The notes beneath the pieces are model-generated. The model saw nothing but the letters and a program-made list of their open reading frames with translations, ran no database searches and was not told where the DNA came from. A stretch of 64,000 nucleotides of DNA. Source: Rudanella lutea DSM 19387 (GTDB lineage Bacteria > Bacteroidota > Bacteroidia > Cytophagales > Spirosomataceae). The position numbers and the translations under genes were made by a program. The stretch spans positions 120,881 through 184,880 of the forward strand of contig NZ_KB913014.1 of assembly GCF_000383955.1 (NCBI RefSeq), written 5' to 3'. Below, one piece after another: positions 1-64,000 of this stretch (positions are counted from its first letter, which is position 1; every line of letters starts with the position of its first letter).

Positions 1-892
1 CAACCAACGAAATTAACAGGAGCGGAGCAATCTGGTAACCCGAGAAGTTACCGGCTTGGTCAAACCCGATGCTTACTTTATGTCCATGTCGAATACGTTC
101 GAGATCCAGATAATTCTGAATGTACGCTAACTCTTTTTCCAGGTCAGACTGTCCCTGATTTGACTCATACAAACCATATCGCATCAGGCTGGCGAGCTTC
201 AACACCTGCTCGGCAGCCTGTTCATTGGTGTCCATAATGTCGACATAGACACTGTTCAACGTATTGAACAAGAAGTGAGGGTTGATCTGCGATTTAAGAA
301 AGTTGACTTCTAACTGAAGATTCTCTTGCTCAAGGGCTAATTTATCGCGCTCCAGCGTCAATTTATCGCGTTCCAGAATGAGCTTATCATGTTCTAGTTT
401 CGCACTCTTTCTTTGAAAGTTAAGGATATCCCTAATGGATTTGATCGATAAGAGAATTGTTGGTACAAAAAGACTTATAGAGTAATTCCAGGCCAACAAA
501 CGCAAACTTGTAAAAGCACCAAGCCACCCACCTTCATCTTTTAAGAAGATGTCCCAGGCACGTCTTATGTATGTCTTCTCTTTCCCTACATATCCATCCG
601 TAACACTCAATAAACTTTTGAAAGTAAAGTAGTTAATTAAATAAGTTAGGTAATAGACCACTACAATAGAAACGATCGTAACAATAATCTTCTTCTTGTA
701 TAAGAACCGAGGAAAAATAAAGTAGCCAAAAAAATAGAACAAAGACACATTTAAGATAAAGTCTATGCCACTAATAACGTTTATAACCAGGGCATTATCT
801 CTGTGAATTTTTGTAGTCATCCATCGTTCTACACCAAAGTAGAACAGTATCCATAGCCCTACATGCAAGCCAACTCTAAACCACTTCTTCAT
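1..892 (-). CDS. LytS/YehU-type sensor histidine kinase, 3' end outside window
   Basis: Reading the minus strand from ATG at 892 gives an open frame to the window edge (about 297 residues). The N-terminal half is hydrophobic, with about four membrane segments. Next comes a charged coiled coil with a seven-residue repeat (LERDKLx, four near copies), then the His_kinase box NPHFLFNTLNSVY that defines the PF06580 family. The histidine of that box is the expected phosphorylation site. The ATPase (HATPase_c) domain lies beyond the window. The start is 20 bp after the LytTR regulator's stop, with an AGGGGG-like ribosome binding site in that gap, so the two form an operon and a probable two-component pair. 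The signal is unknown. The family call is firm; the function beyond signalling cannot be read. Confidence 0.9.
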   Translation of the reverse strand, partial: MKKWFRVGLHVGLWILFYFGVERWMTTKIHRDNALVINVISGIDFILNVSLFYFFGYFIFPRFLYKKKIIVTIVSIVVVYYLTYLINYFTFKSLLSVTDGYVGKEKTYIRRAWDIFLKDEGGWLGAFTSLRLLAWNYSISLFVPTILLSIKSIRDILNFQRKSAKLEHDKLILERDKLTLERDKLALEQENLQLEVNFLKSQINPHFLFNTLNSVYVDIMDTNEQAAEQVLKLASLMRYGLYESNQGQSDLEKELAYIQNYLDLERIRHGHKVSIGFDQAGNFSGYQIAPLLLISLV

Positions 893-912
893 TGTGAGCT
901 GTCTCATACCCC

Positions 913-1725
913 CTACCGCATCATGCGTTTCAACACCTCCATTACCCGATCTCGGTAGGTAACCCCAATTGGCACCCGCTTCCCGTTCAATGTTGTAATC
1001 AGATTTCCGTCTATTTCCTTGATGGCCCCCAACCGAATTATATACGAACGATTGACCCGCAGAAACTCCTCTGCCGGAAGCATCGTCTCCAGCTTCCCCA
1101 TCGTCATATAGGTTAAGATCGTACGATCGGCTAAATGGATGGTGAGGTAATCGCTGTCGCTCTCCACAAAGAGAATATCGGCAGGAGCCACCCGGATCAG
1201 CTTCTTATCTTCTTTTACCAGAAAAAAATTGCCTTTTTGCCCTGCTGTCTCAGTCGACTCTGATTCGGCTATTGGTTTTATCACCGGCTCGGAGGCCGGT
1301 AAACCAGGTGAGCTATCGGGGGAGAGCACGTTTGAAGTTGTTATGCCTTGTCGGGCTTTGAATTTGTTGATAGCCTGCATAAACCGTTCAAAAGGTGCGG
1401 GCTTTAACAGGTAGTCCAAGACGTCGTGTTCGAACCCCTGCACGGCATACTCCGAGTAGGCGGTTACCATCACCACCGCCGGCCGTGAAAAGTCGGGCCG
1501 GTGAGCGGGTAAGGCTTTCAGGAATTCGATACCCGTCATCTCAGGCATCTCAATGTCCAAAAAAATCAGATCGGGTTTAGCCTGCTCAATGGCAAACAGA
1601 GCTTCAACAGCATCGTAGACTTGCCCTACCAACTCCAGATAAGGAACGCGTTTGATATATTTTTCGAGCAGGACGTGAGCGGGCGCTTCATCGTCTACAA
1701 TAAAACAACGGATTGTTTGCTGCAT
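913..1725 (-). CDS. LytTR-family response regulator
   Basis: Response regulator of about 270 residues. It has an N-terminal receiver domain (IVDDE acid cluster, LIFLDIEMPEM with the phospho-acceptor Asp, VTAYSEYAV, and the KPAPFERF lysine) and a C-terminal LytTR DNA-binding domain (FVESDSDYLTIH... FLRVNRSYII). A Ser/Pro/Glu-rich linker of about 45 residues joins them. The open frame extends upstream to 1767, but the receiver begins right after the ATG at 1725, so that start is preferred. It lies 20 bp upstream of the LytS-like kinase on the same strand, which is the usual partner. LytTR regulators bind direct repeats in promoters; no target is visible here. Confidence 0.92.
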   Translation of the reverse strand: MQQTIRCFIVDDEAPAHVLLEKYIKRVPYLELVGQVYDAVEALFAIEQAKPDLIFLDIEMPEMTGIEFLKALPAHRPDFSRPAVVMVTAYSEYAVQGFEHDVLDYLLKPAPFERFMQAINKFKARQGITTSNVLSPDSSPGLPASEPVIKPIAESESTETAGQKGNFFLVKEDKKLIRVAPADILFVESDSDYLTIHLADRTILTYMTMGKLETMLPAEEFLRVNRSYIIRLGAIKEIDGNLITTLNGKRVPIGVTYRDRVMEVLKRMMR

Positions 1726-1894
1726 AGCTACAGGGGTGCCTCGGCGGTAAACGGTGAATGCAAACACCGTAAGTATACATGTATTTACCGAAATAGATGT
1801 ATGGTTCGCCGAAATAACTTGATCGTCTTTGCTAACAGGATTTACTTCGATTCATCAACCACTGCGAAAGTTACCAACTAACCATTGCACGCAT

Positions 1895-2137
1895 ATGAAT
1901 CCGATTGCGCTCAAAATCCGCAAACTACGTGAAATCCACAACTACCCTCAGGAGTACGTTGCATTTCAGTTAGGAGTCAGCCAGGCCGCATACAGCAAAA
2001 AAGAAACCGGCCGCACCGAACTGTCGCTAACCGTTTTGCAGCAGGTGGCTACTCTGTACGGCATTAGCCTCGTAGACCTCATTAGTCTTACGCTACAGGA
2101 TCTTATTGTTCATGCGGTAAAGCAGCAGGTTTCATAG
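1895..2137 (+). CDS. Small XRE-family helix-turn-helix regulator
   Basis: An 80-residue protein that is almost entirely one Cro/C1-type HTH domain: LKIRKLRE..., then EYVAFQLGVSQAAYSKKETG for helices 2-3, then a VLQQVATLYGIS tail. I chose ATG 1895 because the HTH homology starts three residues later; the frame is open back to 1829 but that part is not protein-like. It diverges from the LytTR regulator with about 170 bp between them. It is a candidate transcriptional regulator with unknown target. Such stand-alone HTH proteins are common next to mobile DNA, and the decayed island starts immediately downstream. Confidence 0.75.
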   Translation: MNPIALKIRKLREIHNYPQEYVAFQLGVSQAAYSKKETGRTELSLTVLQQVATLYGISLVDLISLTLQDLIVHAVKQQVS

Positions 2138-2187
2138 AGCGTGTTGTAAGGAAATCTGAGGGAGTGTATCTGAAGCTATATCACAGG

Positions 2188-2550
2188 GACGAGGCTGGAT
2201 TCGTTCTTCAGTCAGTGTGCCCTCACAGTTGGCAGGCCCCCGTGAACAAATAGATCGGCTGAGTCAGCCTGATTCTCGGGCATCGTGTTGGGGTAGGGCT
2301 CGGAGCCGGGCTATGCGGTAATGAGCCGTTGTTTCAAAGGGGTATGACCAGCCAGCAGCTGATTGAAATGGTCGATGAGTGGGTAAAGTTCTTGAGTCAG
2401 GTGACGGTACTGGCATTGGATAAGCCCCGGTGCATCGCATCAGACCGGTGCAGTATCAACTAGCGGAGTGGCAGCAAGCCGGTCAGCATCTCTTCTTTTT
2501 ACCGGCTTATAGTTCTGTTGGAGACGATCAGGCGGAATCCAGTCTGTTGA
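2188..2550 (+). pseudogene. IS630-family transposase remnant
   Basis: No intact frame, but conceptual translation across frame changes gives the IS630/Tc1-like landmarks in the right order. These are DEAGF followed by a PHSWQAPG-like segment, then LALDKPRCIAS (matching the usual VLDNAxxHxS), then AEWQQAGQHLFFLPAYS (matching the conserved YLFFLPxYSPxLNPIE stretch). The catalytic Asp/Glu of the DDE triad are lost or out of frame. This is a heavily decayed copy and marks the edge of the accessory island. Confidence 0.7.
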
Positions 2551-2583
2551 GGCATAATACCCAAAATGAGTATTATGCCTCAA
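2547..2583. repeat. Palindrome, copy 1 of the GCATAATACCC family
   Basis: Perfect 14-bp arms (2547-2560 and 2570-2583) around a 9-bp loop; the core is GCATAATACCC-AAAATGAG-TATTATGC. The same core recurs 100 bp downstream at 2647-2707. Both copies lie just 3' of the parB remnant at 2758-3572, matching the position of the palindromes at the two other parB loci. It could be a ParB-binding centromere-like site or a terminator. Confidence 0.7.
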
Positions 2584-2646
2584 CTCGCTGATTCACTGAG
2601 ATATAACACCAATTTCTGGTATTTATTTTAAACATTATCACTTAAC

Positions 2647-2707
2647 AAAAACATCCCTTCTGAGCATAATACCCAAAATGGGTATTATGCTCAGAAGGGA
2701 TGTTTTT
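2647..2707. repeat. Long palindrome, copy 2 of the GCATAATACCC family
   Basis: Perfect 28-bp arms (2647-2674 and 2680-2707) with a 5-bp loop. Its centre shares the GAGCATAATACCC core with 2547-2583. The outer ends are A-rich and T-rich, so the structure could also act as a bidirectional rho-independent terminator for the parB remnant. A centromere-like role is inferred from the second copy and from the equivalent position at the other parB loci. Confidence 0.75.
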
Positions 2708-2757
2708 TTGGCTAACTAGTACAACGTTTTATAGCCATCTGAATGGTTCAACAGTCA

Positions 2758-3572
2758 CTAGAGTAATTCTTTTAAGGCGGTCGCCTTGAGAATGAGCTGG
2801 TCAAGACGGGCCCGTGTAAGCGACTTCCCTGATAACAGATTCTCCATAAAACCCGTCAGCTCCGCCTGCGCCTTCGCTTTGGCTTTATACTTTTTTTCTG
2901 AATCCTGTGCCTCTACTTTCTCCTGCGTACCTGTAGCGAGTGATTCCAGCTCATCAACACTGCTAATCACGGAGACAGATGGCATTTTCCCTACTTTTTG
3001 AAGGGAACCTTTATCTACTTTTACTGCCCCTGAAAGTACCATTTTCTTCAGGTCAGGTGCGAGTCGTTCGACGCCCGCAGCAAATTCTGAATCGCGGATA
3101 ATGGTGTTTTTGCCTACGTTGTATTCTTGTGCCAGCTTTTCAGCTGTGATGGTCACCTGGCTTTTTCCGCCTTACCTGTTGAGTCAGGCGTCTTTTCTTC
3201 TATGCGGTCGTACTTCCCTTTATCGGCTTTTTCATTCAGATAACGAAGCCCCCGAAAATACTGAATCTGTTGCGGGGTAAGATTACGACGCCCTAGCTGC
3301 AAATCGATCATGAAATCTTTCACCGACTTCAAATCCGCAAAATCCATCAGCTGGATATTAAAGCTAATGTTTCGCGCTTTGCAAATCCGATAGCGGTTAT
3401 GGCCATCAACCAACACATAGGCTGGCTCGTCGGGTGTTGTCGAAGTTGGATCGATCTTCTGCCAAGTGGTCTCCCAAAGACTCAGGGCGTCCCGACAGCC
3501 ATTTGCGACAATATTCAATTCCAGCTGCTTGTTCTCTTCCTCAGTTGGTTCGGGTATCCAACTCCGTAACTC
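2758..3572 (-). pseudogene. parB: ParB-like protein, locus 1: truncated and frameshifted
   Basis: Two frames together cover the ParB-like protein seen intact at 7716-8645. The first (from about 3572) carries ELRSWIP, the NGCRDALSLW segment, the VDGHNRYRIC motif and IDLQLGRRNLTPQQ; it stops at 3153. The second begins at GTG 3156, overlapping that stop, and carries the HTH (LAQEYNVGKNTIIRD) and a lysine-rich tail. In the intact homologue these are one chain, so a one-base frameshift is likely; translational coupling at the GTGA overlap is the alternative. The N-terminal 35 or so residues are missing: at about 3573-3588 homology switches abruptly to an opposite-strand ThiF gene. No parA is left. 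This is recombination debris, not a working partition gene. Confidence 0.75.
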
Positions 3573-3588
3573 AGGCGATCAGATTCAA

Positions 3589-4503
3589 GTATGGACTGAC
3601 GAGCCGGTGACGAACATTGCGCGAGAAGCCGGGCAACGCACGGCGCAGGCTTTTGGTGAACGCTCCTATGATCTTCTTCGGCGGCTGAAGGTTGGCGTAG
3701 TCGGCTGCTCTGGCACGGGTAGCCCGGTGATTGAACAGCTAGCCCGGTTGCAGGTAGGTCACTTAGTACTGGTCGATCCTGATATGATTGAAAAGAAAAA
3801 CCTTAACCGGATTCTTCATTCGACCTATCAGGACGCAGTAGACCACCGTCCCAAAGTGGACGTGCTTGGTGATGGGGTTGTTTCTATGCAGTTAGGAACA
3901 GACGTCACCCGCATACAAGCCAATCTGTACGACGACACGGACGTATTACTTGAGCTTGCCGGTTGCGACGTGCTAATCGGCTGTATGGACAGCGTCGATG
4001 GCCGGTTCCTGCTTAACCGACTGGCTACATTTTACCTGGTCCCCTACCTTGATTTGGGCGTAAAGCTACAGGCCGACGGGACAGGTGGCATTGAGCACAT
4101 TAGTGGGGCGGTACATTTCCTTCAACCCGGTAAATCGTCGCTGATAACGCGGGGCATGTTCGATGAGACAGATGTACGTTCGGCTTCAGAATACCGGAAG
4201 GATCCAGAGACGTTTTCCGAGAGGGTGAAACACGACTATTTCCGGGATGTACCTGTCAATCGCTCAGCGGTCATCTCCGTCAATATGCTGACCGCTGCGG
4301 CAGCCGTTTGCGAATTGCTCAATCGCCTACACCCTTTCCGCAAGGAACCCGCCCATCAAGTACTGGAGATGACAGAAGGCTATTGGGCCAACACCGAGGA
4401 GTCCTACTTTCCGGTAGATGACTATTTAGTGCGTAGAATTGGCCGGGGTACGTTACAGCCTTTCTTGGAGATGGTGGACCTTAACATACCGATTTTATGC
4501 TGA
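3589..4503 (+). pseudogene. E1-like ThiF adenylyltransferase, N-terminally truncated
   Basis: The frame carries a ThiF/E1 Rossmann domain: VGVVGCSGTGS nucleotide loop, VDPDMIEKKNLNR (the NLNR signature), then GCMDSVDGRFLLNRLA. Family members adenylate the C-terminus of ubiquitin-like proteins or sulfur carriers. Upstream of about 3589 the frame stays open only because it runs antisense to parB; that stretch has no ThiF character. Related E1 proteins in poly-ubiquitin-like operons usually carry an extra N-terminal (JAB-type) domain, absent here. The gene overlaps the DUF6527 gene, its usual companion. A GTG inside parB could still start a chimeric protein, so a truncated enzyme is possible. 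Substrate unknown; no ubiquitin-like gene is left nearby. Confidence 0.7.
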
Positions 4504-4838
4504 TGGCACGTACCTGGATGCAGAAGCTAAAACTTAGGCTTCTGCGTCTTTTTTTTGATACACACTACCTTGCCCAGCGCGTTGACGATTTACCAGAGCA
4601 TATCCATGAACGTCGTATCTACTTAGTTGGTGCATCGGAAGCCCCCTGGCTGATCGCGTTTCAGTGTCCTTGCGGCTGTGGGAATCTAATTCAGCTCAAT
4701 ACCCTGAAAGAAGCTAAACCGCGCTGGACTTACGAACACCACCGCTTTAATCACATCAGCTTAGCACCTTCTGTATGGCGCAAAGTTGGTTGTAAAAGCC
4801 ATTTCTGGATTCGTAACGGTAAGGTTGCGTGGTGTTAG
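4497..4838 (+). CDS. DUF6527-like Cys-rich protein
   Basis: A 113-residue protein (111 if ATG 4503 is used) overlapping the end of the ThiF gene by a few bases, so the two are translationally coupled. It carries a CPCGCG knuckle, then PRW, then SLAPSVWRK and a final CKSHFWIRNGKVAWC. The spaced cysteines and histidine suggest a zinc-binding fold. This pattern matches DUF6527 proteins, which comparative genomics places in bacterial poly-ubiquitin-like operons with E1, E2 and JAB proteins. The biochemical role is not established. It appears complete, but its operon has been cut off upstream. Confidence 0.65.
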   Translation: MLMARTWMQKLKLRLLRLFFDTHYLAQRVDDLPEHIHERRIYLVGASEAPWLIAFQCPCGCGNLIQLNTLKEAKPRWTYEHHRFNHISLAPSVWRKVGCKSHFWIRNGKVAWC

Positions 4839-4899
4839 CTTTTGGGTCATTTCCCGATCACTTGCTCGCTAGACTATGTTAAGTTTCCTCATCACAACC

Positions 4900-4942
4900 A
4901 GAGGTTATTTTCTCCAACCATCGGCAGGAGAAAATAACCTCT
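4900..4942. terminator. Bidirectional terminator hairpin
   Basis: Perfect 16-bp arms (4900-4915, AGAGGTTATTTTCTCC, and 4927-4942) with an 11-bp loop. They sit between the convergent DUF6527 and DUF1016 genes. The A/T-rich arms provide U-tracts in both directions. Confidence 0.65.
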
Positions 4943-4982
4943 ATTAAACGCACTGCTCCGCGTTAAGCAGATTGTCTGGTAA

Positions 4983-6026
4983 TTATTGATCTTCTTTCGC
5001 TTTTTCGAGTCGCTTTCGAGCCTGCTCAATGGCTGTATGTAGCTTTTGCTCCAGTAAGGTGCGTGGCAGTTGATGCGTCAGGTATTCGGCCACTCGGATA
5101 TCGCCTTTGTCGAGTTCGAGCAGTTCAATATGCTCGTGCGATTTTTCGGCACAGAGTATCAAGCCGATTGGATTATTCTCTCCTTCCAGCATCTCATGCT
5201 TACGAAGCCAGCCCAGATACAGTTCCATCTGCCCTTTGTAGGCAGCTTTAAACCGTCCCAACTTGAGGTCTATAGCCACCAGTCGACGTAACCGACGGTG
5301 GTAGAAGAGCAGGTCGATCCGGTGGTCGTCGCCGTCGATGACAATCCGTTTTTGTCGGGCCATGAACGCAAAGTCGGAGCCGAGTTCGATGATGAACTTC
5401 TGTAATTCAGAAACAATGGCATCTTCCAGTTCTTCCTCTGAGTACGTCTTTTCTAAGCCTAGAAAATCAAGTACGTAAGGGTCACGAAACACCATGTCGG
5501 GCGTTAGCCGGTCCGTTTCATGCAACTCTGCCAGCTCACGCCGGATGGTTTCGTCAGGCTGTTGCGAAATAGCGGTACGCTCGTACAGCATTCCGTCGAT
5601 CTTTTGCCGCAGCATCCGTACACTCCACCGCTCCAGTCGGGCCATTTGGGTGTAAAACTCCCGCTTTAGGTCGTCTTTGACGTAAAGCAGCGTAACCAGA
5701 TGTGACCACGTAAATTGTTCAGACAGTGTCTGAATAATTGATACGTCGGGATAAAGCCGGGCTAACTCTATGGCATTGGTAAGGTTTGCGGGGCTAAACC
5801 CTTTGCCGTATTCAGCCGTAAGGCGGTCGCTCAACTGCCGAATGGTTTGCTTGCCGTATTCAGCCCTCCCCTGCCCTAATACTTCAATGTTGATGCGTTT
5901 GCCGATAGCCCAGTAGAGCCGGGTAATTTCCGCATTAATAACCAGAGCCACCTTCTGCCTCGACTGCCCGATCAGTGCACGGAGGTCATTAAGTAAATCG
6001 GGCGAAATAGGTGAGTGATTAGTCAT
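4983..6026 (-). CDS. YhcG/DUF1016-family PDDEXK nuclease
   Basis: A 347-residue protein with the two-part YhcG layout. The N-terminal DUF1016_N domain (about 10-160) contains the WAIGKRI segment, YGKQTIRQLSDRL, FSPANLTNAIELARLYP and FTWSHLVTLL. The C-terminal nuclease-like domain (about 180-335) carries IDLLFYHRRLRRLVAIDLKLG, in which D and DLK form the PD-(D/E)xK core. The length is normal for the family. ATG 6026 lies 28 bp after the stop of the hsdM remnant. YhcG proteins are often found within or beside type I restriction loci, as here. The exact activity is unproven for the family; a structure-specific or defence nuclease is inferred. The reading frame is intact, unlike its neighbour. 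Confidence 0.85.
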   Translation of the reverse strand: MTNHSPISPDLLNDLRALIGQSRQKVALVINAEITRLYWAIGKRINIEVLGQGRAEYGKQTIRQLSDRLTAEYGKGFSPANLTNAIELARLYPDVSIIQTLSEQFTWSHLVTLLYVKDDLKREFYTQMARLERWSVRMLRQKIDGMLYERTAISQQPDETIRRELAELHETDRLTPDMVFRDPYVLDFLGLEKTYSEEELEDAIVSELQKFIIELGSDFAFMARQKRIVIDGDDHRIDLLFYHRRLRRLVAIDLKLGRFKAAYKGQMELYLGWLRKHEMLEGENNPIGLILCAEKSHEHIELLELDKGDIRVAEYLTHQLPRTLLEQKLHTAIEQARKRLEKAKEDQ

Positions 6027-6053
6027 ATAGTTGGGTTAGTATTTCTTGTTTTT

Positions 6054-7562
6054 TTACGATTCGAGTTTCTGATTCGCCCCGGTTGTCTGCGTGAGTAATG
6101 CCTTCAGCGCCTGCAAATCGGCCTGCCGCTCGCGGTCGAGGGCTTCAATCTTGTCGATTAGCTCAGTGGGCGTATCGTGCTGCTGGACATGCATGACTTC
6201 TTTGTAACGCTTGATGCTCAGGTTGTAATTGTTGGCCGGATGTCGGCCACCGGCTCAGAAAAGCTCTGATCAGTTCTGGTATGTGTCGTCTTCCCGGCCG
6301 TGCCAGCGGGCCACGCTGTCGGGAATGTCGTTGGCGGCCGTGGCCTGGCTTTTATCATCGAGCGTGAAGCCATCGTCCCGCATGTCGTAAAACCAGACAG
6401 CGCCCGTACCGCCCGCGTTCGTTTTGGTGAAAATCAGAATGGCCGTGCTCACGTCGGCGTAGGGCTCGAACACCCCGCCCGGCATCTCCATGCCACCCTG
6501 CAACTGATGGCGGTCAATAAGTACCTGCCGAATCTGCCGATGGGCTTTAGAGGATCCGAACAATACTCCATCGGGTACGATCACAGCCGCCCGGCCACCC
6601 GCCCTCAGACCACGTAGCATTAGGATTAGAAACAGGAGTTCCGTTTTCTTAGTGTTAAAGGTCTGTAAAACTCGCTTTTCTACAGCTTCGTGATCCAAAC
6701 TCCCATTGAACGGCGGGTTAGCCAGCACCAGCGTAGCGCGATCAGTAAAGCCCGCGTTGGCTTCCGACAACGCATCCATGTCAATCAGATTCAGTCGTTC
6801 AATCCCGTGCAACATCAGGTTCATCACCCCAATGCGAATCATCGTCGCATCGAACTCCATGCCTAGGAACATCGATTCATTGAACCGTTTCCAAAACTCA
6901 GGCTGAAAGAACTCGCCGACATGATGCTGATGGAGGTACTCAGCCGGGCCCACGAGAAAGCCGCAGCTTCCTGAGGGAGGGTCGCAAACGACGTCATCGG
7001 GTGTATGGCGCATCAGGTCAACCATCAGTTTGATGATGTATCGAGGGGTATGAAACTGCCCATTTTGCCCAGCCGTCGCGATTTTAGCGAGCAGGTATTC
7101 ATACACATCACCCTTCGTACGCGGTCTTCCATGCGCACGTCGGAGAGCAGATCGACAACCTGTGTCAGCAAGCGGGGCGAGGGAATCATAAACGTAGCTC
7201 CTTTCATAAAGCGGTTGTACGCGGTGCCCTCCACATTTCCCAGGCTACGCATAAGCGCAAACACACCATCAGGCGGGTAAAAAGCGTAAAGAGTTCTTCG
7301 GGGCCGAGGTACCGGAACCGGCTCCAGCGCAGGTATTGCTGTTCATTCTGGCTGATAAATAGGCGATTCAACCGGCTTGCCTGTATACGTGGCCTTTTGT
7401 TCTTTCGCCAATTGAATATCATCGAGCCGTTTGATGAACAGCATCCGGGCCGCCGGGGCGGTAAGTAATCTGCTCAATTACAGTCAGCGGGTTGGTGATA
7501 CCGCCCGTCCAGAAAGCATTCCATATTTTGTCGATTTGAGTACGTTGATTGCCGGTAAGCAT
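6054..7562 (-). pseudogene. hsdM: Type I restriction-modification methyltransferase HsdM, multiply broken
   Basis: Conceptual translation across several frames yields a near full-length HsdM (about 500 codons). It starts MLTGNQRTQIDKIW at 7562 (HsdM_N). The 7204-7422 and 7025-7264 frames carry the rest of the N-terminal domain. The longest frame (6270-7106) holds the N6-adenine methylase core, including TPRYIIKLMVDLM, DPPSGSCGFL and the catalytic NPPF motif. After a stop near 6270 the C-terminal NYNLSIKRYKEVM and a coiled tail end at TAA 6054. At least three frame breaks are visible. No hsdS or hsdR gene is present. The gene is dead, or the assembly has several errors. Confidence 0.85.
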
Positions 7563-7586
7563 AGAAAGGGGGTAACGTCTTGAATT

Positions 7587-7704
7587 AATGGTGCCAGATT
7601 GACACCATTTTTTTCTGGTTAGGCACGTTATAAATGGTGTCAATCTGGCACCATTTTGAGGTGTCTTTGCGGTCGCTCGATAATGGTGCCAGATTGACAC
7701 CATT
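7587..7704. repeat. Three-copy palindrome cluster downstream of parB2 (putative centromere)
   Basis: Three 23-bp copies at 7587-7609, 7633-7655 (inverted) and 7682-7704. Each is itself an imperfect palindrome around GGTGCCAGATTGACACC, and the three are identical once oriented. Start-to-start spacing is 46 and 49 bp. The cluster sits directly 3' of parB2 (stop at 7716) and before the hsdM remnant. Repeated, regularly spaced, dyad-symmetric sites next to parB are typical of plasmid parS/centromere regions. Nested hairpins acting as terminators are the alternative. Confidence 0.75.
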
Positions 7705-7715
7705 ATCGGCAAGGC

Positions 7716-8645
7716 TTATTTCACCTGCTTTTTGGCTTGCTTCAGCAGAGCAATCAACTGATCGCAGTCCGCGACAAACTCCGTCGCGTTCGGGTCGAGT
7801 GTCTTAGCTATCTGAGCTATCTTTTTTAGTAGGTTCCTGACCTCTTTTGAAACGGTTGCGGGTATAGCTGTCGGCTCTGCTGCTTCAACTGGCGCAATAG
7901 CATTTACATCTGCTAACGATAACGGCCGGGCTTCCGGCGAGACCATTTTTCCAATTTCACGGACTACCTCTTTGGGCAGTTTCTGCGTACCCTTCAGTAC
8001 CTCCTCTTTCAAGGAAGGTTCCAGGCGGTCAAGTCCTTCAGAATAATCGCGATCGCGCAGGATGGTGCGGGGCGACACATTGAACTCTTTCGCCAATTTA
8101 TCGCGGGTACGTTCCGCCGGGGCGCCGGCCGCTTGCTTTTCTGCTTTCTCAGTACCACTCCTCCCCTCTTCAGCAACCGGACGGCCTACCGTCTGACGCT
8201 CGTTTCGGTACTTCAGGCCACGCAGGTACGACATCTGTTCTGGTGTCAGGTTTCGCCGTCCCAGTTGGTTGTCGATCATGAAGTCGCGCACGGCCTGAAG
8301 CGTCGGAAACTCACGAAGCGATATTTTGAATTCCACTCCATTCGAGGAGCAAATTTCATGTCGGTTATGACCGTCGATCAGTACGTTCACCGGGGTGTCA
8401 TCGGCTGAACCATCGACCAATCCCTGTGTCGTCTGCCAGATCAGCAACGGCTCGCGGCACCCGTCTTTCAGAATATTACTTTTTAACTGCTCATACTCTC
8501 CCACTTGCAACGGAGGGATCAGAGCTTTAAGTTCTGGAAGGATCGTAATGTTGGCCTTCACCTCGTCGAGCATACTCTGCATGAGGTTAGCCGTATTGCG
8601 ATGCAGCACGGGCGGCTCGCCGGAAGCGGTTTTAAACTTCTTCAT
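7716..8645 (-). CDS. parB: ParB-like partition protein, locus 2 (intact)
   Basis: A 309-residue ParB/Srx-fold protein. Residues 36-140 hold the N-terminal domain: ALIPPLQVGEYEQL, DGCREPLLIW, the IDGHNRHEIC motif at 90-99 in place of the chromosomal GERRxRA box, then MIDNQLGRRNLTPEQ. Residues 181-205 form a helix-turn-helix (RDKLAKEFNVSPRTILRDRD), and the tail is a lysine-rich helical region. It starts 5 bp after parA2, so the two form one operon. It probably binds the palindrome cluster at 7587-7704 and partners the adjacent ATPase, as in plasmid ParABS systems. Whether it hydrolyses CTP like chromosomal ParB cannot be judged. It is the best-preserved of three homologues in the window (others at 2758-3572 and 11390-12264). 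Confidence 0.85.
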   Translation of the reverse strand: MKKFKTASGEPPVLHRNTANLMQSMLDEVKANITILPELKALIPPLQVGEYEQLKSNILKDGCREPLLIWQTTQGLVDGSADDTPVNVLIDGHNRHEICSSNGVEFKISLREFPTLQAVRDFMIDNQLGRRNLTPEQMSYLRGLKYRNERQTVGRPVAEEGRSGTEKAEKQAAGAPAERTRDKLAKEFNVSPRTILRDRDYSEGLDRLEPSLKEEVLKGTQKLPKEVVREIGKMVSPEARPLSLADVNAIAPVEAAEPTAIPATVSKEVRNLLKKIAQIAKTLDPNATEFVADCDQLIALLKQAKKQVK

Positions 8646-8650
8646 CTGTA

Positions 8651-9628
8651 TCAGGCTGGATGTTTAGCCACCACTTCATCGGCCAGGGCTTGGTAATCAG
8701 TGGCTCCGGTAGAGGTAGGTTTGTACTCAAAAATATCCTGACCGACGTACTGCGATTCGGCCAGTGCGATGTTCTGCCGGATTTCCGTCTTGAAAAACGG
8801 CTGGCCTTTCAGATCAGCCCGTACCTGCGCCATCAGTTCCCGGTGCAGTACCAATTGGGGGTTTACCCGCGCCATCACAATGCCCTCGACGCCTAAACGC
8901 GCATTAAACGATTCCTTGATGTCATGGATCAACTCAAGGAGGTTATACATTCCTTTGACGGCCGAGGCTTCCGGCTCCAGCACCACCAGGGCCGCCGTAG
9001 AAGCGACCAGGGCCGAATACGTGAAGATGGTAAGCGAAGGCGGGCAGTCGATCAGGATGTAGTCGTATTGCGTCAGCAGCGGGGTCAGTGCATTACGGAA
9101 GCGAAGCACTCCGCTCGGCGTTTTGGTCAAATCCGCTTCGGCTCGGGCCAATTCCAGATCGCTCGGCACCAAGTGGTAGTTTTCTTTCAGCGGCACAACC
9201 GGAATAGGAACATTCTGGGTCAGGGCCTGAAGCAGTTGCTGCTCGGGGTTGTGTACGCCTAAACTCTGCGACAGATTACCCTGCGAATCCATGTCGATGA
9301 GGAGCACCGACTGTCCCCGATTCGCCAGTCCTTTACCCAAGTTAATAGTTGTGGTGGTCTTACCCACTCCCCCTTTATGATTGACGACAGCCAATACGAT
9401 CGCCCGGTGGTTCAGAAAATCGTCAATTCCATATTGGCGAAGCACTGGCACCAAAGCTTTCAAATGGGCTTCACTCAGGGTACGTTGCCCATTCATCGCT
9501 TTGGCCAGTGTACCAGTTGGCAGGCCAGCCTCTTTGTTTAAGCCCGAATGAGAAAGCGTAGGCTTCTTTTTCAGGAATTTATACACCTCCTCGTGTGTCA
9601 GCATAAGTTTAGGCGCTTTTTTTGCCAT
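8651..9628 (-). CDS. parA: HTH-ParA partition ATPase, locus 2 (intact)
   Basis: A 325-residue ParA. Residues 1-70 are a small helical DNA-binding-type domain (HEEVYKFLKKKPTLSHSGLN... GTLAKAMNGQRTLSEAHL). The ParA/MinD ATPase follows: deviant Walker A KGGVGKTTTT at about 85-94, the LLIDMDSQGN switch I region at about 113-122, and DYILIDCPPS (Walker B/switch II) near 190. The C-terminal part contains TEIRQNIALAESQ. The layout matches plasmid type Ia ParA, whose N-terminal domain autoregulates the operon. A perfect 40-bp palindrome lies 24 bp upstream of ATG 9628 as a ready operator. ATG at codon 9 is an alternative start, equivalent to the start of the locus-3 homologue. It forms an operon with parB2. 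Confidence 0.9.
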   Translation of the reverse strand: MAKKAPKLMLTHEEVYKFLKKKPTLSHSGLNKEAGLPTGTLAKAMNGQRTLSEAHLKALVPVLRQYGIDDFLNHRAIVLAVVNHKGGVGKTTTTINLGKGLANRGQSVLLIDMDSQGNLSQSLGVHNPEQQLLQALTQNVPIPVVPLKENYHLVPSDLELARAEADLTKTPSGVLRFRNALTPLLTQYDYILIDCPPSLTIFTYSALVASTAALVVLEPEASAVKGMYNLLELIHDIKESFNARLGVEGIVMARVNPQLVLHRELMAQVRADLKGQPFFKTEIRQNIALAESQYVGQDIFEYKPTSTGATDYQALADEVVAKHPA

Positions 9629-9652
9629 AAATTTATACCATTAAAACAAAAA

Positions 9653-9692
9653 CAGAAGCAATTTGGTAAAAATTTTTACCAAATTGCTTCTG
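9653..9692. promoter_or_regulatory. Perfect 40-bp palindrome upstream of parA2 (putative operator)
   Basis: Positions 9653-9672 and 9673-9692 are exact reverse complements with no loop; the centre is GGTAAAAATTTTTACC. It lies 24 bp upstream of parA2. Type Ia ParA proteins with an N-terminal HTH repress their own promoter through such dyads, so an autoregulatory operator is inferred. The A/T-rich centre could include promoter elements. It may also separate parA2 from the divergent recombinase remnant. Confidence 0.7.
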
Positions 9693-9797
9693 TGCGCGCC
9701 AATTCCGAATTACATACAGCCATACGTAGGGCCGGAGGTTGAGTTTCAGCCCGTCGTGCTGGGCATCCGCCAATGATGAAGCCCAACATCTGGTGTA

Positions 9798-10343
9798 GGG
9801 CGTTGGGGTACGAAGCCGAACGCGACGCTGGCCAGCATTGATGCCCCTTTGAACAGAGCCATTGTGGCTCTGCTGGTATTGGAAGGACTTCGTTTCGTCG
9901 AGGTAACGCGGCTGACCGTCGGCGATGTGGAGTTTGACAAGGGGCAGCTCCAGATACGTGGCAAAGGGAAAAACACAAAAAAGGCCATTAAGCTCTTTGC
10001 CCCCTGCGCCAAAGCCCTTCGCCAGTACATACAATCTGATGGGGTAGTTTCGCCGACCTCTCCCCGCTCTTACCCAGATAGTCGGACCGCCTTATTTCCC
10101 GAACTGAAAACAGCCCAGATCCGCTACCGGGTTGACAAGTACCTGAGAGCCCTTGATTTGAAACGACCCAAGATGTCGGCCCATAGCCTGCACCACACGG
10201 CGGGGCAGATCATGATTGACAAAGGAGTAGAGCCGATGTGGGTGCAGTACCATCTTCGGCACGAACTGTTCGAGACGACGCAGTTTTACATTAAAAAGCA
10301 GACAGAGCGCGACTACTTCGTGAAGATGCCGAATACGATGTGA
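9798..10343 (+). pseudogene. Tyrosine recombinase/integrase, C-terminal fragment
   Basis: The frame (open from 9798, with only TTG 9849 as a weak start) encodes the catalytic half of a phage-type integrase: EGLRFVEVTRLTVGDV (first catalytic Arg), GKGKNTKKAIKL, then AHSLHHTAGQIMIDKG, HLRHELFETTQFYIKK (late His and Tyr) and a short tail. The N-terminal SAM-like core-binding domain is absent. In the HxLRHT box the second catalytic Arg is replaced by His (HSLHHT), which should abolish activity. It lies next to the palindrome upstream of parA2, in a region full of mobile-element debris. It probably mobilised the island once. Confidence 0.8.
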
Positions 10344-10604
10344 AGTAGTATTTAAGTGTATCGCTTGGCTATAAAGAGAATAAAGCCTATTCAAGTTTTG
10401 AATTTACCGATGTCCGGCTTAGGGCGCGGGGTTTTCAGGAAGTAATGCGTAAACCTTAGCATATTTATTTTATAGTTCATCCGCAATTCGTTGCAGTTCC
10501 CATACCTTCCAGCAATTGTAGTTTAATTGACGCACCATAAGCTTTCGACGGGTCAGCTGGGCCTTTTGAAGCACTCAACTCGACAGTCTCACAGCATCGG
10601 GGAG

Positions 10605-11043
10605 CTAGTCTTTTTCGAGAAACGTATACAGCCGTCCGTAAGCGGGAATTAGTTGCTGCCGGATAGCCTGTTCATACTGACGGGTAATGTCAGCTATCAG
10701 GGATAAAGCCATCGTGCATGGACGCAGTAGGGCCATAGAAGGTACTTTGGATCAAATCGTCAACCAAAAACGACTGTAGCTGCCTGATAACCCGACTCAC
10801 AACTTTCTTAAGAAGAACCCGTCCTGATGGAATACCTCGCTTAAGAACACCAATGGTAGATTCAGTCAGATCCACGTAATTGTTTATGCGAGCCAGAAAG
10901 TCGGCATAGTCTCTGGGAGTGCGGAAGGGTTGTAAGCCATCTTTACTTCCCAATCGGGCCATATTGACATAAATTCCGTTCAACTGACCTATGGCAAACA
11001 AGTGGAATGGAAACCGTAGCTCTTCGAGTTGATCGGTCAGGTC
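10605..11043 (-). pseudogene. DUF885-family protein, C-terminal fragment
   Basis: Two frames on the minus strand resemble the C-terminal region of DUF885 (M2-type peptidase-like) proteins common in Bacteroidota: a QPFRTPRDYADFLARINNYVD segment, an IGVLKRGIPSGRVL segment, and after a frame change ADITRQYEQAIRQQLIPAYGRLY ending at TAG 10605. The metal-binding half of the enzyme is missing and there is no start codon. About 260 bp upstream (10344-10604) show nothing recognisable. Confidence 0.5.
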
Positions 11044-11071
11044 TTAGCGAAAGCAGTCGAAGGTCAGACGA

Positions 11072-11209
11072 TCAGAAGTCGGCAAAATGGCCTTCTCGGC
11101 TAGGAGGTAGGTGGGCGATTCGTTCCCACTGCTGGTCGGTGATTTCGTAACGGCGTAGACTACAAAGATGGAAAGCTCGGCTAACTTTACCTAACTGTCA
11201 ACACACTCT
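11072..11209 (-). pseudogene. IS5-like transposase start and putative terminal repeat
   Basis: The minus strand encodes RRYEITDQQWERIAHLPPSR, the standard beginning of IS5/IS4-group transposases, and stops at 11072. About 50 bp upstream lies GTGTTGACAGTTAGG (reverse complement at about 11191-11206), which resembles an IS terminal inverted repeat; a related string occurs near 24003-24018. The rest of the element is gone. Confidence 0.5.
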
Positions 11210-11285
11210 AGTTTAAGCAGTTAAACAGGAAGAAAATACACCAGAATTTTTGCTCCCCCTTCCTTACAATTCGGGCTTACTCATG

Positions 11286-11344
11286 TTTCGAAGCATCAGG
11301 TTTAATGTGGTAAATTTTACCACATTAAACCTGATGCTTCGAAA
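11286..11344. repeat. 59-bp palindrome downstream of parB3
   Basis: Perfect 29-bp arms (11286-11314 and 11316-11344) around a single base; the centre is GTGGTAAATTTTACCAC. It lies 46 bp 3' of the parB3 remnant, the same relative place as the palindromes at loci 1 and 2, but its sequence is different. The central GGTAAA-TTTACC resembles the centre of the parA2 operator palindrome. Candidate centromere-like site or terminator. Confidence 0.7.
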
Positions 11345-11389
11345 AGTCGGAGGAATCAAGTAAATCAAGCAGGTTCTGAAGGCGGGCAG

Positions 11390-12264
11390 CTAACTCAAGA
11401 CAATTGCCTTGATGGATGGTAAGGGACCCTTTAGTTGTTGTGATAGCTGAATAATGGTTTCAATGTTCTCTGTAATTGAAACCTTAGGCGATGGGTTTAC
11501 CTGGTTATTTACCTCGAGTACATCCTCCGTTTCTTCAACAGAACCTACAAGCGCCATATTTATCTCGGTAGGTGACCCAATTGGGTGGGCAGGTGTATCC
11601 AGTTCGCCAAGAGCTACAATATCGCTTTTCTTAACTTTAATCTTTCGAGTCAAGACATCTTTCTTCAACGAATCGGATAGCTTATCCATGCCTTTTGCAT
11701 ATTGTGCATCGATTCTGATCGTTTTAGGACTTACATTAAACTGATCGGCAAGAACATCTTCGGTACGACGTTTAGGTGTATCAGTAGCTGACTGGTTTGG
11801 CCTTCAGGCTTTTTCTTTAAGGTCAGGTATTTTTGACCTCTCAAATAAGCCATCTGTTCAGCTGTAAGATTCCTACGGCCCAGTTGATTGTCAATCATGA
11901 AACTGAGAACAGCTTCTTTATCGTCAAATTCACGAAGAGAAATCTTAAAATCAATTCCATTGCGTTGACATATTCCGTACCGATTGTGCCCATCAATTAA
12001 GACGTAAATCAAGGTGTTGTCAGAATTTCCATATAGGGCATCTTTTGTGGTGTTCCACACCAGCAATGGTTCCCGACAGCCATCACGGATAATATTAATT
12101 TCAAGTTGTTCGTATTCATCCTGACCGAGGGGGGGGGGGGGAATAAGTGATTCAAAATCAGGGAAGATAGTAATTTGAGATTTGATTTGTTCTTGTTGCA
12201 CCAGGGATCCGGCTTCCTTACGAATTAGTGGTTTTTGTCCAAATTGACTTAGGCTTTTTTTCAT
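11390..12264 (-). pseudogene. parB: ParB-like protein, locus 3: frameshifted
   Basis: Starting at ATG 12264 (MKKSLSQFGQK), the frame follows the intact ParB2 through DGCREPLLVW, LIDGHNRYGIC and MIDNQLGRRNLTAEQ. Near 11785 it leaves frame after TSQLL. One base over, the chain resumes as TDTPKRRTEDVLADQFNVSPKTIRID (the HTH) and continues to a stop at 11390. The N-terminal part includes a run of 13 cytosines on the coding strand (12129-12141) encoding Pro-Pro-Pro-Pro where ParB2 has two prolines. The partner parA3 is also broken, so the locus is probably dead, though a single base change would restore the chain. Confidence 0.8.
12129..12141 (+). repeat. Homopolymeric tract of 13 G inside parB3
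   Basis: Thirteen consecutive G on the + strand (C on the parB3 coding strand). It lies within the LIPPPPLGQ segment before the ParB core. Such tracts slip during replication and sequencing. The present length keeps the upstream and downstream ParB frames joined. Confidence 0.95.
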
Positions 12265-12283
12265 GATTGTCGATGGAAAAGGA

Positions 12284-12994
12284 TTAATTGCCAAAATGAG
12301 TGACATATTCACTCGCAAGTTGTTTGTAGTCTTGGGCCCCAGGGGAAGAATTGCTATACTGAAATATATCTTTCTGAGCGTATTGGGATTCTTTTAGAGC
12401 TGCATTGAGTCGAATCTCTGTATTGAGTACCCTAAAATCTGAGAGATCCTGACGAACAGTCTGAATAATCTCTTTGTGTATAACTAATCGACGGTCAACT
12501 CTGGTAAGTATGATTCCATCAATCATTTCAGCGTCGGCCAGTTCAAGGTCAGACGGTGCTAAACTCAGATTTTCAGAAACGTTGATAACCGGCAGGGGCG
12601 CATCCGTCAATAAGGCGTGTGCCACCTGACTTTCAGGCTGCTCCACCCCAAGAATCTGACTTAGGTTGCTCTGTGGGTCCAGATCAACTAATAATACGCG
12701 AAAACCACGGCTGGCTAAAGCAGCCCCTAGCGAGGAGGTGGTCGTCGTTTTGCCGACTCCGCCTTTGTGGTTAATCACTGCAATCACTCTCGCCTTAGTG
12801 TACAACCCTTCCATGTAGCCATATTTGTTTAGAATAGGCTCAAGCTTAGCCAGATGATTTGCATTGAGAGTGCGAGTGCCCAAAAGCCCTTAGGCGAGGG
12901 TTCCTTTGGGCAAACCAGATTCTTTTTCCAGCACCGAAACTGTCAAGGCAGGATTATTCTTTAGGAATAGTTTTGCGCTTTCGAGCGTCAGCAT
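12284..12994 (-). pseudogene. parA: HTH-ParA ATPase, locus 3: nonsense codon and internal deletion
   Basis: From ATG 12994 the frame matches the N-terminal domain of ParA2 (LFLKNNPALTVSVLEKESGLPKGTLA), then hits TAA at codon 35 (12890-12892). Beyond it, in the same frame, come HLAKLEPILNKYG, the Walker A KGGVGKTTTT and LLVDLDPQSNLSQ. After LAPSDLELADAEM the chain jumps directly to IDGIILTRVDRR. About 80 residues present in ParA2 are deleted in frame, including the DYILIDCPPS Walker B/switch II region. The C-terminus is intact and ends 20 bp before parB3. An internal start at 12883 could yield a 199-residue protein, but it could not be an active ATPase. Confidence 0.85.
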
Positions 12995-13004
12995 AGTGTC
13001 GGGG

Positions 13005-13068
13005 TTTGTAAAGATTTCATTGCAAACGAAGCAAAATCCCTCAAATTCCGTAATAAAATCCTTACAAA
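13005..13068. promoter_or_regulatory. Imperfect inverted repeat upstream of parA3 (putative operator)
   Basis: TTTGTAAAGATTT (13005-13017) and AAATCCTTACAAA (13056-13068) are inverted copies with one mismatch, 38 bp apart, just upstream of the parA3 start. The position mirrors the 40-bp palindrome at parA2, but the sequence is different and less perfect. Confidence 0.4.
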
Positions 13069-13320
13069 TACTTCAATTATTTATCCGTACAAAGAGTAGT
13101 ACCATGCTAAGGGCATATCTCTTCTACATTTAACAATCGTCAGCCTAAAATCTTGCTTCAAACACTAGCTAACACCAGACTTCACAAGCCCAGAGACGGT
13201 ATGCCCTACCTGCTCAGAGGTTCAAAAAAGATGATAGGTACTTCTGCTGAAATCACTTTACGCTATCATTAACTGAGTTTCTAACAGGAAATCATCGGCC
13301 AATTCCTACCCTATATCCAG

Positions 13321-13385
13321 ACAAGTCTATTCATAATGAAGCCAGCTTCCTTTGTAAAAGCTGGCTTCATTATGAATAGACTTGT
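13321..13385. terminator. Long hairpin downstream of the minus-strand PUL
   Basis: Perfect 28-bp arms (13321-13348 and 13358-13385) with a 9-bp loop, 11 bp after the stop of the sulfatase at 13397. It is placed to terminate the minus-strand PUL transcript. It is as long and perfect as the palindromes after parB1 and parB3, so this genome may simply use very long terminators, or the structure belongs to the neighbouring island. Confidence 0.55.
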
Positions 13386-13396
13386 TTGTAATGCCC

Positions 13397-15457
13397 TTAG
13401 TTAGACGCCGAACCAGTTGGGTTCTGGTAAAGGGCCAGCGGCTTTGCGGTAAATCCAGGTCCACTCCATTGGACGGTCAGCGCGGGTACCTTTGTCGGCC
13501 CGCTGGTATAAACCAGGCTAACCGGGTGCATCCCTTTTGCCAATCGAACGGTAGCAATATGGGAATGGCCAGCCCTGTTTTGCCTACCAGCATCGAGGAT
13601 AGTAGCCTCGTGAAGCCGCATCACCGCACCCTGAACGGTCTGTAGCGCAAACGAATATTCACCATCTTCCGGCACAGCTAACAAGCCTCGAAACTCAATG
13701 ACCATACCTTTACCCGGGGTTAGTATATCGACATTCAGTCCTTCGCTTACACCAGATTTTATCGGCCCTTCCCGCAAGCTGGTCGGCAGGGGTGCCCAAG
13801 GGGAGGTTATCTCGTACATCCGGTAGGCGATTCCCCGTTCTGTTGCTCTCACCTGGCGCAAAGCTGGCATAAAATCCCGGTCATATGGACGTACTGCGCT
13901 GGTATCCGGCCTCCGGAGTTGCAACACCCGATCCTTCATTCGTTCCTGTAAACGCTGGAAATAAAGGCTACTTCCAGCCAGATTGGTGCGCTCCTGAGCA
14001 TCAACCCGGGTATCGTAGATCTGAAAATCATCCTGAGACGACTTCAGGTTTATCCGTATTCCTTTGTAGCCATCCTCATAGATCACCTGCATCTCCCCAT
14101 GTGCCTGACCTCGGTGCGCGGGTAAAAACTCCTCAAACTCGGGAGTTTTGCCGGTGACCTGGTATTCGATGTAGACAGTAGGCGGAGTTTGCTTTCCTTT
14201 TCCAGACAGGAGCGGCAGCAGCGAGACACCATCTGTATTTGCTGGGGCGGGCACAGCTGCCATGTCTGCGAGCGTCGGAAGCCAGTCGTGGAAACCACTC
14301 GGGGTGTCGTCCCGGCGACCGGCTCCAATGTGACCTGGCCAACGGGCAATCAGCGGTACCCGAATACCCCCTTCCCAGACATCGCGCTTGATGCCGTCCA
14401 TGGAGCCGTAGCTGTCGAAAAAAGTAGGCTGGTAGGGGCCGTAGCCATACGACTCCGTGTGGGGGCCATTGTCGGAGGTAAATACCACCAGTGTCTCCTG
14501 ATCAATTTTCAGGTCTTTCAACAGTTGCATCAGGTCTCCAATACCATCGTCAATCCGTCGCACCATGGTGGCATGCCGTTTTTGCTCATCGGGCCAGGGT
14601 TTCGATGCATAATCGGGGTGTATATAACTATCTATATTTTCAGAAGCGGTGTTTATATACCGGCCGTCCTGACCAAGCCACTGTACTCCGCCCTTCAGGC
14701 CGCCCCCCTGAGGGTAGGCTTTGGCAGGCACCTGCAAACTCGCATGCGGGGTATCATACGCCAGATACAGGAAGAAAGGTTCGCCTTTCCGGGTTTGATT
14801 TTGGGTAGTTATCCACCGTTTGGCAGTAGCCGTAAACAGATCTGCTGTATAAACACCCTGAAGCTGCCGGGAAATTTCTTCGTTTCCCTGATAAAGCTCT
14901 ACCGGTGGCCGCTCACGAGCCGGGTGTGCCGGGTAATGGTTGTGCCCGTCTCGATGCCGTACGTACCCCAGAAAATAATCAAAGCCCCGTTTGGTCGGAT
15001 AGGCTTCCCAAGTTTGGGGACTATCCCCCTGCAATCCCTGTAACCCCCATTTCCCGACCAGCGCCGTGGCATAACCAGCCTGTTTCAAAACCGACGCAAT
15101 GGTGTGGTTATCTGCCAGAGCTTTGTCAAACTGATTATTTCGAATATTCGCATGGCCCTGGTGGACCCCCAGCATCAGCGACGCCCGGGAAGGGGCACAA
15201 ACCGGAGCCGGTACGTAGTGGCGGGTCAGGAGCATCCCCTGCCTTGCCATGTTGTCCAGATGAGGTGTATGCAGGTTAGGCTTTCCAGCACTCTGCCGGC
15301 CATTTTGGTACAACACCCCCAAATCACCGTACCCCAGATCATCCGTCAGGATGAAAATGATATTGGGCTTTTGTTTTGAGGGTGGGGTTGACGAGCGGGC
15401 AGCTATTGACGCAGCCAGTAGCAAAATCACACCAAGAATAAGGGTTCGTATCGACAT
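13397..15457 (-). CDS. Secreted S1 sulfatase with C-terminal PA14-like domain
   Basis: A sulfatase of about 686 residues. It has an N-terminal signal (LILGVILLLAASIA), then the alkaline-phosphatase-fold core: FILTDDLGYGDLG metal ligands, VCAPSRAS with the formylglycine cysteine at about residue 87, GKWGLQG, and VVFTSDNGPHTES. After the S1 C-terminal subdomain comes an extra segment (about 580-680) with EDGEYSFALQTVQGAVMRL and VSLVYTSGP...LTVQWSGPG, typical of PA14-like carbohydrate-binding domains. ATG 15457 is chosen because it lies 13 bp after the susD stop; upstream ATGs overlap susD. It is the last gene of the minus-strand PUL. The arylsulfatase A/GALNS-like core suggests exo-desulfation of a sulfated sugar; the exact substrate is unknown. 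Activation needs a formylglycine-generating enzyme, encoded at 30951. Confidence 0.92.
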   Translation of the reverse strand: MSIRTLILGVILLLAASIAARSSTPPSKQKPNIIFILTDDLGYGDLGVLYQNGRQSAGKPNLHTPHLDNMARQGMLLTRHYVPAPVCAPSRASLMLGVHQGHANIRNNQFDKALADNHTIASVLKQAGYATALVGKWGLQGLQGDSPQTWEAYPTKRGFDYFLGYVRHRDGHNHYPAHPARERPPVELYQGNEEISRQLQGVYTADLFTATAKRWITTQNQTRKGEPFFLYLAYDTPHASLQVPAKAYPQGGGLKGGVQWLGQDGRYINTASENIDSYIHPDYASKPWPDEQKRHATMVRRIDDGIGDLMQLLKDLKIDQETLVVFTSDNGPHTESYGYGPYQPTFFDSYGSMDGIKRDVWEGGIRVPLIARWPGHIGAGRRDDTPSGFHDWLPTLADMAAVPAPANTDGVSLLPLLSGKGKQTPPTVYIEYQVTGKTPEFEEFLPAHRGQAHGEMQVIYEDGYKGIRINLKSSQDDFQIYDTRVDAQERTNLAGSSLYFQRLQERMKDRVLQLRRPDTSAVRPYDRDFMPALRQVRATERGIAYRMYEITSPWAPLPTSLREGPIKSGVSEGLNVDILTPGKGMVIEFRGLLAVPEDGEYSFALQTVQGAVMRLHEATILDAGRQNRAGHSHIATVRLAKGMHPVSLVYTSGPTKVPALTVQWSGPGFTAKPLALYQNPTGSASN

Positions 15458-15470
15458 GACGTTCGCCTGC

Positions 15471-16970
15471 TTATTTACCATACCCTGCATTCTGAACTAA
15501 GTTCGGATTCCGCTCCAGCACGATAGTTGGAATTGGCCACAGGTAATCCCGGTCCTTATTGAACCGCCGAACCCCCAGCTTCCCACCGGTATAATTCACA
15601 ATCTCTGTATTCATCACGATCTCGGCCGTACGCCAGCGCCGGATGTCGTGGTAGTAAAGTCCCTCTCCCGCTAACTCGATCCGGCGCTCGTGGCGGATTT
15701 CTTCCCGAAGCTGGTCTTTAGTCAGGTCTTTGGGGAAAGCCGGCATGCCAGCCCGCTGACGAATCAGATTCAGAGCCGAATAAATTTCAGGGCTGGGACC
15801 TGCTACCTCGTTCTGGGCTTCGGCATACATCAGCAATACATCGGCATACCGGAAAACCATGTAATTAAGCTGCGATTGATTCTCGGCCACCGTCACGCCG
15901 GCTTCGTTATCCTTATAGACGGTATATTTTTTCTGACCAATACCGGTAAAGCCAAAAGTGGTAGGCGTTACGAGCCGCGCCCGGAACTGAGTACCGGGCA
16001 GGATGTTGGTCTGATAAAGGCGCGGATCACGATTGTCGTACGGTTTGGCGTTATTGAACAAGGGCGATTTGGCCGCTGGTAACCCATCCACCATGTAGTA
16101 GTCGTTGAGCAGATCGGGTAGGGGAGCGATGGAATTGAAATCAGTGAAGGTTATATCCAGACTATGCGTGAACTCGGGCAGTTTGAACTGCACATCGAAA
16201 ATCACTTCCGAATTTCCTTCTTTATCCAGCTGAAAAAGCTCCCGATAGTCTGAAAACAGGGTAAACACTTTGCTATCGATAATCTGCTTTGCGGCTTCGG
16301 CCGCTCCCGGATAATCGCCTTTGTAGAGCATCGTCCGGGCCTTCAGCGCCAGTGCAGCCCCCTTGGAAGCATTTCCCCGCGAAGCCGCTGTCTGCGGCAG
16401 ATCAGGGATAGCCTCGTTACAGTCCTTGATGATCTGGGCGTAAACTTCATCCGCCGAATTGCGCGGCAGTGTACCCTGCTTTTCCAGATTGGGGGTTTCC
16501 AGAATCAGCGGTACGCCCCCGTAGAAACTCCAGAGATTGTGATAGTAAAGTGCCCGCAGGAATTTGGCTTCAGCGATGTAGCGCTTTTTAGTAGCCTCAT
16601 CCACCGTCACCTGGCCAATGTTATCCAGTAAGGTATTGGCCCGCCCGATCCCGGTGTAGCAGGCTCCCCATTTATTATTGATGATACCGTTGTTAGCAGC
16701 ATCGTGGATTCCCTGCGCAATGAAACCTCCCCCGCCCGTATTGTTATACGTATAGGCATTGGGGGTTGCAGCTTCCATACCAATCATAGACACGTTCCCG
16801 TAAATATTACCATTTACGAGCTGGTTGTATGCCCCGATCAGAGCCGCTTCGGCATGCTGGCGGGTTTTCCAGAATTCGTTTTGGGTCAACTGATCCGTAG
16901 GCGGAATGTCAAAAAACGACGTACATCCGGTCAGACCGACCGTTAAGAGGGCGACTATATATTTTTTCAT
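15471..16970 (-). CDS. susD: SusD/RagB glycan-binding lipoprotein
   Basis: A 499-residue outer-membrane lipoprotein with the lipobox LTGC at residues 13-16, then PPTDQLTQNEFWKT, the usual SusD N-terminus. Further landmarks are AEAKFLRALYYHNLWSFYGGVPL, ADVLLMYAEAQNEV, LNLIRQRAGMP, a HERRIELAGEGLYYHDIRRWRTA segment and WPIPTIVLERNPNLVQNAGY at the C-terminus. SusD proteins form the lid on SusC and capture oligosaccharides at the cell surface. The gene lies 16 bp after susC and 13 bp before the sulfatase, in one operon with them. Length and motifs are normal. It probably binds the sulfated glycan handled by the adjacent sulfatase. Confidence 0.95.
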   Translation of the reverse strand: MKKYIVALLTVGLTGCTSFFDIPPTDQLTQNEFWKTRQHAEAALIGAYNQLVNGNIYGNVSMIGMEAATPNAYTYNNTGGGGFIAQGIHDAANNGIINNKWGACYTGIGRANTLLDNIGQVTVDEATKKRYIAEAKFLRALYYHNLWSFYGGVPLILETPNLEKQGTLPRNSADEVYAQIIKDCNEAIPDLPQTAASRGNASKGAALALKARTMLYKGDYPGAAEAAKQIIDSKVFTLFSDYRELFQLDKEGNSEVIFDVQFKLPEFTHSLDITFTDFNSIAPLPDLLNDYYMVDGLPAAKSPLFNNAKPYDNRDPRLYQTNILPGTQFRARLVTPTTFGFTGIGQKKYTVYKDNEAGVTVAENQSQLNYMVFRYADVLLMYAEAQNEVAGPSPEIYSALNLIRQRAGMPAFPKDLTKDQLREEIRHERRIELAGEGLYYHDIRRWRTAEIVMNTEIVNYTGGKLGVRRFNKDRDYLWPIPTIVLERNPNLVQNAGYGK

Positions 16971-16986
16971 GGTAAGTGCCTAAGAG

Positions 16987-19900
16987 TTAGAAGGTGAGGT
17001 TCAGGCCGCCGGTGATGGTTTTGGGAATAGGGTAGGCGATGATTGTTTCATTAGCCGCATTCCGCTCTGGGTCACCCAACGAGAAGTCAGTGAAGGTGAG
17101 GATATTCTGCCCGTTTACAAAGGCCCGTACCCGGCCTACGCCCAGCCGTTTGGTCAGTGAAGTAGGCAATGTATAGCCAAGCTGGATGTTCTTAAGCCGC
17201 AGGTAGGAGGCATCCCGCAACCAGAAATCCGATACCTGGAAATTCTGGGGATACCCGTTGGCCGTGGTCAGACGGGGGTACTTTGCGTTTGGATTTTCAG
17301 GCGTCCAGGAGTCGGTCAGCCAGTCATGGGTAACACCAGCCCCGTTTCGATACGGAAAACCCAGGTTGGCATTGACGTAGTTAGTTACCCCTTCAACGCC
17401 CTGCAAAAACGCGGAGAAATCCAGGCCTTTGTAATCGGCCCCAAGGGTAAAGCTATACGTGTATTTTGGAAAGGTGTTGCCGATGATTTCCCGGTCCTGA
17501 TTATCGATCTTGTTATCGCCATTCAGATCGCGGTACCGAATATCGCCGGGCAGAGTAACCGTATTTTGCCGGGGAGCGCCGGTGATTTCATCCGCATTCT
17601 GAAAATATCCCATCGCACGCAGACCGAAGTATGAATCGATAGGATACCCTTCGAAAATAACCCGGTTCCCATTGAAAATTTGCTGTCCATTGGTATTCAG
17701 CACTGTGTTAGCCACCTGAGTCAGGTTTCCTCCCACATTATACCCTACTTTGCCAATTTTATCGCGCCAGGTAAGGGCTACCTCGATCCCTTTGTTTTGC
17801 ACCTCGCCCACGTTCCGAACCGGCCCCGTCAGGTTACCTACCTGCTGGGGAATATTCACCTGCCGGAGAATACCGGAGGTTATTTTGTTGAACCAGTCAA
17901 CTTCACCCGTCAGTCGCTGATTAAAGAACCCAAATTCCAGACCGATGTCGGTCATCGCGGTCGTTTCCCAGGTCAGGTTTTGCTCTGCAATTTGCGTAAT
18001 CGCCCCGCCCGTAACAACGTTGTTATTGAAGTTGTAGTTGATACCTGAGGTGACGGTGGGGACAAAGCCGTATAGCTGCTGCGGTTGGCTCCCCAACTGG
18101 CCCCACGAAGCCCGTAGTTTGAGGTTTGATAAGGCCTGAACACCCTTTAGAAATGCTTCTTCGGATAAACGCCATCCAGCAGAAATAGACGGGAAAAAGC
18201 CCCAGCGCTTGTCGGCGGCAAAACGAGAAGAGCCATCGTAGCGGAAGTTGGCTTCAAACAGGTACCGGTCATTAAAGGCGTAGTTGACGCGCCCAAAAAA
18301 AGACATCAGTCTTGATTGGGAGGACGTCCCCTGCACCACCGGATTGGCGCTGCCGGCATTCAGCTCGGAGATCTCATTGGCAAAATAACCTTGATTGGCC
18401 GCGCTGAAATTACTGTTGCTGAACATTTCCAGGCTAAACCCGCCCAAAGCATCGACCGCACTTCGGCCCATCACTTTATTCCAGGTGAGCGTATGAAAAT
18501 TCGTCAGACTCAGAGCGTTGTTCAGCTCCTGACGCACGCCCCGGGGAGGGATATTTCCCATAGGGGCAATGGCTCCGGTTTTGGGCTGCTTCAGATCAAT
18601 AGATGGGTTATTAAATTTTTGCGTAGCAAAGCTGATGTTGGGGGCAACCGTTACCTTATATTTCAGATTGGCCGGCAGCTGCACTTCGGCAAACAGGTTA
18701 AACAGAGCACTGAAACTGCCATTTTTCCGGAAGCCTTCCAGCGCCAGTGCATACGGGTTCCGGTAGAAGTTATGACCCGGTACCCGCACCCATTGGTCTG
18801 CATAAGATCCATCGGCCAGCGTGGCAACCTGCATCGGTAAACCCCGGTAAATGAGCCCCATCAACCCACCTTCACCGTTCCCTTCATCAGAGGTAAAGGC
18901 CGTTTCGCGGTAATCCCAGAAGTTCGCTATGATGTTCCCGCCCACGCGCACCCGCTTGTTGATCTCAGACGCCAGGTTGGTATTGATCGAATACCGCCTG
19001 GCTCCCGAACCGATCAGCACACCCTGCTGATTCAGATAGCCCATGGACAAGGCGAACGAAGTGCGCTCATTCCCACCCGAAAACCGGAGATTATGCTCCT
19101 GCTGGGGGGCTTTTCTGAACATGATGTCAAACCAGTTTGAGTTTGGGTAGATGTACGGGTCAGTACCAGTCTTATACTCATCGATAAGGGCCTGCGGATA
19201 CTCGGCGGGGCTCCCCTGATTGGCCAGGGCCCGGTTCTTACCTTCCATATACGCTACCGCATTGGATACCACATCCGGGAATGTAGTGGCTTCCTGGTAG
19301 CCTCCATAGCCATTGTAATCTACTTTGAACCGACCCTTTTCACCTCCGCGCGTTTTTACCAGGACCACGCCATTGGCAGCCCGGTTTCCATAAATAGCCG
19401 CGGAGGCAGCATCTTTCAGAACAGTTATACTTTCAATATCGGCCGGGTTAATATCCCGCAAGCTGTATTCTACCCCGTCGACCAGGACCAGTGGATTGGT
19501 GTTAGTCCCAAACGAACCAACCCCTCGAATACTGATGGTGGCCCCATCATTACCCGGCCGTCCCCTCGACATGTTGACGTAGACCCCGGAAAGGCCTTGT
19601 AATGCCTGGGATGAATTGGTGATAGGTCGGTTAGCCAGAAACTTCTGGTCAATGGTTGCAACGGACCCCGTCAGGTTAGCCCGCTTTTGCACTCCATAAC
19701 CAACTACGACTACCTCACTAAGGAGTTTATCATCGGGGACCAACTGAAGTTCAAGGGTTGTCCGGCTACCAAGGGCTATCTCCTGTGTGGTATAGCCTAC
19801 CATCGAAAAAACCAGAATCCGCTCCCCTGACTCCGGCACATTCAGCCGAAATCTACCCTCAGCATCCGTTGAAGTCCCTCGGGTAGATCCTTTGAGTAAG

Positions 19901-20382
19901 ACGTTGACGCCGGGCAGGCCTTCGCCGGTTTCACTCGTTACCCGTCCATTGATCAGCTGGTCCGCGGTTTGTAAGCTGGTAAGCTTTTCAGCGGGAAAAA
20001 CCTGTACGCTGCTGGTTGGAGAGGCCGTCGAGAGCTGCTTCAGAATGATTTGGTTCCCAATAATGGTGTACGTAAGCTGGAGCGGTGGCAGAAGGTTATT
20101 CAGGATATAACCCAAGGTTGCGTTCTGCGCCTGATACGTGACTTTGCGATTCGCCTGGATGATTTGAGGGCTGTAGGAAAATTTGATACGGGTCGATCGT
20201 TCTATGGAAGTCAGAACGGTTTTAACTTTCTCATTATACACCTCAATACTCAACCGACGGTCAAGCAGTTCCTGTGCACTGACGTCGGTTGCCCAGGACA
20301 AGCCGACAAACAGGCAGGAAACCAGCAGTTGAACCATCGAAAATTTCATAATCCTCAACAGTAAAGGGTTACTTTTTTTCAT
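16987..20382 (-). CDS. susC: SusC-type TonB-dependent transporter with STN domain
   Basis: A protein of about 1131 residues. The start ATG 20382 (MKKSNPLLLRIMKFSMVQLL) precedes a signal peptide; an upstream in-frame ATG is less likely. After it come a secretin/TonB STN domain (about 45-115), a carboxypeptidase-D-like domain (GRVTSETGEGLPGVNVLLKG...), the SusC signature SEVVVVGYGVQKRANLTGSV, the plug (VLVDGVEYSL, IESITVLKDAASAAIYG) and a long beta-barrel ending in a hydrophobic GGLNLTF. It imports glycans across the outer membrane with SusD. The STN domain implies signalling to the FecR at 20575 and the ECF sigma factor at 21751 encoded just upstream, so substrate binding probably induces the operon. 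Confidence 0.95.
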   Translation of the reverse strand: MKKSNPLLLRIMKFSMVQLLVSCLFVGLSWATDVSAQELLDRRLSIEVYNEKVKTVLTSIERSTRIKFSYSPQIIQANRKVTYQAQNATLGYILNNLLPPLQLTYTIIGNQIILKQLSTASPTSSVQVFPAEKLTSLQTADQLINGRVTSETGEGLPGVNVLLKGSTRGTSTDAEGRFRLNVPESGERILVFSMVGYTTQEIALGSRTTLELQLVPDDKLLSEVVVVGYGVQKRANLTGSVATIDQKFLANRPITNSSQALQGLSGVYVNMSRGRPGNDGATISIRGVGSFGTNTNPLVLVDGVEYSLRDINPADIESITVLKDAASAAIYGNRAANGVVLVKTRGGEKGRFKVDYNGYGGYQEATTFPDVVSNAVAYMEGKNRALANQGSPAEYPQALIDEYKTGTDPYIYPNSNWFDIMFRKAPQQEHNLRFSGGNERTSFALSMGYLNQQGVLIGSGARRYSINTNLASEINKRVRVGGNIIANFWDYRETAFTSDEGNGEGGLMGLIYRGLPMQVATLADGSYADQWVRVPGHNFYRNPYALALEGFRKNGSFSALFNLFAEVQLPANLKYKVTVAPNISFATQKFNNPSIDLKQPKTGAIAPMGNIPPRGVRQELNNALSLTNFHTLTWNKVMGRSAVDALGGFSLEMFSNSNFSAANQGYFANEISELNAGSANPVVQGTSSQSRLMSFFGRVNYAFNDRYLFEANFRYDGSSRFAADKRWGFFPSISAGWRLSEEAFLKGVQALSNLKLRASWGQLGSQPQQLYGFVPTVTSGINYNFNNNVVTGGAITQIAEQNLTWETTAMTDIGLEFGFFNQRLTGEVDWFNKITSGILRQVNIPQQVGNLTGPVRNVGEVQNKGIEVALTWRDKIGKVGYNVGGNLTQVANTVLNTNGQQIFNGNRVIFEGYPIDSYFGLRAMGYFQNADEITGAPRQNTVTLPGDIRYRDLNGDNKIDNQDREIIGNTFPKYTYSFTLGADYKGLDFSAFLQGVEGVTNYVNANLGFPYRNGAGVTHDWLTDSWTPENPNAKYPRLTTANGYPQNFQVSDFWLRDASYLRLKNIQLGYTLPTSLTKRLGVGRVRAFVNGQNILTFTDFSLGDPERNAANETIIAYPIPKTITGGLNLTF

Positions 20383-20483
20383 ACTTTTAACGGTAGTTGT
20401 TCGATTGTTTGAGTTCGGGCAATACATCCCCATGCAGCCTCTGGAAGGCTGGGCCGCAATGCATTGTCAATGGGCAGGGAGTC

Positions 20484-20517
20484 AGCCAGTGGTTGTGCAA
20501 GAACCACTGGCTTTTTT
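20484..20517 (+). terminator. Hairpin with U-tract between fecR and susC
   Basis: Arms AGCCAGTGGTT (20484-20494) and AACCACTGGCT (20502-20512) with a 7-bp loop, followed on the + strand by six T. The flanking genes run on the minus strand, where no T-run follows the hairpin. It could stop antisense transcripts or form a structure in the susC leader. Confidence 0.45.
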
Positions 20518-20574
20518 GGGAGTGGGGTAGGGGGTTATACCTTGGTCATAGGCCGGTTGGGTTTACGGTTAGGT

Positions 20575-21708
20575 TTACAGATTTTTACAGCCCTTTGCAG
20601 TAAAAATGACCTGACCCTCAACTATCTCGTACGTAGCACCGATAGATTGGGCAATAATCTCCAGCTTCTGGAATAAACTTTCATCCGAGAGCGAAGCGGT
20701 CAATTCGCAGTCCTCCAGCACCTCGGCATTATAGATGATGTCGATGCCGTAGGCCGCTTTAAGCCGTTCCAAAACCTCTACTACAGGTGTTTCTTCAAAG
20801 ACAAAGCTGTTCTCGACCGGGATCGTGGTCGGTAAAAGAGCCGGCTGCTCAACAATAGATTTGGTGAACTGCTCATTTCGTCGAGAGAAAATCACCTGCT
20901 GGTTAGGCTGCAGCAAGACACCATCCAGAGCTTGTCGGGGCAGTCTAACGTCCTTGCTTGTGTGGCGGTAAACACTAACCTGTCCATGCTGAACCTGCAC
21001 GACCAGGTTATCCGCGTTTTCTAACGCTTTCACCACAAAACGGGTACCCAACACCTTCGTCACAATCTTACCCGCAAACACGTAGAAGGGCTTTTTAGGA
21101 TTTCTGGTTACCTCGAAGGTGGCTTCGCCTGACAAATAAATCGAGCGATCATCCTGGCCAAGATTGGGTGCATAACTTATTCGGCTTTGGGGCTTTAGCC
21201 AGACCTGGGAGCCATCTGGCAGGGTGATTTCTCTGATCTGATTCGATAGATTCACCTGTTCAGTTTTCGCTTGGGGCAACTGGGCAACCTGCTCCCGGTA
21301 CGAATAGCCGGTATCTGTAGGGTAACGGTTTAGCCAGAGGCCTGCCCCGAGTGCCAATGCGACACTGGCTGCGGCAGCAGTTCGGAACCAGGACTTTTGC
21401 CAAATTGGAACTACCTGGGTAACGCCTTCTTCCACATATCCGGCCTGTCTGTTTGTTGCTCTGATGCGCGCGAGTAAGTACGCTTCAGCTTCTTCTGAAA
21501 GGTAGGTACGAGCATAGGAGGTTAATCCCAGGCGCACCGCTTCCAGTAGCTGAACCGCCTGTTGCCAATCTTCTCTCTTGTGCGGGTGCGCCTGCAACCA
21601 TTCCTCCCAGCCTTGCGTGGATTGTGCAGTTGGCTCCAACTGATGCTTCAGAAAAGCGTCATCACAAACAAAGTCAGTGGGAGAATAATGTTGGTAGGTG
21701 GAGCGCAC
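20575..21708 (-). CDS. fecR: FecR-like anti-sigma factor
   Basis: A 377-residue protein with an N-terminal cytoplasmic part, including the WEEWLQAHPHKREDWQQAVQL helix typical of FecR. One membrane segment follows (about 108-126, TAAAASVALALGAGLWL), then the periplasmic FecR domain (REITLPDGSQVWLKPQSRISYA, DRSIYLSGEATFEV, VTKVLGTRFVVKA) and a C-terminal DUF4974 domain (NSFVFEETPVVEVLERLKAAYGI... LTASLSDESLFQKLEIIAQ). It should hold the adjacent ECF sigma factor until the STN domain of the downstream SusC signals ligand. It lies 42 bp after the sigma gene and about 190 bp before susC. Confidence 0.93.
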   Translation of the reverse strand: MRSTYQHYSPTDFVCDDAFLKHQLEPTAQSTQGWEEWLQAHPHKREDWQQAVQLLEAVRLGLTSYARTYLSEEAEAYLLARIRATNRQAGYVEEGVTQVVPIWQKSWFRTAAAASVALALGAGLWLNRYPTDTGYSYREQVAQLPQAKTEQVNLSNQIREITLPDGSQVWLKPQSRISYAPNLGQDDRSIYLSGEATFEVTRNPKKPFYVFAGKIVTKVLGTRFVVKALENADNLVVQVQHGQVSVYRHTSKDVRLPRQALDGVLLQPNQQVIFSRRNEQFTKSIVEQPALLPTTIPVENSFVFEETPVVEVLERLKAAYGIDIIYNAEVLEDCELTASLSDESLFQKLEIIAQSIGATYEIVEGQVIFTAKGCKNL

Positions 21709-21750
21709 AGAAACAGTTGTTTTTGTCAGTAGATGACAAAGTGACTGTTT

Positions 21751-22350
21751 TCATACTCGGACAAATGCGAATAAATTTAGAAAAAGTAAAATAAATGCCA
21801 GTAGCCATTTTCGGAGCTTTTCGACGGCCCGGAAGACCAGATTCTGGGCCGACTGCCGGTTTATATCTAGGACCTGGGCAATCTCGTGGTAATCCATTTC
21901 TTCGACAAACCGTAGGCGAACAGCCTCCTGCTGGCGGGGTGGTAGCTGGCTAATCAGCTTTTGGACCAGTTCCTGGCGGTTTGTCGTCTCCTGCTGCTCG
22001 GAGAGAAGCTCCTCTGAAGACGGTTCCGCCCAGAGTTCATCGAATTCTACCTGAGACAGCGGCTGATAAGGGCGTTCTTTTCGCTGCATCAGGTGAATCA
22101 TGCGTGTTTTCAGGGCTTTCAGTAAATAGAAGCGAACGTTTTCAGGTTGCCCAAGGCGGTTTCGCTTTATCCAGATTTCAGCAAATACATCATGAATACA
22201 GTCCAGAACAAACGCTTCGGAAATGGGCGTCAGGCTCATACCATAGCGGTACATTGGCCTGATATGAGTCCGGTACAAACTTGTGTAGGCCTCTTCGTCT
22301 CCCTGCTGGAAAGCCTGCCAAACCTGAATATCGTCTGGATGGATCGACAC
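21751..22350 (-). CDS. ECF sigma-70 factor (FecI-like), minus-strand PUL
   Basis: A 199-residue sigma factor with region 2 (EEAYTSLYRTHIRPMYRYGMSL... DCIHDVFAEIWIKR) and region 4 (LPPRQQEAVRLRFVEEMDYHEIAQVLDIN, then QNLVFRAVEKLRKWL). The C-terminus ends in a hydrophobic tail (LLAFILLFLNLFAF), common in Bacteroidota FecI-type factors. It is the first gene of the fecI-fecR-susC-susD-sulfatase cluster and should direct RNA polymerase to the susC promoter when freed from FecR. ATG 22350 is the first start of the frame and fits the domain limits. Confidence 0.93.
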   Translation of the reverse strand: MSIHPDDIQVWQAFQQGDEEAYTSLYRTHIRPMYRYGMSLTPISEAFVLDCIHDVFAEIWIKRNRLGQPENVRFYLLKALKTRMIHLMQRKERPYQPLSQVEFDELWAEPSSEELLSEQQETTNRQELVQKLISQLPPRQQEAVRLRFVEEMDYHEIAQVLDINRQSAQNLVFRAVEKLRKWLLAFILLFLNLFAFVRV

Positions 22351-22698
22351 GGTTGAAGATTACATGGAAAGTGACAAATAAGCCAATTCAGTATGGTGGT
22401 CTGCATTCTACAAATTAAAAATGAAACCATCAGGCTTTACCTACTTCTCTCGGGTTCCAGCCATTTGTCATCTTGGAAAAGTAGTTATTATCTCATTACA
22501 GGGGTGGTCGATGTACATGCTCAGCTTCAGGCGTTTGAAAAAACAACCACGCCGAAGATTAACGCTTAACGTATCTCAGTTTTTTTTGGAACGCAGTCCC
22601 TTAAGCACACGATCGCTTTAAGTAGCAAGGGCACCAAATGTATCAAACGCGTGTTATATTGCCATCAAATGAGACTGATTTAGTCACTAATTACCCCT
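22351..22698. other. Intergenic region between divergent PUL regulator and toxin-antitoxin genes
   Basis: A stretch of 348 bp without a supported gene. It should contain the promoter of the minus-strand ECF sigma gene and that of the antitoxin gene at 22699. It is A/T-rich near 22400-22500. No clear operator or terminator was seen. Confidence 0.5.
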
Positions 22699-23112
22699 AT
22701 GGCAACCCAATCCGCGATACCTACCCTAAATCTGGTGAAGCTCAGTCCGCTTCAGCTGATCGACCGGGCCCGACAGGGCCTAGTCGGAACCGAGCCGGGC
22801 CGGGTGGCCGGGTTGCTGCAGGTTACCGACAAAGAAATGGCCCGCCTGCTGAATCAGTCGGTGGCCACCTTTCACCGGCAAACCAAACTCCCGCGATTAG
22901 ACCCCGCTACTTCCGAACGACTCCTGTTGCTCACCCGCTTAGCCCTATACGGTGCTACCGTGTTTCAGGATCAAGGTAAGTTTACCCGCTGGTTGCGCCG
23001 ACCCCTGCGCCTGCTGGACGACCGTTCTCCGCTCGACCTACTGGACAGCACCACTGGGATCCAACTGGTGGAGGATATGTTAGGACGTATTGAATACGGC
23101 GTGTTTAGCTAA
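22699..23112 (+). CDS. Xre/MbcA/ParS-type antitoxin (DUF2384)
   Basis: A 137-residue protein matching RES-Xre antitoxins. The N-terminal HTH-like part contains LSPLQLIDRARQGL and LLQVTDKEMARLLNQSVATFHR. The C-terminal DUF2384 part contains SERLLLLTRLALYGATVFQD, FTRWLRRPLRLLDDRSPLDLLDSTTGIQLVEDMLGRIEYGVFS, the toxin-binding end. Its stop overlaps the start of the RES toxin remnant (TAATG), the usual coupled arrangement. The antitoxin is intact while the toxin is broken, a common relic state. It may still repress its own promoter. Confidence 0.85.
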   Translation: MATQSAIPTLNLVKLSPLQLIDRARQGLVGTEPGRVAGLLQVTDKEMARLLNQSVATFHRQTKLPRLDPATSERLLLLTRLALYGATVFQDQGKFTRWLRRPLRLLDDRSPLDLLDSTTGIQLVEDMLGRIEYGVFS

Positions 23113-23333
23113 TGGCTGCAGCTGAAGATCCAATCCTGCTTTACCGGATTCAGACCGATGCGCATCGGGACACGATTCTGGACGGAATTGGTGCTCGTAT
23201 GCGGGGTGGGCGCTGGAATGCGAAAGGTCGCCCGATGGTTTATACGTCCACTACGCCAGAACTGTGCTTTCTGTAATACATGGTTTATCTGGAGGGTACT
23301 CAGACTACCAACAGCCTGAGGTTATTCATTTAG
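23112..23333 (+). pseudogene. RES-domain toxin, truncated remnant
   Basis: From ATG 23112, overlapping the antitoxin stop, the frame gives LLYRIQTDAH... GARMRGGRWNAKGRPMVYTSTTPELCFL and then TAA at 23274. The GGRWNxKG and YTSxTPEL motifs identify the RES toxin N-terminus. RES toxins degrade NAD+ and usually have about 150 residues. After the stop the frame continues as YMVYLEGTQTT, matching the next conserved block, and ends at 23331. The C-terminal half is missing. Inactive. Confidence 0.8.
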
Positions 23334-23563
23334 GGTACCCAGCCTAATCAACCCGGAGAGCTTTCTTCCCTGTGGGGAGGTTGGTTGAAGGCATAGTGAC
23401 ATATGGGATAGGAAACCAATTGAGTGGGTAGCTGTACAACGTTGAGACGTATCGGCCGACGACAGTCGATACAACCATCAATAGCGGTGCACTGATAAAT
23501 ATCCAGCGCAATCTTACAAACGTCATAAGTTCTCACTCTTCTTGTGCCGGTCGAGAATAGCGA

Positions 23564-23650
23564 ATGGGAGATGATTATTACTATAGCGTTGATGGGTTCA
23601 CGCTGATGCTTACTGAGTTACGAGCTGCCGTTAGAGCCAATACCTTCATC
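23564..23650 (+). pseudogene. Possible DUF5522-like small protein remnant
   Basis: A short frame encodes MGDDYYYSVDGFTLMLTE, resembling the start of the small Cys-rich DUF5522 proteins (DYYxNEQGxMVFTE...). In another frame SCR-stop-SQYL aligns with their GCRHCPY motif. The match is short and broken by a frameshift and a stop, so this is tentative. Confidence 0.25.
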
Positions 23651-23842
23651 GAATACTATTAAAAAAGAGAAGACCGAATGTGGGTTTTAAAAGTTGTAGA
23701 TATCTCAAGTCTAAAGCACCCATCCTTCCAATTGGCTATCCAACTTCAGATGAGCTATGATAAGGTCCACGAGAATGGTCTGTAAGTCTGAAGCCAAAAG
23801 AGCAGTGCGCTAACCACGTTTTCCATTCATCGCTTCCTAAAA

Positions 23843-23950
23843 TATCCTAACTTCATCAGGGAGTTGGCTGTTGATCAGCCTAATCACGTTTGGATGATTT
23901 ACATTACTAATAGTTCATTCTTTACGATTGTCTGTACAACTCGTCAATAA
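23843..23950 (+). pseudogene. IS3-family transposase OrfB fragment
   Basis: The frame encodes YPNFIRELAVDQPNHVWM followed by IYITNSSF. It matches the stretch of IS3-group integrases around the first catalytic Asp (usually YPxLLRxLxIxRPNQVWxxDITYI), with that Asp replaced by Tyr. Only about 35 codons survive, up to TAA 23948. The rest of 23334-24267 contains no supported gene; near 24003 a GTTGTTAACTGTTAGG string resembles the IS end at 11191-11206. Confidence 0.5.
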
Positions 23951-24267
23951 CAGATTCTCCTCGAAGCGGATTTAGTATACGGTGTAGCCTAAACTCAACA
24001 TGTTGTTAACTGTTAGGCAACTTTACGTATGGCTTTGAAGCAGTTACAGAAGCAAACAGCGAAGCCTTGGTTTTACAAGCGCGGGTCATTTCATGGCTAT
24101 TATTCCGGAGTGCTGAATTCACAACCTGTAAAACAACTATGTTTTGACAAGCCCATTCTATCCGCAAAAATGTAAGTCAATGTTGCAGGGATAAAAAAAA
24201 TTTAGTATTTGACTCAGGGGTATTTGCACTTTTCTGGTCTTAACCGTAAATGTAAGCGGTTGAGATC

Positions 24268-24924
24268 ATGAAACCCTTTCTAAATCAAGTTGAGCTACTT
24301 TCATTAAAAGTGGACCAGGATAACCGCACTGAAGAATTCTCTGAGTGGGTAGACAAAGAGCTTTTTCTACGGAATGCTTTTGCGCAGGAGCCAAGCAGGG
24401 GATGTGAGCTTTTATTTCGAGCTTATTATAGGGAGTTATGTAGCCATGCAGCACGCTTTGTTTATTCTCGACAAATAGCCGAGGACATCGTTGGTGAAGT
24501 CTTTCTTCGCTTTTACGAAAGGGAGCATTACAAAAATATCTCTTCGTCCTTTCGAGCGTATTTATTCCGGGCGGTCAGAAACCTTGCACTTAATCATTTA
24601 CGGTACGAAGTAGGTCAATTCGAACAGGTTAACAACCTGACTATGAATGATATATACTCAGAATCAGAAGATCCTGATCATATCCTTCAAATGGATGAAC
24701 TAAACCGCAAAATCAACGAAACCGTAAAACATTTACCGCAACAAGCCCAACGAGTATTCATTCTTAGTCGATTCGAAGGACGGACTCATGCAGAAATCTG
24801 CACTGAACTTAATATTCAGCCCAAAACGGTGGAGAGCCATGTAACTAAGGCTCTCCAAGCTCTTAGAAAAGCACTTAAACAAGGCTGGTTGAGCCTTCTC
24901 TTTTTCCTATCCTCGATCGGTTGA
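24268..24924 (+). CDS. ECF sigma-70 factor (FecI-like), plus-strand PUL
   Basis: A 218-residue sigma factor with about 45 extra N-terminal residues before region 2 (CELLFRAYYRELCSHAARFVYSRQIAEDIVGEVFLRFYE, then SFRAYLFRAVRNLALNHLR). Region 4 is LPQQAQRVFILSRFEGRTHAEICTELNIQPKTVESHVTKALQALRK, and the C-terminal tail is hydrophobic. It heads the plus-strand PUL and lies 22 bp upstream of its fecR. It should activate the susC promoter at about 25950 when the anti-sigma factor releases it. A/T content here is clearly higher than in the minus-strand homologue. Confidence 0.93.
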   Translation: MKPFLNQVELLSLKVDQDNRTEEFSEWVDKELFLRNAFAQEPSRGCELLFRAYYRELCSHAARFVYSRQIAEDIVGEVFLRFYEREHYKNISSSFRAYLFRAVRNLALNHLRYEVGQFEQVNNLTMNDIYSESEDPDHILQMDELNRKINETVKHLPQQAQRVFILSRFEGRTHAEICTELNIQPKTVESHVTKALQALRKALKQGWLSLLFFLSSIG

Positions 24925-24946
24925 ACCATTCTTACTCGAAGAACAC

Positions 24947-25945
24947 ATGAAAGCTCCTGTAAATAAGGATTTCTTATTCACCCATTTTGAGGGCCGAACC
25001 ACACCGATGCAACGACAAATTCTTCGGGAATGGCTGTTTGAAGCAAGTCATCAAGAAATATATTATGAGTACCTACAAGAATGGGAGCAGCTTCATCCCC
25101 AACTAATTACCAATCCCGAGCAGGCATACGCCCGATTTCAGAGTCAAATCAATCGCTGTGTAAGTCAGTCATTACCTAAAAAACAGCCTAACCGGTTTCT
25201 CACGGTCAAGTTCATAGCCGCTTGTTTAACTGCTGTCATTTTAAGTCTTACCGGTTTATGGACCCTGCAAGAGACGATTTTTTATAAAACGGAATCGACA
25301 AACTACGGGGAAACAAAGTCGTTAGAGCTTCCTGATGGGTCGCAGGTGATCCTAAACGCGAATACTCAATTAACCTATCCACGTTTCGGTTTTGGAAAAA
25401 CTGACCGACAGGTTATGCTCAAAGGCGAAGCAGAATTTGATGTCAGACATACAGAAAATCAACTTCGCTTTGTGGTAAATATGGAGAGGGACGTTCGGAT
25501 TGTCGTGTTAGGAACAAAGTTTGTTGTTAACGCTCGCCCTCGGGGTACACAAGTAATCCTTAGCCGCGGAAAAGTACAGCTCAATTACGCGTACAGACAA
25601 ACCAGGCAATCGATAACCATGACCCCTGGGGAACAAGTTCGGCTTTCAGCTAATACTCCTCCTCAACGAAGTATTGCTGTTAATCGAAGCTCAGTAACCA
25701 ACTGGAAGGAGCATCTCTACGAGTTTAATAAAACCCCCTTGCCTGAAGTTGTAAATCTTCTTGAAGACAACTTCGGCCTGAAGGTGCAGCTGTCGCCGGA
25801 GATGACAACTAAAACGATTACCGGGCAATTCCATGCAAATACAGGTGATGAATTACTGAAAGCCCTGAGCGAACTGTACAATGTACAAATCCAAAAATCA
25901 GGCAATTCAGTAGTCTTGAAACCAGCCATTTACGCAGCTGAATGA
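24947..25945 (+). CDS. fecR: FecR-like anti-sigma factor
   Basis: A 332-residue FecR. It has a cytoplasmic N-terminus (FEGRTTPMQRQILREWLFEASHQEIYYEYL), one membrane segment (about 83-102, FIAACLTAVILSLTGLWTLQ), a periplasmic FecR domain (SLELPDGSQVILNANTQLTYP, RQVMLKGEAEFDV, VVLGTKFVVNA) and a C-terminal DUF4974 domain (EFNKTPLPEVVNLLEDNFGL, then TITGQFHANTGDELLKALSEL). It lies between its sigma factor (22 bp) and susC. It should transmit the occupancy state of the SusC at 26006 through the STN domain. Confidence 0.93.
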   Translation: MKAPVNKDFLFTHFEGRTTPMQRQILREWLFEASHQEIYYEYLQEWEQLHPQLITNPEQAYARFQSQINRCVSQSLPKKQPNRFLTVKFIAACLTAVILSLTGLWTLQETIFYKTESTNYGETKSLELPDGSQVILNANTQLTYPRFGFGKTDRQVMLKGEAEFDVRHTENQLRFVVNMERDVRIVVLGTKFVVNARPRGTQVILSRGKVQLNYAYRQTRQSITMTPGEQVRLSANTPPQRSIAVNRSSVTNWKEHLYEFNKTPLPEVVNLLEDNFGLKVQLSPEMTTKTITGQFHANTGDELLKALSELYNVQIQKSGNSVVLKPAIYAAE

Positions 25946-26005
25946 CACTAATTGAATGTCATTTGCCTAATCCAATACATTTCAAACCTGTTGGCCTTAT
26001 TCACT

Positions 26006-29000
26006 ATGTCTCGATTTTTTCTACAAGTCTGCTTCTTTGTTATAGCGGCCTGCCTGTTCGCAAAAGTAAATGCCGAAACCCCCTCGCGTTTACACGTCAA
26101 CGTACAGGTAAACGCTGCTACCCCTCGTATTCTAACGCTTCGAGCAACCTTACTCGAATTACAAAGCTGGTATAAAGTTGATATCCTGTTCGAGGAAGAG
26201 GCAATGTCCGGAATAAGTGTGTCATCTGAATTATTAGATCGTTCGGCAACACTGGAAAGAAATCTACAGGTACTGCTCACGCCCAAAGGGTTCCGTTTCA
26301 AACAGATTAGCAAAAACGCCTATGTGGTGCGACGGGCAAGAAATCGTACTACAGTAGGTGAAGTCGAATCAAAGTCAGGGTTCGACATGGCTTCTCCGAT
26401 CTGGGCACATTCAGTGATGGTTCCCGTATCTGGAATAACTTCAGTTACCAGCAGAGTCCTTCCTGATGAGGGAATATCAGGTCGGGTGACTGACGAAAAA
26501 GGAGATGGGTTACCGGGAGTTAGTATTTCTATCAAAGGGACAACGCAGGGAACTACTACCGACGCAAATGGTAACTACAGGATTTCTGACGTAAGGAAAG
26601 GGAGTATATTGGTATTCAGTTTTGTGGGATATAAGCTGCACGAAGAGCTGATCCAGGACAAAACCACCATCAACGTATCCTTAATCGTTGATAATAAATC
26701 TCTCGACGAAGTAGTAGTCGTGGGCTATGGTACAGTGAAGAAAAGCGACCTGACGGGGTCGGTGGCTTCCATCAACAATACTGAACTCAACAAAACGCTC
26801 AATACTTCCTTAGATCAAAGTTTACAGGGACGGGCTGCGGGTGTGCAGGTAACCCAGTCGAATGGTCAGCCGGGGGGTGGTTTGTCTATCCGGGTACGGG
26901 GAGGCAACTCAATTACCGGGACGAATGAGCCACTGTATGTGATTGACGGGTTCCCGGTAGGAGGCAGTCCAAATGCCGGGGTTTCATTGGGAGCAGATGT
27001 TAATCCTTTGGCCAGTATTAACCCAAATGACATTGCAAGCATTGAAATTTTAAAGGACGCTTCGGCCACAGCTATTTACGGAGCCCGGGGTGCTAATGGC
27101 GTTGTGATGATTACGACCAAGCGAGGTAAGGCCGGCCGTTCGAAAATTGACTATGAAACGTACATTGGAACACAGGAACTGGTAAAACAAGTCCCTTTAC
27201 TAAATGCCCGGCAATATGCTGAACTCGTCAACGACGCTCGGCAACAAGCGTCTCTAGCTCCGGCGTTTTCGCAACGGGCCTTAGATAGCCTGAATACTGC
27301 TGGAACAGATTGGCAGGCCCAAATTTTCAGGAGAGCTCCTATTCAAAATCATCAGCTCACCATTTCTGGAGGAAACGAAAAGATTCAGTATGCTGTAGCC
27401 GGAAACTATTTCAACCAGCAGGGAATCATTATCAATTCTGGCTTTAATCGGGCTAGCGTACGTACTAATCTGGATGTGCAGGTTACAGACTGGTTGAAAA
27501 TTGGCACCAATCTATTATTCAGCAGGACCAATAGTCAGATTGTCCCAACCGACGCAGCAGGTGCCGGCACTCCAGGTGTCATCTGGGCGGCACAAAGTTA
27601 TTCGCCCCTATCTCCGGTTTTTAACCCGGATGGAACCTACCAGTTTAGCAACTCTGAACCTGCCATTGGTAATCCCGTAGCCTATGCCCGGTTAGTGGAT
27701 AATAAGAGCGGTACAACACGTTTCCTGGGTTCTGTTTTTGCCGATCTTAGTTTGGCAAAAGGCTTGGTGTTGCGCATAAATGCGGGCCAGGATTACTCCA
27801 ATAATAAGGAGAGCCTCTACATCCCGAGTAACATTTTTCTAGGTCAGCCGACCAAAGGACAGGGGACAATTGGGGTAATACAGGCCAATTCTGGGCTGTT
27901 GGAGAATACCTTGACCTACAAAAAGAAATTTAATCAGCACGATTTTAATGTGCTGGCTGGTTATACAATCCAGACGAACCAATCTGACCGGGTAAGGGCT
28001 TCGAGCCAAAACTACCCCTTTGACCAGATCGGCGCTAATAACATTGGCTTGGGAAGTACCTTTTTAGCACCGGCCTCTAATATCACCTCTTCAAAACTAG
28101 TGTCGTATATAGGTAGAGTGAATTACGCTTATAAGGAACGGTATTTATTCACAGGAACGATGCGTGTGGATGGCTCAACACGCTTTGGAGAAGGAAATAA
28201 ATATGGCACGTTTCCTTCTGGTTCCTTTGCCTGGCGGGCCATTGAAGAGCCTTTCATGGAACGTTTCTCGAGGGTTATCAGTGATTTAAAGCTACGCACA
28301 AGCTATGGCTTTACGGGCAATCAGGCCATTCCTCTCTATCAGTCACTTCCCTTACTAGGAGGAATTCAAACGGTGTTTAATGGAAGCATTGCAGCCGGGA
28401 TTGCACCAACGAATATCTCCAACCCAAATTTAAAATGGGAAACAACCGCACAGTTTGATGCAGGTATTGATGTTGGACTCTGGAGTAATCGGGTTTCAAT
28501 TACATTAGATTATTACCAGAAGCAAACCCGTGACTTACTCATCAACATCACCCTTCCAGTAACCTCGGGCTTCGAGACCATGCTTAAGAACGTGGGGCAG
28601 GTAAACAACACTGGCTGGGAGTTTAGTCTCTCAACCATTAACCTGGACAAGAAAGTACGCTGGACCTCTTCACTCAACCTGACGGCTAACCGAAACAAAG
28701 TGGTCAGTCTGGGAAGTATCAATCAGTTTCTGACAGGGACAGCCCTGGTCAATGTATCTAATTACAATATTGTGCGGGTTGGTGAGCCGGTTGGCTCGTT
28801 CTTCGGGTTGATCAATGATGGTATTTTCCAGAACCAGTCTGAAATTGACGCTTCGGCCCAAAAAACAGCCCGCCCCGGCGACCGGCGTTATCGCGATCTC
28901 AATGGCGATGGTATTATTGACACGAACGACCGAACACTGATTGGAAATGCACAACCCAAACTCTTTGGTGGTTTAGTCAATACAATTTCCTATAAGGGGC

Positions 29001-29476
29001 TCGAACTGAGCGTTATCCTTAACGGCGTTTTTGGCACTGAAATATTCAATGTAAACCGGTTCCGCTTGTACGCTCTTGGAGCCGGTTCGGGGGGCGCAAC
29101 CTTCTCTGGAGCCTCCAACAATTTTGCTGACGCAGTGAACAGATGGACGCCCACCAATCCGAGTCAGACAATCAGTCGGGCGAATACAATCTACCCGGGT
29201 GATATCCTCTCTACCTTTCAGATTGAAGACGGTTCTTTTGTGCGGGTCCGCAATATCTCTCTGGCCTACAATCTACCCAGTGCTTTTCTCCAGCGAATCA
29301 AGCTGCGAAACGTACGCTTGTACCTCTCCGGGCAAAATCTGCTGACATTCACGAACTATTCCGGTTTTGATCCAGAAGTAAGCCGTTTTGGGCAGACGGC
29401 TACGAGTGCCGGAATCGATTTTGGGGGGTATCCTTTAGCTAAACTCTACACTGTTGGTCTCAATATCGGCTTATAA
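26006..29476 (+). CDS. susC: SusC-type TonB-dependent transporter with STN domain
   Basis: About 1156 residues. ATG 26006 (MSRFFLQVCFFVIAAC) is chosen over ATG 25952 because the signal peptide starts there. The order is STN domain (about 40-110, TLRATLLELQSWYKVDILFEE... FKQISKNAYVV), carboxypeptidase-D-like domain (GRVTDEKGDGLPGVSISIKG), SusC signature LDEVVVVGYGTVKKSDLTGSV, plug (YVIDGFPVGG, IASIEILKDASATAIYG) and beta-barrel to a terminal GLNIGL. It forms a pair with the SusD at 29488 and imports the oligosaccharide of this PUL. The STN domain couples transport to the FecR/ECF pair upstream. Confidence 0.95.
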   Translation: MSRFFLQVCFFVIAACLFAKVNAETPSRLHVNVQVNAATPRILTLRATLLELQSWYKVDILFEEEAMSGISVSSELLDRSATLERNLQVLLTPKGFRFKQISKNAYVVRRARNRTTVGEVESKSGFDMASPIWAHSVMVPVSGITSVTSRVLPDEGISGRVTDEKGDGLPGVSISIKGTTQGTTTDANGNYRISDVRKGSILVFSFVGYKLHEELIQDKTTINVSLIVDNKSLDEVVVVGYGTVKKSDLTGSVASINNTELNKTLNTSLDQSLQGRAAGVQVTQSNGQPGGGLSIRVRGGNSITGTNEPLYVIDGFPVGGSPNAGVSLGADVNPLASINPNDIASIEILKDASATAIYGARGANGVVMITTKRGKAGRSKIDYETYIGTQELVKQVPLLNARQYAELVNDARQQASLAPAFSQRALDSLNTAGTDWQAQIFRRAPIQNHQLTISGGNEKIQYAVAGNYFNQQGIIINSGFNRASVRTNLDVQVTDWLKIGTNLLFSRTNSQIVPTDAAGAGTPGVIWAAQSYSPLSPVFNPDGTYQFSNSEPAIGNPVAYARLVDNKSGTTRFLGSVFADLSLAKGLVLRINAGQDYSNNKESLYIPSNIFLGQPTKGQGTIGVIQANSGLLENTLTYKKKFNQHDFNVLAGYTIQTNQSDRVRASSQNYPFDQIGANNIGLGSTFLAPASNITSSKLVSYIGRVNYAYKERYLFTGTMRVDGSTRFGEGNKYGTFPSGSFAWRAIEEPFMERFSRVISDLKLRTSYGFTGNQAIPLYQSLPLLGGIQTVFNGSIAAGIAPTNISNPNLKWETTAQFDAGIDVGLWSNRVSITLDYYQKQTRDLLINITLPVTSGFETMLKNVGQVNNTGWEFSLSTINLDKKVRWTSSLNLTANRNKVVSLGSINQFLTGTALVNVSNYNIVRVGEPVGSFFGLINDGIFQNQSEIDASAQKTARPGDRRYRDLNGDGIIDTNDRTLIGNAQPKLFGGLVNTISYKGLELSVILNGVFGTEIFNVNRFRLYALGAGSGGATFSGASNNFADAVNRWTPTNPSQTISRANTIYPGDILSTFQIEDGSFVRVRNISLAYNLPSAFLQRIKLRNVRLYLSGQNLLTFTNYSGFDPEVSRFGQTATSAGIDFGGYPLAKLYTVGLNIGL

Positions 29477-29487
29477 ACCTATTGACT

Positions 29488-30948
29488 ATGAAAACCAAGC
29501 AATACATAGGAGCGCTTGTCTTTAGCCTGAGTTGCCTTGCCTGCGATCCCCTCACTGAAATCCCAGAAAGTAACCTTACCGCCGACTCTTTCTACAAAAC
29601 ACCCGCCGATGCGGTTGTGGGAATTAATGCGGCCTACCGCCCTTTGAATCAAACCCAGGGCTTTGGTGCCATACTTCTGGTGGTTAACAATCTGTCTTCA
29701 GATGATTTTTACACAAATCCGGCCGAAACGAATGTTGCCAACCACGAACTGGGGCAATCGAGAGCGACCTCGGCAAATATCCACTTATTGGGTGTCTGGA
29801 CAAACCAATATTTGGCCCTGTCACGTGCCAACATTGTGCTGGATAAGCTTCCGGCTATAAACCCTGGAAATAATTCCACGAATAAAGTACTGCTCGACCG
29901 AGTAGGGGGGGAAGCCAAATTTCTGCGTGCCCTTGTTTTGTTCAATCTTACCCGGCTGTTTGGTGATGTGCCCATGCCACTGACTGCATCCACTCCACCC
30001 GAACAACTAAACATTGCGAGGACCCCACAAGCCCAGGTTTATGCTCAGATTATAAAGGATCTGACGGAAGCGGCAGCGGTACTTCCCGCTCGATACACCG
30101 GGGCAGATATAGGCCGCCCTACCACCTGGGCCGCTAAAGGGCTGTTAGCCAAAGTGTATCTACAGCAAAAAGACTGGGCGCAAACCGTCACGCTATGCAA
30201 TGAAATTATGGCCAGCAATACCTTCTCGCTCTGGCCTAACTTTACTGATGCCTTCAATCCACAGAATAAAAATGGGCGTGAATCCTTATTTGAAGTTCAG
30301 TTTGCCGGTCCTGGCTTAAGTCAGGGAAACATAATGCTGCGTTACTGTCTGCCCCGAAACGGCTCATTGGGGGTAGGCTTCGGGTTATTTTTTCCGACCA
30401 ATGACCTGCTTAACGCCTTTGAGCCGAATGATACACGCCGGGCAGGCACTTTCTTCAATAGCTATGTTCGGAGCAACGGAACACGCGTAACCTTTTCGCC
30501 TGACCATCTTCGTAAGTACAACGACGATGCCGCCATTGCGGGTGCCTATACAAATGACGCCAACAACAATTTCCCTCTGCTACGCTACGCTGAGGTTCTT
30601 CTGATGTACGCTGAAGCCCTGAACGAAACTTCACCCGCTGATCCACGGGCCCTGGCAGCCATGAATCAGGTTCGTCGCCGGGCAGGTCTTCCCGATTCGC
30701 GGGCTACTACGCAGACAGCCGTTCGGGAAGCCGTGTATCAGGAACGAAGGGTTGAACTGGCAGGTGAATTTAACCGCTGGTTCGATCTGGTACGTACCGG
30801 ACGTTTGGTCACTCGGCTGACAGCAGCCAAAGGAGCGGGTTCGGGCGTACCTGCACCTGCCAACCCTTCAGAGCGAAATGTTGTCATGCCAATTCCTCAG
30901 AGGGAGCTTGATGCAAACGCTAGCTTAACCCAGAACCCGGGTTACTGA
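29488..30948 (+). CDS. susD: SusD/RagB glycan-binding lipoprotein
   Basis: A protein of about 486 residues. ATG 29488 (MKTKQYIGALVFSLSCLAC) gives a proper lipoprotein signal with a cysteine near residue 19; the frame also opens at TTG 29482. Landmarks are EIPESNLTADSFYKT, GGEAKFLRALVLFNLTRLFGDVPM, LLRYAEVLLMYAEALNET, MNQVRRRAGLP and ERRVELAGEFNRWFDLVRTGRL, ending in MPIPQRELDANASLTQNPGY. It lies 11 bp after susC and 2 bp before the FGE gene. It probably binds a sulfated glycan at the cell surface. Confidence 0.95.
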   Translation: MKTKQYIGALVFSLSCLACDPLTEIPESNLTADSFYKTPADAVVGINAAYRPLNQTQGFGAILLVVNNLSSDDFYTNPAETNVANHELGQSRATSANIHLLGVWTNQYLALSRANIVLDKLPAINPGNNSTNKVLLDRVGGEAKFLRALVLFNLTRLFGDVPMPLTASTPPEQLNIARTPQAQVYAQIIKDLTEAAAVLPARYTGADIGRPTTWAAKGLLAKVYLQQKDWAQTVTLCNEIMASNTFSLWPNFTDAFNPQNKNGRESLFEVQFAGPGLSQGNIMLRYCLPRNGSLGVGFGLFFPTNDLLNAFEPNDTRRAGTFFNSYVRSNGTRVTFSPDHLRKYNDDAAIAGAYTNDANNNFPLLRYAEVLLMYAEALNETSPADPRALAAMNQVRRRAGLPDSRATTQTAVREAVYQERRVELAGEFNRWFDLVRTGRLVTRLTAAKGAGSGVPAPANPSERNVVMPIPQRELDANASLTQNPGY

Positions 30949-30950
30949 AA

Positions 30951-31925
30951 ATGATGAGCCGAGGCTATTTTGAGCTGTTTCTTTGCCTAAGTCTTATTAG
31001 CCTAACTATGGGTTGTAAGCCTGAACCTTCGGGGCTGAGTATCACCCCAACCCTGACGGTCTTTGCTGAGCGCCCGGATAAGCCATCCCAATTCCCGAAG
31101 CCGACTCATGTACCATCAGGTATGGTGTATGTTCCCGCTGGCGTAACATTCATTGGGGCAGACGATGGGATGGAGTGGGAAAAGCCTCGTTTCTGGGTGC
31201 AGGTGAAACCCTTTTTAATGGACGAACACCCAGTAACTGTGGCCGAATTTCGGAAATTTATCACCGCAACAGGCTACAAAACCCAAGCCGAAAAATTTGG
31301 CGATGGGGGCGTGTTTGATGAAGAATCGAAAGCCTGGCTGTTAATCAGGGGAGCTTACTGGGCATATCCCCAGGGCCGCAACCACGCAGCGGCAGAAGAC
31401 AATCATCCTGTCACTCAGGTTTCCTGGCATGATGCTCAGGCATATGCTCGTTGGGCTGGTAAACGCCTGCCCAGCGAGTTTGAATGGGAGCATGCCGCTC
31501 GTAATGCGACCAACTCACAATCCAGTTATCCGTTCGGAGATGCATTACAGACGGGTTCAGGAAAGTACTTAGCCAATACATGGAATGGATCTTTTCCTGA
31601 TAAAAATTCGGCTGACGACGGCTTTCGATACACTTCGCCGGTAGGCTACTTCGGCAAAACTCCGCTGGGCCTGACGGATATGGCAGGGAATGTCTGGCAG
31701 TGGTGCTCAGACTGGAAACAAAATTACGCAGATGTGGTGGTAGGGAAAGCCCCTAATCACCCAACTGAAAAGGTGCAGCGGGGAGGCTCTTTTCTGTGTG
31801 AACCGGGGTGGTGTCATGGCTACAGGGTATCAGGCCGCTCCTTCACCTCACCCGAAACAGGTCTGATGCATGTTGGATTCCGTTGTGTGAAAGATATTCC
31901 GAACCTATTAACAAATAAACCATGA
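30951..31925 (+). CDS. Formylglycine-generating enzyme (FGE/SUMF1-like), predicted lipoprotein
   Basis: A 324-residue FGE-sulfatase-domain protein. It keeps the active-site cysteine pair as CEPGWC (Cys283 and Cys288, same spacing as in aerobic FGE), within RGGSFLCEPGWC...YRVSGRS, and ends VGFRC. It also carries VPAGVTFIGADDG, DEHPVTVAEFRKFI, VSWHDAQAYARWAGKRLPSEFEWEHAAR and DMAGNVWQWCSDW. So it is probably a true oxygen- and copper-dependent enzyme that converts the sulfatase cysteine to formylglycine, not one of the catalytically dead GldK-like relatives. The N-terminus (LISLTMGC) is a lipobox at Cys22, predicting export and anchoring on the periplasmic side. It is translationally coupled (ATGA) to a sulfatase and is the only FGE gene seen for the window's five sulfatases. 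Confidence 0.88.
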   Translation: MMSRGYFELFLCLSLISLTMGCKPEPSGLSITPTLTVFAERPDKPSQFPKPTHVPSGMVYVPAGVTFIGADDGMEWEKPRFWVQVKPFLMDEHPVTVAEFRKFITATGYKTQAEKFGDGGVFDEESKAWLLIRGAYWAYPQGRNHAAAEDNHPVTQVSWHDAQAYARWAGKRLPSEFEWEHAARNATNSQSSYPFGDALQTGSGKYLANTWNGSFPDKNSADDGFRYTSPVGYFGKTPLGLTDMAGNVWQWCSDWKQNYADVVVGKAPNHPTEKVQRGGSFLCEPGWCHGYRVSGRSFTSPETGLMHVGFRCVKDIPNLLTNKP

Positions 31926-33592
31926 TGCTTCACCGCTTTCTGCTGGCACTCTTTACGGGGCTGGGGCTGGTTGCCTTTAGGGGATTACCTAATGAATCGA
32001 TCCCTGTTTTCTACCGACCACAACCCCATTTTGCCATTACGAGCAACCTGGGGCCGGATCAACCCAATATAATCTGGCTTTCCTGCGAGGATATGTCTCC
32101 TCATTTGGGCTGCTATGGCGACTCAACGATACCAACGCCCAATATCGATCGACTGGCCCGGGAGGGGGTTCGCTTTACCAACGCCTATACCACTGCCGGG
32201 GTATGTGCCCCAAGCCGTAATGCCATCATTACAGGGATGTATCAAACGGCGACAGGTGGGCATAACATGCGAACAATAGGCAATACCTTTCCTGAACAGA
32301 CCGGACTTCCCAAAGAGTATTCGGTTGTTATGCCTTCCTACGTAAAGGCATTTCCGGAATTCTTACGGGCAACAGGATACTATTGTACCAATAATGCAAA
32401 AACGGATTACCAGTTTGAAGCTCCACCGACGGTATGGGATGAAGTGGGCAACAAAGCCACCTACCAGAAACGGGCCAACGGCCAGCCTTTTTTTGCTGTC
32501 TTTAACAATGTCATAACGCATGAATCGCAGGTATGGGTACGAAAAGACCTGCCCTTGAGAGCTGATCCTGACAGGATTAAAGTGCCTCCTTATTACCCGG
32601 ATACAAAAACCGTACGAAACGATATGGCCCGGTTTTTCAGCAATATTCGGGAGATGGATGATTGGGTGGGTAAGATGATCGCTCAACTGGAAGAGGAGGG
32701 GCTGCTGGAGAAAACAATTATCTTTTTCTGGTCGGATCATGGTGATGGCCTTCCATTTGTAAAACGGGAAATCCTGCATAGAGGGCTGCATGTCCCCCTT
32801 ATTGTTCGGTTCCCCGACAAACGCTTGGCGGGTACCACGCGTAATGATCTGGTGTCCATGATTGACCTTGCTCCAACCGTGCTATCATTGGCAGGGATTA
32901 AACCCCCTGAATACATGCATGGACAGCCGTTTTTTGGTAAGCATACCGCTTCCAAACCTCGTGGGTACGTATTTGCCGCCCGGGACCGAATGGACGAAGC
33001 CTATGAGCGTGTTCGGACCGTCCACGACGGACAGTACCAGTACGTCCGAAACTACTTTCCAGAAAAGCCCCACTATCAAAACATTACGTTTCGAAAGCAA
33101 CAGCCTATGATGGTCGAAATGCTTAGGCTACACGGAGAAGGTAAACTAAGCCCAGTTCAAAGCCAGTGGTTCAAACCGACTAAAGCCACGGAGGAATTTT
33201 ATGATCTTAAAGCCGACCCCTTTGAGTTAAAGAATCTGGCTTCTGATCCCAACTATTCCGCCCAGTTCAAAAGGCTGAAGCAGGCATTTGAAAAATGGCA
33301 AAAAACGGTGCCCGATTTAGGTGCTACTCCTGAAAAGGAATTAATCCAAACCTGGTGGAAGGGACAGAACACGCCACCAGTAACCGCCGACCCTGTGGTA
33401 AGCCGGCTCGCAAACAAGCTGAAAATCGAATGCCCAACAGAGGGCGCTTCTATTGGCTACCGACTATTAGGAAAGGGGAAAAACTGGAACGTATATACCG
33501 TACCGTTAGAGACCTCTCCGGGCCAGACGGTAGAGGTGATAGCTCAGCGGATCGGGTACGGGGCCAGTCAAATAACAACCTACAAAATGTGA
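31922..33592 (+). CDS. S1 sulfatase, heparan-N-sulfatase-like
   Basis: A 556-residue secreted sulfatase whose ATG overlaps the FGE stop (ATGA). The N-terminal signal is followed by the core: IIWLSCEDMSPHLGCYGD (metal ligands), TPNIDRLAREGVRF, TAGVCAPSRNAIITGMY with the formylglycine cysteine at residue 95, then FFWSDHGDGLPFVKREILHRGLHVPLIVRFP. The CEDMSPHLGCYG and MYQTATGGHNMRT segments resemble the sulfamidase (N-sulfoglucosamine sulfohydrolase) branch of S1, but sequence reading alone cannot fix the substrate. It lies 5 bp before the next sulfatase. Likely periplasmic. Confidence 0.88.
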   Translation: MMLHRFLLALFTGLGLVAFRGLPNESIPVFYRPQPHFAITSNLGPDQPNIIWLSCEDMSPHLGCYGDSTIPTPNIDRLAREGVRFTNAYTTAGVCAPSRNAIITGMYQTATGGHNMRTIGNTFPEQTGLPKEYSVVMPSYVKAFPEFLRATGYYCTNNAKTDYQFEAPPTVWDEVGNKATYQKRANGQPFFAVFNNVITHESQVWVRKDLPLRADPDRIKVPPYYPDTKTVRNDMARFFSNIREMDDWVGKMIAQLEEEGLLEKTIIFFWSDHGDGLPFVKREILHRGLHVPLIVRFPDKRLAGTTRNDLVSMIDLAPTVLSLAGIKPPEYMHGQPFFGKHTASKPRGYVFAARDRMDEAYERVRTVHDGQYQYVRNYFPEKPHYQNITFRKQQPMMVEMLRLHGEGKLSPVQSQWFKPTKATEEFYDLKADPFELKNLASDPNYSAQFKRLKQAFEKWQKTVPDLGATPEKELIQTWWKGQNTPPVTADPVVSRLANKLKIECPTEGASIGYRLLGKGKNWNVYTVPLETSPGQTVEVIAQRIGYGASQITTYKM

Positions 33593-33597
33593 GAAAA

Positions 33598-35061
33598 ATG
33601 AAGTTCAAGTCACCAGATAGAAACCAGGTTAACCCAGTAAAATGGGGGCAGAGATTATTGTTTTTTGTGGGTTTATTGGTCTTGGCACCGTACGCAAAGG
33701 CCCAGCCGTTGAACAGTAAGGAAAGTCGTCCCAATATTATCTATATCCTGGCGGACGATCTTGGCTACGGAAATTTGACGTGCTATAATCCATCAAGTCG
33801 GGTGTCAACCCCTAATCTGGATAAAATGGCTCAGGAAGGCACCCGGTTCAACCGATTTTATGCGGGTAGCACCGTATGCGCTCCTTCTCGTTGCGCACTG
33901 ATGACAGGCCTTCACACTGGTCATAATTATATACGCGGAAATGGTGAAGTTGACCTCAGAGAGAAAGATTCAACCCTTGCCCAGTACATGAAACAAGCAG
34001 GCTACACAACGGGTATGTTTGGTAAGTGGGGCCTGGGGAAAGAAAATACAGCGGGAGCGCCCCAGCTAAAAGGCTGGGATGAGTTTGTGGGCTACCTGGA
34101 CCATCGTCACGCTCACAACTATTACACCGACCACCTCTGGCAGGTTCGGCGCGGAAATTTAAGCCGCTTGCCGCTGGATACAACGGTTTATACACATGAT
34201 GTTATCCTAAACAACGCCCTTTCTTTCATTGAAGCGAATCAGAAGCGTCCATTTTTTCTGTACCTACCCGTAACGCTGGTTCACGCGGAGCTAACCGCCC
34301 CCCCTTCAGACCTTAAACCCTTTTTAACCGCTGACGGGAAAAGCAGATTGGCGCCGGAGACGCCCTATTTCCAAAAGCCAGCTCCCAATTTGTACAAAAG
34401 CCAGCCCCTTCCCCATGCGGCATTTGCTGCTATGCTCAACAGGCTTGATAGCGATGTTGGACGGTTACTGGCTCTTCTGAAAAAACTTAACCTGGATCAG
34501 AATACCCTGGTAATCTTTACCTCAGACAATGGTCCGCATAATGAAGCAGGGGCAGACCCCGAATTTTTTGATTCGAATGGCCCATTGAGGGGCATTAAAC
34601 GGGATCTGTACGAAGGAGGGATTCGGGTACCGATGATTGCCCGCTGGCCAGGCAGGATTCCAGCCAACCGGGTAGATAACAGCGTGTGGGCCAATTGGGA
34701 TATGTTACCAACCTTTTGCAGGTTAATAAATGTAACTAGCCCCGCTGGCATAGATGGTCTGTCAATGTTGCCCCTGCTGCTCGGCAAACAACCAGCCTCA
34801 AAGCACCCATATCTATACTGGCAACTGGGTGAAGGAATTTTCAAGCAGGCTATTCTAAAAGAAGACTGGAAACTCATTCGGCTGAAGGCTCCTGGAAAAC
34901 CAGAGGTACTTGAGCTTTATAACCTCAAAACCGACGAAGCTGAAAAAAACAATCTGGCTACGCAGAACCCGGCCAAACTGGCAGAGCTTCAACGTGACTT
35001 GAAATCAGCGGTTACCCCTGCCGAACATCCCTTTTTCGACTATTCGTCTTTCGAACGTTGA
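33598..35061 (+). CDS. S1 sulfatase, arylsulfatase A/GALNS-like
   Basis: About 487 residues from ATG 33598, 5 bp after the previous sulfatase; the frame is open much farther upstream but overlaps that gene. After a signal (LLFFVGLLVLAPYAKAQ) come IIYILADDLGYGNLTCYNP, TPNLDKMAQEGTRF, STVCAPSRCALMTGLHTGH with the formylglycine cysteine at about 94, GKWGLGKE, and LVIFTSDNGPHNEAG. The layout matches the minus-strand sulfatase at 13397, without the PA14-like extension. It is probably an exo-sulfatase on a galactose- or N-acetylgalactosamine-type sugar, which is inference only. Confidence 0.9.
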   Translation: MKFKSPDRNQVNPVKWGQRLLFFVGLLVLAPYAKAQPLNSKESRPNIIYILADDLGYGNLTCYNPSSRVSTPNLDKMAQEGTRFNRFYAGSTVCAPSRCALMTGLHTGHNYIRGNGEVDLREKDSTLAQYMKQAGYTTGMFGKWGLGKENTAGAPQLKGWDEFVGYLDHRHAHNYYTDHLWQVRRGNLSRLPLDTTVYTHDVILNNALSFIEANQKRPFFLYLPVTLVHAELTAPPSDLKPFLTADGKSRLAPETPYFQKPAPNLYKSQPLPHAAFAAMLNRLDSDVGRLLALLKKLNLDQNTLVIFTSDNGPHNEAGADPEFFDSNGPLRGIKRDLYEGGIRVPMIARWPGRIPANRVDNSVWANWDMLPTFCRLINVTSPAGIDGLSMLPLLLGKQPASKHPYLYWQLGEGIFKQAILKEDWKLIRLKAPGKPEVLELYNLKTDEAEKNNLATQNPAKLAELQRDLKSAVTPAEHPFFDYSSFER

Positions 35062-35201
35062 AACGTCTCTAACGACTTGCTCAACCGAGACGGGAATAGC
35101 AAAAGCCTGACCATGCCGAAGTGACTTTTCAGGACAAAGAAGCCCCGTATGTGCCTGTGCATTGGACCATGAGGTTTCATTCAGCGTATCAACTATTTTC
35201 A

Positions 35202-36212
35202 ATGAAAAAGACAGTTCAAATTCCTCTAGTTTCGCGACGACGGTTTCTGGCTTTGGCTCCTTTGTCCCTGGGGTTAAGTTGGGTAGCTAACGGATTTCCG
35301 GCCGGGGGCAAGGATAAGCCCAACTCCAAATTTGGAGGAGTGCAGATTGGCGTCATCACGTATTCATACCGGACTATGCCCGGTGATCTGCATCAGCTTA
35401 TTCAATATTGCGTCGATTCCAACGTCAGCGCCATTGAATTAATGGGCGATCCTGCTGAAGAGTTTCTGGGCAAACCCGAACCCCCATTTCCCACAACACC
35501 ATTAGGGCCTGGGCGTCGGCGTCCTCCTCTCACAGAAGAGCAGAAAACTCAGTTAAGCGCTTATAATAAGCAAGTTGCCGAATGGCGCCTGACATTGGAC
35601 GTTACAAAATTTCGGGAGGTTCGTAGGGTGTTTGCCGATGCCGGGATTTCTATTTATGCCTTCAAACCTATTGTATTTGGGGTAAATAATAGTGATGCAG
35701 AGGTTGAATATGGAATTCGTGCGGCCAAAGAATTAGGAGCGAAGTCAGTAACGGTTGAACTGCCCACAGATCCGGCCCAAAGCCTTCGTTTAGGCAAACT
35801 GGGCGAAAAACATAAGGTCTATATTGGCTACCACAACCACCTGCAGGCCACGGATACCCTCTGGGACAATGCATTAAGCCAGTCTCCCTATAACTCAATC
35901 AACTTCGACTGTGGTCATTATCTGGCCGCTGGTGGGGCCAATACAAGGGAAAGTCTGATGTCCTTTCTGGAAGATAAGCACGAGCGAATAACCAGTATGC
36001 ACCTGAAAGACCGAACGACACCGGCAAATGGTCAAAAAAATCTGGTTTGGGGGAGTGGCGATACACCCATTCGGGAAATCCTGCTGCAAATCAAAAAGCG
36101 GAAGTACAATTTCCCCGTCACCGTTGAACTCGAATACGAGATCCCAGAAGGCTCAAATGCGGTAAAGGAAGTGGCCCGCTGTGTCGAATACGCTAAAAAA
36201 ATATTAATCTGA
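35202..36212 (+). CDS. Exported sugar phosphate isomerase/epimerase-like TIM barrel
   Basis: About 336 residues from ATG 35202 (MKKTVQIPLVSRRRFLALAP), with a twin-arginine SRRRFLAL export signal. The xylose-isomerase-like (AP endonuclease 2 fold) barrel shows GVQIGVITYSYR, AIELMGDPAEEF, GISIYAFKPIVFG, VYIGYHNH, INFDCGHYLAAGG, ITSMHLKDRT and VTVELEYEIPEG, which supply the usual metal ligands (Glu, His, Asp, Glu). Its place beside a glucoside-3-dehydrogenase-like pair (36220-38482) suggests it acts on 3-keto sugars, for example by elimination or epimerisation, in the periplasm. That role is inferred from context; other members are true isomerases. Confidence 0.8.
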   Translation: MKKTVQIPLVSRRRFLALAPLSLGLSWVANGFPAGGKDKPNSKFGGVQIGVITYSYRTMPGDLHQLIQYCVDSNVSAIELMGDPAEEFLGKPEPPFPTTPLGPGRRRPPLTEEQKTQLSAYNKQVAEWRLTLDVTKFREVRRVFADAGISIYAFKPIVFGVNNSDAEVEYGIRAAKELGAKSVTVELPTDPAQSLRLGKLGEKHKVYIGYHNHLQATDTLWDNALSQSPYNSINFDCGHYLAAGGANTRESLMSFLEDKHERITSMHLKDRTTPANGQKNLVWGSGDTPIREILLQIKKRKYNFPVTVELEYEIPEGSNAVKEVARCVEYAKKILI

Positions 36213-36219
36213 TCGAACC

Positions 36220-36750
36220 ATGAATCGTAGAAAAGCCATTCAACGAACCTCCCTGATCGTAGGTGGGATGCTGGCGGCCCCAATATTACAGGCTGTTCAG
36301 GGACAAGCTCTGTCTGCAACGAATAGGCTGGCAGTTAGCGCCGAACATGAGGCTTTGCTGGCCGATTTGGCCGATGTAATTATTCCAACGACAGCAACGC
36401 CCGGCGCCAAAGCAGCGAGGGTTGAACAGTTTATCGTACGGGTCGTGCGCGACTGCTACGAAACCCCAGAACAGGAAAAGTTTTACAATGGATTAACCGG
36501 TTTTGGGCAACTCTGCCAGAAAACCTTCGGCAAACCATTCGCCGACCTGGGCGAGGCAGACCGGATCTCGGCTGTCAAGTTGTTGACGAAAGCGAATCCG
36601 GCATTTTTCAAAAGCATGAGAGAATTAACCGTCACCGGCTATTTCAGCTCAAAGATCGGGGCCACTCAGGCGCTGGCCTATCAGCCCATTCCGGGAAAAC
36701 TCATTGGCTGTATGCCATTGACCAACGATCAGAAAACCTGGGCATTATAA
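36220..36750 (+). CDS. Gluconate 2-dehydrogenase subunit 3-family protein (Tat-exported)
   Basis: A 176-residue protein with a twin-arginine type signal (MNRRKAIQRTSLIVGGMLAAP). The mature part follows the gluconate_2-dh3 pattern: HEALLADLADVIIPTTATPGAKAARVEQFIVRVV, YNGLTGF, then SMRELTVTGYFSSKIGATQALAYQPIPG. In characterised systems this small subunit carries its folded GMC-type flavoprotein partner through the Tat pathway as a hitchhiker. That partner is the next gene (36774). The gene starts 7 bp after the TIM-barrel gene. Function as dehydrogenase subunit is likely. Confidence 0.88.
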   Translation: MNRRKAIQRTSLIVGGMLAAPILQAVQGQALSATNRLAVSAEHEALLADLADVIIPTTATPGAKAARVEQFIVRVVRDCYETPEQEKFYNGLTGFGQLCQKTFGKPFADLGEADRISAVKLLTKANPAFFKSMRELTVTGYFSSKIGATQALAYQPIPGKLIGCMPLTNDQKTWAL

Positions 36751-36773
36751 GAGTTTGCTAAACAGACAATCAC

Positions 36774-38482
36774 ATGAATCTGAACATTAACGCGATTAAG
36801 TCACAAACTTTCGATGCCATAGTTGTCGGGTCTGGAATATCGGGTGGGCTGCTAAAGAACTAACCGAAAAGGGGTTACGCGTGGTCATGATTGAGCGGGG
36901 GCGGATGCTTGAACACATTACCGGGTATGAAAATGCCATGAAAGACCCCTGGGATATGCAGTACCATGGCCGATTGACCGTCCAGCAGCGAAACACCCAT
37001 CCTAAGCTTTCCCGGGATCATCCCTACAATGAAGGCACCGAAAAATATTGGATGAATGATGCGGATGCCCTCTATAAAGAGGAAAAGCGGTTCGACTGGT
37101 TTCGGCCTGACATACTGGGGGGCAAGTCGATTATGTGGGGGCGGCAAACGTACCGCTGGAGCGATCTTGATTTTGAGGCCAACCTCAAAGAAGGTATAGC
37201 CATTGACTGGCCAATCCGGTATAAAGATATTGCTCCCTGGTACAGCTATGTCGAACGTTTTGTGGGAATATCAGGCGAAAAGTTGAACCTGCCCCAGCTG
37301 CCAGACAGCGAATTTCTTCCGCCAATGGAAATGTTTTGTGTGGAGCGGCACGTCAAAGAAAGCATTGCCAAACACTTTGGGGGGCGGGTCATGACCATCG
37401 GCCGAAACGCTAATCTATCAGCCGCCGAAAAGGCTCAACTGGGTCTGGGGCGGTCCGCCTGCCAGTATCGGAATAAATGTTCGTTGGGTTGTCCCTATGG
37501 GGCTTACTTCAGTACGCAGTCGGCCACCTTACCCGCTGCCATGAAAACCAAGCGTTTGACGCTTCAAACGGACTCCCTTGTTCAGGAAATTCTGTACGAC
37601 GAAAAAAAGAAGAGAGCCTCAGGGGTGCGGATTATTGATAAAAATACCCTGGAAACCAAAGAGATATACGCTAAGATTGTTTTTGTTTGCGCAAGCACCC
37701 TCGGCTCTACAACCATTCTGCTCAATTCAATTTCCAATCGTTTCCCCAACGGATTTGGCAACGACTCTGGGCAATTGGGGCATAATCTGATGGACCACCA
37801 CTTTAAAATTGGGGCCTCAGGAACCTGGGAAGGTGGTGCTGACAAATACTACTACGGACGGCGGGCAAACGGGATCTACATACCCCGCTACCGGAATATA
37901 GGTAATGATAAACGCGATTACCTGCGCGGCTTTGGGTACCAGGGAGGGGGCAGCCGTAAAGGGTGGAGCCGTTCGACAGGCGAGTTGGCGTTTGGGGCCG
38001 CCATGAAAGAACAGCTGACCCGCCCCGGCGAGTGGACCATGAGTCTTAACGGATTTGGGGAGTGCTTACCTTACTATGAGAATCGGGTGTATTTGCACAA
38101 AACCGAAAAAGACAAGTGGGGTTTTCCACTGCAGGTGTTTGATGCGGAGTTTAAGGAAAATGAGCGAAAGATGCGGGTCGATATGCTAAACGATGCGCAG
38201 GAAATGCTTGAAGCCGCCGGGATGAAAAACATAAAAGCCAACGATGGCGTGTCGTATCCAGGAATGGCGATACACGAGATGGGAACCGCCCGTATGGGTC
38301 GAGATCCCAAAACCTCGGTTTTAAATGCCCATAATCAAATGCATGCCGTTCCCAATGTATTTGTTACCGATGGTTCCTGTATGACATCGGCCTCTTGCGT
38401 GAATCCTTCGCTTACTTATATGGCCCTGACGGCAAGAGCGGCTGATTTTGCCGTGGATCAGCTTAAAAAGCAAAATCTGTAG
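36774..38482 (+). pseudogene. GMC-family sugar dehydrogenase flavoprotein with frameshift near its start
   Basis: ATG 36774 begins the FAD-binding motif (FDAIVVGSGISGG), but the frame then reads LLKN and stops at 36861. One frame over, AAKELTEKGLRVVMIERG continues it to the end. So about 36841-36850 is one base (or four) short of the usual GISGGWAAKEL. The remainder is complete: KSIMWGRQTYRW, CQYRNKCSLGCPYGAYFST, GHNLMDHH and the C-terminal CVNPSLTYMALTARAADFA. It is the large subunit of a glucoside 3-dehydrogenase or gluconate-2-dehydrogenase-like enzyme, co-encoded with its Tat-carried small subunit. It is either freshly inactivated or the result of a sequencing error; all other genes of the operon are intact. 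Confidence 0.82.
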
Positions 38483-38683
38483 GCATCCTTCTGAGGAGGA
38501 TAATCCTTGATAAAGTCGAGTTAAAGATACGGATGTGCGTCTGCTCATCGACATAAAGCTCATTAACAATAGGTTGGTTAGGGAACAATGGAATGCCTGG
38601 GGCAATTTTTAGACCCCAGGCCCATTGTAGTATGCCGACCTGAATTACTCATTATAGTTCACAGGTTAACCAGATCAATCGGA

Positions 38684-40123
38684 ATGAACCGGCACACTTT
38701 TTTGCAACGTACGGTCAGTGGTGCCTTTGCTTCGCTAATCCCGGGTGAAAAACGACTCGCCCAGAAGCCCGCCCCTAAACCAGCATCTCTCCTGGCACAA
38801 ACACCGCCACTGGGTTGGAACAGTTATAATTCATATGGGGTGTACCTTCACGAAAAAGCCGCATTTGAGAATCTTGAAGCCTTTGAGAAACTGCTAAAAC
38901 CGCATGGTTACGAATACTTTGTGATTGATGGGGGCTGGGCGGGCGAATATGCCCTTATTCCTGGAACATTATATCCGAAAGAAAAGCACGCTTCTGTATT
39001 GGCAATGGACAAAAACGGGTTGCTCGAACCCGGCAAAACCTATTGGCCTAACGGACTCAAACCCCTCATTAATCAAGTTCATGCCAAGGGTTTAAAGTTT
39101 GGGATTCATCTGATGCGAGGCATTCCGCGGGCTGCCGTTGACCAGAATTTACCAATTGCCGGCTCGCGCTACCGGCTCGCCGATATTGTGGACAAAAGTA
39201 GCATTTGCAAATGGTATCCAAATACATACGGAGTAGATGTTCGTAAGCCCGGAGCTCAGGACTATTACAATAGTGTATTTAGGAAACTGGCCCAATGGGG
39301 TGTCGATCTGGTGAAGGTGGATGACTTAATACCATTCCCGGATGAAATTTTGATGATTGGGGAAGCCATTCGCAATTGCGGCCGCCCGATGCTTTACAGT
39401 CTGTCGCCGGGAAATACGACTAATCTGCGGGACCTGCCTTACTATCGACAGGCCCAAATGGTCCGAATTACTTACGATATATGGGATCGCGTAGAAGATT
39501 TTAAAACGGCTTTCAACCGGTGGCGACTCTTTCAGGGATTAGGCACACCTGGTTTTTGGCCTGATCTGGACATGATTCCATTTGGCCAACTTCAACTCAT
39601 GCAGCCGGCTGAATATGAAGGTAGTGGCCGTGAGGTTAGGATGTCAGGGTTTGGTAACGCGCGAACCTCATTCCTTTCAAAGACTGAGATGCAAACCTTT
39701 ATCACTATTCGGGCGTTAGCGGCTTCCCCCTTAATGATGGGAGGTGATTTACCAACGCTCGATGACTATTCCCTTGCCTTAATCACCAACGCTGACATGC
39801 TGGCCTGTAATCAAAATGGGAACACTGGCGTATTGGTTTATGATAAGAACCAGACAGAAGTATGGTTGACTAATCAAAAAAGCAGGTTCGGTGCAGGGTG
39901 GTTCGGCATTTTTAACCGAAGTGATCAGGGCCAGTTAGTGAAGCTGTCCGTGAAAGAGTTAGGGTTGGCCCACTTGCCCAATGTGGGTACTGCCAAAACC
40001 ACCTATAAACTCCACGACATCTGGAATAACGCAACTCTTCCAATTCAGGAGGGCTCTATCGAAGTAAGTATCCCGGCTAATGGCGTCGTTTTTTGTCGGT
40101 ACGAAGGTGCCCGAAGTGCTTAG
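38684..40123 (+). CDS. GH27-like alpha-galactosidase, secreted
   Basis: About 479 residues from ATG 38684 (MNRHTFLQRTVSG); the frame is open to 38588 but that part is not protein-like. It is a TIM-barrel glycosidase of the GH27/GH36 group: PPLGWNSYNSYGV at the start of the barrel, YFVIDGGWAGEY, LKFGIHLMRGIPR, GVDLVKVDDL with the probable nucleophile Asp, and FWPDLDMIPFG around the acid/base region. A C-terminal beta domain follows (VLVYDKNQTEVWLTNQ...). The N-terminus suggests export. It probably removes terminal alpha-galactose (or a related sugar) from the imported oligosaccharide once sulfate is removed. Confidence 0.88.
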   Translation: MNRHTFLQRTVSGAFASLIPGEKRLAQKPAPKPASLLAQTPPLGWNSYNSYGVYLHEKAAFENLEAFEKLLKPHGYEYFVIDGGWAGEYALIPGTLYPKEKHASVLAMDKNGLLEPGKTYWPNGLKPLINQVHAKGLKFGIHLMRGIPRAAVDQNLPIAGSRYRLADIVDKSSICKWYPNTYGVDVRKPGAQDYYNSVFRKLAQWGVDLVKVDDLIPFPDEILMIGEAIRNCGRPMLYSLSPGNTTNLRDLPYYRQAQMVRITYDIWDRVEDFKTAFNRWRLFQGLGTPGFWPDLDMIPFGQLQLMQPAEYEGSGREVRMSGFGNARTSFLSKTEMQTFITIRALAASPLMMGGDLPTLDDYSLALITNADMLACNQNGNTGVLVYDKNQTEVWLTNQKSRFGAGWFGIFNRSDQGQLVKLSVKELGLAHLPNVGTAKTTYKLHDIWNNATLPIQEGSIEVSIPANGVVFCRYEGARSA

Positions 40124-40474
40124 CTGTACGTGTTTTTAGTGACCAGGAACGGACTCCGTTTCTCTACGTAATTGCCGAGGTAATTAGCAACTTCTGGCAT
40201 AATCTGGTTTACCGGCAGATCACTCATTTCAGGCCTGCGAGACTGAGAAAATGCATTGACAGTCAGTAAATGTCAATGATTCGCTTTGCCTTAAACTAAT
40301 TGATTGGTGGGCTTATGACATTCCACTTTGTCAAGCAAACAAAGCAAATCCAGTCAGTCGGGAACGATTTAAGTCAACTGACTACTGAAGAACATGGGAT
40401 TACGGTAGGCTCAGCGCCCAAAGCACAAAGTGCTGGCAAAGGAACAGTCCAGGATAACACTCTTTATCTGATTT
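40124..40474. other. Intergenic region, no feature recognised
   Basis: A stretch of 351 bp between the GH27 gene and the next sulfatase. One 99-codon frame crosses it but runs into the sulfatase in another frame and has no protein-like features. The region may carry an internal promoter. No hairpin with a U-tract was seen. Confidence 0.5.
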
Positions 40475-42076
40475 ATGAAACACCTATTGTATTCAGCCCT
40501 ATTCCCTTTGATCCTGTTTGTGCTTTCAGGAATGGCTCACCGATCCGTTGCTCAAGGGCAGAAGAAGCGCCCCAATATTTTCATTTGTATGGCCGATGAT
40601 GCCTCCTTTCCCTTTATGGGAGCTTACGGTACTGATTGGGTAAAAACACCCGCTTTTGACCGGATCGCCAGGGAAGGACTTTTGTTTATGAACGCTTACA
40701 CTCCCAATGCAAAATGTGCACCTTCCCGCTCGTGTCTGCTCACCGGTCGCCACTCCTGGCAGCTTGAAGAAGCAGCAAACCACTCTCCTGATTTTCCAGC
40801 TAAGTTCAAAACGTTTATGGAGGCACTTGACGAGCACCAATATTGGGTAGGCCATACGGTTAAAGGCTGGGGACCTGGAAATCCTGGCAAGGTAGGGGGC
40901 AAAAGGCGGGAACTGACGGGTAAAGCCTACAATGGGCGGACCTTAACTCCACCCTCGACTGGCATTTCAAAGGCAGATTACACCGGGAACTTTCGCGATT
41001 TTCTCGATCAAAAGAAGGATGTAAATCAACCGTTCTGCTTCTGGTACGGTTCTATTGAGCCCCATCGAGACTATGAATATGCCTCCTCGCTACGGGCAGG
41101 AAAACAACCGAACGAAATAAAGCAAATACCGGCCTACTGGCCCGATACGGATACCGTCCGTACGGATATGCTCGATTATGCCTTTGAGCTTGAGTACTTC
41201 GACCAGCATTTAGGGAAAATGTTAAAACTGCTGGAGGAACGCGGTGAACTTGAAAATACCATTGTTGTTGTGACCGCCGACAACGGAATGCCTTTCCCTC
41301 GCGTGAAGGGGCAGGCCTACGAGGCCTCTAACCATGTACCTATGGCTATCATGTGGAAGGGAGGTATTCAAAACCCAGGCCGACGGATAAAGGATTTCGT
41401 AAGCTTTATTGATCTGGCCCCCACTTTTCTGGAATTGGCTGGCCTAAACCAACAAATGGCAGGAATGCAGCCGATTGAAGGCAAGACGTTGACAGATCTT
41501 TTTAATTCTGCAAAAAATGAAGGGGTGAATCCGCTAAGAGATCACGTGTTGATTGGCAAAGAACGCCACGATGTAGGCAGACCCCACGACTGGGGCTATC
41601 CTATACGCGGCATTGTCAAGGGTGGATTCCTTTACGTTAGAAATTACGAGACCAGCCGCTGGCCTGCGGGCAATCCGGAAACCGGTTATCTGAACACCGA
41701 TGGCGGAGCAACCAAGACATTGATTTTGAACGGACGGCGCCGGGGTGAGAAAACCCAGTACTGGCAGATGAACTTTGGCAAGAGACCAACAGATGAGCTG
41801 TATAATTTACAGAACGACCCGGACTGTGTGAAAAACCTGGCTTCCCAGACGGACTACCGCCGTCTGATGAAAAAGCTACGAACCCAGATGGAACAGGAAC
41901 TTCGGTCACAGGGCGACCCCCGGCAAGCTGGTAACGGAGCTGTATTCGATTCCTATCCGTATAGTGGAGAAGTAAACGGATTTTATGAGAGATACCTCAA
42001 CGGGGAGAAAGTAAAAGCTTCATGGGTCAATGATTCTGATTTTGAGCTCTTTCCGGTTCCAGACAAGCTAAACTAA
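40475..42076 (+). CDS. S1 sulfatase, heparan-N-sulfatase-like
   Basis: A 533-residue secreted sulfatase with signal [24 protein letters not shown]. The core shows [57 protein letters not shown] with the formylglycine cysteine at residue 81, [21 protein letters not shown] and [11 protein letters not shown]. The [14 protein letters not shown] and [11 protein letters not shown] segments place it near the sulfamidase-like S1 branch, as for 31922, but it is clearly a different subtype. It lies 22 bp before the PhoD-like gene. The substrate is probably a sulfated sugar of the same polymer. Confidence 0.88.
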
Positions 42077-42098
42077 ACAGACACTTACCTTTCTGAAA

Positions 42099-44711
42099 AT
42101 GAATCGTCGCCATACGCTCAAAGCCATTGCCATGGGGGCATTGACCCCAAAGTCTCTACTGGACAATAACTTACTCCGTCCGGGAATTTCAACAAACGAC
42201 CCCTCCATACCTTCCCAGCATAGTCAGTGGCAAGGGTGGCCGGATATGGACTGGGTTGGCCCCGAATTCTGGGGGAATCGCCTGCAAGACTGGCGCTTGC
42301 GTGACGGTAAAGTAGAATGCACCGCACAGGACATAAACCGTACGCTCTACTGGCTCACTTGCCAGCTTGGCGAGCAACTCCTGCCTTTTGAAACACAGGT
42401 AATTGTTGATCCCTCTCGGATAAAGTCCGGCTCCGGGCAAGGTTATGCTGGTTTACGGCTGGGAGCCAAGGGACCCTTCAAAGACTACCGGTCTGCTGCC
42501 GTCTTTGGCAAAGGGCTCGATGTAGGCCTGTCGGATCAGGGTTTTCTTTTCATCGGTGAACTCAGGAGCCAGCTTGCCGTGTCGATGCGAAAGCCTTTGC
42601 GGCTGCGGCTATTGGCTGAACCCTCATCCGGGCAGTATACACTTACGCTTTCGGCCCGAGCATCCGACACGGATCAGTTGCTTGGAGAAGTTCAGACCCT
42701 GGCCATCCCAAACGCTCAACTCGTGGGGAATATCGCCCTAGTGTCTCATATGCCCCAGCCCCAACAAACCGCTAATGAGCCGAATACTTATTCGTTTTCT
42801 GATTGGTCGCTGTCTGGTGCAAAAATGACCCATTCCCCAGACCAGACCTTTGGCCCTATTTGCTTTGCCCAATACACCTTTCATAATAAAACCCTGAAAC
42901 TTACCGCTCAATTAGCCCCGGTTGAGACGATTGCCAGCCAACAGTTAAATCTACAGGTCCGTCAGGGAAAGACGTGGAAAACCCTGTTAACCCAACCCAT
43001 TGACCCACAAAGCCGTACTGCTCACTTTCGGGTGGATCGTTGGGCTATTCGAAAACCTGTACCGTACCGGCTGGTCTTGACGCTGCCCCTGCGTAAGGGC
43101 AACAAAGCCTACGAGTATCACGGCACGCTGACTCCAGAACCCAAACAGGCAGAAAAGGTGAGAGTGGCCGTGTTCAGTTGCAACGCAGATCATGGCTTTC
43201 CGGATGGCGAAGTCGTAAAACATGTAGCGAAACAGGAGGCAGATCTGGCCGTGTTTTTAGGGGATCAGTTTTACGAATCTACGGGAGGATTTGGCATACA
43301 AACCAGCCCATTACCGAAAGCCATACTGGACTACCTGCGCAAGTGGTATATGTTTGGCTGGTCTTACCGCGATATATTTCGGCACATACCCTGTGCTATC
43401 ATTCCTGACGATCACGATGTTTATCACGGTAATATCTGGGGTGAGGGCGGAAAGCAAGCCCCTACAGACAAAGGTTGGGACTATGCAGCCCAAGACCAGG
43501 GTGGCTATAAAATGCCCCCTGAATGGGTAAATATGGTGCAACGCACCCAAACCAGTCATTTACCAGACCCCTATGATCCCACCCCAGTTCGTCAGGGGAT
43601 AGGTGTGTATTATACCCACTGGATTTACGGGGGCATTAGTTTTGCCATTTTAGAAGACCGAAAGTTCAAGCCAGCTCCTAAGAATGTGCTTCCTCCCGAA
43701 GCCAACGTACAAAACGGCTTCATCCAGAATCCAGAATTCGACATCAAAACGTATCGAAATCTGGAGGCAGACCTGCTCGGTCAGCGGCAAATGGATTTTT
43801 TGAAAGAGTGGGTTGAAGACTGGCGACAAGGTGTGCGGTTAAAAGTCGTACTGTCTCAAACGAACTTCTGTACAGTAGCCACGTTGCCAAAAGGAAGTCT
43901 GATCGACAAGATCGTGCCACGTCTTCCAATACCTGAACCAGGGCAGTACGTCACCGGCGACGCTCCCACCGCAGACATGGACTCCAATGGATGGCCTCAG
44001 AGAGGTCGGGATGAAGCCGTTAAATTAATTCGGAAGGGGTTTGCTTTTCATATAGCTGGAGATCAGCATATTGGCAGCTATGTGCAATACGGGGTGGAAG
44101 AATTTGCAGATGCTGGATTTGCCTTTGCCGGACCGGCACTGAACAACACCTTCCCCCGTCGTTGGTGGCCACCCACCGAAGGTCATACTCCTTTGCCGGG
44201 GCAACCGGCCTATACCGGAAACTTTCGGGATGGATTTGGAAATCGCATGACGGTGATGGCGGTTGCAAACCCACAAAAGACAGGTCGGGAGCCTGCTCAA
44301 CTTTACGACCGGGCCACAGGCTATGGCCTTGTAATCCTCGACAAATCGGAGCGAACAATCAGAACGGAATGCTGGCCCCGGTATGTGGATCCGATACAGG
44401 CTCCTGAAGGCCAATATAATGGATGGCCTCTTGTGATCAACCAGTTAGATAATTATGGCCGAAAAGCCAGTGCCTGGCTACCGGAGATTCAGGTTAATGG
44501 GCTTGATAATCCAGTTGTGACAATCTGGGAAGAAAAGACCGGGGAGCATGTCTATTCGATCCGAATCAAAGGAAATACCTTCCGCCCGAAGGTATTTGCG
44601 GAAGGGGCCTATACCATTCGTGTTGCCGAGCCTGACCGGGGAATTGAACGAGTCGAAAAAGGGATCCGTGCCAGCCCGACAGCCTCGGGGATCTTACCGA
44701 TTTCAGTGTAA
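42099..44711 (+). CDS. PhoD-like metallophosphatase, large exported form
   Basis: An 870-residue protein. The N-terminus NRRHTLKAIAMG may be a Tat-type signal. Residues 40-340 form two beta-sandwich-like regions (including WPDMDWVGPEFWGNRLQDWRL and YTFHNKTLKLTAQL) of unknown role, perhaps sugar-binding. The PhoD catalytic domain follows: VAVFSCNADHG, DLAVFLGDQFYES, CAIIPDDHDVYHGNIWGEGG, ISFAILEDRKFK, FAFHIAGDQHIGSYVQYG. The metal-binding Asp, His and Asn residues appear conserved. PhoD enzymes are phosphodiesterases and phosphatases. Its place between two sulfatases suggests an ester on the glycan or a phosphate scavenging step; the substrate is unknown. It lies 22 bp after the sulfatase. Confidence 0.82.
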   Translation: MNRRHTLKAIAMGALTPKSLLDNNLLRPGISTNDPSIPSQHSQWQGWPDMDWVGPEFWGNRLQDWRLRDGKVECTAQDINRTLYWLTCQLGEQLLPFETQVIVDPSRIKSGSGQGYAGLRLGAKGPFKDYRSAAVFGKGLDVGLSDQGFLFIGELRSQLAVSMRKPLRLRLLAEPSSGQYTLTLSARASDTDQLLGEVQTLAIPNAQLVGNIALVSHMPQPQQTANEPNTYSFSDWSLSGAKMTHSPDQTFGPICFAQYTFHNKTLKLTAQLAPVETIASQQLNLQVRQGKTWKTLLTQPIDPQSRTAHFRVDRWAIRKPVPYRLVLTLPLRKGNKAYEYHGTLTPEPKQAEKVRVAVFSCNADHGFPDGEVVKHVAKQEADLAVFLGDQFYESTGGFGIQTSPLPKAILDYLRKWYMFGWSYRDIFRHIPCAIIPDDHDVYHGNIWGEGGKQAPTDKGWDYAAQDQGGYKMPPEWVNMVQRTQTSHLPDPYDPTPVRQGIGVYYTHWIYGGISFAILEDRKFKPAPKNVLPPEANVQNGFIQNPEFDIKTYRNLEADLLGQRQMDFLKEWVEDWRQGVRLKVVLSQTNFCTVATLPKGSLIDKIVPRLPIPEPGQYVTGDAPTADMDSNGWPQRGRDEAVKLIRKGFAFHIAGDQHIGSYVQYGVEEFADAGFAFAGPALNNTFPRRWWPPTEGHTPLPGQPAYTGNFRDGFGNRMTVMAVANPQKTGREPAQLYDRATGYGLVILDKSERTIRTECWPRYVDPIQAPEGQYNGWPLVINQLDNYGRKASAWLPEIQVNGLDNPVVTIWEEKTGEHVYSIRIKGNTFRPKVFAEGAYTIRVAEPDRGIERVEKGIRASPTASGILPISV

Positions 44712-44801
44712 GCCATAGCCTTGTCAAAGTTGCGGCTGGGGCTGTAATGTATTTCCTCAATAGACCCATACGCGGTTTACCCAATACCTAATTCCAAACA
44801 A

Positions 44802-46331
44802 ATGAAAAACCTCCTTGTCACAGCCCTTTGTTTAGGCACACTGGCCGCTATGTTGCAGGCCTTCCGTCCACACCCTCCCCGTTCGGCACCGAAACCCAAA
44901 AACATTATTTACATTCTGGCCGACGATCATCGCCACGATTTTATGGGGTTCACCGGTAAGGTAGCAGGTTTACAAACGCCCAACCTCGACCGACTGGCTA
45001 ATGAGGGAGCTCATGTGCAGAATGCTTTTGTTTGTACAGCCCTCTGTTCGCCCAGCCGTGCCAGCATCCTCACGGGGCAGTATCCCCACAAACATAGAGT
45101 GGTCGATAACATAGCTCCCTTACCTAATGGACTGAAATTTTATCCGGAATACCTTCAAAAAGCAGGTTATAAAACAGCTTTTCTTGGCAAGTGGCACATG
45201 GGTACTGAAGGAGATTCCCCCCAACCTGGCTTCGATTACTGGCTTAGCTTTAAAGGACAGGGCGTGTACTACAACCCTACCTTTAACATCAATGGTAAAC
45301 AAGTTGCCCACGGCGACAGTAGCTACACCTCCGATTTACTGACCGACTACGCGCTGAAATGGATGGGCTCGCTGGACAAAAGCAAACCCTTCGCCTTGTA
45401 CTTATCCCATAAGGCTGTTCATGCCGATTTTCAACCGGCCAGGCGGCACAAAGACGTATATGCAAATATACCCATTAACTACCCCCGTTCATTTTACCTG
45501 ACTGCTACTGACAGTAGTAAAATTTGGGGGCCACGTCCATCTATTGACCCTGAAATCGGCCAGTTAAAGGTCAATTTGGCCGATACACCTAATTGGGTGA
45601 AAGCCCAGCGCGGTAGCTGGCACGGGGTCGATTACATGTATCACGGCAGTATTGGCTTTAACGATTTCTACCGGCGTTACTGCGAAACACTGCTGAGTGT
45701 TGATGACAGTGTTGGGCGGGTACTACAATGGCTCGATGAAAACGGCCTGACCGAAACCACTATGGTGGTCTATATGGGTGACAATGGCTTTAGTTTTGGC
45801 GAACATGGACTAATTGACAAGCGGCACATGTACGAAGAATCCATGCGAGTGCCCCTGTTGATACGCTGCCCTGCCGTGGTGAAGGCTGGGACAAAACTGA
45901 CTCAGGTAGTGCAGAACATTGATATAGCGCCCACCCTGCTGGAATGGGCCGGGCTGCCCAAACCCGCTCAGATGCAGGGAGATTCTTTCCTACCCCTGTT
46001 GCAGGGGCAATCCGTTGCCTGGAAAAATCAAGCCTTTTATGAGTACTACTGGGAGGCCAATTTTCCATCAACTCCCACTATGTTTGGTTTACGTACAGAC
46101 CGCTATAAATATATCTTCAACCATGGGGTGTGGGATGCTAATGAGTTGTATGACCTAAAAGCCGACCCATTCGAAGTCAATAATCTCATTCGGAGTCCGG
46201 CTCATCAGGAAATTGCCAAAGACATGAAACGTCAGATTTGGGAGTGGCTTGAGCAAACAGATGGCCTTCAGATTCCGCTGCACCCCACCCTGCAAAAACG
46301 AGTTGACCACCGCTACCGAGGTACGTACTAA
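44802..46331 (+). CDS. S1 sulfatase, GlcNAc-6-O-sulfatase-like
   Basis: A 509-residue secreted sulfatase with a short signal (LLVTALCLGTLAAMLQAF). Core motifs: NIIYILADDHRHDFMGF, TPNLDRLANEGAHV, CTALCSPSRASILTGQYPHKHRV with the formylglycine cysteine at residue 82 (CSPSR), LGKWHMG, VVYMGDNGFSFGEHGLIDKRHMYEESMRVPLLIRCP. The GxGLxDKRHMYEESMRVPL segment is typical of the S1 branch that includes N-acetylglucosamine-6-O-sulfatases. It is the last gene of the plus-strand PUL; the IS3 remnant follows 180 bp later, and no clear terminator was found in between. Confidence 0.9.
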   Translation: MKNLLVTALCLGTLAAMLQAFRPHPPRSAPKPKNIIYILADDHRHDFMGFTGKVAGLQTPNLDRLANEGAHVQNAFVCTALCSPSRASILTGQYPHKHRVVDNIAPLPNGLKFYPEYLQKAGYKTAFLGKWHMGTEGDSPQPGFDYWLSFKGQGVYYNPTFNINGKQVAHGDSSYTSDLLTDYALKWMGSLDKSKPFALYLSHKAVHADFQPARRHKDVYANIPINYPRSFYLTATDSSKIWGPRPSIDPEIGQLKVNLADTPNWVKAQRGSWHGVDYMYHGSIGFNDFYRRYCETLLSVDDSVGRVLQWLDENGLTETTMVVYMGDNGFSFGEHGLIDKRHMYEESMRVPLLIRCPAVVKAGTKLTQVVQNIDIAPTLLEWAGLPKPAQMQGDSFLPLLQGQSVAWKNQAFYEYYWEANFPSTPTMFGLRTDRYKYIFNHGVWDANELYDLKADPFEVNNLIRSPAHQEIAKDMKRQIWEWLEQTDGLQIPLHPTLQKRVDHRYRGTY

Positions 46332-46509
46332 TCTACACAAAAGCGTTCTGTGCTGTCCGCAGTGAATGGTTTATTAAGGGGAACAGTTTTCCTATACGAT
46401 CGCTATAACTCGAGATTACAACAAGCATACATGGTTCTTAGATGAGGATAAGGAAGCGTGTGATGGTCTGGTTTAGCGGCACACTGAACTTGCTTAATTT
46501 CGCAGGACC

Positions 46510-47051
46510 ATGCAGACCCAATAACAACCAAAACCCCGTCGGAACTATGATGCCGAATTCAAGGCCCAGGTACTAAAAATGCTGGCTAGCGGCCAAACCG
46601 CCAGCTACATTGCCAACGCCTTGCGTATCTCCGAGAGCATCATCTACCGATGGAAAAGTCGGAGTCAGGATCACCAAAAAGATAACACCCAAGACAGTGA
46701 GTTTTCCGTAGAAAACCAGCAGTTGAAGGAGCGCGTTCACCACCTCAAAACCGAGCGTGAGAAAAAAAAAGGCCGCTGGACGGCTCCATTGAGCATTTTC
46801 AGCCGAGCGACTTACGACGCACTTACGACTTAGTGCAGAGTTTGTCAGAGTTATCAGTAGTACTGCTTTGCCAACCTTTTGCCGTAAGTCGCTCGGCTTT
46901 TTACCGCTACCGACGCGGAGCCAGTTATTCCGATATAGAAGAAGAAAAGCCATTGGTTGAGCGGGGCTTCAACGTGCTTATACATCCCTATGGAGCACGC
47001 CGGATTCAGGCGGAATTACTAGAACAGGGCGACAATACCTACGAATTTTGA
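46510..47051 (+). mobile_element. IS3-family insertion sequence remnant (OrfA plus start of OrfB)
   Basis: OrfA starts ATG 46510 but has TAA at 46522. Past it the same frame gives YDAEFKAQVLKMLASGQTAS and IANALRISESIIYRWKS, the IS3-type HTH and leucine-zipper-like region, then moves into IFSRATYDALTT at the usual OrfA/OrfB junction. The overlapping second frame (46833-47051) carries AVSRSAFYRYRRGASY and the HPYGARRIQAELLEQG segment, the N-terminal part of OrfB, then stops. The DDE integrase core is absent. The 240 bp up to 47290 show no other gene. Confidence 0.8.
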
Positions 47052-47289
47052 TGTAAGCGTCTAATTTACCCGCTATACAGCCGAATCATTCATTCTCCGT
47101 ACAACTGATAGTCGCTATTACATAGCCTATTGCGGGGCCGCCCTTTAGGTTTGTAGCATAGTAATATTCCAAGATTTGGGATAGCTTGCTAACAAGTAAA
47201 CAGGGTGGGCTAGCCTATGGGGCCGCAGAGTATCAGCTCTATGCTCGGATTCAGGACCCACCCAGACAAAGCCTTACCGCAAAAATCCT

Positions 47290-50247
47290 ATGCCCCGCAC
47301 GTCTACTTTCTGCTTTAGCACCCGTATTGGTTTGAGTCTGGCAATGCTGCTGTTATGTAGCGCAACCACGTTTGCTCAGAAAGTTCGCTACGTTACCACG
47401 ACGGGCACCACCCCCGCTACGTCGGCTACGACCAGTTGGGCCACCAGCACCACGGATTTACAGGGGGCCATCAACGCCAGCGGGCCCGGTGATCAGGTAT
47501 GGGTAGCCGTCGGGGTGTACAAGCCTTCCAGCAGTACCGCCCGAACCGCCAGTTTCTCCATGAAAGATGGGGTAGCCATTTATGGTGGGTTTAGCGGTTC
47601 GGAAACAAGCCTGAACCAGCGCCCTGCCAACAACCCGGTTACGGGGCCCGGCGGGGCATCGCAGCCCAGCATCGGAACCCCAACCGGCAGTACGTTGAGT
47701 GGCGATATTGGGGTGGTAGGTAACAACAGCGATAACAGTTACCATGTCATTACGAATGTACCGTTACTGACCACCTCGGCGGTGCTGGATGGCTTTGTCA
47801 TCACCGGGGGCAATGCCAATGGATTAAACAACAACGGTTACGGAGGAGGTGTGTTCAATTATGTGCCAGGACCGGGTGTCCCCTTTAGCCCGCTTTTCCG
47901 TAATTGTTTGTTTCAGGACAATCAGGCGGCTTTGGGCGGGGGCATGATGAACTTGGCCTTGAACAACGGTGACGCTGGCCCGCAACTGATTAACTGTGCA
48001 TTCAGAGACAATACGGCTACCGATACTGGTGGCGCGATGGCTAACCTTGGGCAGGCTGGCGATACAAACGCACAACTAACCAACTGCACCTTTCAGGACA
48101 ATACAGCTAACTATGCCGGGGCGGTGTACAATGCCGGGTTCTTTTCGGGTAGCTACACAGGAACTCAACTGACTAATTGTTCCTTTGAGCGAAATCAGGC
48201 AACCGTTTCCGGTGGGGCCATGTATAACTATGGAAATAATTACGGCATATCGAATCCACAGCTGACCAACTGCTCTTTTATGAATAATAAGGCTGCTTCA
48301 GATGGCGGAGCCATGTATAATGATGGCCGAAATTCGGGTCAGTCGCTGCTACGGTTGATAAACTGTTCGTTGCAGGGTAACACAGCTACGAGCCCCAGTG
48401 GGGCCCTATATAATTATAGCAACGTAGGTCTCAGTAGAGCTGATCTGACGAACTGTATTGTCTGGAATAATCCCGTACTTAATCAAGGGGGCATAGTTAT
48501 CGCCAATTATAGTCTTTTCGATGCGTCTTCGTTTATCAGTGGCTCCACAAACATAAGCACGGCCACATCGCCGTTCACCAGCACGGCTACGGCGACATTA
48601 ACCTCCTGCTCACAGGCACTCAATGCGGGTAGTCCACTGAGTCAAACAGTACTAACGGCCCCCTACTCAGAAACGGCTGTACCTACAACTGATCTGGCAG
48701 GGAACCCCCGTATCGTCGATAGTCGGGTCGACATTGGCGCGGTAGAGTTTCAGGTCGTTTACCCTGCCCGCCTGTATGTATCCATCAGTCAGACGGCGGT
48801 ACCGGGCGACGGGCAAAGCTGGGCGACGGCCTATCCCGATTTGCAGCAGGCGCTGAATTATGCCTGCCCGATAAATCTGACCGAAATATGGGTTGCCAGT
48901 GGGGCCTATAAACCCACAACCACAACTGGCCCCGCCAGTCGTAGCATCAGTTTTGCCATGAAGAACGGCGTTTCTATTTACGGGGGCTTTTTCGGCACCG
49001 AGACCATGCTGAGCCAGCGCCCACCAGTTAACCCCATCACGGCAGAAGGCCGTCCCGGTAGCCCATCCAGCAGTACGCTGAGCGGGGATATTGGCACAGT
49101 GGGTAACACTAACGACAACAGCTACCATGTTGTCAGCAATCCGCAGGGATTGACTACCGGAACGCCGGATCGTGCGACCCTGCTGGATGGCTTTGTCATT
49201 ACGGGCGGCAACGCCAATGGAGGTTCCACGAATAATTACGGGGGAGGAGTTTTCAACAATGGGCGGGGTGGGGCCGGACTGGCCTGTAATCCAGCCTTCC
49301 GCAACTGTCTCATTCAGGGCAATACGGCTGCGTCATACGGTGGGGGCATGTACAACGATGGTCAGCAGGGAGGCAGCGCCAGTCCTGAACTAACCAACTG
49401 CCTTATTCAACACAATATGGCTGGCAGCATAGGCGGGGGGATGTACAACGATGGGGTGGGCGGTACCGCCAGTCCGTCACTTCTGAACTGTATTTTTCAG
49501 AACAACTCGGCCGTTAGTCTGGGCGGAGGTATGCATAATGATGGACGGTCAGCGGGGCAAGCCTATCCACAACTGGCAAACTGTGCTTTCCTGAACAATA
49601 CCGCTACCGCTTACGGTGGGGCCATCGCCAACGATAGCGGGAGCCCTGTCTTGACCAACTGTTCCCTCCAGGGCAATACGGCCAATCAGGGCGGGGCCAT
49701 TTATAACTCCAATAGCTTTCCGTTGGTAACCAACTCTATTTTTTGGAACAACGGAGCCAGTAATGCCATTGTCAACTTTGTCAATAGTGTTACGGTGGCC
49801 CGCTACTGTCTGGTCGATGCCGCCACTACCGTCAGTGGCCTCACGAATCTGACTGCCACCAGTTCCCCCTTTCGATCCGCTACGTCGGTGGCTCTGTTGG
49901 CCAGCTCGGCTGCCATTAACGCCGGGAACCCAGGCAGTGTTACGGTAGCCAATCCGCCTTATTCCGAGACGTCTCTGCCCACGATTGATTTATTTGGCAA
50001 TCCCCGCATCGCCTTTGGTCGGGTCGATATCGGGGCCGTTGAACTGGCCGACATCTTCACCGTGAAAAACGGGCTGTGGAGCGATGCCACGGTATGGAAT
50101 GTGAATCGGGTCCCGGTAGCTGGTGAGCGCGTCCGGCTACGGCACACGCTACAGGTGGGAGACGTGTTCGGGGTAGGGAAGATTGTTTACGAGTCAACCG
50201 GCCGGGCGGTGTTCACGGCGGGGGGAAGGTTGCAACTCCAGCCGTAA
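47290..50247 (+). CDS. Large secreted right-handed beta-helix protein with two homologous halves
   Basis: A 985-residue protein with an N-terminal signal (IGLSLAMLLLCSATTFAQ). It consists of two copies of one module, about 29-490 and 493-925. Each copy runs from a GQSWATAYPDLQQAL-like opening, through a GVSIYGGFFGTET block and a DGFVITGGNANG block, to a ladder of repeats like NCxFQxNxAxxxGGAMYN, and closes with NPRIxxxRVDIGAVE. That closing motif marks choice-of-anchor-Q/polymorphic-membrane-protein-like beta-helix proteins, which resemble pectate-lyase-fold and Pmp proteins. The last 60 residues (GLWSDATVWNVNRVPVAGERVRL) form a separate beta domain. No catalytic motif is apparent. A surface-exposed adhesin or carbohydrate-binding role is inferred. 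GC is high in this gene. Confidence 0.75.
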   Translation: MPRTSTFCFSTRIGLSLAMLLLCSATTFAQKVRYVTTTGTTPATSATTSWATSTTDLQGAINASGPGDQVWVAVGVYKPSSSTARTASFSMKDGVAIYGGFSGSETSLNQRPANNPVTGPGGASQPSIGTPTGSTLSGDIGVVGNNSDNSYHVITNVPLLTTSAVLDGFVITGGNANGLNNNGYGGGVFNYVPGPGVPFSPLFRNCLFQDNQAALGGGMMNLALNNGDAGPQLINCAFRDNTATDTGGAMANLGQAGDTNAQLTNCTFQDNTANYAGAVYNAGFFSGSYTGTQLTNCSFERNQATVSGGAMYNYGNNYGISNPQLTNCSFMNNKAASDGGAMYNDGRNSGQSLLRLINCSLQGNTATSPSGALYNYSNVGLSRADLTNCIVWNNPVLNQGGIVIANYSLFDASSFISGSTNISTATSPFTSTATATLTSCSQALNAGSPLSQTVLTAPYSETAVPTTDLAGNPRIVDSRVDIGAVEFQVVYPARLYVSISQTAVPGDGQSWATAYPDLQQALNYACPINLTEIWVASGAYKPTTTTGPASRSISFAMKNGVSIYGGFFGTETMLSQRPPVNPITAEGRPGSPSSSTLSGDIGTVGNTNDNSYHVVSNPQGLTTGTPDRATLLDGFVITGGNANGGSTNNYGGGVFNNGRGGAGLACNPAFRNCLIQGNTAASYGGGMYNDGQQGGSASPELTNCLIQHNMAGSIGGGMYNDGVGGTASPSLLNCIFQNNSAVSLGGGMHNDGRSAGQAYPQLANCAFLNNTATAYGGAIANDSGSPVLTNCSLQGNTANQGGAIYNSNSFPLVTNSIFWNNGASNAIVNFVNSVTVARYCLVDAATTVSGLTNLTATSSPFRSATSVALLASSAAINAGNPGSVTVANPPYSETSLPTIDLFGNPRIAFGRVDIGAVELADIFTVKNGLWSDATVWNVNRVPVAGERVRLRHTLQVGDVFGVGKIVYESTGRAVFTAGGRLQLQP

Positions 50248-50320
50248 GAAAGGGAGGAGGCAAACATGGGTTATATTCGTGATGACTCATGTTTATCCTC
50301 AGATGAACCGTAAACTGGTT

Positions 50321-50686
50321 TAAATTTTGTGAACCATCCGGCTGATACCCGTACCGGAAGGTATGATAATAGCCTTCGCTGGTGGAGGTTGGCGTTGTTG
50401 GAGCCTTTTTGTAATAGCTCAGAATTTCGACCCTGGCAAACTTACCGTCGCCGGTCCGAATCACGAGTACCTTACCGGGTATAGGCGTGATAATCATGTT
50501 GGCGAGTTACACCACCCCCGGCCCGAGCTGGCCTGAATAGCCTACTGCGCGGGACTCTCGTCGGTGGCGAAGGTGGTGCCTGCCGGAACCGCCTTTAACT
50601 CCTCAAACGTACCGGTATGAATAAAGGCGTCCCCTCTGCCCGAACGGATACTGCCCCCGTTGACAATCATGGTGGTAGCCCGGAAC
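50321..50686 (-). pseudogene. hmuY: HmuY-like gene, decayed duplicate of 58743-59366
   Basis: The minus strand encodes most of the C-terminal half of the HmuY-like protein encoded at 58743-59366. It includes GSIRSGRGDAFIHTGTFEELK, SSGRGW, ITPIPGKVLVIRTGDGKFARVEILSYYK and YQPDGSQNLN. A stop codon replaces one residue after ATDESPAQ, a frameshift follows SSGRGW, and the natural stop codon is lost. Homology ends near 50686, so the lipoprotein N-terminus is absent. The 50690-50890 stretch shows no recognised gene. The two copies share long near-identical blocks, indicating duplication. Confidence 0.8.
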
Positions 50687-50890
50687 CCTCTGGAACACAT
50701 CACTGATCATGCAGGATACCGCGACGTTGTTTTTGCCCTATTCAATTTGCCTGGTCTGCATCTGCCCCGGTGTACTGCTCGGATTTAGGGCCAACATGGA
50801 GCGCGTATGAATCGAAATAGAAGGATTCTCAAAGAATACCTTAAACATATACTCGCCCGCGTAATCATCTCTACTCTACAAGAAATCGTA

Positions 50891-50907
50891 TTGCAACTCA
50901 GTTGCAA
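50891..50907. promoter_or_regulatory. Zur-box-like palindrome 1 (upstream of merC-like gene)
   Basis: TTGCAACTCAGTTGCAA is a perfect 8-1-8 dyad. The same half-site, TTGCAAC, recurs at 50954, 51960 and 51988, each time in front of metal-related genes. It matches my recollection of the predicted Bacteroidota Zur motif (TGCAAC-N3-GTTGCA). Zinc control is inferred. Confidence 0.6.
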
Positions 50908-50953
50908 TAAATAATGCAATATGCTTGGTTAATCCGCTGAGAAACCTTCTATT

Positions 50954-50968
50954 TGCAACATTGTTGCA
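50954..50968. promoter_or_regulatory. Zur-box-like palindrome 2 (upstream of merC-like gene)
   Basis: TGCAACATTGTTGCA, 7-1-7 dyad, 46 bp upstream of ATG 51015. With the copy at 50891 it gives two sites spaced 63 bp apart in this promoter. Confidence 0.55.
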
Positions 50969-51014
50969 TTTTTAAAGATTAAATAGTCTTTCGCTCAAAA
51001 AATAATGTTGACGA

Positions 51015-51392
51015 ATGAAATCAATTTTACTTAAACAACGCGCTGATTATCTGGGCATCACGGGCTCGGTACTTTGCATTATCCACTGCCTGATTACACC
51101 CATGGCGGTGATGACGTCAACACTGCTTAACCACGATACGCTCCGAATCGGTTTTCTAAGCCTTGACTACCTATTCATCGGTATCAACATCGTGGCAGTT
51201 TGGTCGGCTTCGCGGCATACTTCAGGGCCAATTCGAGTAGCCTTGTGGAGCTTTCTGGCCCTGTTCGCGGCTGGTTTACTGCTCGAAGACATCAGTCCGA
51301 TCGCTGAATATCTAGCCTATGCCGCTTCGCTGGGGCTTGTTGTTACCCATCTGGCTAATATCCGCCACTGCCGTACGCACCACGCTCACTAA
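51015..51392 (+). CDS. MerC-domain small membrane protein
   Basis: A 125-residue protein with four predicted membrane segments. The first has the CIIHC cysteine pair (LGITGSVLCIIHCLITPMAVM) expected of MerC-like metal transporters. Others include LSLDYLFIGINIVAVW, IRVALWSFLALFAAGLLL and EYLAYAASLGLVVTHLANI. The tail, CRTHHAH, may bind metal. MerC was first known in mercury resistance, but in Bacteroidota these proteins recur in zinc-repressed operons; two Zur-like sites lie upstream. It is followed by the COG0523 remnant. A zinc-related role is inferred from context. Confidence 0.8.
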   Translation: MKSILLKQRADYLGITGSVLCIIHCLITPMAVMTSTLLNHDTLRIGFLSLDYLFIGINIVAVWSASRHTSGPIRVALWSFLALFAAGLLLEDISPIAEYLAYAASLGLVVTHLANIRHCRTHHAH

Positions 51393-51401
51393 CGTCTGCT
51401 T

Positions 51402-51885
51402 ATGAAAACACATCAGAGACAGTGCTGAGCGGCTTAATAGGGCCGGCAAGACAACCCTGCTCAACCACGTGCAGCACGACAAGCAGGGCCTTGGAGTAGC
51501 CGTTATTGTCAACGATATGAGCGAAGTCAACGTTGAAGCATAGTTGGTTATTCAGCAGAAAATCCTGTCGAGTTCGGAGGAGAAGCTGGCCGAAATGAGT
51601 AACGGCTTCATTTGCTATACCATGCGCGACGACCTGATGCCGGAAGTCGAAAAACTGGCCCGCGAAATCCGGTTCGACTACCTGCTCCTTAAATCCTCCG
51701 GTATATCCGAGCTTCTGCCGGTGGCTCAGACGTTCTCCTGACGGTCCGCCGGTGCGCGGTCCGCCGTTGCGGTTGATGAAGAAAAGGGAATCGATGTATC
51801 GCGGTTTGCCCCGCTCGATACGCACGTTACCGTGGTCGATGCGTTCAACTTTCCCAACGACTTTGGCTCAACCGACAACGTGTAA
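51402..51885 (+). pseudogene. COG0523 (CobW/YciC-like) metallochaperone GTPase, decayed
   Basis: Conceptual translation gives GAGKTTLLNHVQHDKQGLGVAVIVNDMSEVN (Walker A and the NDMSEVN motif), EEKLAEMSNGFICYTMRDDLMPEVEKLA, FDYLLLKSSGISELLPVAQTFS and VDEEKGIDVSRFAPLDTHVTVVDAFNF. This is the first half of a COG0523 zinc-handling GTPase. There is a frameshift before the P-loop, an in-frame TAG at 51541, a TGA after AQTFS, and a terminal TAA at 51883. The metal-binding CxCC motif has decayed to FICY. The C-terminal domain is missing. It once probably supplied zinc to client proteins during zinc starvation. Confidence 0.82.
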
Positions 51886-51959
51886 CAATGGGCACGTCAA
51901 ATGATATACACTGTAAACGAGGCAGGATACGCAGCTGTACTGATTTCCTGAGGCACATT

Positions 51960-52004
51960 TTGCAACACAGTTGCAATTATTGTAGTTTTGCAACACAGTT
52001 GCAA
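51960..52004. promoter_or_regulatory. Tandem Zur-box-like palindromes (upstream of His-rich lipoprotein)
   Basis: TTGCAACACAGTTGCAA occurs twice, at 51960-51976 and 51988-52004, 28 bp start to start, which places the sites on nearly the same helix face. The second copy ends 21 bp before ATG 52026. A shared regulator with the merC promoter sites is inferred. Confidence 0.65.
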
Positions 52005-52025
52005 AATGTACCTCATCTGACAGCC

Positions 52026-52478
52026 ATGCTAACCATTCGTCAATACTGTGCGCTTTTATTGGGTTGTGGCCTTGCCGCCTGCTCATCAACTGACAAGAAA
52101 GATCCGCTGCTTGTTGAGGCTGCTCAATATCATCAGCAGGCCACCGAGATTCAGGCCGCAATAGAGCCGCAACTAGAGCAAGTTGATTCACTTAAAAAGG
52201 CTCTGCTTACGCAAAAGTCGCCCGAAGCCGCAACCCGTATTGTCGCGCTTGATAGCCTTAAAACGGCTTTTGAGGAATGGGAGGAAAATCTGGTCGAAGT
52301 ACCGGGCATGCCACACAACCATACGCATGAACACGGGAAAGGCGGGCATTCTCATAAACATGCCGATGCTACCCTGAAAGACCTGCCCGCCGAGCAGATG
52401 CGCGACCTGCAACGCGAAACCCTCAACAACATCCGGCAGATTCAAAACCGCCTGAATACGTTAACTAAAGCCGACTAG
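52026..52478 (+). CDS. His-rich metal-binding lipoprotein
   Basis: About 150 residues from ATG 52026 (MLTIRQYCALLLGCGLAAC). The lipobox LAAC gives a lipid anchor. The mature chain is a helical, glutamine- and glutamate-rich coiled coil (EAAQYHQQATEIQAAIEPQLEQVDSLKKAL...) interrupted by a histidine-rich loop, HNHTHEHGKGGHSHKHAD, which should bind zinc or a similar ion. The frame is open to 51888, but the Zur-like sites and the signal favour the downstream start. It lies 26 bp upstream of the TonB receptor gene, in one operon. A role as a periplasmic zinc buffer or delivery protein is inferred. Confidence 0.8.
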   Translation: MLTIRQYCALLLGCGLAACSSTDKKDPLLVEAAQYHQQATEIQAAIEPQLEQVDSLKKALLTQKSPEAATRIVALDSLKTAFEEWEENLVEVPGMPHNHTHEHGKGGHSHKHADATLKDLPAEQMRDLQRETLNNIRQIQNRLNTLTKAD

Positions 52479-52504
52479 CACTCCGTATTCTGAATACAAC
52501 CTAC

Positions 52505-54973
52505 ATGAAACACCTATTTACGATTCTTCTGGTAATCAGCTCATTTTACAGTCAAGCGCAGACCATTACGGGCAATGTAATTGACGCTCAGACCGGAAGC
52601 CCGGTGGTGGGAGCAACCGTTAAACTCCTCAATACCAACAAAGGAACTGCCACCGACAGTACCGGCAAATTTGCGCTCGATGCGCCCGCCACCGGTACAT
52701 TGCAGGTCTCGTTTATTGGCTTTAAAACCACGACGGTAAAGGCCCGTGAGCGTTTTTTTACGATTGAACTGGTCCCCGAAGTGTCCGAGCTTCAGACCGT
52801 GGAGGTAATCGGGCGCGTTGCCCGGGATTACAACAGTGAGTATTCGTTTTCGGCTACCAAAATCGCTGCGCTCAACAAGGATATTCCGCAGTCGATTGGC
52901 ACCGTAACCAAAGAACTTATGGCCGACCGGCAGGCATTTCAACTGGCCGATGCGGTGAAAATTGTGAGTGGTGTAACACCCTCCAGTTTTTATAACCAGT
53001 ACGCCATTCGGGGCATCAGCCAGAACGAAGAAGGGCAGATTATCAACGGCATGCGCACCCGGCAGTATTATTTCCTGCAACCGCTGACGACTAATATCGA
53101 ACGGGTGGAAGTGCTCAAAGGGCCTGCCAGTGCGTCGTTTTCGTCGGTCGATCCGGGGGGGAGCATCAATCTGGTGACCAAAAAGCCGCTGGCGGTCAAC
53201 CGCAAAGAGGTAAGCCTGAGCGCGGGCAGTTTCAGCACCCTGCGGGGGACGCTCGATTTTACGGGGCCGCTCAACGCGAGTAAAACCCTGCTGTACCGCG
53301 TGAATGGGGCTTATCAGGAAGCCCGCAGCTACCGCGATCTGGTTCGGAACAACGCGTTACTGTTTTCGCCGTCGTTCTCCTACACTCCCAGTCAAAAAAC
53401 GGCGCTCAATGCCGAGCTGATTCTGAGCCGGTCGGCCGGTAACCTCGACCGGGGGCAGCCTATTTTCGGGGCCGTAGCGGGCCAAACCAACCTGAACAGC
53501 ACGCCCATCAGCCTGAATCTGGGCGCGGCCAACGACTTTTTCAACTCCAACGAGCTGATCATTACCGGCAATCTGGCCCATAAGTTCACCGACCGCATCA
53601 GCGTCAATGTGTCGTACATGAAGCAGACCTGGCAGGAGGATTTGCAGGAACACCGGACCACCAATGCCTTTGCCGTTGATTTGACCAACAAGCCGGTTAC
53701 GTCGCTGGCGGCCATGCAGTTTGTGCAACGAAAGCAGTTCTGGAACATCGACAACCTGAATGCTTACCTAAATTTTAATTTTGATACTGGCCCGGCTAGG
53801 CACGATTTGCTGGTGGGCTACGACCTCTCCGACTGGCAGAAGCTCAAGGGCGGTGGGCAGAATGCGGCCCGGGGCTTTTTGCTCAAAGACGGTTCCGTAG
53901 CGGGCTCGTTTGTGCTAGCCAATGCCGCTAATTACCAGACCATTACGACAGGGGGCGTAACGTTGCCCCGGCCCAACGTACCCTACTTTAATCTAGCGAA
54001 CCCCAGCTACACCATCCGTAATAGCAGTGACTACGTGCTCAACGTTCGGACGCCTTTTCCGGCGGCACTCACCACCACCCACGCCGTTTACGCACAGGAG
54101 CAACTTCGCTGGAACAAACTCCGGCTGCTGCTGGGACTGCGCTACGAGTCGTTTCGGGATATCACCAACTATCAGTCGCCCGGCGAATCGTCGTTTACCC
54201 AAAGCGCCCTGCTGCCTCGTCTGGGGCTGACGTATAGTCTGCGGCCCAATTTGAACGTGTACGCAACGTACCTGGAGGGTTTCCAGGGACAGTCGAACAC
54301 CGTGACGCTGATGCCCAATACGGGCAGTTTTTTCAATACGGCCAAATCGGCCAACCTGTTTGAGCCGCTGCGGAGCGACCTGAAGGAGATTGGGGCCAAA
54401 GCGCAGTTGTTCGGCGGGCGTATCAGCCTCAACGCAGCTGTGTATGAGATCAATCAGCGCAATCTGCTGCTTAACGCCAACCTGCCCGCTTTCCCCGACT
54501 CGCTCGTGACGCGCGGTGCCGAACGCAGCCGGGGCTTCGAGATGGATATTGCCGGTTATCTGCTTCCCAACTGGCAAATCAACGCATCGTACAGCTACAT
54601 CGACGCGGTCATCGTCAGCGATAACGAAACCAGCCTGGTGGGGGCTCGCAAACAGAACACGCCCCGCCACAGCGGTAACCTCTGGACACGCTACAATTTC
54701 GGCACAAACTCAGCCCTGAGTGATCTGGGTATTGGGCTGGGTATGCAGTACAGCGGCAGCAAGATTCCCTGGTTCTCGCGGGCGTTTGAAGTACCTGCTT
54801 ACACGCTCTTCGACATGGCCGTGTACTACACACCCGCCAAAAGCAATGTGCAGGTGGCCCTCAACATCAACAACCTGACCAATCAGACGTATTGGGTTGG
54901 TGCTCAGAACTACCTCCGCCTGTTTCCCGGTGCTCCGCGCAGTACGATGCTAACCCTGACGTACCGATTTTAA
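52505..54973 (+). CDS. TonB-dependent siderophore-type receptor, probably zinc-related
   Basis: An 822-residue outer-membrane receptor. A signal (MKHLFTILLVISSFYSQAQ) is followed by a carboxypeptidase-D-like domain (ITGNVIDAQTGSPVVGATVKLL, TDSTGKFALDAPATGTLQVSFIGFKTT). The plug starts ELQTVEVIGR and shows IPQSIGTVTKELMADRQAFQLADAVKIVSGV, the siderophore-receptor plug pattern, with ASFSSVDPGGSINLVTKKP, then a barrel ending TLTYRF. Family relatives import ferric siderophores, but the Zur-like promoter, the His-rich lipoprotein before it and the ABC genes after it suggest zinc or a zincophore. It lies 26 bp after the lipoprotein and 3 bp before the first permease gene. Confidence 0.88.
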   Translation: MKHLFTILLVISSFYSQAQTITGNVIDAQTGSPVVGATVKLLNTNKGTATDSTGKFALDAPATGTLQVSFIGFKTTTVKARERFFTIELVPEVSELQTVEVIGRVARDYNSEYSFSATKIAALNKDIPQSIGTVTKELMADRQAFQLADAVKIVSGVTPSSFYNQYAIRGISQNEEGQIINGMRTRQYYFLQPLTTNIERVEVLKGPASASFSSVDPGGSINLVTKKPLAVNRKEVSLSAGSFSTLRGTLDFTGPLNASKTLLYRVNGAYQEARSYRDLVRNNALLFSPSFSYTPSQKTALNAELILSRSAGNLDRGQPIFGAVAGQTNLNSTPISLNLGAANDFFNSNELIITGNLAHKFTDRISVNVSYMKQTWQEDLQEHRTTNAFAVDLTNKPVTSLAAMQFVQRKQFWNIDNLNAYLNFNFDTGPARHDLLVGYDLSDWQKLKGGGQNAARGFLLKDGSVAGSFVLANAANYQTITTGGVTLPRPNVPYFNLANPSYTIRNSSDYVLNVRTPFPAALTTTHAVYAQEQLRWNKLRLLLGLRYESFRDITNYQSPGESSFTQSALLPRLGLTYSLRPNLNVYATYLEGFQGQSNTVTLMPNTGSFFNTAKSANLFEPLRSDLKEIGAKAQLFGGRISLNAAVYEINQRNLLLNANLPAFPDSLVTRGAERSRGFEMDIAGYLLPNWQINASYSYIDAVIVSDNETSLVGARKQNTPRHSGNLWTRYNFGTNSALSDLGIGLGMQYSGSKIPWFSRAFEVPAYTLFDMAVYYTPAKSNVQVALNINNLTNQTYWVGAQNYLRLFPGAPRSTMLTLTYRF

Positions 54974-54976
54974 CGT

Positions 54977-56425
54977 ATGGCGCTCCGAATTCAACGATTG
55001 ATTGCCCGTCATGTCTGGGTAACGGCCTTTAAAAACCGGGCCGTTATCGGGCTTTTTATCGGGATGGGCCTGTTGCTGATCTATGCCGCCTTTACGGGGT
55101 GGGTCACCTTTCGGCAGCAGAACGAAACGGGCCGCAAGTACCAGCAACAGGCCCGGCAAGACTGGCTGAGTAACCCTGATAAGCACCCGCACCGTATGGC
55201 GCACTACGGCCACTTTGCCTTCCGGCCCAAAGCCCCGCTGAGTGTGTTCGATGTGGGCATGGAGAGCTTTCTGGGCAACACCATCTACCTGGAAGCCCAC
55301 AAGCAAAACAGCGTCAACTTTTCTGAAGCCGGCTTTTCGACGGGGCTCTTACGATTCGGGGAGATCAGCATGGCGATGGTGCTGCAACTGCTCCTGCCGT
55401 TGCTGGTGTTTTTTCTGGGTTTCGGCACGGTAGCTACCGACCGCGAAACGGGTACGTTGAAACTCCTGCTGAGTCAGGGGGTAAGCTGGCAGCAATTGCT
55501 GGTCGGCAAAAGCCTGGGCCTGATGGCGGTGATGCTTACGCTGTACCTCCCGGTGATGGCCGTGACGGCCTTGCTCTGGCTGGGCTTGCAGGAAGACGGT
55601 ATCAGCGCCGATCAGACCCTGCGGCTACTACTGCTGATGGGGGCCTATTTTCTGTATCTGAGTTTCTTCTGCGTCATTGCCGTGCTGGTGTCGGCGCAGA
55701 GCAAAACGGCCAAAACCGCCCTGGTTTCGCTTATTGGCCTTTGGCTGATGCTCACGCTGGTGCTGCCCAGAGCCGCGCAGGCCCTCGGGTCGTATTTGTA
55801 TCCCGCCCCCTCGAAAGCCCGGTTTCTGGCCGACGTGCAGGCCGATGTGCTCAAAGAAGGAGATAGCCATAACCCCAACGACCCGCATTACAAGGGCCTC
55901 AAAGATTCGCTGCTGACAGCGTACGGCGTGAATTCGGTGCAGAAACTGCCCTTCAATTATAGCGGGTTTGTGATGGCCGAAGGCGAGAAAATCAGCGCCC
56001 GCCTGTACAACAACCATTTTGGGCGATTGCTGGCGATTTACGAACAGCAAAACCGATTCACGAAAACCCTATCGTTTGTGAATCCGTATCTGGCTATTCG
56101 CAACCTGTCGATGGCGCTGGCCGGCACCGACTTTGCCACGTACGTCGATTTTCAGCGGCAGGCTGAAGCGTATCGCTACGGCATGGCGCAGAAGATGAAT
56201 GACTTACAGATGCGTTTCATCAGCAACATAAAGCCGGGGCCTACCGAAAAACCGCTTCAGATTGACCACGAGCACTGGCAGGAAGTGCCCGATTTTACCT
56301 ACCAGTTGCCCCCGCTGGCGAGCGTGTTGGGTCACGAACTGATCTCGCTGCTGGCCTTTGTTTTCTGGGCGGGTTTGCTGGTGTTGCTGACGAGACGATC
56401 AACCAAAACCTTAACCGCCGTCTGA
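54977..56425 (+). CDS. DUF3526-family ABC transporter permease 1
   Basis: A 482-residue membrane protein with about six membrane segments: one near the N-terminus (AVIGLFIGMGLLLIYAAF), then a 120-residue periplasmic loop, LQLLLPLLVFFLGFGTVATDRETGTLKLLLSQGVSWQQLLVGK (the DUF3526/NosY-like core, where DRETGTLKLLLS is typical), further segments, a second large periplasmic loop (about 280-430), and a final segment before LLTRRSTKT. Relatives work with a NosF-type ATPase. It starts 3 bp after the TonB receptor stop, so they are co-transcribed. Substrate and direction of transport are unknown. Confidence 0.85.
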   Translation: MALRIQRLIARHVWVTAFKNRAVIGLFIGMGLLLIYAAFTGWVTFRQQNETGRKYQQQARQDWLSNPDKHPHRMAHYGHFAFRPKAPLSVFDVGMESFLGNTIYLEAHKQNSVNFSEAGFSTGLLRFGEISMAMVLQLLLPLLVFFLGFGTVATDRETGTLKLLLSQGVSWQQLLVGKSLGLMAVMLTLYLPVMAVTALLWLGLQEDGISADQTLRLLLLMGAYFLYLSFFCVIAVLVSAQSKTAKTALVSLIGLWLMLTLVLPRAAQALGSYLYPAPSKARFLADVQADVLKEGDSHNPNDPHYKGLKDSLLTAYGVNSVQKLPFNYSGFVMAEGEKISARLYNNHFGRLLAIYEQQNRFTKTLSFVNPYLAIRNLSMALAGTDFATYVDFQRQAEAYRYGMAQKMNDLQMRFISNIKPGPTEKPLQIDHEHWQEVPDFTYQLPPLASVLGHELISLLAFVFWAGLLVLLTRRSTKTLTAV

Positions 56426-56426
56426 T

Positions 56427-57779
56427 ATGAGCCGACTCCTTTTCATTCACTTTATCCGTTCGGCCGGCACCCGTATCGGGCTTCTTTTTCTGCTGGTCAT
56501 TGGGCTGATCTCACTGCTGGTCGGCAACCAGTTTGCCCAACGCCAAAGGCAGGCCGTTGCCGACGTGGTCGCGTTTCAGCAAACCGATTTTCCCCGGCAG
56601 GCGGCCCTGCACCACAACGATCTGGGCTTGCTGCTGTACTACCTCAAATTCTCGGTGGTCAATCAGGCCCGCCCCCTTACGGCCCTTGCCATCGGGCAAC
56701 GCGACGTCAACCCGTCGGTGCAGAGCGTGACGATCCGGGCGCTGGAAGGCCAGAAATACGACGCCGACCTGACCAATCCGGCCAACCTGCTACTGGGGAA
56801 TGTCGATTTCAGTTTTGTGCTCATTTACCTGTTTCCGCTTCTGATTATCGCCTTCACCTACGCCCTTATTTCGGGCGAAAAAGAGGCTGGCACCTGGGCG
56901 CTCGTGGCGGTGCAAAGTCGGCATCTGCTGGGCTTTGTCGGTCGGCTTTTCCTGATCCGGCTCGCGGTGCTGCTGGCTGTACTCCTGCTCATTAGTGGCC
57001 TGGCCGTGGTCTTGCTGGGGATTCCGCTTGACGGGCCGTTCTGGCTTTTTCTGGGTACGTCGGTGGGGTATATGCTGTTCTGGTTCAGCGTCTGCTTTTG
57101 GGTGGCTTCGCTGCAACGGCGTTCCAGCACCAACGCCATGCTGCTGCTCGGCATCTGGCTGTTGCTACTGGTGGTGCTGCCTGCGGGCATCAACACCTAC
57201 CTGACGGCCCGCTACCCCGTCCCCGAAGCGCAGGCGACCACGCTGGCGCAGCGGAAAGGCTACCACGAAAAGTGGGATATGGACAAAACGGCGACGGTGG
57301 AGAAGTTCTACGCCCACTACCCGCAGTTCAGGCAGGTGCCCGTTACGGCCATGCCTTTCGACTGGCGGTGGTACTACGCCATGCAGCAGTTGGGCGACGA
57401 CGAATCAGCCGGTCAGGCGGGCGAACTGAGTCAAAAGCTCCGGGAGCGCGAACAGGCCAGCCGAACCATCGCCCTGTTTGTTCCGACGCTACACACGCAG
57501 CTTCAACTGGGCGAACTGGCCCGTTCCGGGCTGGGTAATCAGCTTCGCTTTCTGGATTACATGACGCGGTTCCACGAAAAGCTACGGCTCTATTTCTATC
57601 CTAAAATCTTCACGAACGTACCCGCATCAACCGAAAAGTGGACCCACTTCCAGGTCGATACGTTTGTGGATGCGGAAGCGGTCAGCCCGGTTTTGGTACT
57701 GGCCCCTCTGCTTTTGTTCAGCGCCCTCTTCGGGGGATTGGGCCTGCTCCGGTTCCGCCAAACAATCTATCACCTTTAA
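56427..57779 (+). CDS. DUF3526-family ABC transporter permease 2
   Basis: A 450-residue paralogue of the preceding gene, starting one base after its stop. It has the same plan: an N-terminal membrane segment (IGLLFLLVIGLISLLVGNQF), a periplasmic loop, SFVLIYLFPLLIIAFTYALISGEKEAGTWALVAVQSRHLL, three closely packed membrane segments (LAVLLAVLLLISGLAVVLLGI and others), a second large loop, and a last segment. The two permeases probably form a heterodimer driven by the ATPase encoded 15 bp downstream. The gene is GC-rich and reads as one intact frame. Confidence 0.85.
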   Translation: MSRLLFIHFIRSAGTRIGLLFLLVIGLISLLVGNQFAQRQRQAVADVVAFQQTDFPRQAALHHNDLGLLLYYLKFSVVNQARPLTALAIGQRDVNPSVQSVTIRALEGQKYDADLTNPANLLLGNVDFSFVLIYLFPLLIIAFTYALISGEKEAGTWALVAVQSRHLLGFVGRLFLIRLAVLLAVLLLISGLAVVLLGIPLDGPFWLFLGTSVGYMLFWFSVCFWVASLQRRSSTNAMLLLGIWLLLLVVLPAGINTYLTARYPVPEAQATTLAQRKGYHEKWDMDKTATVEKFYAHYPQFRQVPVTAMPFDWRWYYAMQQLGDDESAGQAGELSQKLREREQASRTIALFVPTLHTQLQLGELARSGLGNQLRFLDYMTRFHEKLRLYFYPKIFTNVPASTEKWTHFQVDTFVDAEAVSPVLVLAPLLLFSALFGGLGLLRFRQTIYHL

Positions 57780-57794
57780 ACGCCTTCAAGCCAT

Positions 57795-58496
57795 ATGCTC
57801 CAAGCCATCAACTTAACCAAACGCTATGTTCCGGGGCAGCCCCCTTCGCTTGATGCGCTGAACCTGAGCGTTCTGCCGGGCGAAATCTATTGTTTGCTGG
57901 GTCAGAACGGGGCGGGTAAAACCACCACCATCAACCTGTTCCTGGGTTTTCTGCAACCCACGTCGGGTCAGGCGCTGGTCAACGGCCTTGACGTGGCCGG
58001 GCACGCGCAGGAAACGAAGCGTTTTCTGGCCTACCTGCCTGAAACGGTCATGCTCTACCCGAACCTGACGGGTCTGGAAAACCTCGATTTCTTTGCCCAA
58101 CTGGCCGGGTTTCGTCATGCTACCGATGAACTGCACGGACTTCTGAACCGCGCCGGACTCCAAACCGAAGCCCACACCAAACGGGTGGGTACGTATTCGA
58201 AGGGGATGCGGCAAAAGGTAGGCATCGCCATTGCGCTCGCCAAACAGGCCAAAGCCCTGCTGCTCGATGAGCCCACGAGCGGCCTGGACCCAAAAGCCAG
58301 TAACGAGTTCTCGGAGATCCTGACGGCCCTGGCGGGGGCCGGTACAGCTATTTTGATGGCGACCCACGACATTTTCCGGGCCCGCGAGGTCGGGACGCGC
58401 ATCGGCATCATGCGGGCGGGGCACCTGGTCGAATCGCTGGACGCCCGCGACCTGACCGCCAACGAGCTCGAAGCCATTTATCTGCAAACGGTGTAG
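57795..58496 (+). CDS. ABC transporter ATP-binding protein (NosF/CcmA-like)
   Basis: A 233-residue ATPase: Walker A GQNGAGKTTT at about 36-45, then LPETVMLYPNLTGLENLDFFAQLAG, signature YSKGMRQKVGIAIALAKQ (a YSKGMRQ variant in place of LSGGQ, usual for this subgroup), Walker B ALLLDEPTSGLDPKA, and switch His in ATHDI. It powers the two DUF3526 permeases upstream, with a 15-bp gap. With the TonB receptor and His-rich lipoprotein it completes the putative zinc-responsive operon. Confidence 0.92.
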   Translation: MLQAINLTKRYVPGQPPSLDALNLSVLPGEIYCLLGQNGAGKTTTINLFLGFLQPTSGQALVNGLDVAGHAQETKRFLAYLPETVMLYPNLTGLENLDFFAQLAGFRHATDELHGLLNRAGLQTEAHTKRVGTYSKGMRQKVGIAIALAKQAKALLLDEPTSGLDPKASNEFSEILTALAGAGTAILMATHDIFRAREVGTRIGIMRAGHLVESLDARDLTANELEAIYLQTV

Positions 58497-58516
58497 GGGA
58501 ATTTAGCCCGAATGAA

Positions 58517-58555
58517 GCCCTAACAAGCCATGGCAAAGCAGCGGTTTGTTAGGGC
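58517..58555. terminator. Hairpin after the ABC operon
   Basis: GCCCTAACAA (58517-58526) pairs with TTGTTAGGGC (58546-58555), 10-bp arms with a 19-bp loop, 20 bp after the ATPase stop. It has no clear U-tract, so this is a moderate-confidence terminator. The heme operon converges from the other side about 190 bp farther on. Confidence 0.4.
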
Positions 58556-58742
58556 ACCCGTCACGAACACGTCCTGATTTCTTCAGTAATTATAATGTGA
58601 GGTATGGATAATACTTGTCGCAAATAGTTGTCGCACCAATAGTTGCTGGCCGGTGCAGCCCCTCGCGTCAGCCATTTTCCATAACTCACATTAATTACAG
58701 CTTTACAAGTCTACACCTAATGATCCTACGGCATTCCATAGA

Positions 58743-59366
58743 CTAGTTTAGGGTCTGTGAACCATCCGGCTGATACACATACCGGAAGGTATAATATCGG
58801 CCTTGGCTGGTGGAGGTTGGCGTGGCCGGGGCATCCTTGTAATAGCTCAGTATTTCGACCTTGGCGTATTTGCCGTCGCCCGTACGGATCAATAGTACCT
58901 TACCCGGAATGGGCGTGATGATGGTGTTAGCATAGTTATACCACCCCCGGCCCGAACTTGCCGGAATAGCCAGTTGGGCGGGGCTCTCGTCGGTGGCGAA
59001 GGTAGTGCCCGCCGGAATGGCTTTCAACTCTTCAAACGTACCGGTATGAATAAAGGCGCCACCTCTGCCCGAACGGATACTGCCGCCGTTGACAATGATG
59101 GTGGTGGCCCGGAAGCCAATGTCCCACTTGTTGGTGGCCGAATCGCTATTGGCCACCTGCGCCCCGTCTTCCAGGCTAAACAGGGTAAACCGGTTCGTGG
59201 CGCCAACCGGCTGTCCGGTCTGTGGGTTAATCTGAGCCGGGTCGGCAGCGAGATTTTTGATGGTTTGGGAGGTAACCGGTTCAACGACCGGAGAATCGGT
59301 ATCGTTACAACCGAATACAGAAAACAGCGTTAGTGTGGCGAAAAAGGTGATTTTGACAGATTGCAT
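58743..59366 (-). CDS. hmuY: HmuY-family heme-binding lipoprotein
   Basis: A 207-residue lipoprotein with lipobox FGC at about residue 20 (TLTLFSVFGCNDTDSP). The mature chain follows HmuY: RFTLFSLEDGAQVANSDSATNKWDIGFRATTIIVNGGSIRSGRGGAFIHTG, then PASSGRGWYNYANTIITPIPGKVLLIRTGDGKYAKVEILSYYK and a terminal YTFRYVYQPDGS. HmuY proteins take heme from host carriers and pass it to the TonB receptor. It is the last gene of the heme operon. A decayed second copy lies at 50321-50686. The heme ligands cannot be assigned from sequence alone. Confidence 0.88.
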   Translation of the reverse strand: MQSVKITFFATLTLFSVFGCNDTDSPVVEPVTSQTIKNLAADPAQINPQTGQPVGATNRFTLFSLEDGAQVANSDSATNKWDIGFRATTIIVNGGSIRSGRGGAFIHTGTFEELKAIPAGTTFATDESPAQLAIPASSGRGWYNYANTIITPIPGKVLLIRTGDGKYAKVEILSYYKDAPATPTSTSQGRYYTFRYVYQPDGSQTLN

Positions 59367-59385
59367 AGGTTGAGAATTGAAATTA

Positions 59386-59736
59386 CTAGTTCAATGATTT
59401 ATTGAGTGCTACGTACCAGTGCAAACGCGCTACAGCCTGAGCCAGCATGGCTTTGAGCGCAACGAGTTCGTCGGGAAGGAAGCTAAAGAACAGATCTGAC
59501 GACGAGGTACAGAGATGAATGCGTTCTTCGTTCGGGTACTGCTCGAAATAAGCCCTGGCGTTGATACTCCGAACCGTCCATTCCAGCGACAGGAAGTCGT
59601 CATAGGTCATCCTTTGCGTAATGTTGTTAAACTGCACAAGCAGGCAGGGATAGCTCGCTACGACCAGATTGCCATGTAGCATAACCCGCCCCAAAGTCGA
59701 TGTAGCCAGGGTGTGGCATGAACAAGCGCATCGCAT
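59386..59736 (-). CDS. Small conserved protein of the heme operon (DUF6686-like?)
   Basis: A 116-residue protein between the TonB receptor (36 bp upstream) and hmuY (19 bp downstream). It begins CACSCH and continues GRVMLHGNLVVASYPCLLVQFNNITQRMTYDDFLSLEWTVRSI, then HLCTSSSDLFFSFLPDELVALKAMLAQAV. The spaced cysteines and histidine near the start and the LxxDFxxF and ELxxLxxML segments recall small Bacteroidota proteins found beside metal or heme receptors (DUF6686-like), but I cannot be sure of the family. No signal peptide, so probably cytoplasmic. Its constant place in the operon suggests a role in heme or iron handling. Confidence 0.6.
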   Translation of the reverse strand: MRCACSCHTLATSTLGRVMLHGNLVVASYPCLLVQFNNITQRMTYDDFLSLEWTVRSINARAYFEQYPNEERIHLCTSSSDLFFSFLPDELVALKAMLAQAVARLHWYVALNKSLN

Positions 59737-59772
59737 AGGTTTTACTGTTTAAAGTTGATAAAATAGCCCGCT

Positions 59773-61872
59773 TCAGGAGCCTTTCGGAGTAGGCAGCAAC
59801 GTCCAGCGGACTGAAGCGTACCACAACCGGCCGGGCAGATTCGGGATGTACTGCGGGTCGGTATGTCCGGCCAGATTGTCGACGCCCGCCTGAACCGTAA
59901 AAGCTTTCAGGGTTTTGCTGGCCGCTACGTTCCAGAGCATATAGCCGCTGACATACTCGTTGTCGGCATCCAGAATGACGTTGGCGTTTCGGTCGGCAAA
60001 GCCGTAGCGGCCCCGATAAATACCCCTCAAACTGGCGTCTATCCCTTGGCGGGGCAGTTCGTAAAACAGCTTGAGGTTAGCCATGTGGCGGGAGCGGTTA
60101 TACAAGCCACCGTACTCATTGGCCCTGACGCGGGTGGTCACTAACGTTTCCCCGTTACGGCGAAAAACCTTGCCCAGCCGCAACTGCTCCACCACGGCCT
60201 TGTCTTTCGCCACCAGGTACTGGTAACCACCGCTGATGGTCAGTCGGCCAGCGCCAACGGTCAGCCGATAACTGCCATCCAGTTCGGCCCCCTGCGTAAA
60301 GACCCGATTCAGGTTTTTATAGCTGAATACGCTCTGACCGTTGGTTTTCATCGCTACGGCCTGTGTTTCAATCAGGTCACGGATGTCGTTGCGAAACAGG
60401 TTCAGGCTAGCCGTGAAGGGCAGGTTATACTGCCGGCTGAAATCCGCAGCTACGCCCAGATTAATCGCTACGGAGCTTTCGGCCCGAATGTCGCCAAATA
60501 CGGCCGGATCGACCAGCACCTCGGCAAGCTGCCCCTGCCGTTGCAGACGTTCGAGGCTGGCGGCCAGTTCGTGCGTACCAAAGACGCTGTAGCCCACCAC
60601 CGCATTATCGAAGTTCAGGTACAGCTGCCGAAAGTCCGGCGCTTTGAAACCAACGCCCGCGCTACCTCGCAAGGCAACCGTTTTGGTCAGTTCATACCGG
60701 GCCGATGCTTTGGGGCTAAACTGCGTGGCATACTGCGAATGTGCATCGTAGCGCCCACCCAGAATAATGTCCCAGCGGTTCGTCGGCAACCATTCGTACT
60801 GAAAGAAGGCGTATTTGTTCGTGAACCGTTGACGGTCCGTGTACCGGGTTGCCTCCACACTTTCGGCAATGAAGCCTCCGCCCAGCGTCAGAATATGCTT
60901 TTGGTTTAGATAATGATCCACCTGCACTTCGGGCCGGTCGAACGTCTGCCGGAAATAGCTTTGGTCGTATGGCTGACGGCTGTCTGTATACGCAAGGTTG
61001 GTTTGGGTACGGTACAACGTGCTGTAGTACCGATACGTTACCTTCCAGGCATCTGACAGCCGGTGGGTCAATACCGGGTTGATATTCCGGTCGGTCACAC
61101 GACCCAGCCCGGCAACCGCCTGTGTGGGGCTTATCTCCAGCAGGTTGTCCTGCCGCTCAGAAAAATACCGCCCCGACACACTCAGTTTCAGCCGGGCGCT
61201 AAAATCAGCCGTCAGGCGTCCGCTAAGGGTATGATTCAGAAACGGCGAAACGGTGCGGCCAGTGGTTTCGGGCGTCAGGTCATACCCGGCTGACTCATAG
61301 CGGTTGCCAAACGCATACAGCCCAATTTTCCCGAAACGCAGGCCCACATCGCCGGTCAGGTCGCTGGTCCGGTTGGCACCATATCGGGCCGAGGCCGACG
61401 CCCGTGTCCGGGAGGGGTTTTCGGTAATGATGTTGACAACGCCCGCCAGGGCTTCCGACCCGTAGAGGCTCGACGATGGCCCCTTCACAATTTCAATCTG
61501 CTTGATGTTGCCCACCGCCAGCCGGTTCAGTTCGAGCGTTCCGGCGGTGCGGCCCACCAACGGCTCCCCATCGACCAGAATCAGCGTATAGTCCGGCCCG
61601 AAGCCCTGCACCTGCAGCCCCTGTCCGTGGTCGGTGACAATGGCGAGGCCGGTTTGTTCCTGCAATACGTCGTTCAGCCGCAGGGAGCCCATCTGCCGGA
61701 TTTGCTCCCGCCCAATCACCGTCACGGGCATAGGCAGTGCGCCCATGGGCCGCTCCGTCCGGGTTGCCGTGACGACCACCTCGCTGAGGGCGCGGCTTTT
61801 CAGGCTGTCGGCCGGGCCGGTTGAGTCGGGAGTTTGCCCGATCAGGGCTATGGCAGTTACGAACAGCAGCAT
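59773..61872 (-). CDS. hmuR: TonB-dependent heme receptor (HmuR-like)
   Basis: A 699-residue receptor starting 2 bp after the hmuS stop (TAACC-ATG). A short signal (LLFVTAIALIGQ) is followed by the TonB-box region ALSEVVVTATRTER, the plug (MPVTVIGREQIRQMGSLRLNDVLQEQTGL, YTLILVDGEPLVGRTAGTLEL, IEIVKGPSSSLYGSEALAGVVNIIT) and a barrel ending in WYASVRWTLLP. The operon (hmuU, hmuV, hmuS upstream, HmuY-like downstream) identifies heme as substrate. It lacks the carboxypeptidase-D-like domain of the SusC-type proteins, as is usual for heme and vitamin B12 receptors. Confidence 0.9.
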   Translation of the reverse strand: MLLFVTAIALIGQTPDSTGPADSLKSRALSEVVVTATRTERPMGALPMPVTVIGREQIRQMGSLRLNDVLQEQTGLAIVTDHGQGLQVQGFGPDYTLILVDGEPLVGRTAGTLELNRLAVGNIKQIEIVKGPSSSLYGSEALAGVVNIITENPSRTRASASARYGANRTSDLTGDVGLRFGKIGLYAFGNRYESAGYDLTPETTGRTVSPFLNHTLSGRLTADFSARLKLSVSGRYFSERQDNLLEISPTQAVAGLGRVTDRNINPVLTHRLSDAWKVTYRYYSTLYRTQTNLAYTDSRQPYDQSYFRQTFDRPEVQVDHYLNQKHILTLGGGFIAESVEATRYTDRQRFTNKYAFFQYEWLPTNRWDIILGGRYDAHSQYATQFSPKASARYELTKTVALRGSAGVGFKAPDFRQLYLNFDNAVVGYSVFGTHELAASLERLQRQGQLAEVLVDPAVFGDIRAESSVAINLGVAADFSRQYNLPFTASLNLFRNDIRDLIETQAVAMKTNGQSVFSYKNLNRVFTQGAELDGSYRLTVGAGRLTISGGYQYLVAKDKAVVEQLRLGKVFRRNGETLVTTRVRANEYGGLYNRSRHMANLKLFYELPRQGIDASLRGIYRGRYGFADRNANVILDADNEYVSGYMLWNVAASKTLKAFTVQAGVDNLAGHTDPQYIPNLPGRLWYASVRWTLLPTPKGS

Positions 61873-61874
61873 GG

Positions 61875-62900
61875 TTATTCGGCAAGTTCGGCCACTACGT
61901 CGCGCCAGTCTTGTTGCTCCGGAATGCCCGGTTTGCGTTTTCCAAAAATCAGAGCAATTTGATTCCCGGCGGCATCAAACAGTTCAAGACTTGTCACGAT
62001 ACCGTCCACCGTTGGCTTCTTCACCACCCAGGCCGAGGCCACGTGGTCTTCGCGCAGGTGCAGGTTGAAGGCAGGGTCCAGTACGTTGAACCACGGGCCC
62101 ATCGGCACCAGTTTCCGCACCTCGCCCGTATGAATCTGAATACAGCCCCGGTTCCCCACGAAAATCATGATGGGCAAACCCGTTTCAGACACCCGCTTGA
62201 ACACGAGCTTTACCTTGTCGAAGCTAGTCTGAACGGCAAAGCCTTCTGGGGCCAGATACATGGCCTGTAACCGGGAAACCTTGTAGGTACGAAGCATCCC
62301 GAAAAAGTCGTGCGTATCCTGCAAATCGCGCCAGGCCTGCTGAAAGTCCGCTACGGCAATATCGCTGTCGGGGGTTTCGGTAGCAGGCTCGGGTTTGGGG
62401 TCGATGGTCAAATGGGCGGACTGATCGACGGCCCGAAATTCTGCTACCAGCGTGTCATAGGCGGCTTCGTGGCTTTGGTCGGTCAGGTAGATTTTATGAA
62501 CGGCCTCGCCGTCGCCGGTGAAGAATTGCAGGCTCCGGCGACCGTTTTCGCTAACCGCAAAGCCATGTTTCCAGTGCATCATGAACAGCCGGAGGTCGAT
62601 GTCTTCGCCCAGTACCAGCCCGACATGGCCGTTAAACGACACGTTTTGGTAGTCGCCCTTGCGTTCGTGGACAACGCTGTCGTTACGGGTCAGGGCCATG
62701 ACGTAGCCCAGCGAAGGCACCTGTTTCAGCAGTTCGCGGAAGTCGCCATCGAGCCGGATGGCCGTTTCGCCCAGGCCAGTTGCCACCAGTTCGGCTTCGC
62801 TAACGCCCAGTTGAGCCGCAGCATCGCGGATGCGGGCTTTGGGGTTTTCGGCCCGGAAGGCCGCGTACAATGTCTTAAGGTCTAGTGTTTCAGTTGTCAT
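61875..62900 (-). CDS. hmuS: Heme-degrading/heme-trafficking protein HmuS (HemS family)
   Basis: A 341-residue cytoplasmic protein made of two structural halves, as in HemS/ChuS. The first half has LYAAFRAENPKARIRDAAAQLGVSEAEL, LLKQVPSLGYVMALTRNDSVVHERKGDY and IDLRLFMMHWKHGF. The second half has AWRDLQDTHDFFGMLRTYKVSRLQAM, SFDKVKLVFKRVSETGLPIMIFVGNRGCIQIHTGEV and HLREDHVASAWVVKKPT. The TDTHDFFGML region resembles the proximal heme-ligand histidine region of HemS. It receives heme from the HmuUV importer and stores or degrades it to release iron. It lies 12 bp after hmuV. Confidence 0.92.
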   Translation of the reverse strand: MTTETLDLKTLYAAFRAENPKARIRDAAAQLGVSEAELVATGLGETAIRLDGDFRELLKQVPSLGYVMALTRNDSVVHERKGDYQNVSFNGHVGLVLGEDIDLRLFMMHWKHGFAVSENGRRSLQFFTGDGEAVHKIYLTDQSHEAAYDTLVAEFRAVDQSAHLTIDPKPEPATETPDSDIAVADFQQAWRDLQDTHDFFGMLRTYKVSRLQAMYLAPEGFAVQTSFDKVKLVFKRVSETGLPIMIFVGNRGCIQIHTGEVRKLVPMGPWFNVLDPAFNLHLREDHVASAWVVKKPTVDGIVTSLELFDAAGNQIALIFGKRKPGIPEQQDWRDVVAELAE

Positions 62901-62912
62901 TGGGTAGATCGT

Positions 62913-63746
62913 TTAAGCAGTTTTCGAAAATGTGTGTAGTTGTCGGGAAGGCACGATGATGGGATAGGGTATATGGGCCTGATCAATGACATCAACCGAT
63001 AATTGAAAGGCTTCCCGAATCGTCGTTGAGGTTAAAACCGCCGAAGGCTTACCCGATGCCAGCGACTGACCATCGTTCAGCAGCAGTACCCGGTCGGCAT
63101 ATTGCATCACCAGATTGAGATCGTGCAGGATGGCTACGACACCATACCCCCGCCGGGTCATTTCGTGGGCAATGTCGAGCAGCGCGTGCTGGTAATAGAG
63201 GTCAAGGCCGGTGGTAGGTTCGTCGAGAAGCAGGTATTTCGGCTGTTGGATAAAACCGTGTGGATTAGCGATTTCGTCGGCCGTCATGAGTTGGGCCAGT
63301 ACTTTTGCCAGATGTACCCGCTGCTGCTCCCCGCCCGACAGCGTCGGTACGGCCCGCTCGGCCATGGGCGTGATGCCGGTTAGTTCCATGGCGTAGTCCA
63401 CTACGGCCAGGTCTTCGGCACCGGGTCGCCCGTCGAAATGCGGATAACGGCCCATCATCACCAGTTCATACACACTGAAATGAAAAGCCAGTGGATTTTG
63501 CTGCGCCAGCACCGCCCGCCGACGCGCCAGGTGGACAGCACTGAACTGAAACACAGAGCGGTTATCGAGCGATACATATCCTTTGGTAGGGTTTAGCTCC
63601 CGGCTCAGGGTTTTCAGCAACGTCGACTTTCCGGCTCCGTTGGCTCCGGCAATGGCGACGAGTTCGCCGGGTTTAGCCACCAGCGACACGTCGTCCAGCA
63701 GCTTCCTCCGGCCAATTTGATGGGTTATGTGATAGGCTTCCAGCAT
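62913..63746 (-). CDS. hmuV: Heme ABC transporter ATP-binding protein HmuV
   Basis: A 277-residue ATPase: Walker A GANGAGKST at about 33-41, Q-loop in AQQNPLAFHFSVYELVMMGRYPHF, signature LSGGEQQRVHLAKVLAQL, Walker B LLLDEPTTGLD, and switch His in AILHDLN. Between signature and Walker B there is a family-typical insertion (TADEIANPHGFIQQPKY). It couples to the permease at 63750 to import heme from the periplasm. The start is 3 bp after the permease stop. Confidence 0.92.
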   Translation of the reverse strand: MLEAYHITHQIGRRKLLDDVSLVAKPGELVAIAGANGAGKSTLLKTLSRELNPTKGYVSLDNRSVFQFSAVHLARRRAVLAQQNPLAFHFSVYELVMMGRYPHFDGRPGAEDLAVVDYAMELTGITPMAERAVPTLSGGEQQRVHLAKVLAQLMTADEIANPHGFIQQPKYLLLDEPTTGLDLYYQHALLDIAHEMTRRGYGVVAILHDLNLVMQYADRVLLLNDGQSLASGKPSAVLTSTTIREAFQLSVDVIDQAHIPYPIIVPSRQLHTFSKTA

Positions 63747-63749
63747 GAT

Positions 63750-64000
63750 TCAGGCAGTAACGGTTGGTTTTTTCTTGAGGAGCATGTACAGAAAAACAGG
63801 CGTACCAATCAGGGCCGTAATGATGCCAATGGGTAGTTCGGCGGGGGCGACCATCGTTCGGGCCAGTAAATCGGCTCCGGTCAGGACAACAGCCCCCAGC
63901 AGGGCCGATCCGGGCAGCACCAGCCGATGGTCGGCCCCGGCCACGAGCCGAATCAGGTGCGGAATAACCAGCCCCACAAAGCCAATGGCCCCGGCTACGG
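63750..64000 (-). CDS. hmuU: Heme ABC transporter permease HmuU, C-terminal part (window edge)
   Basis: About 83 codons of a FecCD/BtuC-type permease continue past the right edge. The visible part starts [18 protein letters not shown] (the cytoplasmic loop that contacts the ATPase), then [43 protein letters not shown], the last membrane segments of the fold. It is first in the visible heme operon, directly before hmuV. Its 5' part is outside the window, so full length cannot be checked. Confidence 0.92.

Follow-up and report, generated by a model that had tools for sequence, protein, structure and literature searches.

How plasmids gain new partition specificities while the function is kept is an open question, and the portion of the literature available to us deals with few protein–site pairs. 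The question is raised afresh by a stretch of 64,000 nucleotides (64 kb, hereafter the window) of Rudanella lutea DSM 19387, in which three parAB-type loci lie in one orientation, all on the minus strand, with palindromes of their own 3' of each of parB1, parB2 and parB3. The replicon that carries them is most likely a circular plasmid of ~203.5 kb, and the available part of one source describes several partition systems per plasmid as common (PMC13245405). The first-pass annotation had proposed three partition-like loci of the same orientation, partly dead, each parB being followed by a distinct dyad-symmetric element, and all of this was borne out: only locus 2 is intact, the other two being decayed, and the palindromes were found as described.

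In locus 2, parA2 (8651-9628, minus strand) encodes an intact Walker-type ATPase of 325 aa (AAA_31, E 3.5e-46, residues 78-245) and directly precedes parB2, as a ParA-type Walker ATPase gene does in type I ParABS systems. The N-terminal part of ParA2, judged by eye, resembles a helix-turn-helix. parB2 (7716-8645, minus strand) is likewise intact and encodes 309 aa with a DGHNR N-domain and the recognition helix VSPRTILRD. Three copies of site 2 follow, namely copy a (7586-7609, TAATGGTGCCAGATTGACACCATT), the inverted copy b (7632-7655) and copy c (7681-7704), which is closest to parB2, and this site type also adjoins a 69% identical ParB on the Spirosoma oryzicola plasmid NZ_CP089542.1. Another palindrome (9651-9694) sits 5' of parA2 and scans as a terminator; it was rejected as an operator of ParA or an additional site, because a hairpin (arms of at least 11) was absent from the 400 bases before parA in 9 of 10 relatives (L019, L184-L188, L191, L202 and L209) and the hairpin present there in the tenth, L250, has a different sequence.

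Locus 3 retains a decayed parB3 (11390-12318, minus strand), split by a frame change in the linker over two frames (12318-11731 and about 11800-11390), with a poly-G run at about 12131-12142 and the helix VSPKTIRID still legible. Its parA3 (12284-13008, the outer coordinate being approximate; minus strand) is also decayed and matches positions 2-130 of 177 of AAA_31; the start region of the ORF at 12284-12883 is broken, and ~80 internal residues are missing by eye compared with parA2. Site 3 (11286-11344) is a 59-bp palindrome with the core TAATGTGGTAAATTTTACCACATTA, equal in 25 of 25 bases to the site of a relative, L026, the corresponding gene DNA being 65% identical; conservation of the site thus exceeds that of the gene. 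Locus 1 is reduced to parB1 alone (2758-3518, minus strand; helix VGKNTIIRD), which lacks its 5' end and consists of two ORFs (3518-3153 and 3156-2758) with the frame broken around 3153-3246. A ThiF-type gene (3466-4503, plus strand; PF00899, E 1e-25) overlies the lost 5' part, occupying the place of the parB1 5' end and of parA. Site 1 is found as copy a (2647-2707), with the core CATAATACCCAAAATGGGTATTATG within a terminator-like hairpin, and copy b (2546-2584). Iteron-like AATACCC repeats at C2:6775-6889 were rejected as extra copies of site 1, because they depart from the frame at the inner bases and lie upstream of another small ParA-type gene.

Loci 1 and 3 are decayed partition loci with other specificities, probably left by fusion with other plasmids. 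They may have been kept for their sites, as orphan centromeres allowing this plasmid to hitchhike on incoming plasmids of the corresponding specificities or to interfere with them; this alternative concerns these two loci only and is compatible with our best explanation of the system as a whole. The cores are perfect or nearly so despite the broken genes, and SGI1, an element that hijacks a plasmid parABS, provides a precedent in the part of the source available (PMC10954446), but recent decay gives the same picture, site 3 is present in one copy against six in the relative L027, and a further copy of site 1 (C2:97859) is degraded, so that we regard such retention as unlikely.

At E 0.001, no Pfam or NCBIfam family matched the pieces of parB1, parB2 and parB3, and at E 1 parB2 matched HTH models only. 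No ParB family was among the matches listed (25 of 31 families) for 15 A1 members at E 1, and comparison of profiles with solved structures yielded SpoIIID alone (E 0.38) and no ParB. PHROG 4715, 'ParB-like partition protein', matches 8 of the 15 A1 members. The AlphaFold model of ParB2 (mean pLDDT 87.7) has the predicted ParB fold and helix-turn-helix of type I ParABS: its best 29 Foldseek matches in the PDB all belong to the ParB family, 19 with E <= 0.001, and ParB, Noc, Spo0J, KorB and PadC are represented. The GxxR P motif of CTP-switch ParB proteins is present as G92, H93, N94 and R95, invariant in 64 sequences, and the earlier view that DGHNR replaces the chromosomal GERRxRA box holds only in part, the GxxR core being retained within DGHNR. 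In the available part of a survey of the ParB-CTPase fold, this motif is described together with a fold that also binds ATP or GTP (PMC12704722); the family studied here resembles the surveyed proteins in having GxxR as G-H-N-R and a predicted nucleotide-binding fold, and neither 'DGH' nor 'bacteroid' occurs in that part of the text (PMC12704722).

The three sites had at first been taken as unrelated, a view that was not upheld because all of them can be aligned to a single 25-bp frame (11-3-11), in which positions 4-10 vary. The search for sites was filtered on the inner C/A-A of the frame, which partly accounts for A at position 11 and for C or A at position 10. Under a strict definition of the frame palindrome (10 or more of the 11 arm pairs matched, inner CA or AA), the 64 kb contain five, every one behind parB1, parB2 or parB3, and the third copy of site 2 (7586) is below this threshold. 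As single strands, the palindromes give folding z-scores of -8.8 to -12.8. A genus-level search returned 4 genomes only; in 200 family genomes, sequences with no more than 2 mismatches to one of the three sites occur at 43 places, 40 of them at a related parB. Over 131 loci, palindromes concentrate in two places, 84 within 100 bases 3' of the parB stop and 61 between 400 and 500 bases 5' of it; the density is 1.0-1.3 per kb over the next 200 bases downstream and 0-0.6 per kb in all other parts. Within 300 bases 3' of the stop there are 98 palindromes, compared with a mean of 0.45 and a largest value of 2 in 20 mononucleotide shuffles. Sites also lie 5' of parA in some family loci, and 11 of 131 family rows have no frame site. 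L019 and L020, one plasmid locus from two collections, were counted twice in the density and frame-site counts and once after redundancy removal. The frame-site count and later analyses exclude the window fragments as well as L032 and L051, two copies that are identical over 2835 bases and lie 220 kb from each other on a single contig, probably through a circular overlap.

Sites also occur inside parB in 58 of 130 family loci, where they code for part of the interdomain linker. These in-gene copies keep a fixed place in the ParB linker at spacings that are multiples of three bases, and 92 of 93 are in a single codon phase. The available part of a study of repABC replicons describes parS within reading frames, some at the repB 5' end (PMC9040568), unlike the fixed linker place, one codon phase and three-base-multiple spacing observed here.

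The palindromes could also be ordinary terminators of parB genes, alike among related loci through shared ancestry only. In the first downstream copy the hairpin does extend past the core, by a mean of 5.4 bp of extra arm (n=70), site 1 copy a scans as a terminator on both strands, and two of the six long-arm hairpins in the 64 kb (4900-4942 and 13321-13385) are at genes unrelated to par. However, the in-gene copies stand mid-parB with extra arms of just 0.9 bp (n=93), cores are frequently present in several copies, and helix residues predict the core in other families too (see below). In the test for generic terminators named by the first-pass annotation, with 40 of 43 matching places at a related parB, the sites did not behave as such, and we consider this explanation very unlikely.

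A ParB–site pair could also serve mainly as an autoregulatory repressor and operator, in the manner of KorB, rather than as a centromere. KorB is among the fold matches and some loci have sites 5' of parA, but the sites are mostly behind or inside parB, a ParA-type gene precedes parB in the loci inspected by annotation or tblastn, and parAB lies near replication-initiator genes on plasmids, in some next to them. A mainly regulatory role appears very unlikely.

Of 120 rows with a site, 114 entered the comparison of ParB residues with site bases, the other six having sites only beyond the places chosen for it, and 83 remained after removal of rows at least 80% identical; the 114 loci hold 33 natural core sites. 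Uncorrected summed mutual information was rejected as misleading, variable N-terminal columns scoring high, and APC correction and N-domain-matched pairs were therefore used. In the 83 non-redundant pairs, residues 193, 196 and 197, which the AlphaFold model places in the opening part of helix 192-206, track site positions 6-10, and the four strongest of 2420 APC-corrected residue–position pairs are 197-10, 193-8, 193-7 and 196-6. Among pairs at 50-60% N-domain identity, a difference at positions 7-8 is seen in 13 of the 470 that share residue 193 and in 1339 of the 1377 that do not; of the 6 pairs with different residue 193 at 70% identity or more, only 3 differ in the site. Residue 196 predicts the site less well (28% vs 78% at 50-60% N-domain identity). 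With close relatives allowed, the N-domain and the helix predict the site equally (5.21 vs 5.12 of 6), and once neighbours of at least 50% identity are excluded the helix scores 3.92 against 3.21 for the N-domain and 2.94 at random. Independent-pair tests on trees, underpowered with 1-3 pairs on well-supported branches, gave nothing significant; on average no pair was opposite, and a few of 200 random pairings had one. Linker columns (about 153-168), for example A158 and P156, covary trivially with the site where they encode it, and the rank of S163 above R193 in one ranking of the N-domain-matched comparison may reflect the site-encoding linker and gaps. A swap of residues 193, 196 and 197 from ParB2 (R, L, R) to those of L026, of the site 3 type (K, R, L), would be expected to shift the preference from TAATGGTGTCA towards TAATGTGGTAA.

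The rule was fixed in writing before it was applied to 42 parB genes outside the family, strict frame sites being absent from the chosen places of 42 of 84 outside-family genes. It scored 31/42, 23/29 and 40/42, values that none of 2000 permutations reached (38 distinct pairs). The part for K193 held in 25 of 28 genes and that for A, N and S at 193 in 5 of 6, while that for R193 held in 1 of 8, all eight having G at position 8 and six having C at 7. For L339, a ParB from a cyanobacterial plasmid, all three predictions hold. For a fourth, chromosomal locus of the Rudanella genome that carries the window (C1:6116788, helix VSSRTIRRD), no frame site was found within 6.5 kb, nor was the site predicted for this ParB, or for its Rudanella relative, found when searched for. 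Covariation of ParB with its site, the other refutation test named by the first-pass annotation, is present in the APC pairs, the identity-matched pairs and the outside-family rule; it favours recognition of the sites by ParB, and together with the site association it supports the proposal that ParB specificity has diversified with its site, as for incompatibility groups.

Loci within one genome share no core in any of 87 pairs (5.1 expected; 6 of 2000 label shuffles as low), a count that excludes the Persicobacter JZB09 loci and to which L032/L051 would add one identical pair. The co-resident JZB09 plasmids (L271 and L272) have the same helix and site and are 98% identical over 1472 bases.

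P1 and F carry type I (HTH-ParB) plasmid ParABS systems. SCP1 is described as a further example in the available part of the source (PMC13245405). The present loci resemble these three in having a ParB gene placed after that of the ParA ATPase, the repeated palindromic sites nearby and the ParB fold, and differ in lacking a Pfam/NCBIfam ParB match, in the 25-bp 11-3-11 site and in sites often inside parB. A specificity switch between chromosomal ParB and Noc has been attributed to few residues, with R173 of the DNA-binding domain contacting bases (PMC7383237, as far as available); few specificity residues are likewise implicated here, and residue 193 would correspond to R173. That work, in the part available, concerns one switch between two sites, by experiment, compared with 33 core sites in 114 loci by computation only. 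In Burkholderiales, the available part of a study of Bsr parS reports six systems with related 16-bp palindromes of a shared frame and replicon-specific ParB binding, a diversity read as avoiding incompatibility (PMC5450999); a shared frame is common to both cases, and no residue code is described there.

Taken together, and allowing for the failure of the R193 part of the rule outside the family, a type I ParABS plasmid partition system with diversified ParB–parS specificity, a working locus 2 and a code at residues 193, 196 and 197 is highly likely. The site–parB association, the covariation, the outside-family prediction and the in-frame sites were computed, and we infer binding, nucleotide switching, partition and incompatibility. 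Locus 2 would be the working partition system of the plasmid, in which ParB2, as a dimer, binds its predicted parS, the three 25-bp sites behind parB2, and the ParA2 ATPase moves the complex. The first turn of the recognition helix would determine most of the specificity. Residue 193 may select positions 7-9, with K giving GG at 7-8, R giving G at 8 (preceded by T within the family and mostly by C outside it), N giving CC and A giving CT at 8-9, and S giving T at 8. Residue 196 may select position 6 (a purine for K; T for R, H and I; G for L and M) and residue 197 position 10 (C for R, A for all other residues). As co-resident plasmids differ at the code positions, each ParB would find its own plasmid, and, if so, related plasmids would not be mistaken for one another.

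We propose tentatively, at somewhat less than even confidence, that recognition code and centromere travel as one cassette in this plasmid partition family. With parS in frame in the linker just before the recognition helix, recombination over a short tract could create, in a single step, a new incompatibility type whose protein and site already match, and the orphan sites of loci 1 and 3 would then be scars of type changes or plasmid fusions. Centromeres within the linker of the protein that reads them would be an unusual DNA function imposed on coding sequence. What appears to be new here is a legible specificity code together with such in-frame centromeres. With dozens of natural pairs in a common frame, the code may be largely readable from sequence, which would allow plasmid incompatibility to be predicted in Cytophagales and supplies many candidate orthogonal ParB–parS pairs.

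The minus strand of the window carries three parA-parB-like loci between 2546 and about 13008, and the three groups of palindromes behind their parB genes were found at the positions that the first-pass annotation had reported. Locus 2 is complete (parA2, 8651-9628; parB2, 7716-8645; both on the minus strand), locus 3 has a decayed parA and a decayed parB, and locus 1 is a parB1 remnant with a ThiF-type gene covering the missing 5' part. A perfect 42-bp hairpin (9652-9693) is positioned immediately 5' of parA2 and is positive in a terminator scan, facing parA2; no hairpin was observed before parA in nine of ten relatives. Between loci 1 and 2, a YhcG-type PDDEXK nuclease (4983-6026) and an N6-methyltransferase ORF (6270-7106) are perhaps restriction or defence remnants (4983-7106 together), and a tyrosine-recombinase (Phage_integrase) fragment (9849-10343) is located between loci 2 and 3 in the opposite orientation. 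Contig C2, which contains the window, has 203,683 bases, the 138 at its start being identical to the 138 at its end; it therefore most likely represents a circular plasmid, with a size of about 203.5 kb. A region of this contig (C2:21015-21902) shows 41% identity to an annotated plasmid replication initiator. In addition, iteron-like AATACCC/GGGTATT repeats followed by a gene for a small ParA-type ATPase (205 aa) were observed at C2:6775-7926 (L150), possibly a further maintenance system of the same plasmid.

The first-pass annotation had called the sites behind the three parB genes unrelated, a view that does not hold, since all three fit a common 25-bp frame (11-3-11) and are thus members of one series. 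Five strict frame palindromes occur in the 64 kb, every one of them behind one of the three parB genes. Searching 200 genomes of the family with up to two mismatches, and with the backward pattern as control, placed site 1 at 11 positions in 7 genomes (a parB relative at 8 of the 11), site 2 at 9 positions in 6 genomes (parB at all 9) and site 3 at 23 positions in 8 genomes (parB at all 23); the control matched nowhere in the 200 genomes with the patterns of sites 1 and 2, and at a single place with that of site 3. The site 1 places lacking parB are G129:C37 and G147:C29, in two family genomes, and a degraded copy at C2:97859, on the same plasmid as the window. The Spirosoma oryzicola plasmid NZ_CP089542.1 carries the site 2 type twice, and encodes, close to a replication gene, a ParB 69% identical to ParB2. 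This distribution associates the palindromes with the parB genes. A fourth ParB of the family (helix VSSRTIRRD), encoded on the main chromosome contig (C1:6116788; L130 3289-4131), has a hairpin behind its gene, and 6.5 kb of sequence there contained no frame site.

Searching with ParB2 found relatives in 68 of the 200 family genomes; among the matches listed, a set of 133 parB-containing loci was put together, the window and L019 included. Across 131 of these loci the palindromes are concentrated in two places, with 84 within the first 100 bases after parB and 61 at 400-500 bases before the stop. With a looser threshold and an inner filter, at least one site was called in 120 of 131 rows (11 without any): downstream only in 48, in-gene only in 39, both in 12, and upstream or mixed in the remainder, part of the upstream sites looking like chance. 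Centre-aligned, the sites take the 11-3-11 form with 33 distinct cores (positions 4-10) among 114 loci; the filter itself requires A at position 11, and either C or A at position 10, and the unfiltered sites show the identical frame in most loci.

The in-gene sites (93 in 58 of 130 loci) lie between the N-domain and the helix-turn-helix of parB, where they translate into a linker peptide, such as HKGQNVPYG; 92 of the 93 share one codon phase, and the spacing is a multiple of three in 34 of 35 cases. The putative centromeres appear to be movable and often in-frame. Extra hairpin arms average 0.9 bp in in-gene copies, 5.4 bp in the first downstream copy and 3.5 bp in later ones. Because in-gene copies are nearly without extra arms and downstream copies carry them, we propose that two functions are kept apart, in which case the 25-bp core would serve ParB and the outer arms would serve termination in the copies behind the gene.

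The core can be related to three residues of the ParB recognition helix. Among 83 non-redundant rows, residue 193 accompanies GG at positions 7-8 when K (37/37), TG at 7-8 when R (29/31), CC at 8-9 when N (4/4), CT at 8-9 when A (5/5) and T at 8 when S (5/5), and is T in one row. Residue 196 accompanies a purine at position 6 when K (55/55), T when R (15/16), H (5/5) or I (1/1), and G when L or M (6/6); residue 197 accompanies C at position 10 when R (67/67) and A when any other residue (16/16). The window's own pairs, ParB1 (VGKNTIIRD) with CATAATACCCA, ParB2 (VSPRTILRD) with TAATGGTGTCA and ParB3 (VSPKTIRID) with TAATGTGGTAA, all fit, the fit of ParB2 not being independent, as it is within the 83 rows, and ParB1 and ParB3 lying outside with one relative of each inside. 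The top four of 2420 APC-corrected residue-position pairs are all in the recognition helix. Pairs with 50-60% N-domain identity disagree at positions 7-8 in 13 of 470 cases if residue 193 is equal and in 1339 of 1377 if it is unequal; for position 10 and residue 197 the values are 0/1179 and 639/668, and for position 6 and residue 196 they are 246/876 and 759/971. At N-domain identity of at least 70%, positions 7-8 differ in just three of six pairs with unequal residue 193. On a 125-row tree, parsimony required 28 changes at positions 7-8 and 24 at residue 193, whereas position 10 changed nine times, as did residue 197. Phylogenetically independent pairs, taken from N-domain trees, had a mean in the predicted direction, with one to three pairs on well-supported branches, too few for significance.

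The rule (residue 193 to positions 7-9, 196 to 6, 197 to 10) was fixed before loci were fetched from other families, Persicobacter, Aureibacter and cyanobacterial plasmids, where the chosen places contained a strict frame site for 42 of 84 parB ORFs (82 outside loci). It held in 31/42 (residue 193), 23/29 (196) and 40/42 (197) of these, and in 27/38, 19/25 and 36/38 of the 38 distinct helix-site pairs; permuted means for the latter were 15.6, 10.3 and 26.6, and 0 of 2000 permutations were as high as observed. A match to either half-site was counted, for the observed and the permuted pairs equally, and the permutation test takes no account of kinship in the test set. For residue 193 the agreement was 25/28 with K, 1/8 with R, 3/4 with A, 1/1 with N and 1/1 with S. 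With R193, G stood at position 8 in 8/8 and C at position 7 in 6/8 (CG at 7-8 in L265, L267, L269, L270, L318 and L337), so the R193 part of the rule is a family feature and not general. Three of these loci (L267, L269 and L270) have E196 and CCG at positions 6-8, and the code may thus extend beyond the rule. Relatives were also observed on four cyanobacterial plasmids (L338-L341), with ParA annotated in none of the stretches shown, and the in-gene site of Oscillatoria pOSC7112.02 (L339) agrees with the rule. In addition, 36 loci from a viral-contig collection (L346-L381) encode ParB relatives with 26-48% identity in the best segment.

Loci sharing a genome were compared across 115 loci in 61 genomes, counting the three of the window and leaving out the pair of genome G151. 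None of 87 same-genome pairs had equal positions 4-10 (mean 5.1 with shuffled labels; 6 of 2000 as low), and at one mismatch or fewer there were 8 pairs versus 12.8 expected, a weak deficit (165 of 2000 as low). Counting against core avoidance, two plasmids of Persicobacter sp. JZB09 (L271 and L272) carry near-identical parB genes with equal helix and site; duplication in the recent past, tolerance or a problem of the assembly may lie behind this. The omitted G151 pair is a second point against it.

The AlphaFold model of ParB2 (64 sequences) has a mean pLDDT of 87.7 and places the recognition helix at 192-206. The first 29 Foldseek matches in the PDB (E from 1.3e-4 to 0.41) were to Caulobacter ParB, Noc, Myxococcus ParB, Thermus Spo0J, the pNOB8-like ParB N-domain, KorB and PadC; whole-chain TM-scores were low (about 0.2-0.4), consistent with domains rotated relative to each other. 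The DGHNR motif keeps the GxxR P motif, and a Pfam search of this ParB matched no ParB family. The system is probably ordinary in kind, a plasmid ParABS. Earlier papers describe several partition systems on one plasmid (PMC13245405), specificity residues in ParB/Noc (PMC7383237), replicon-specific parS (PMC5450999) and parS within genes (PMC9040568). Among the papers listed in literature searches, none deals with the sites of this ParB family, a residue code within it or parS placed inside the ParB linker, which is weak evidence of absence; a search combining partition, ParB, plasmid and Spirosoma found no paper. The three stacked loci by themselves would be of modest interest; what appears to be new is a widespread ParB family missed by curated libraries, with a largely legible code and putative centromeres that are movable and often in-frame.
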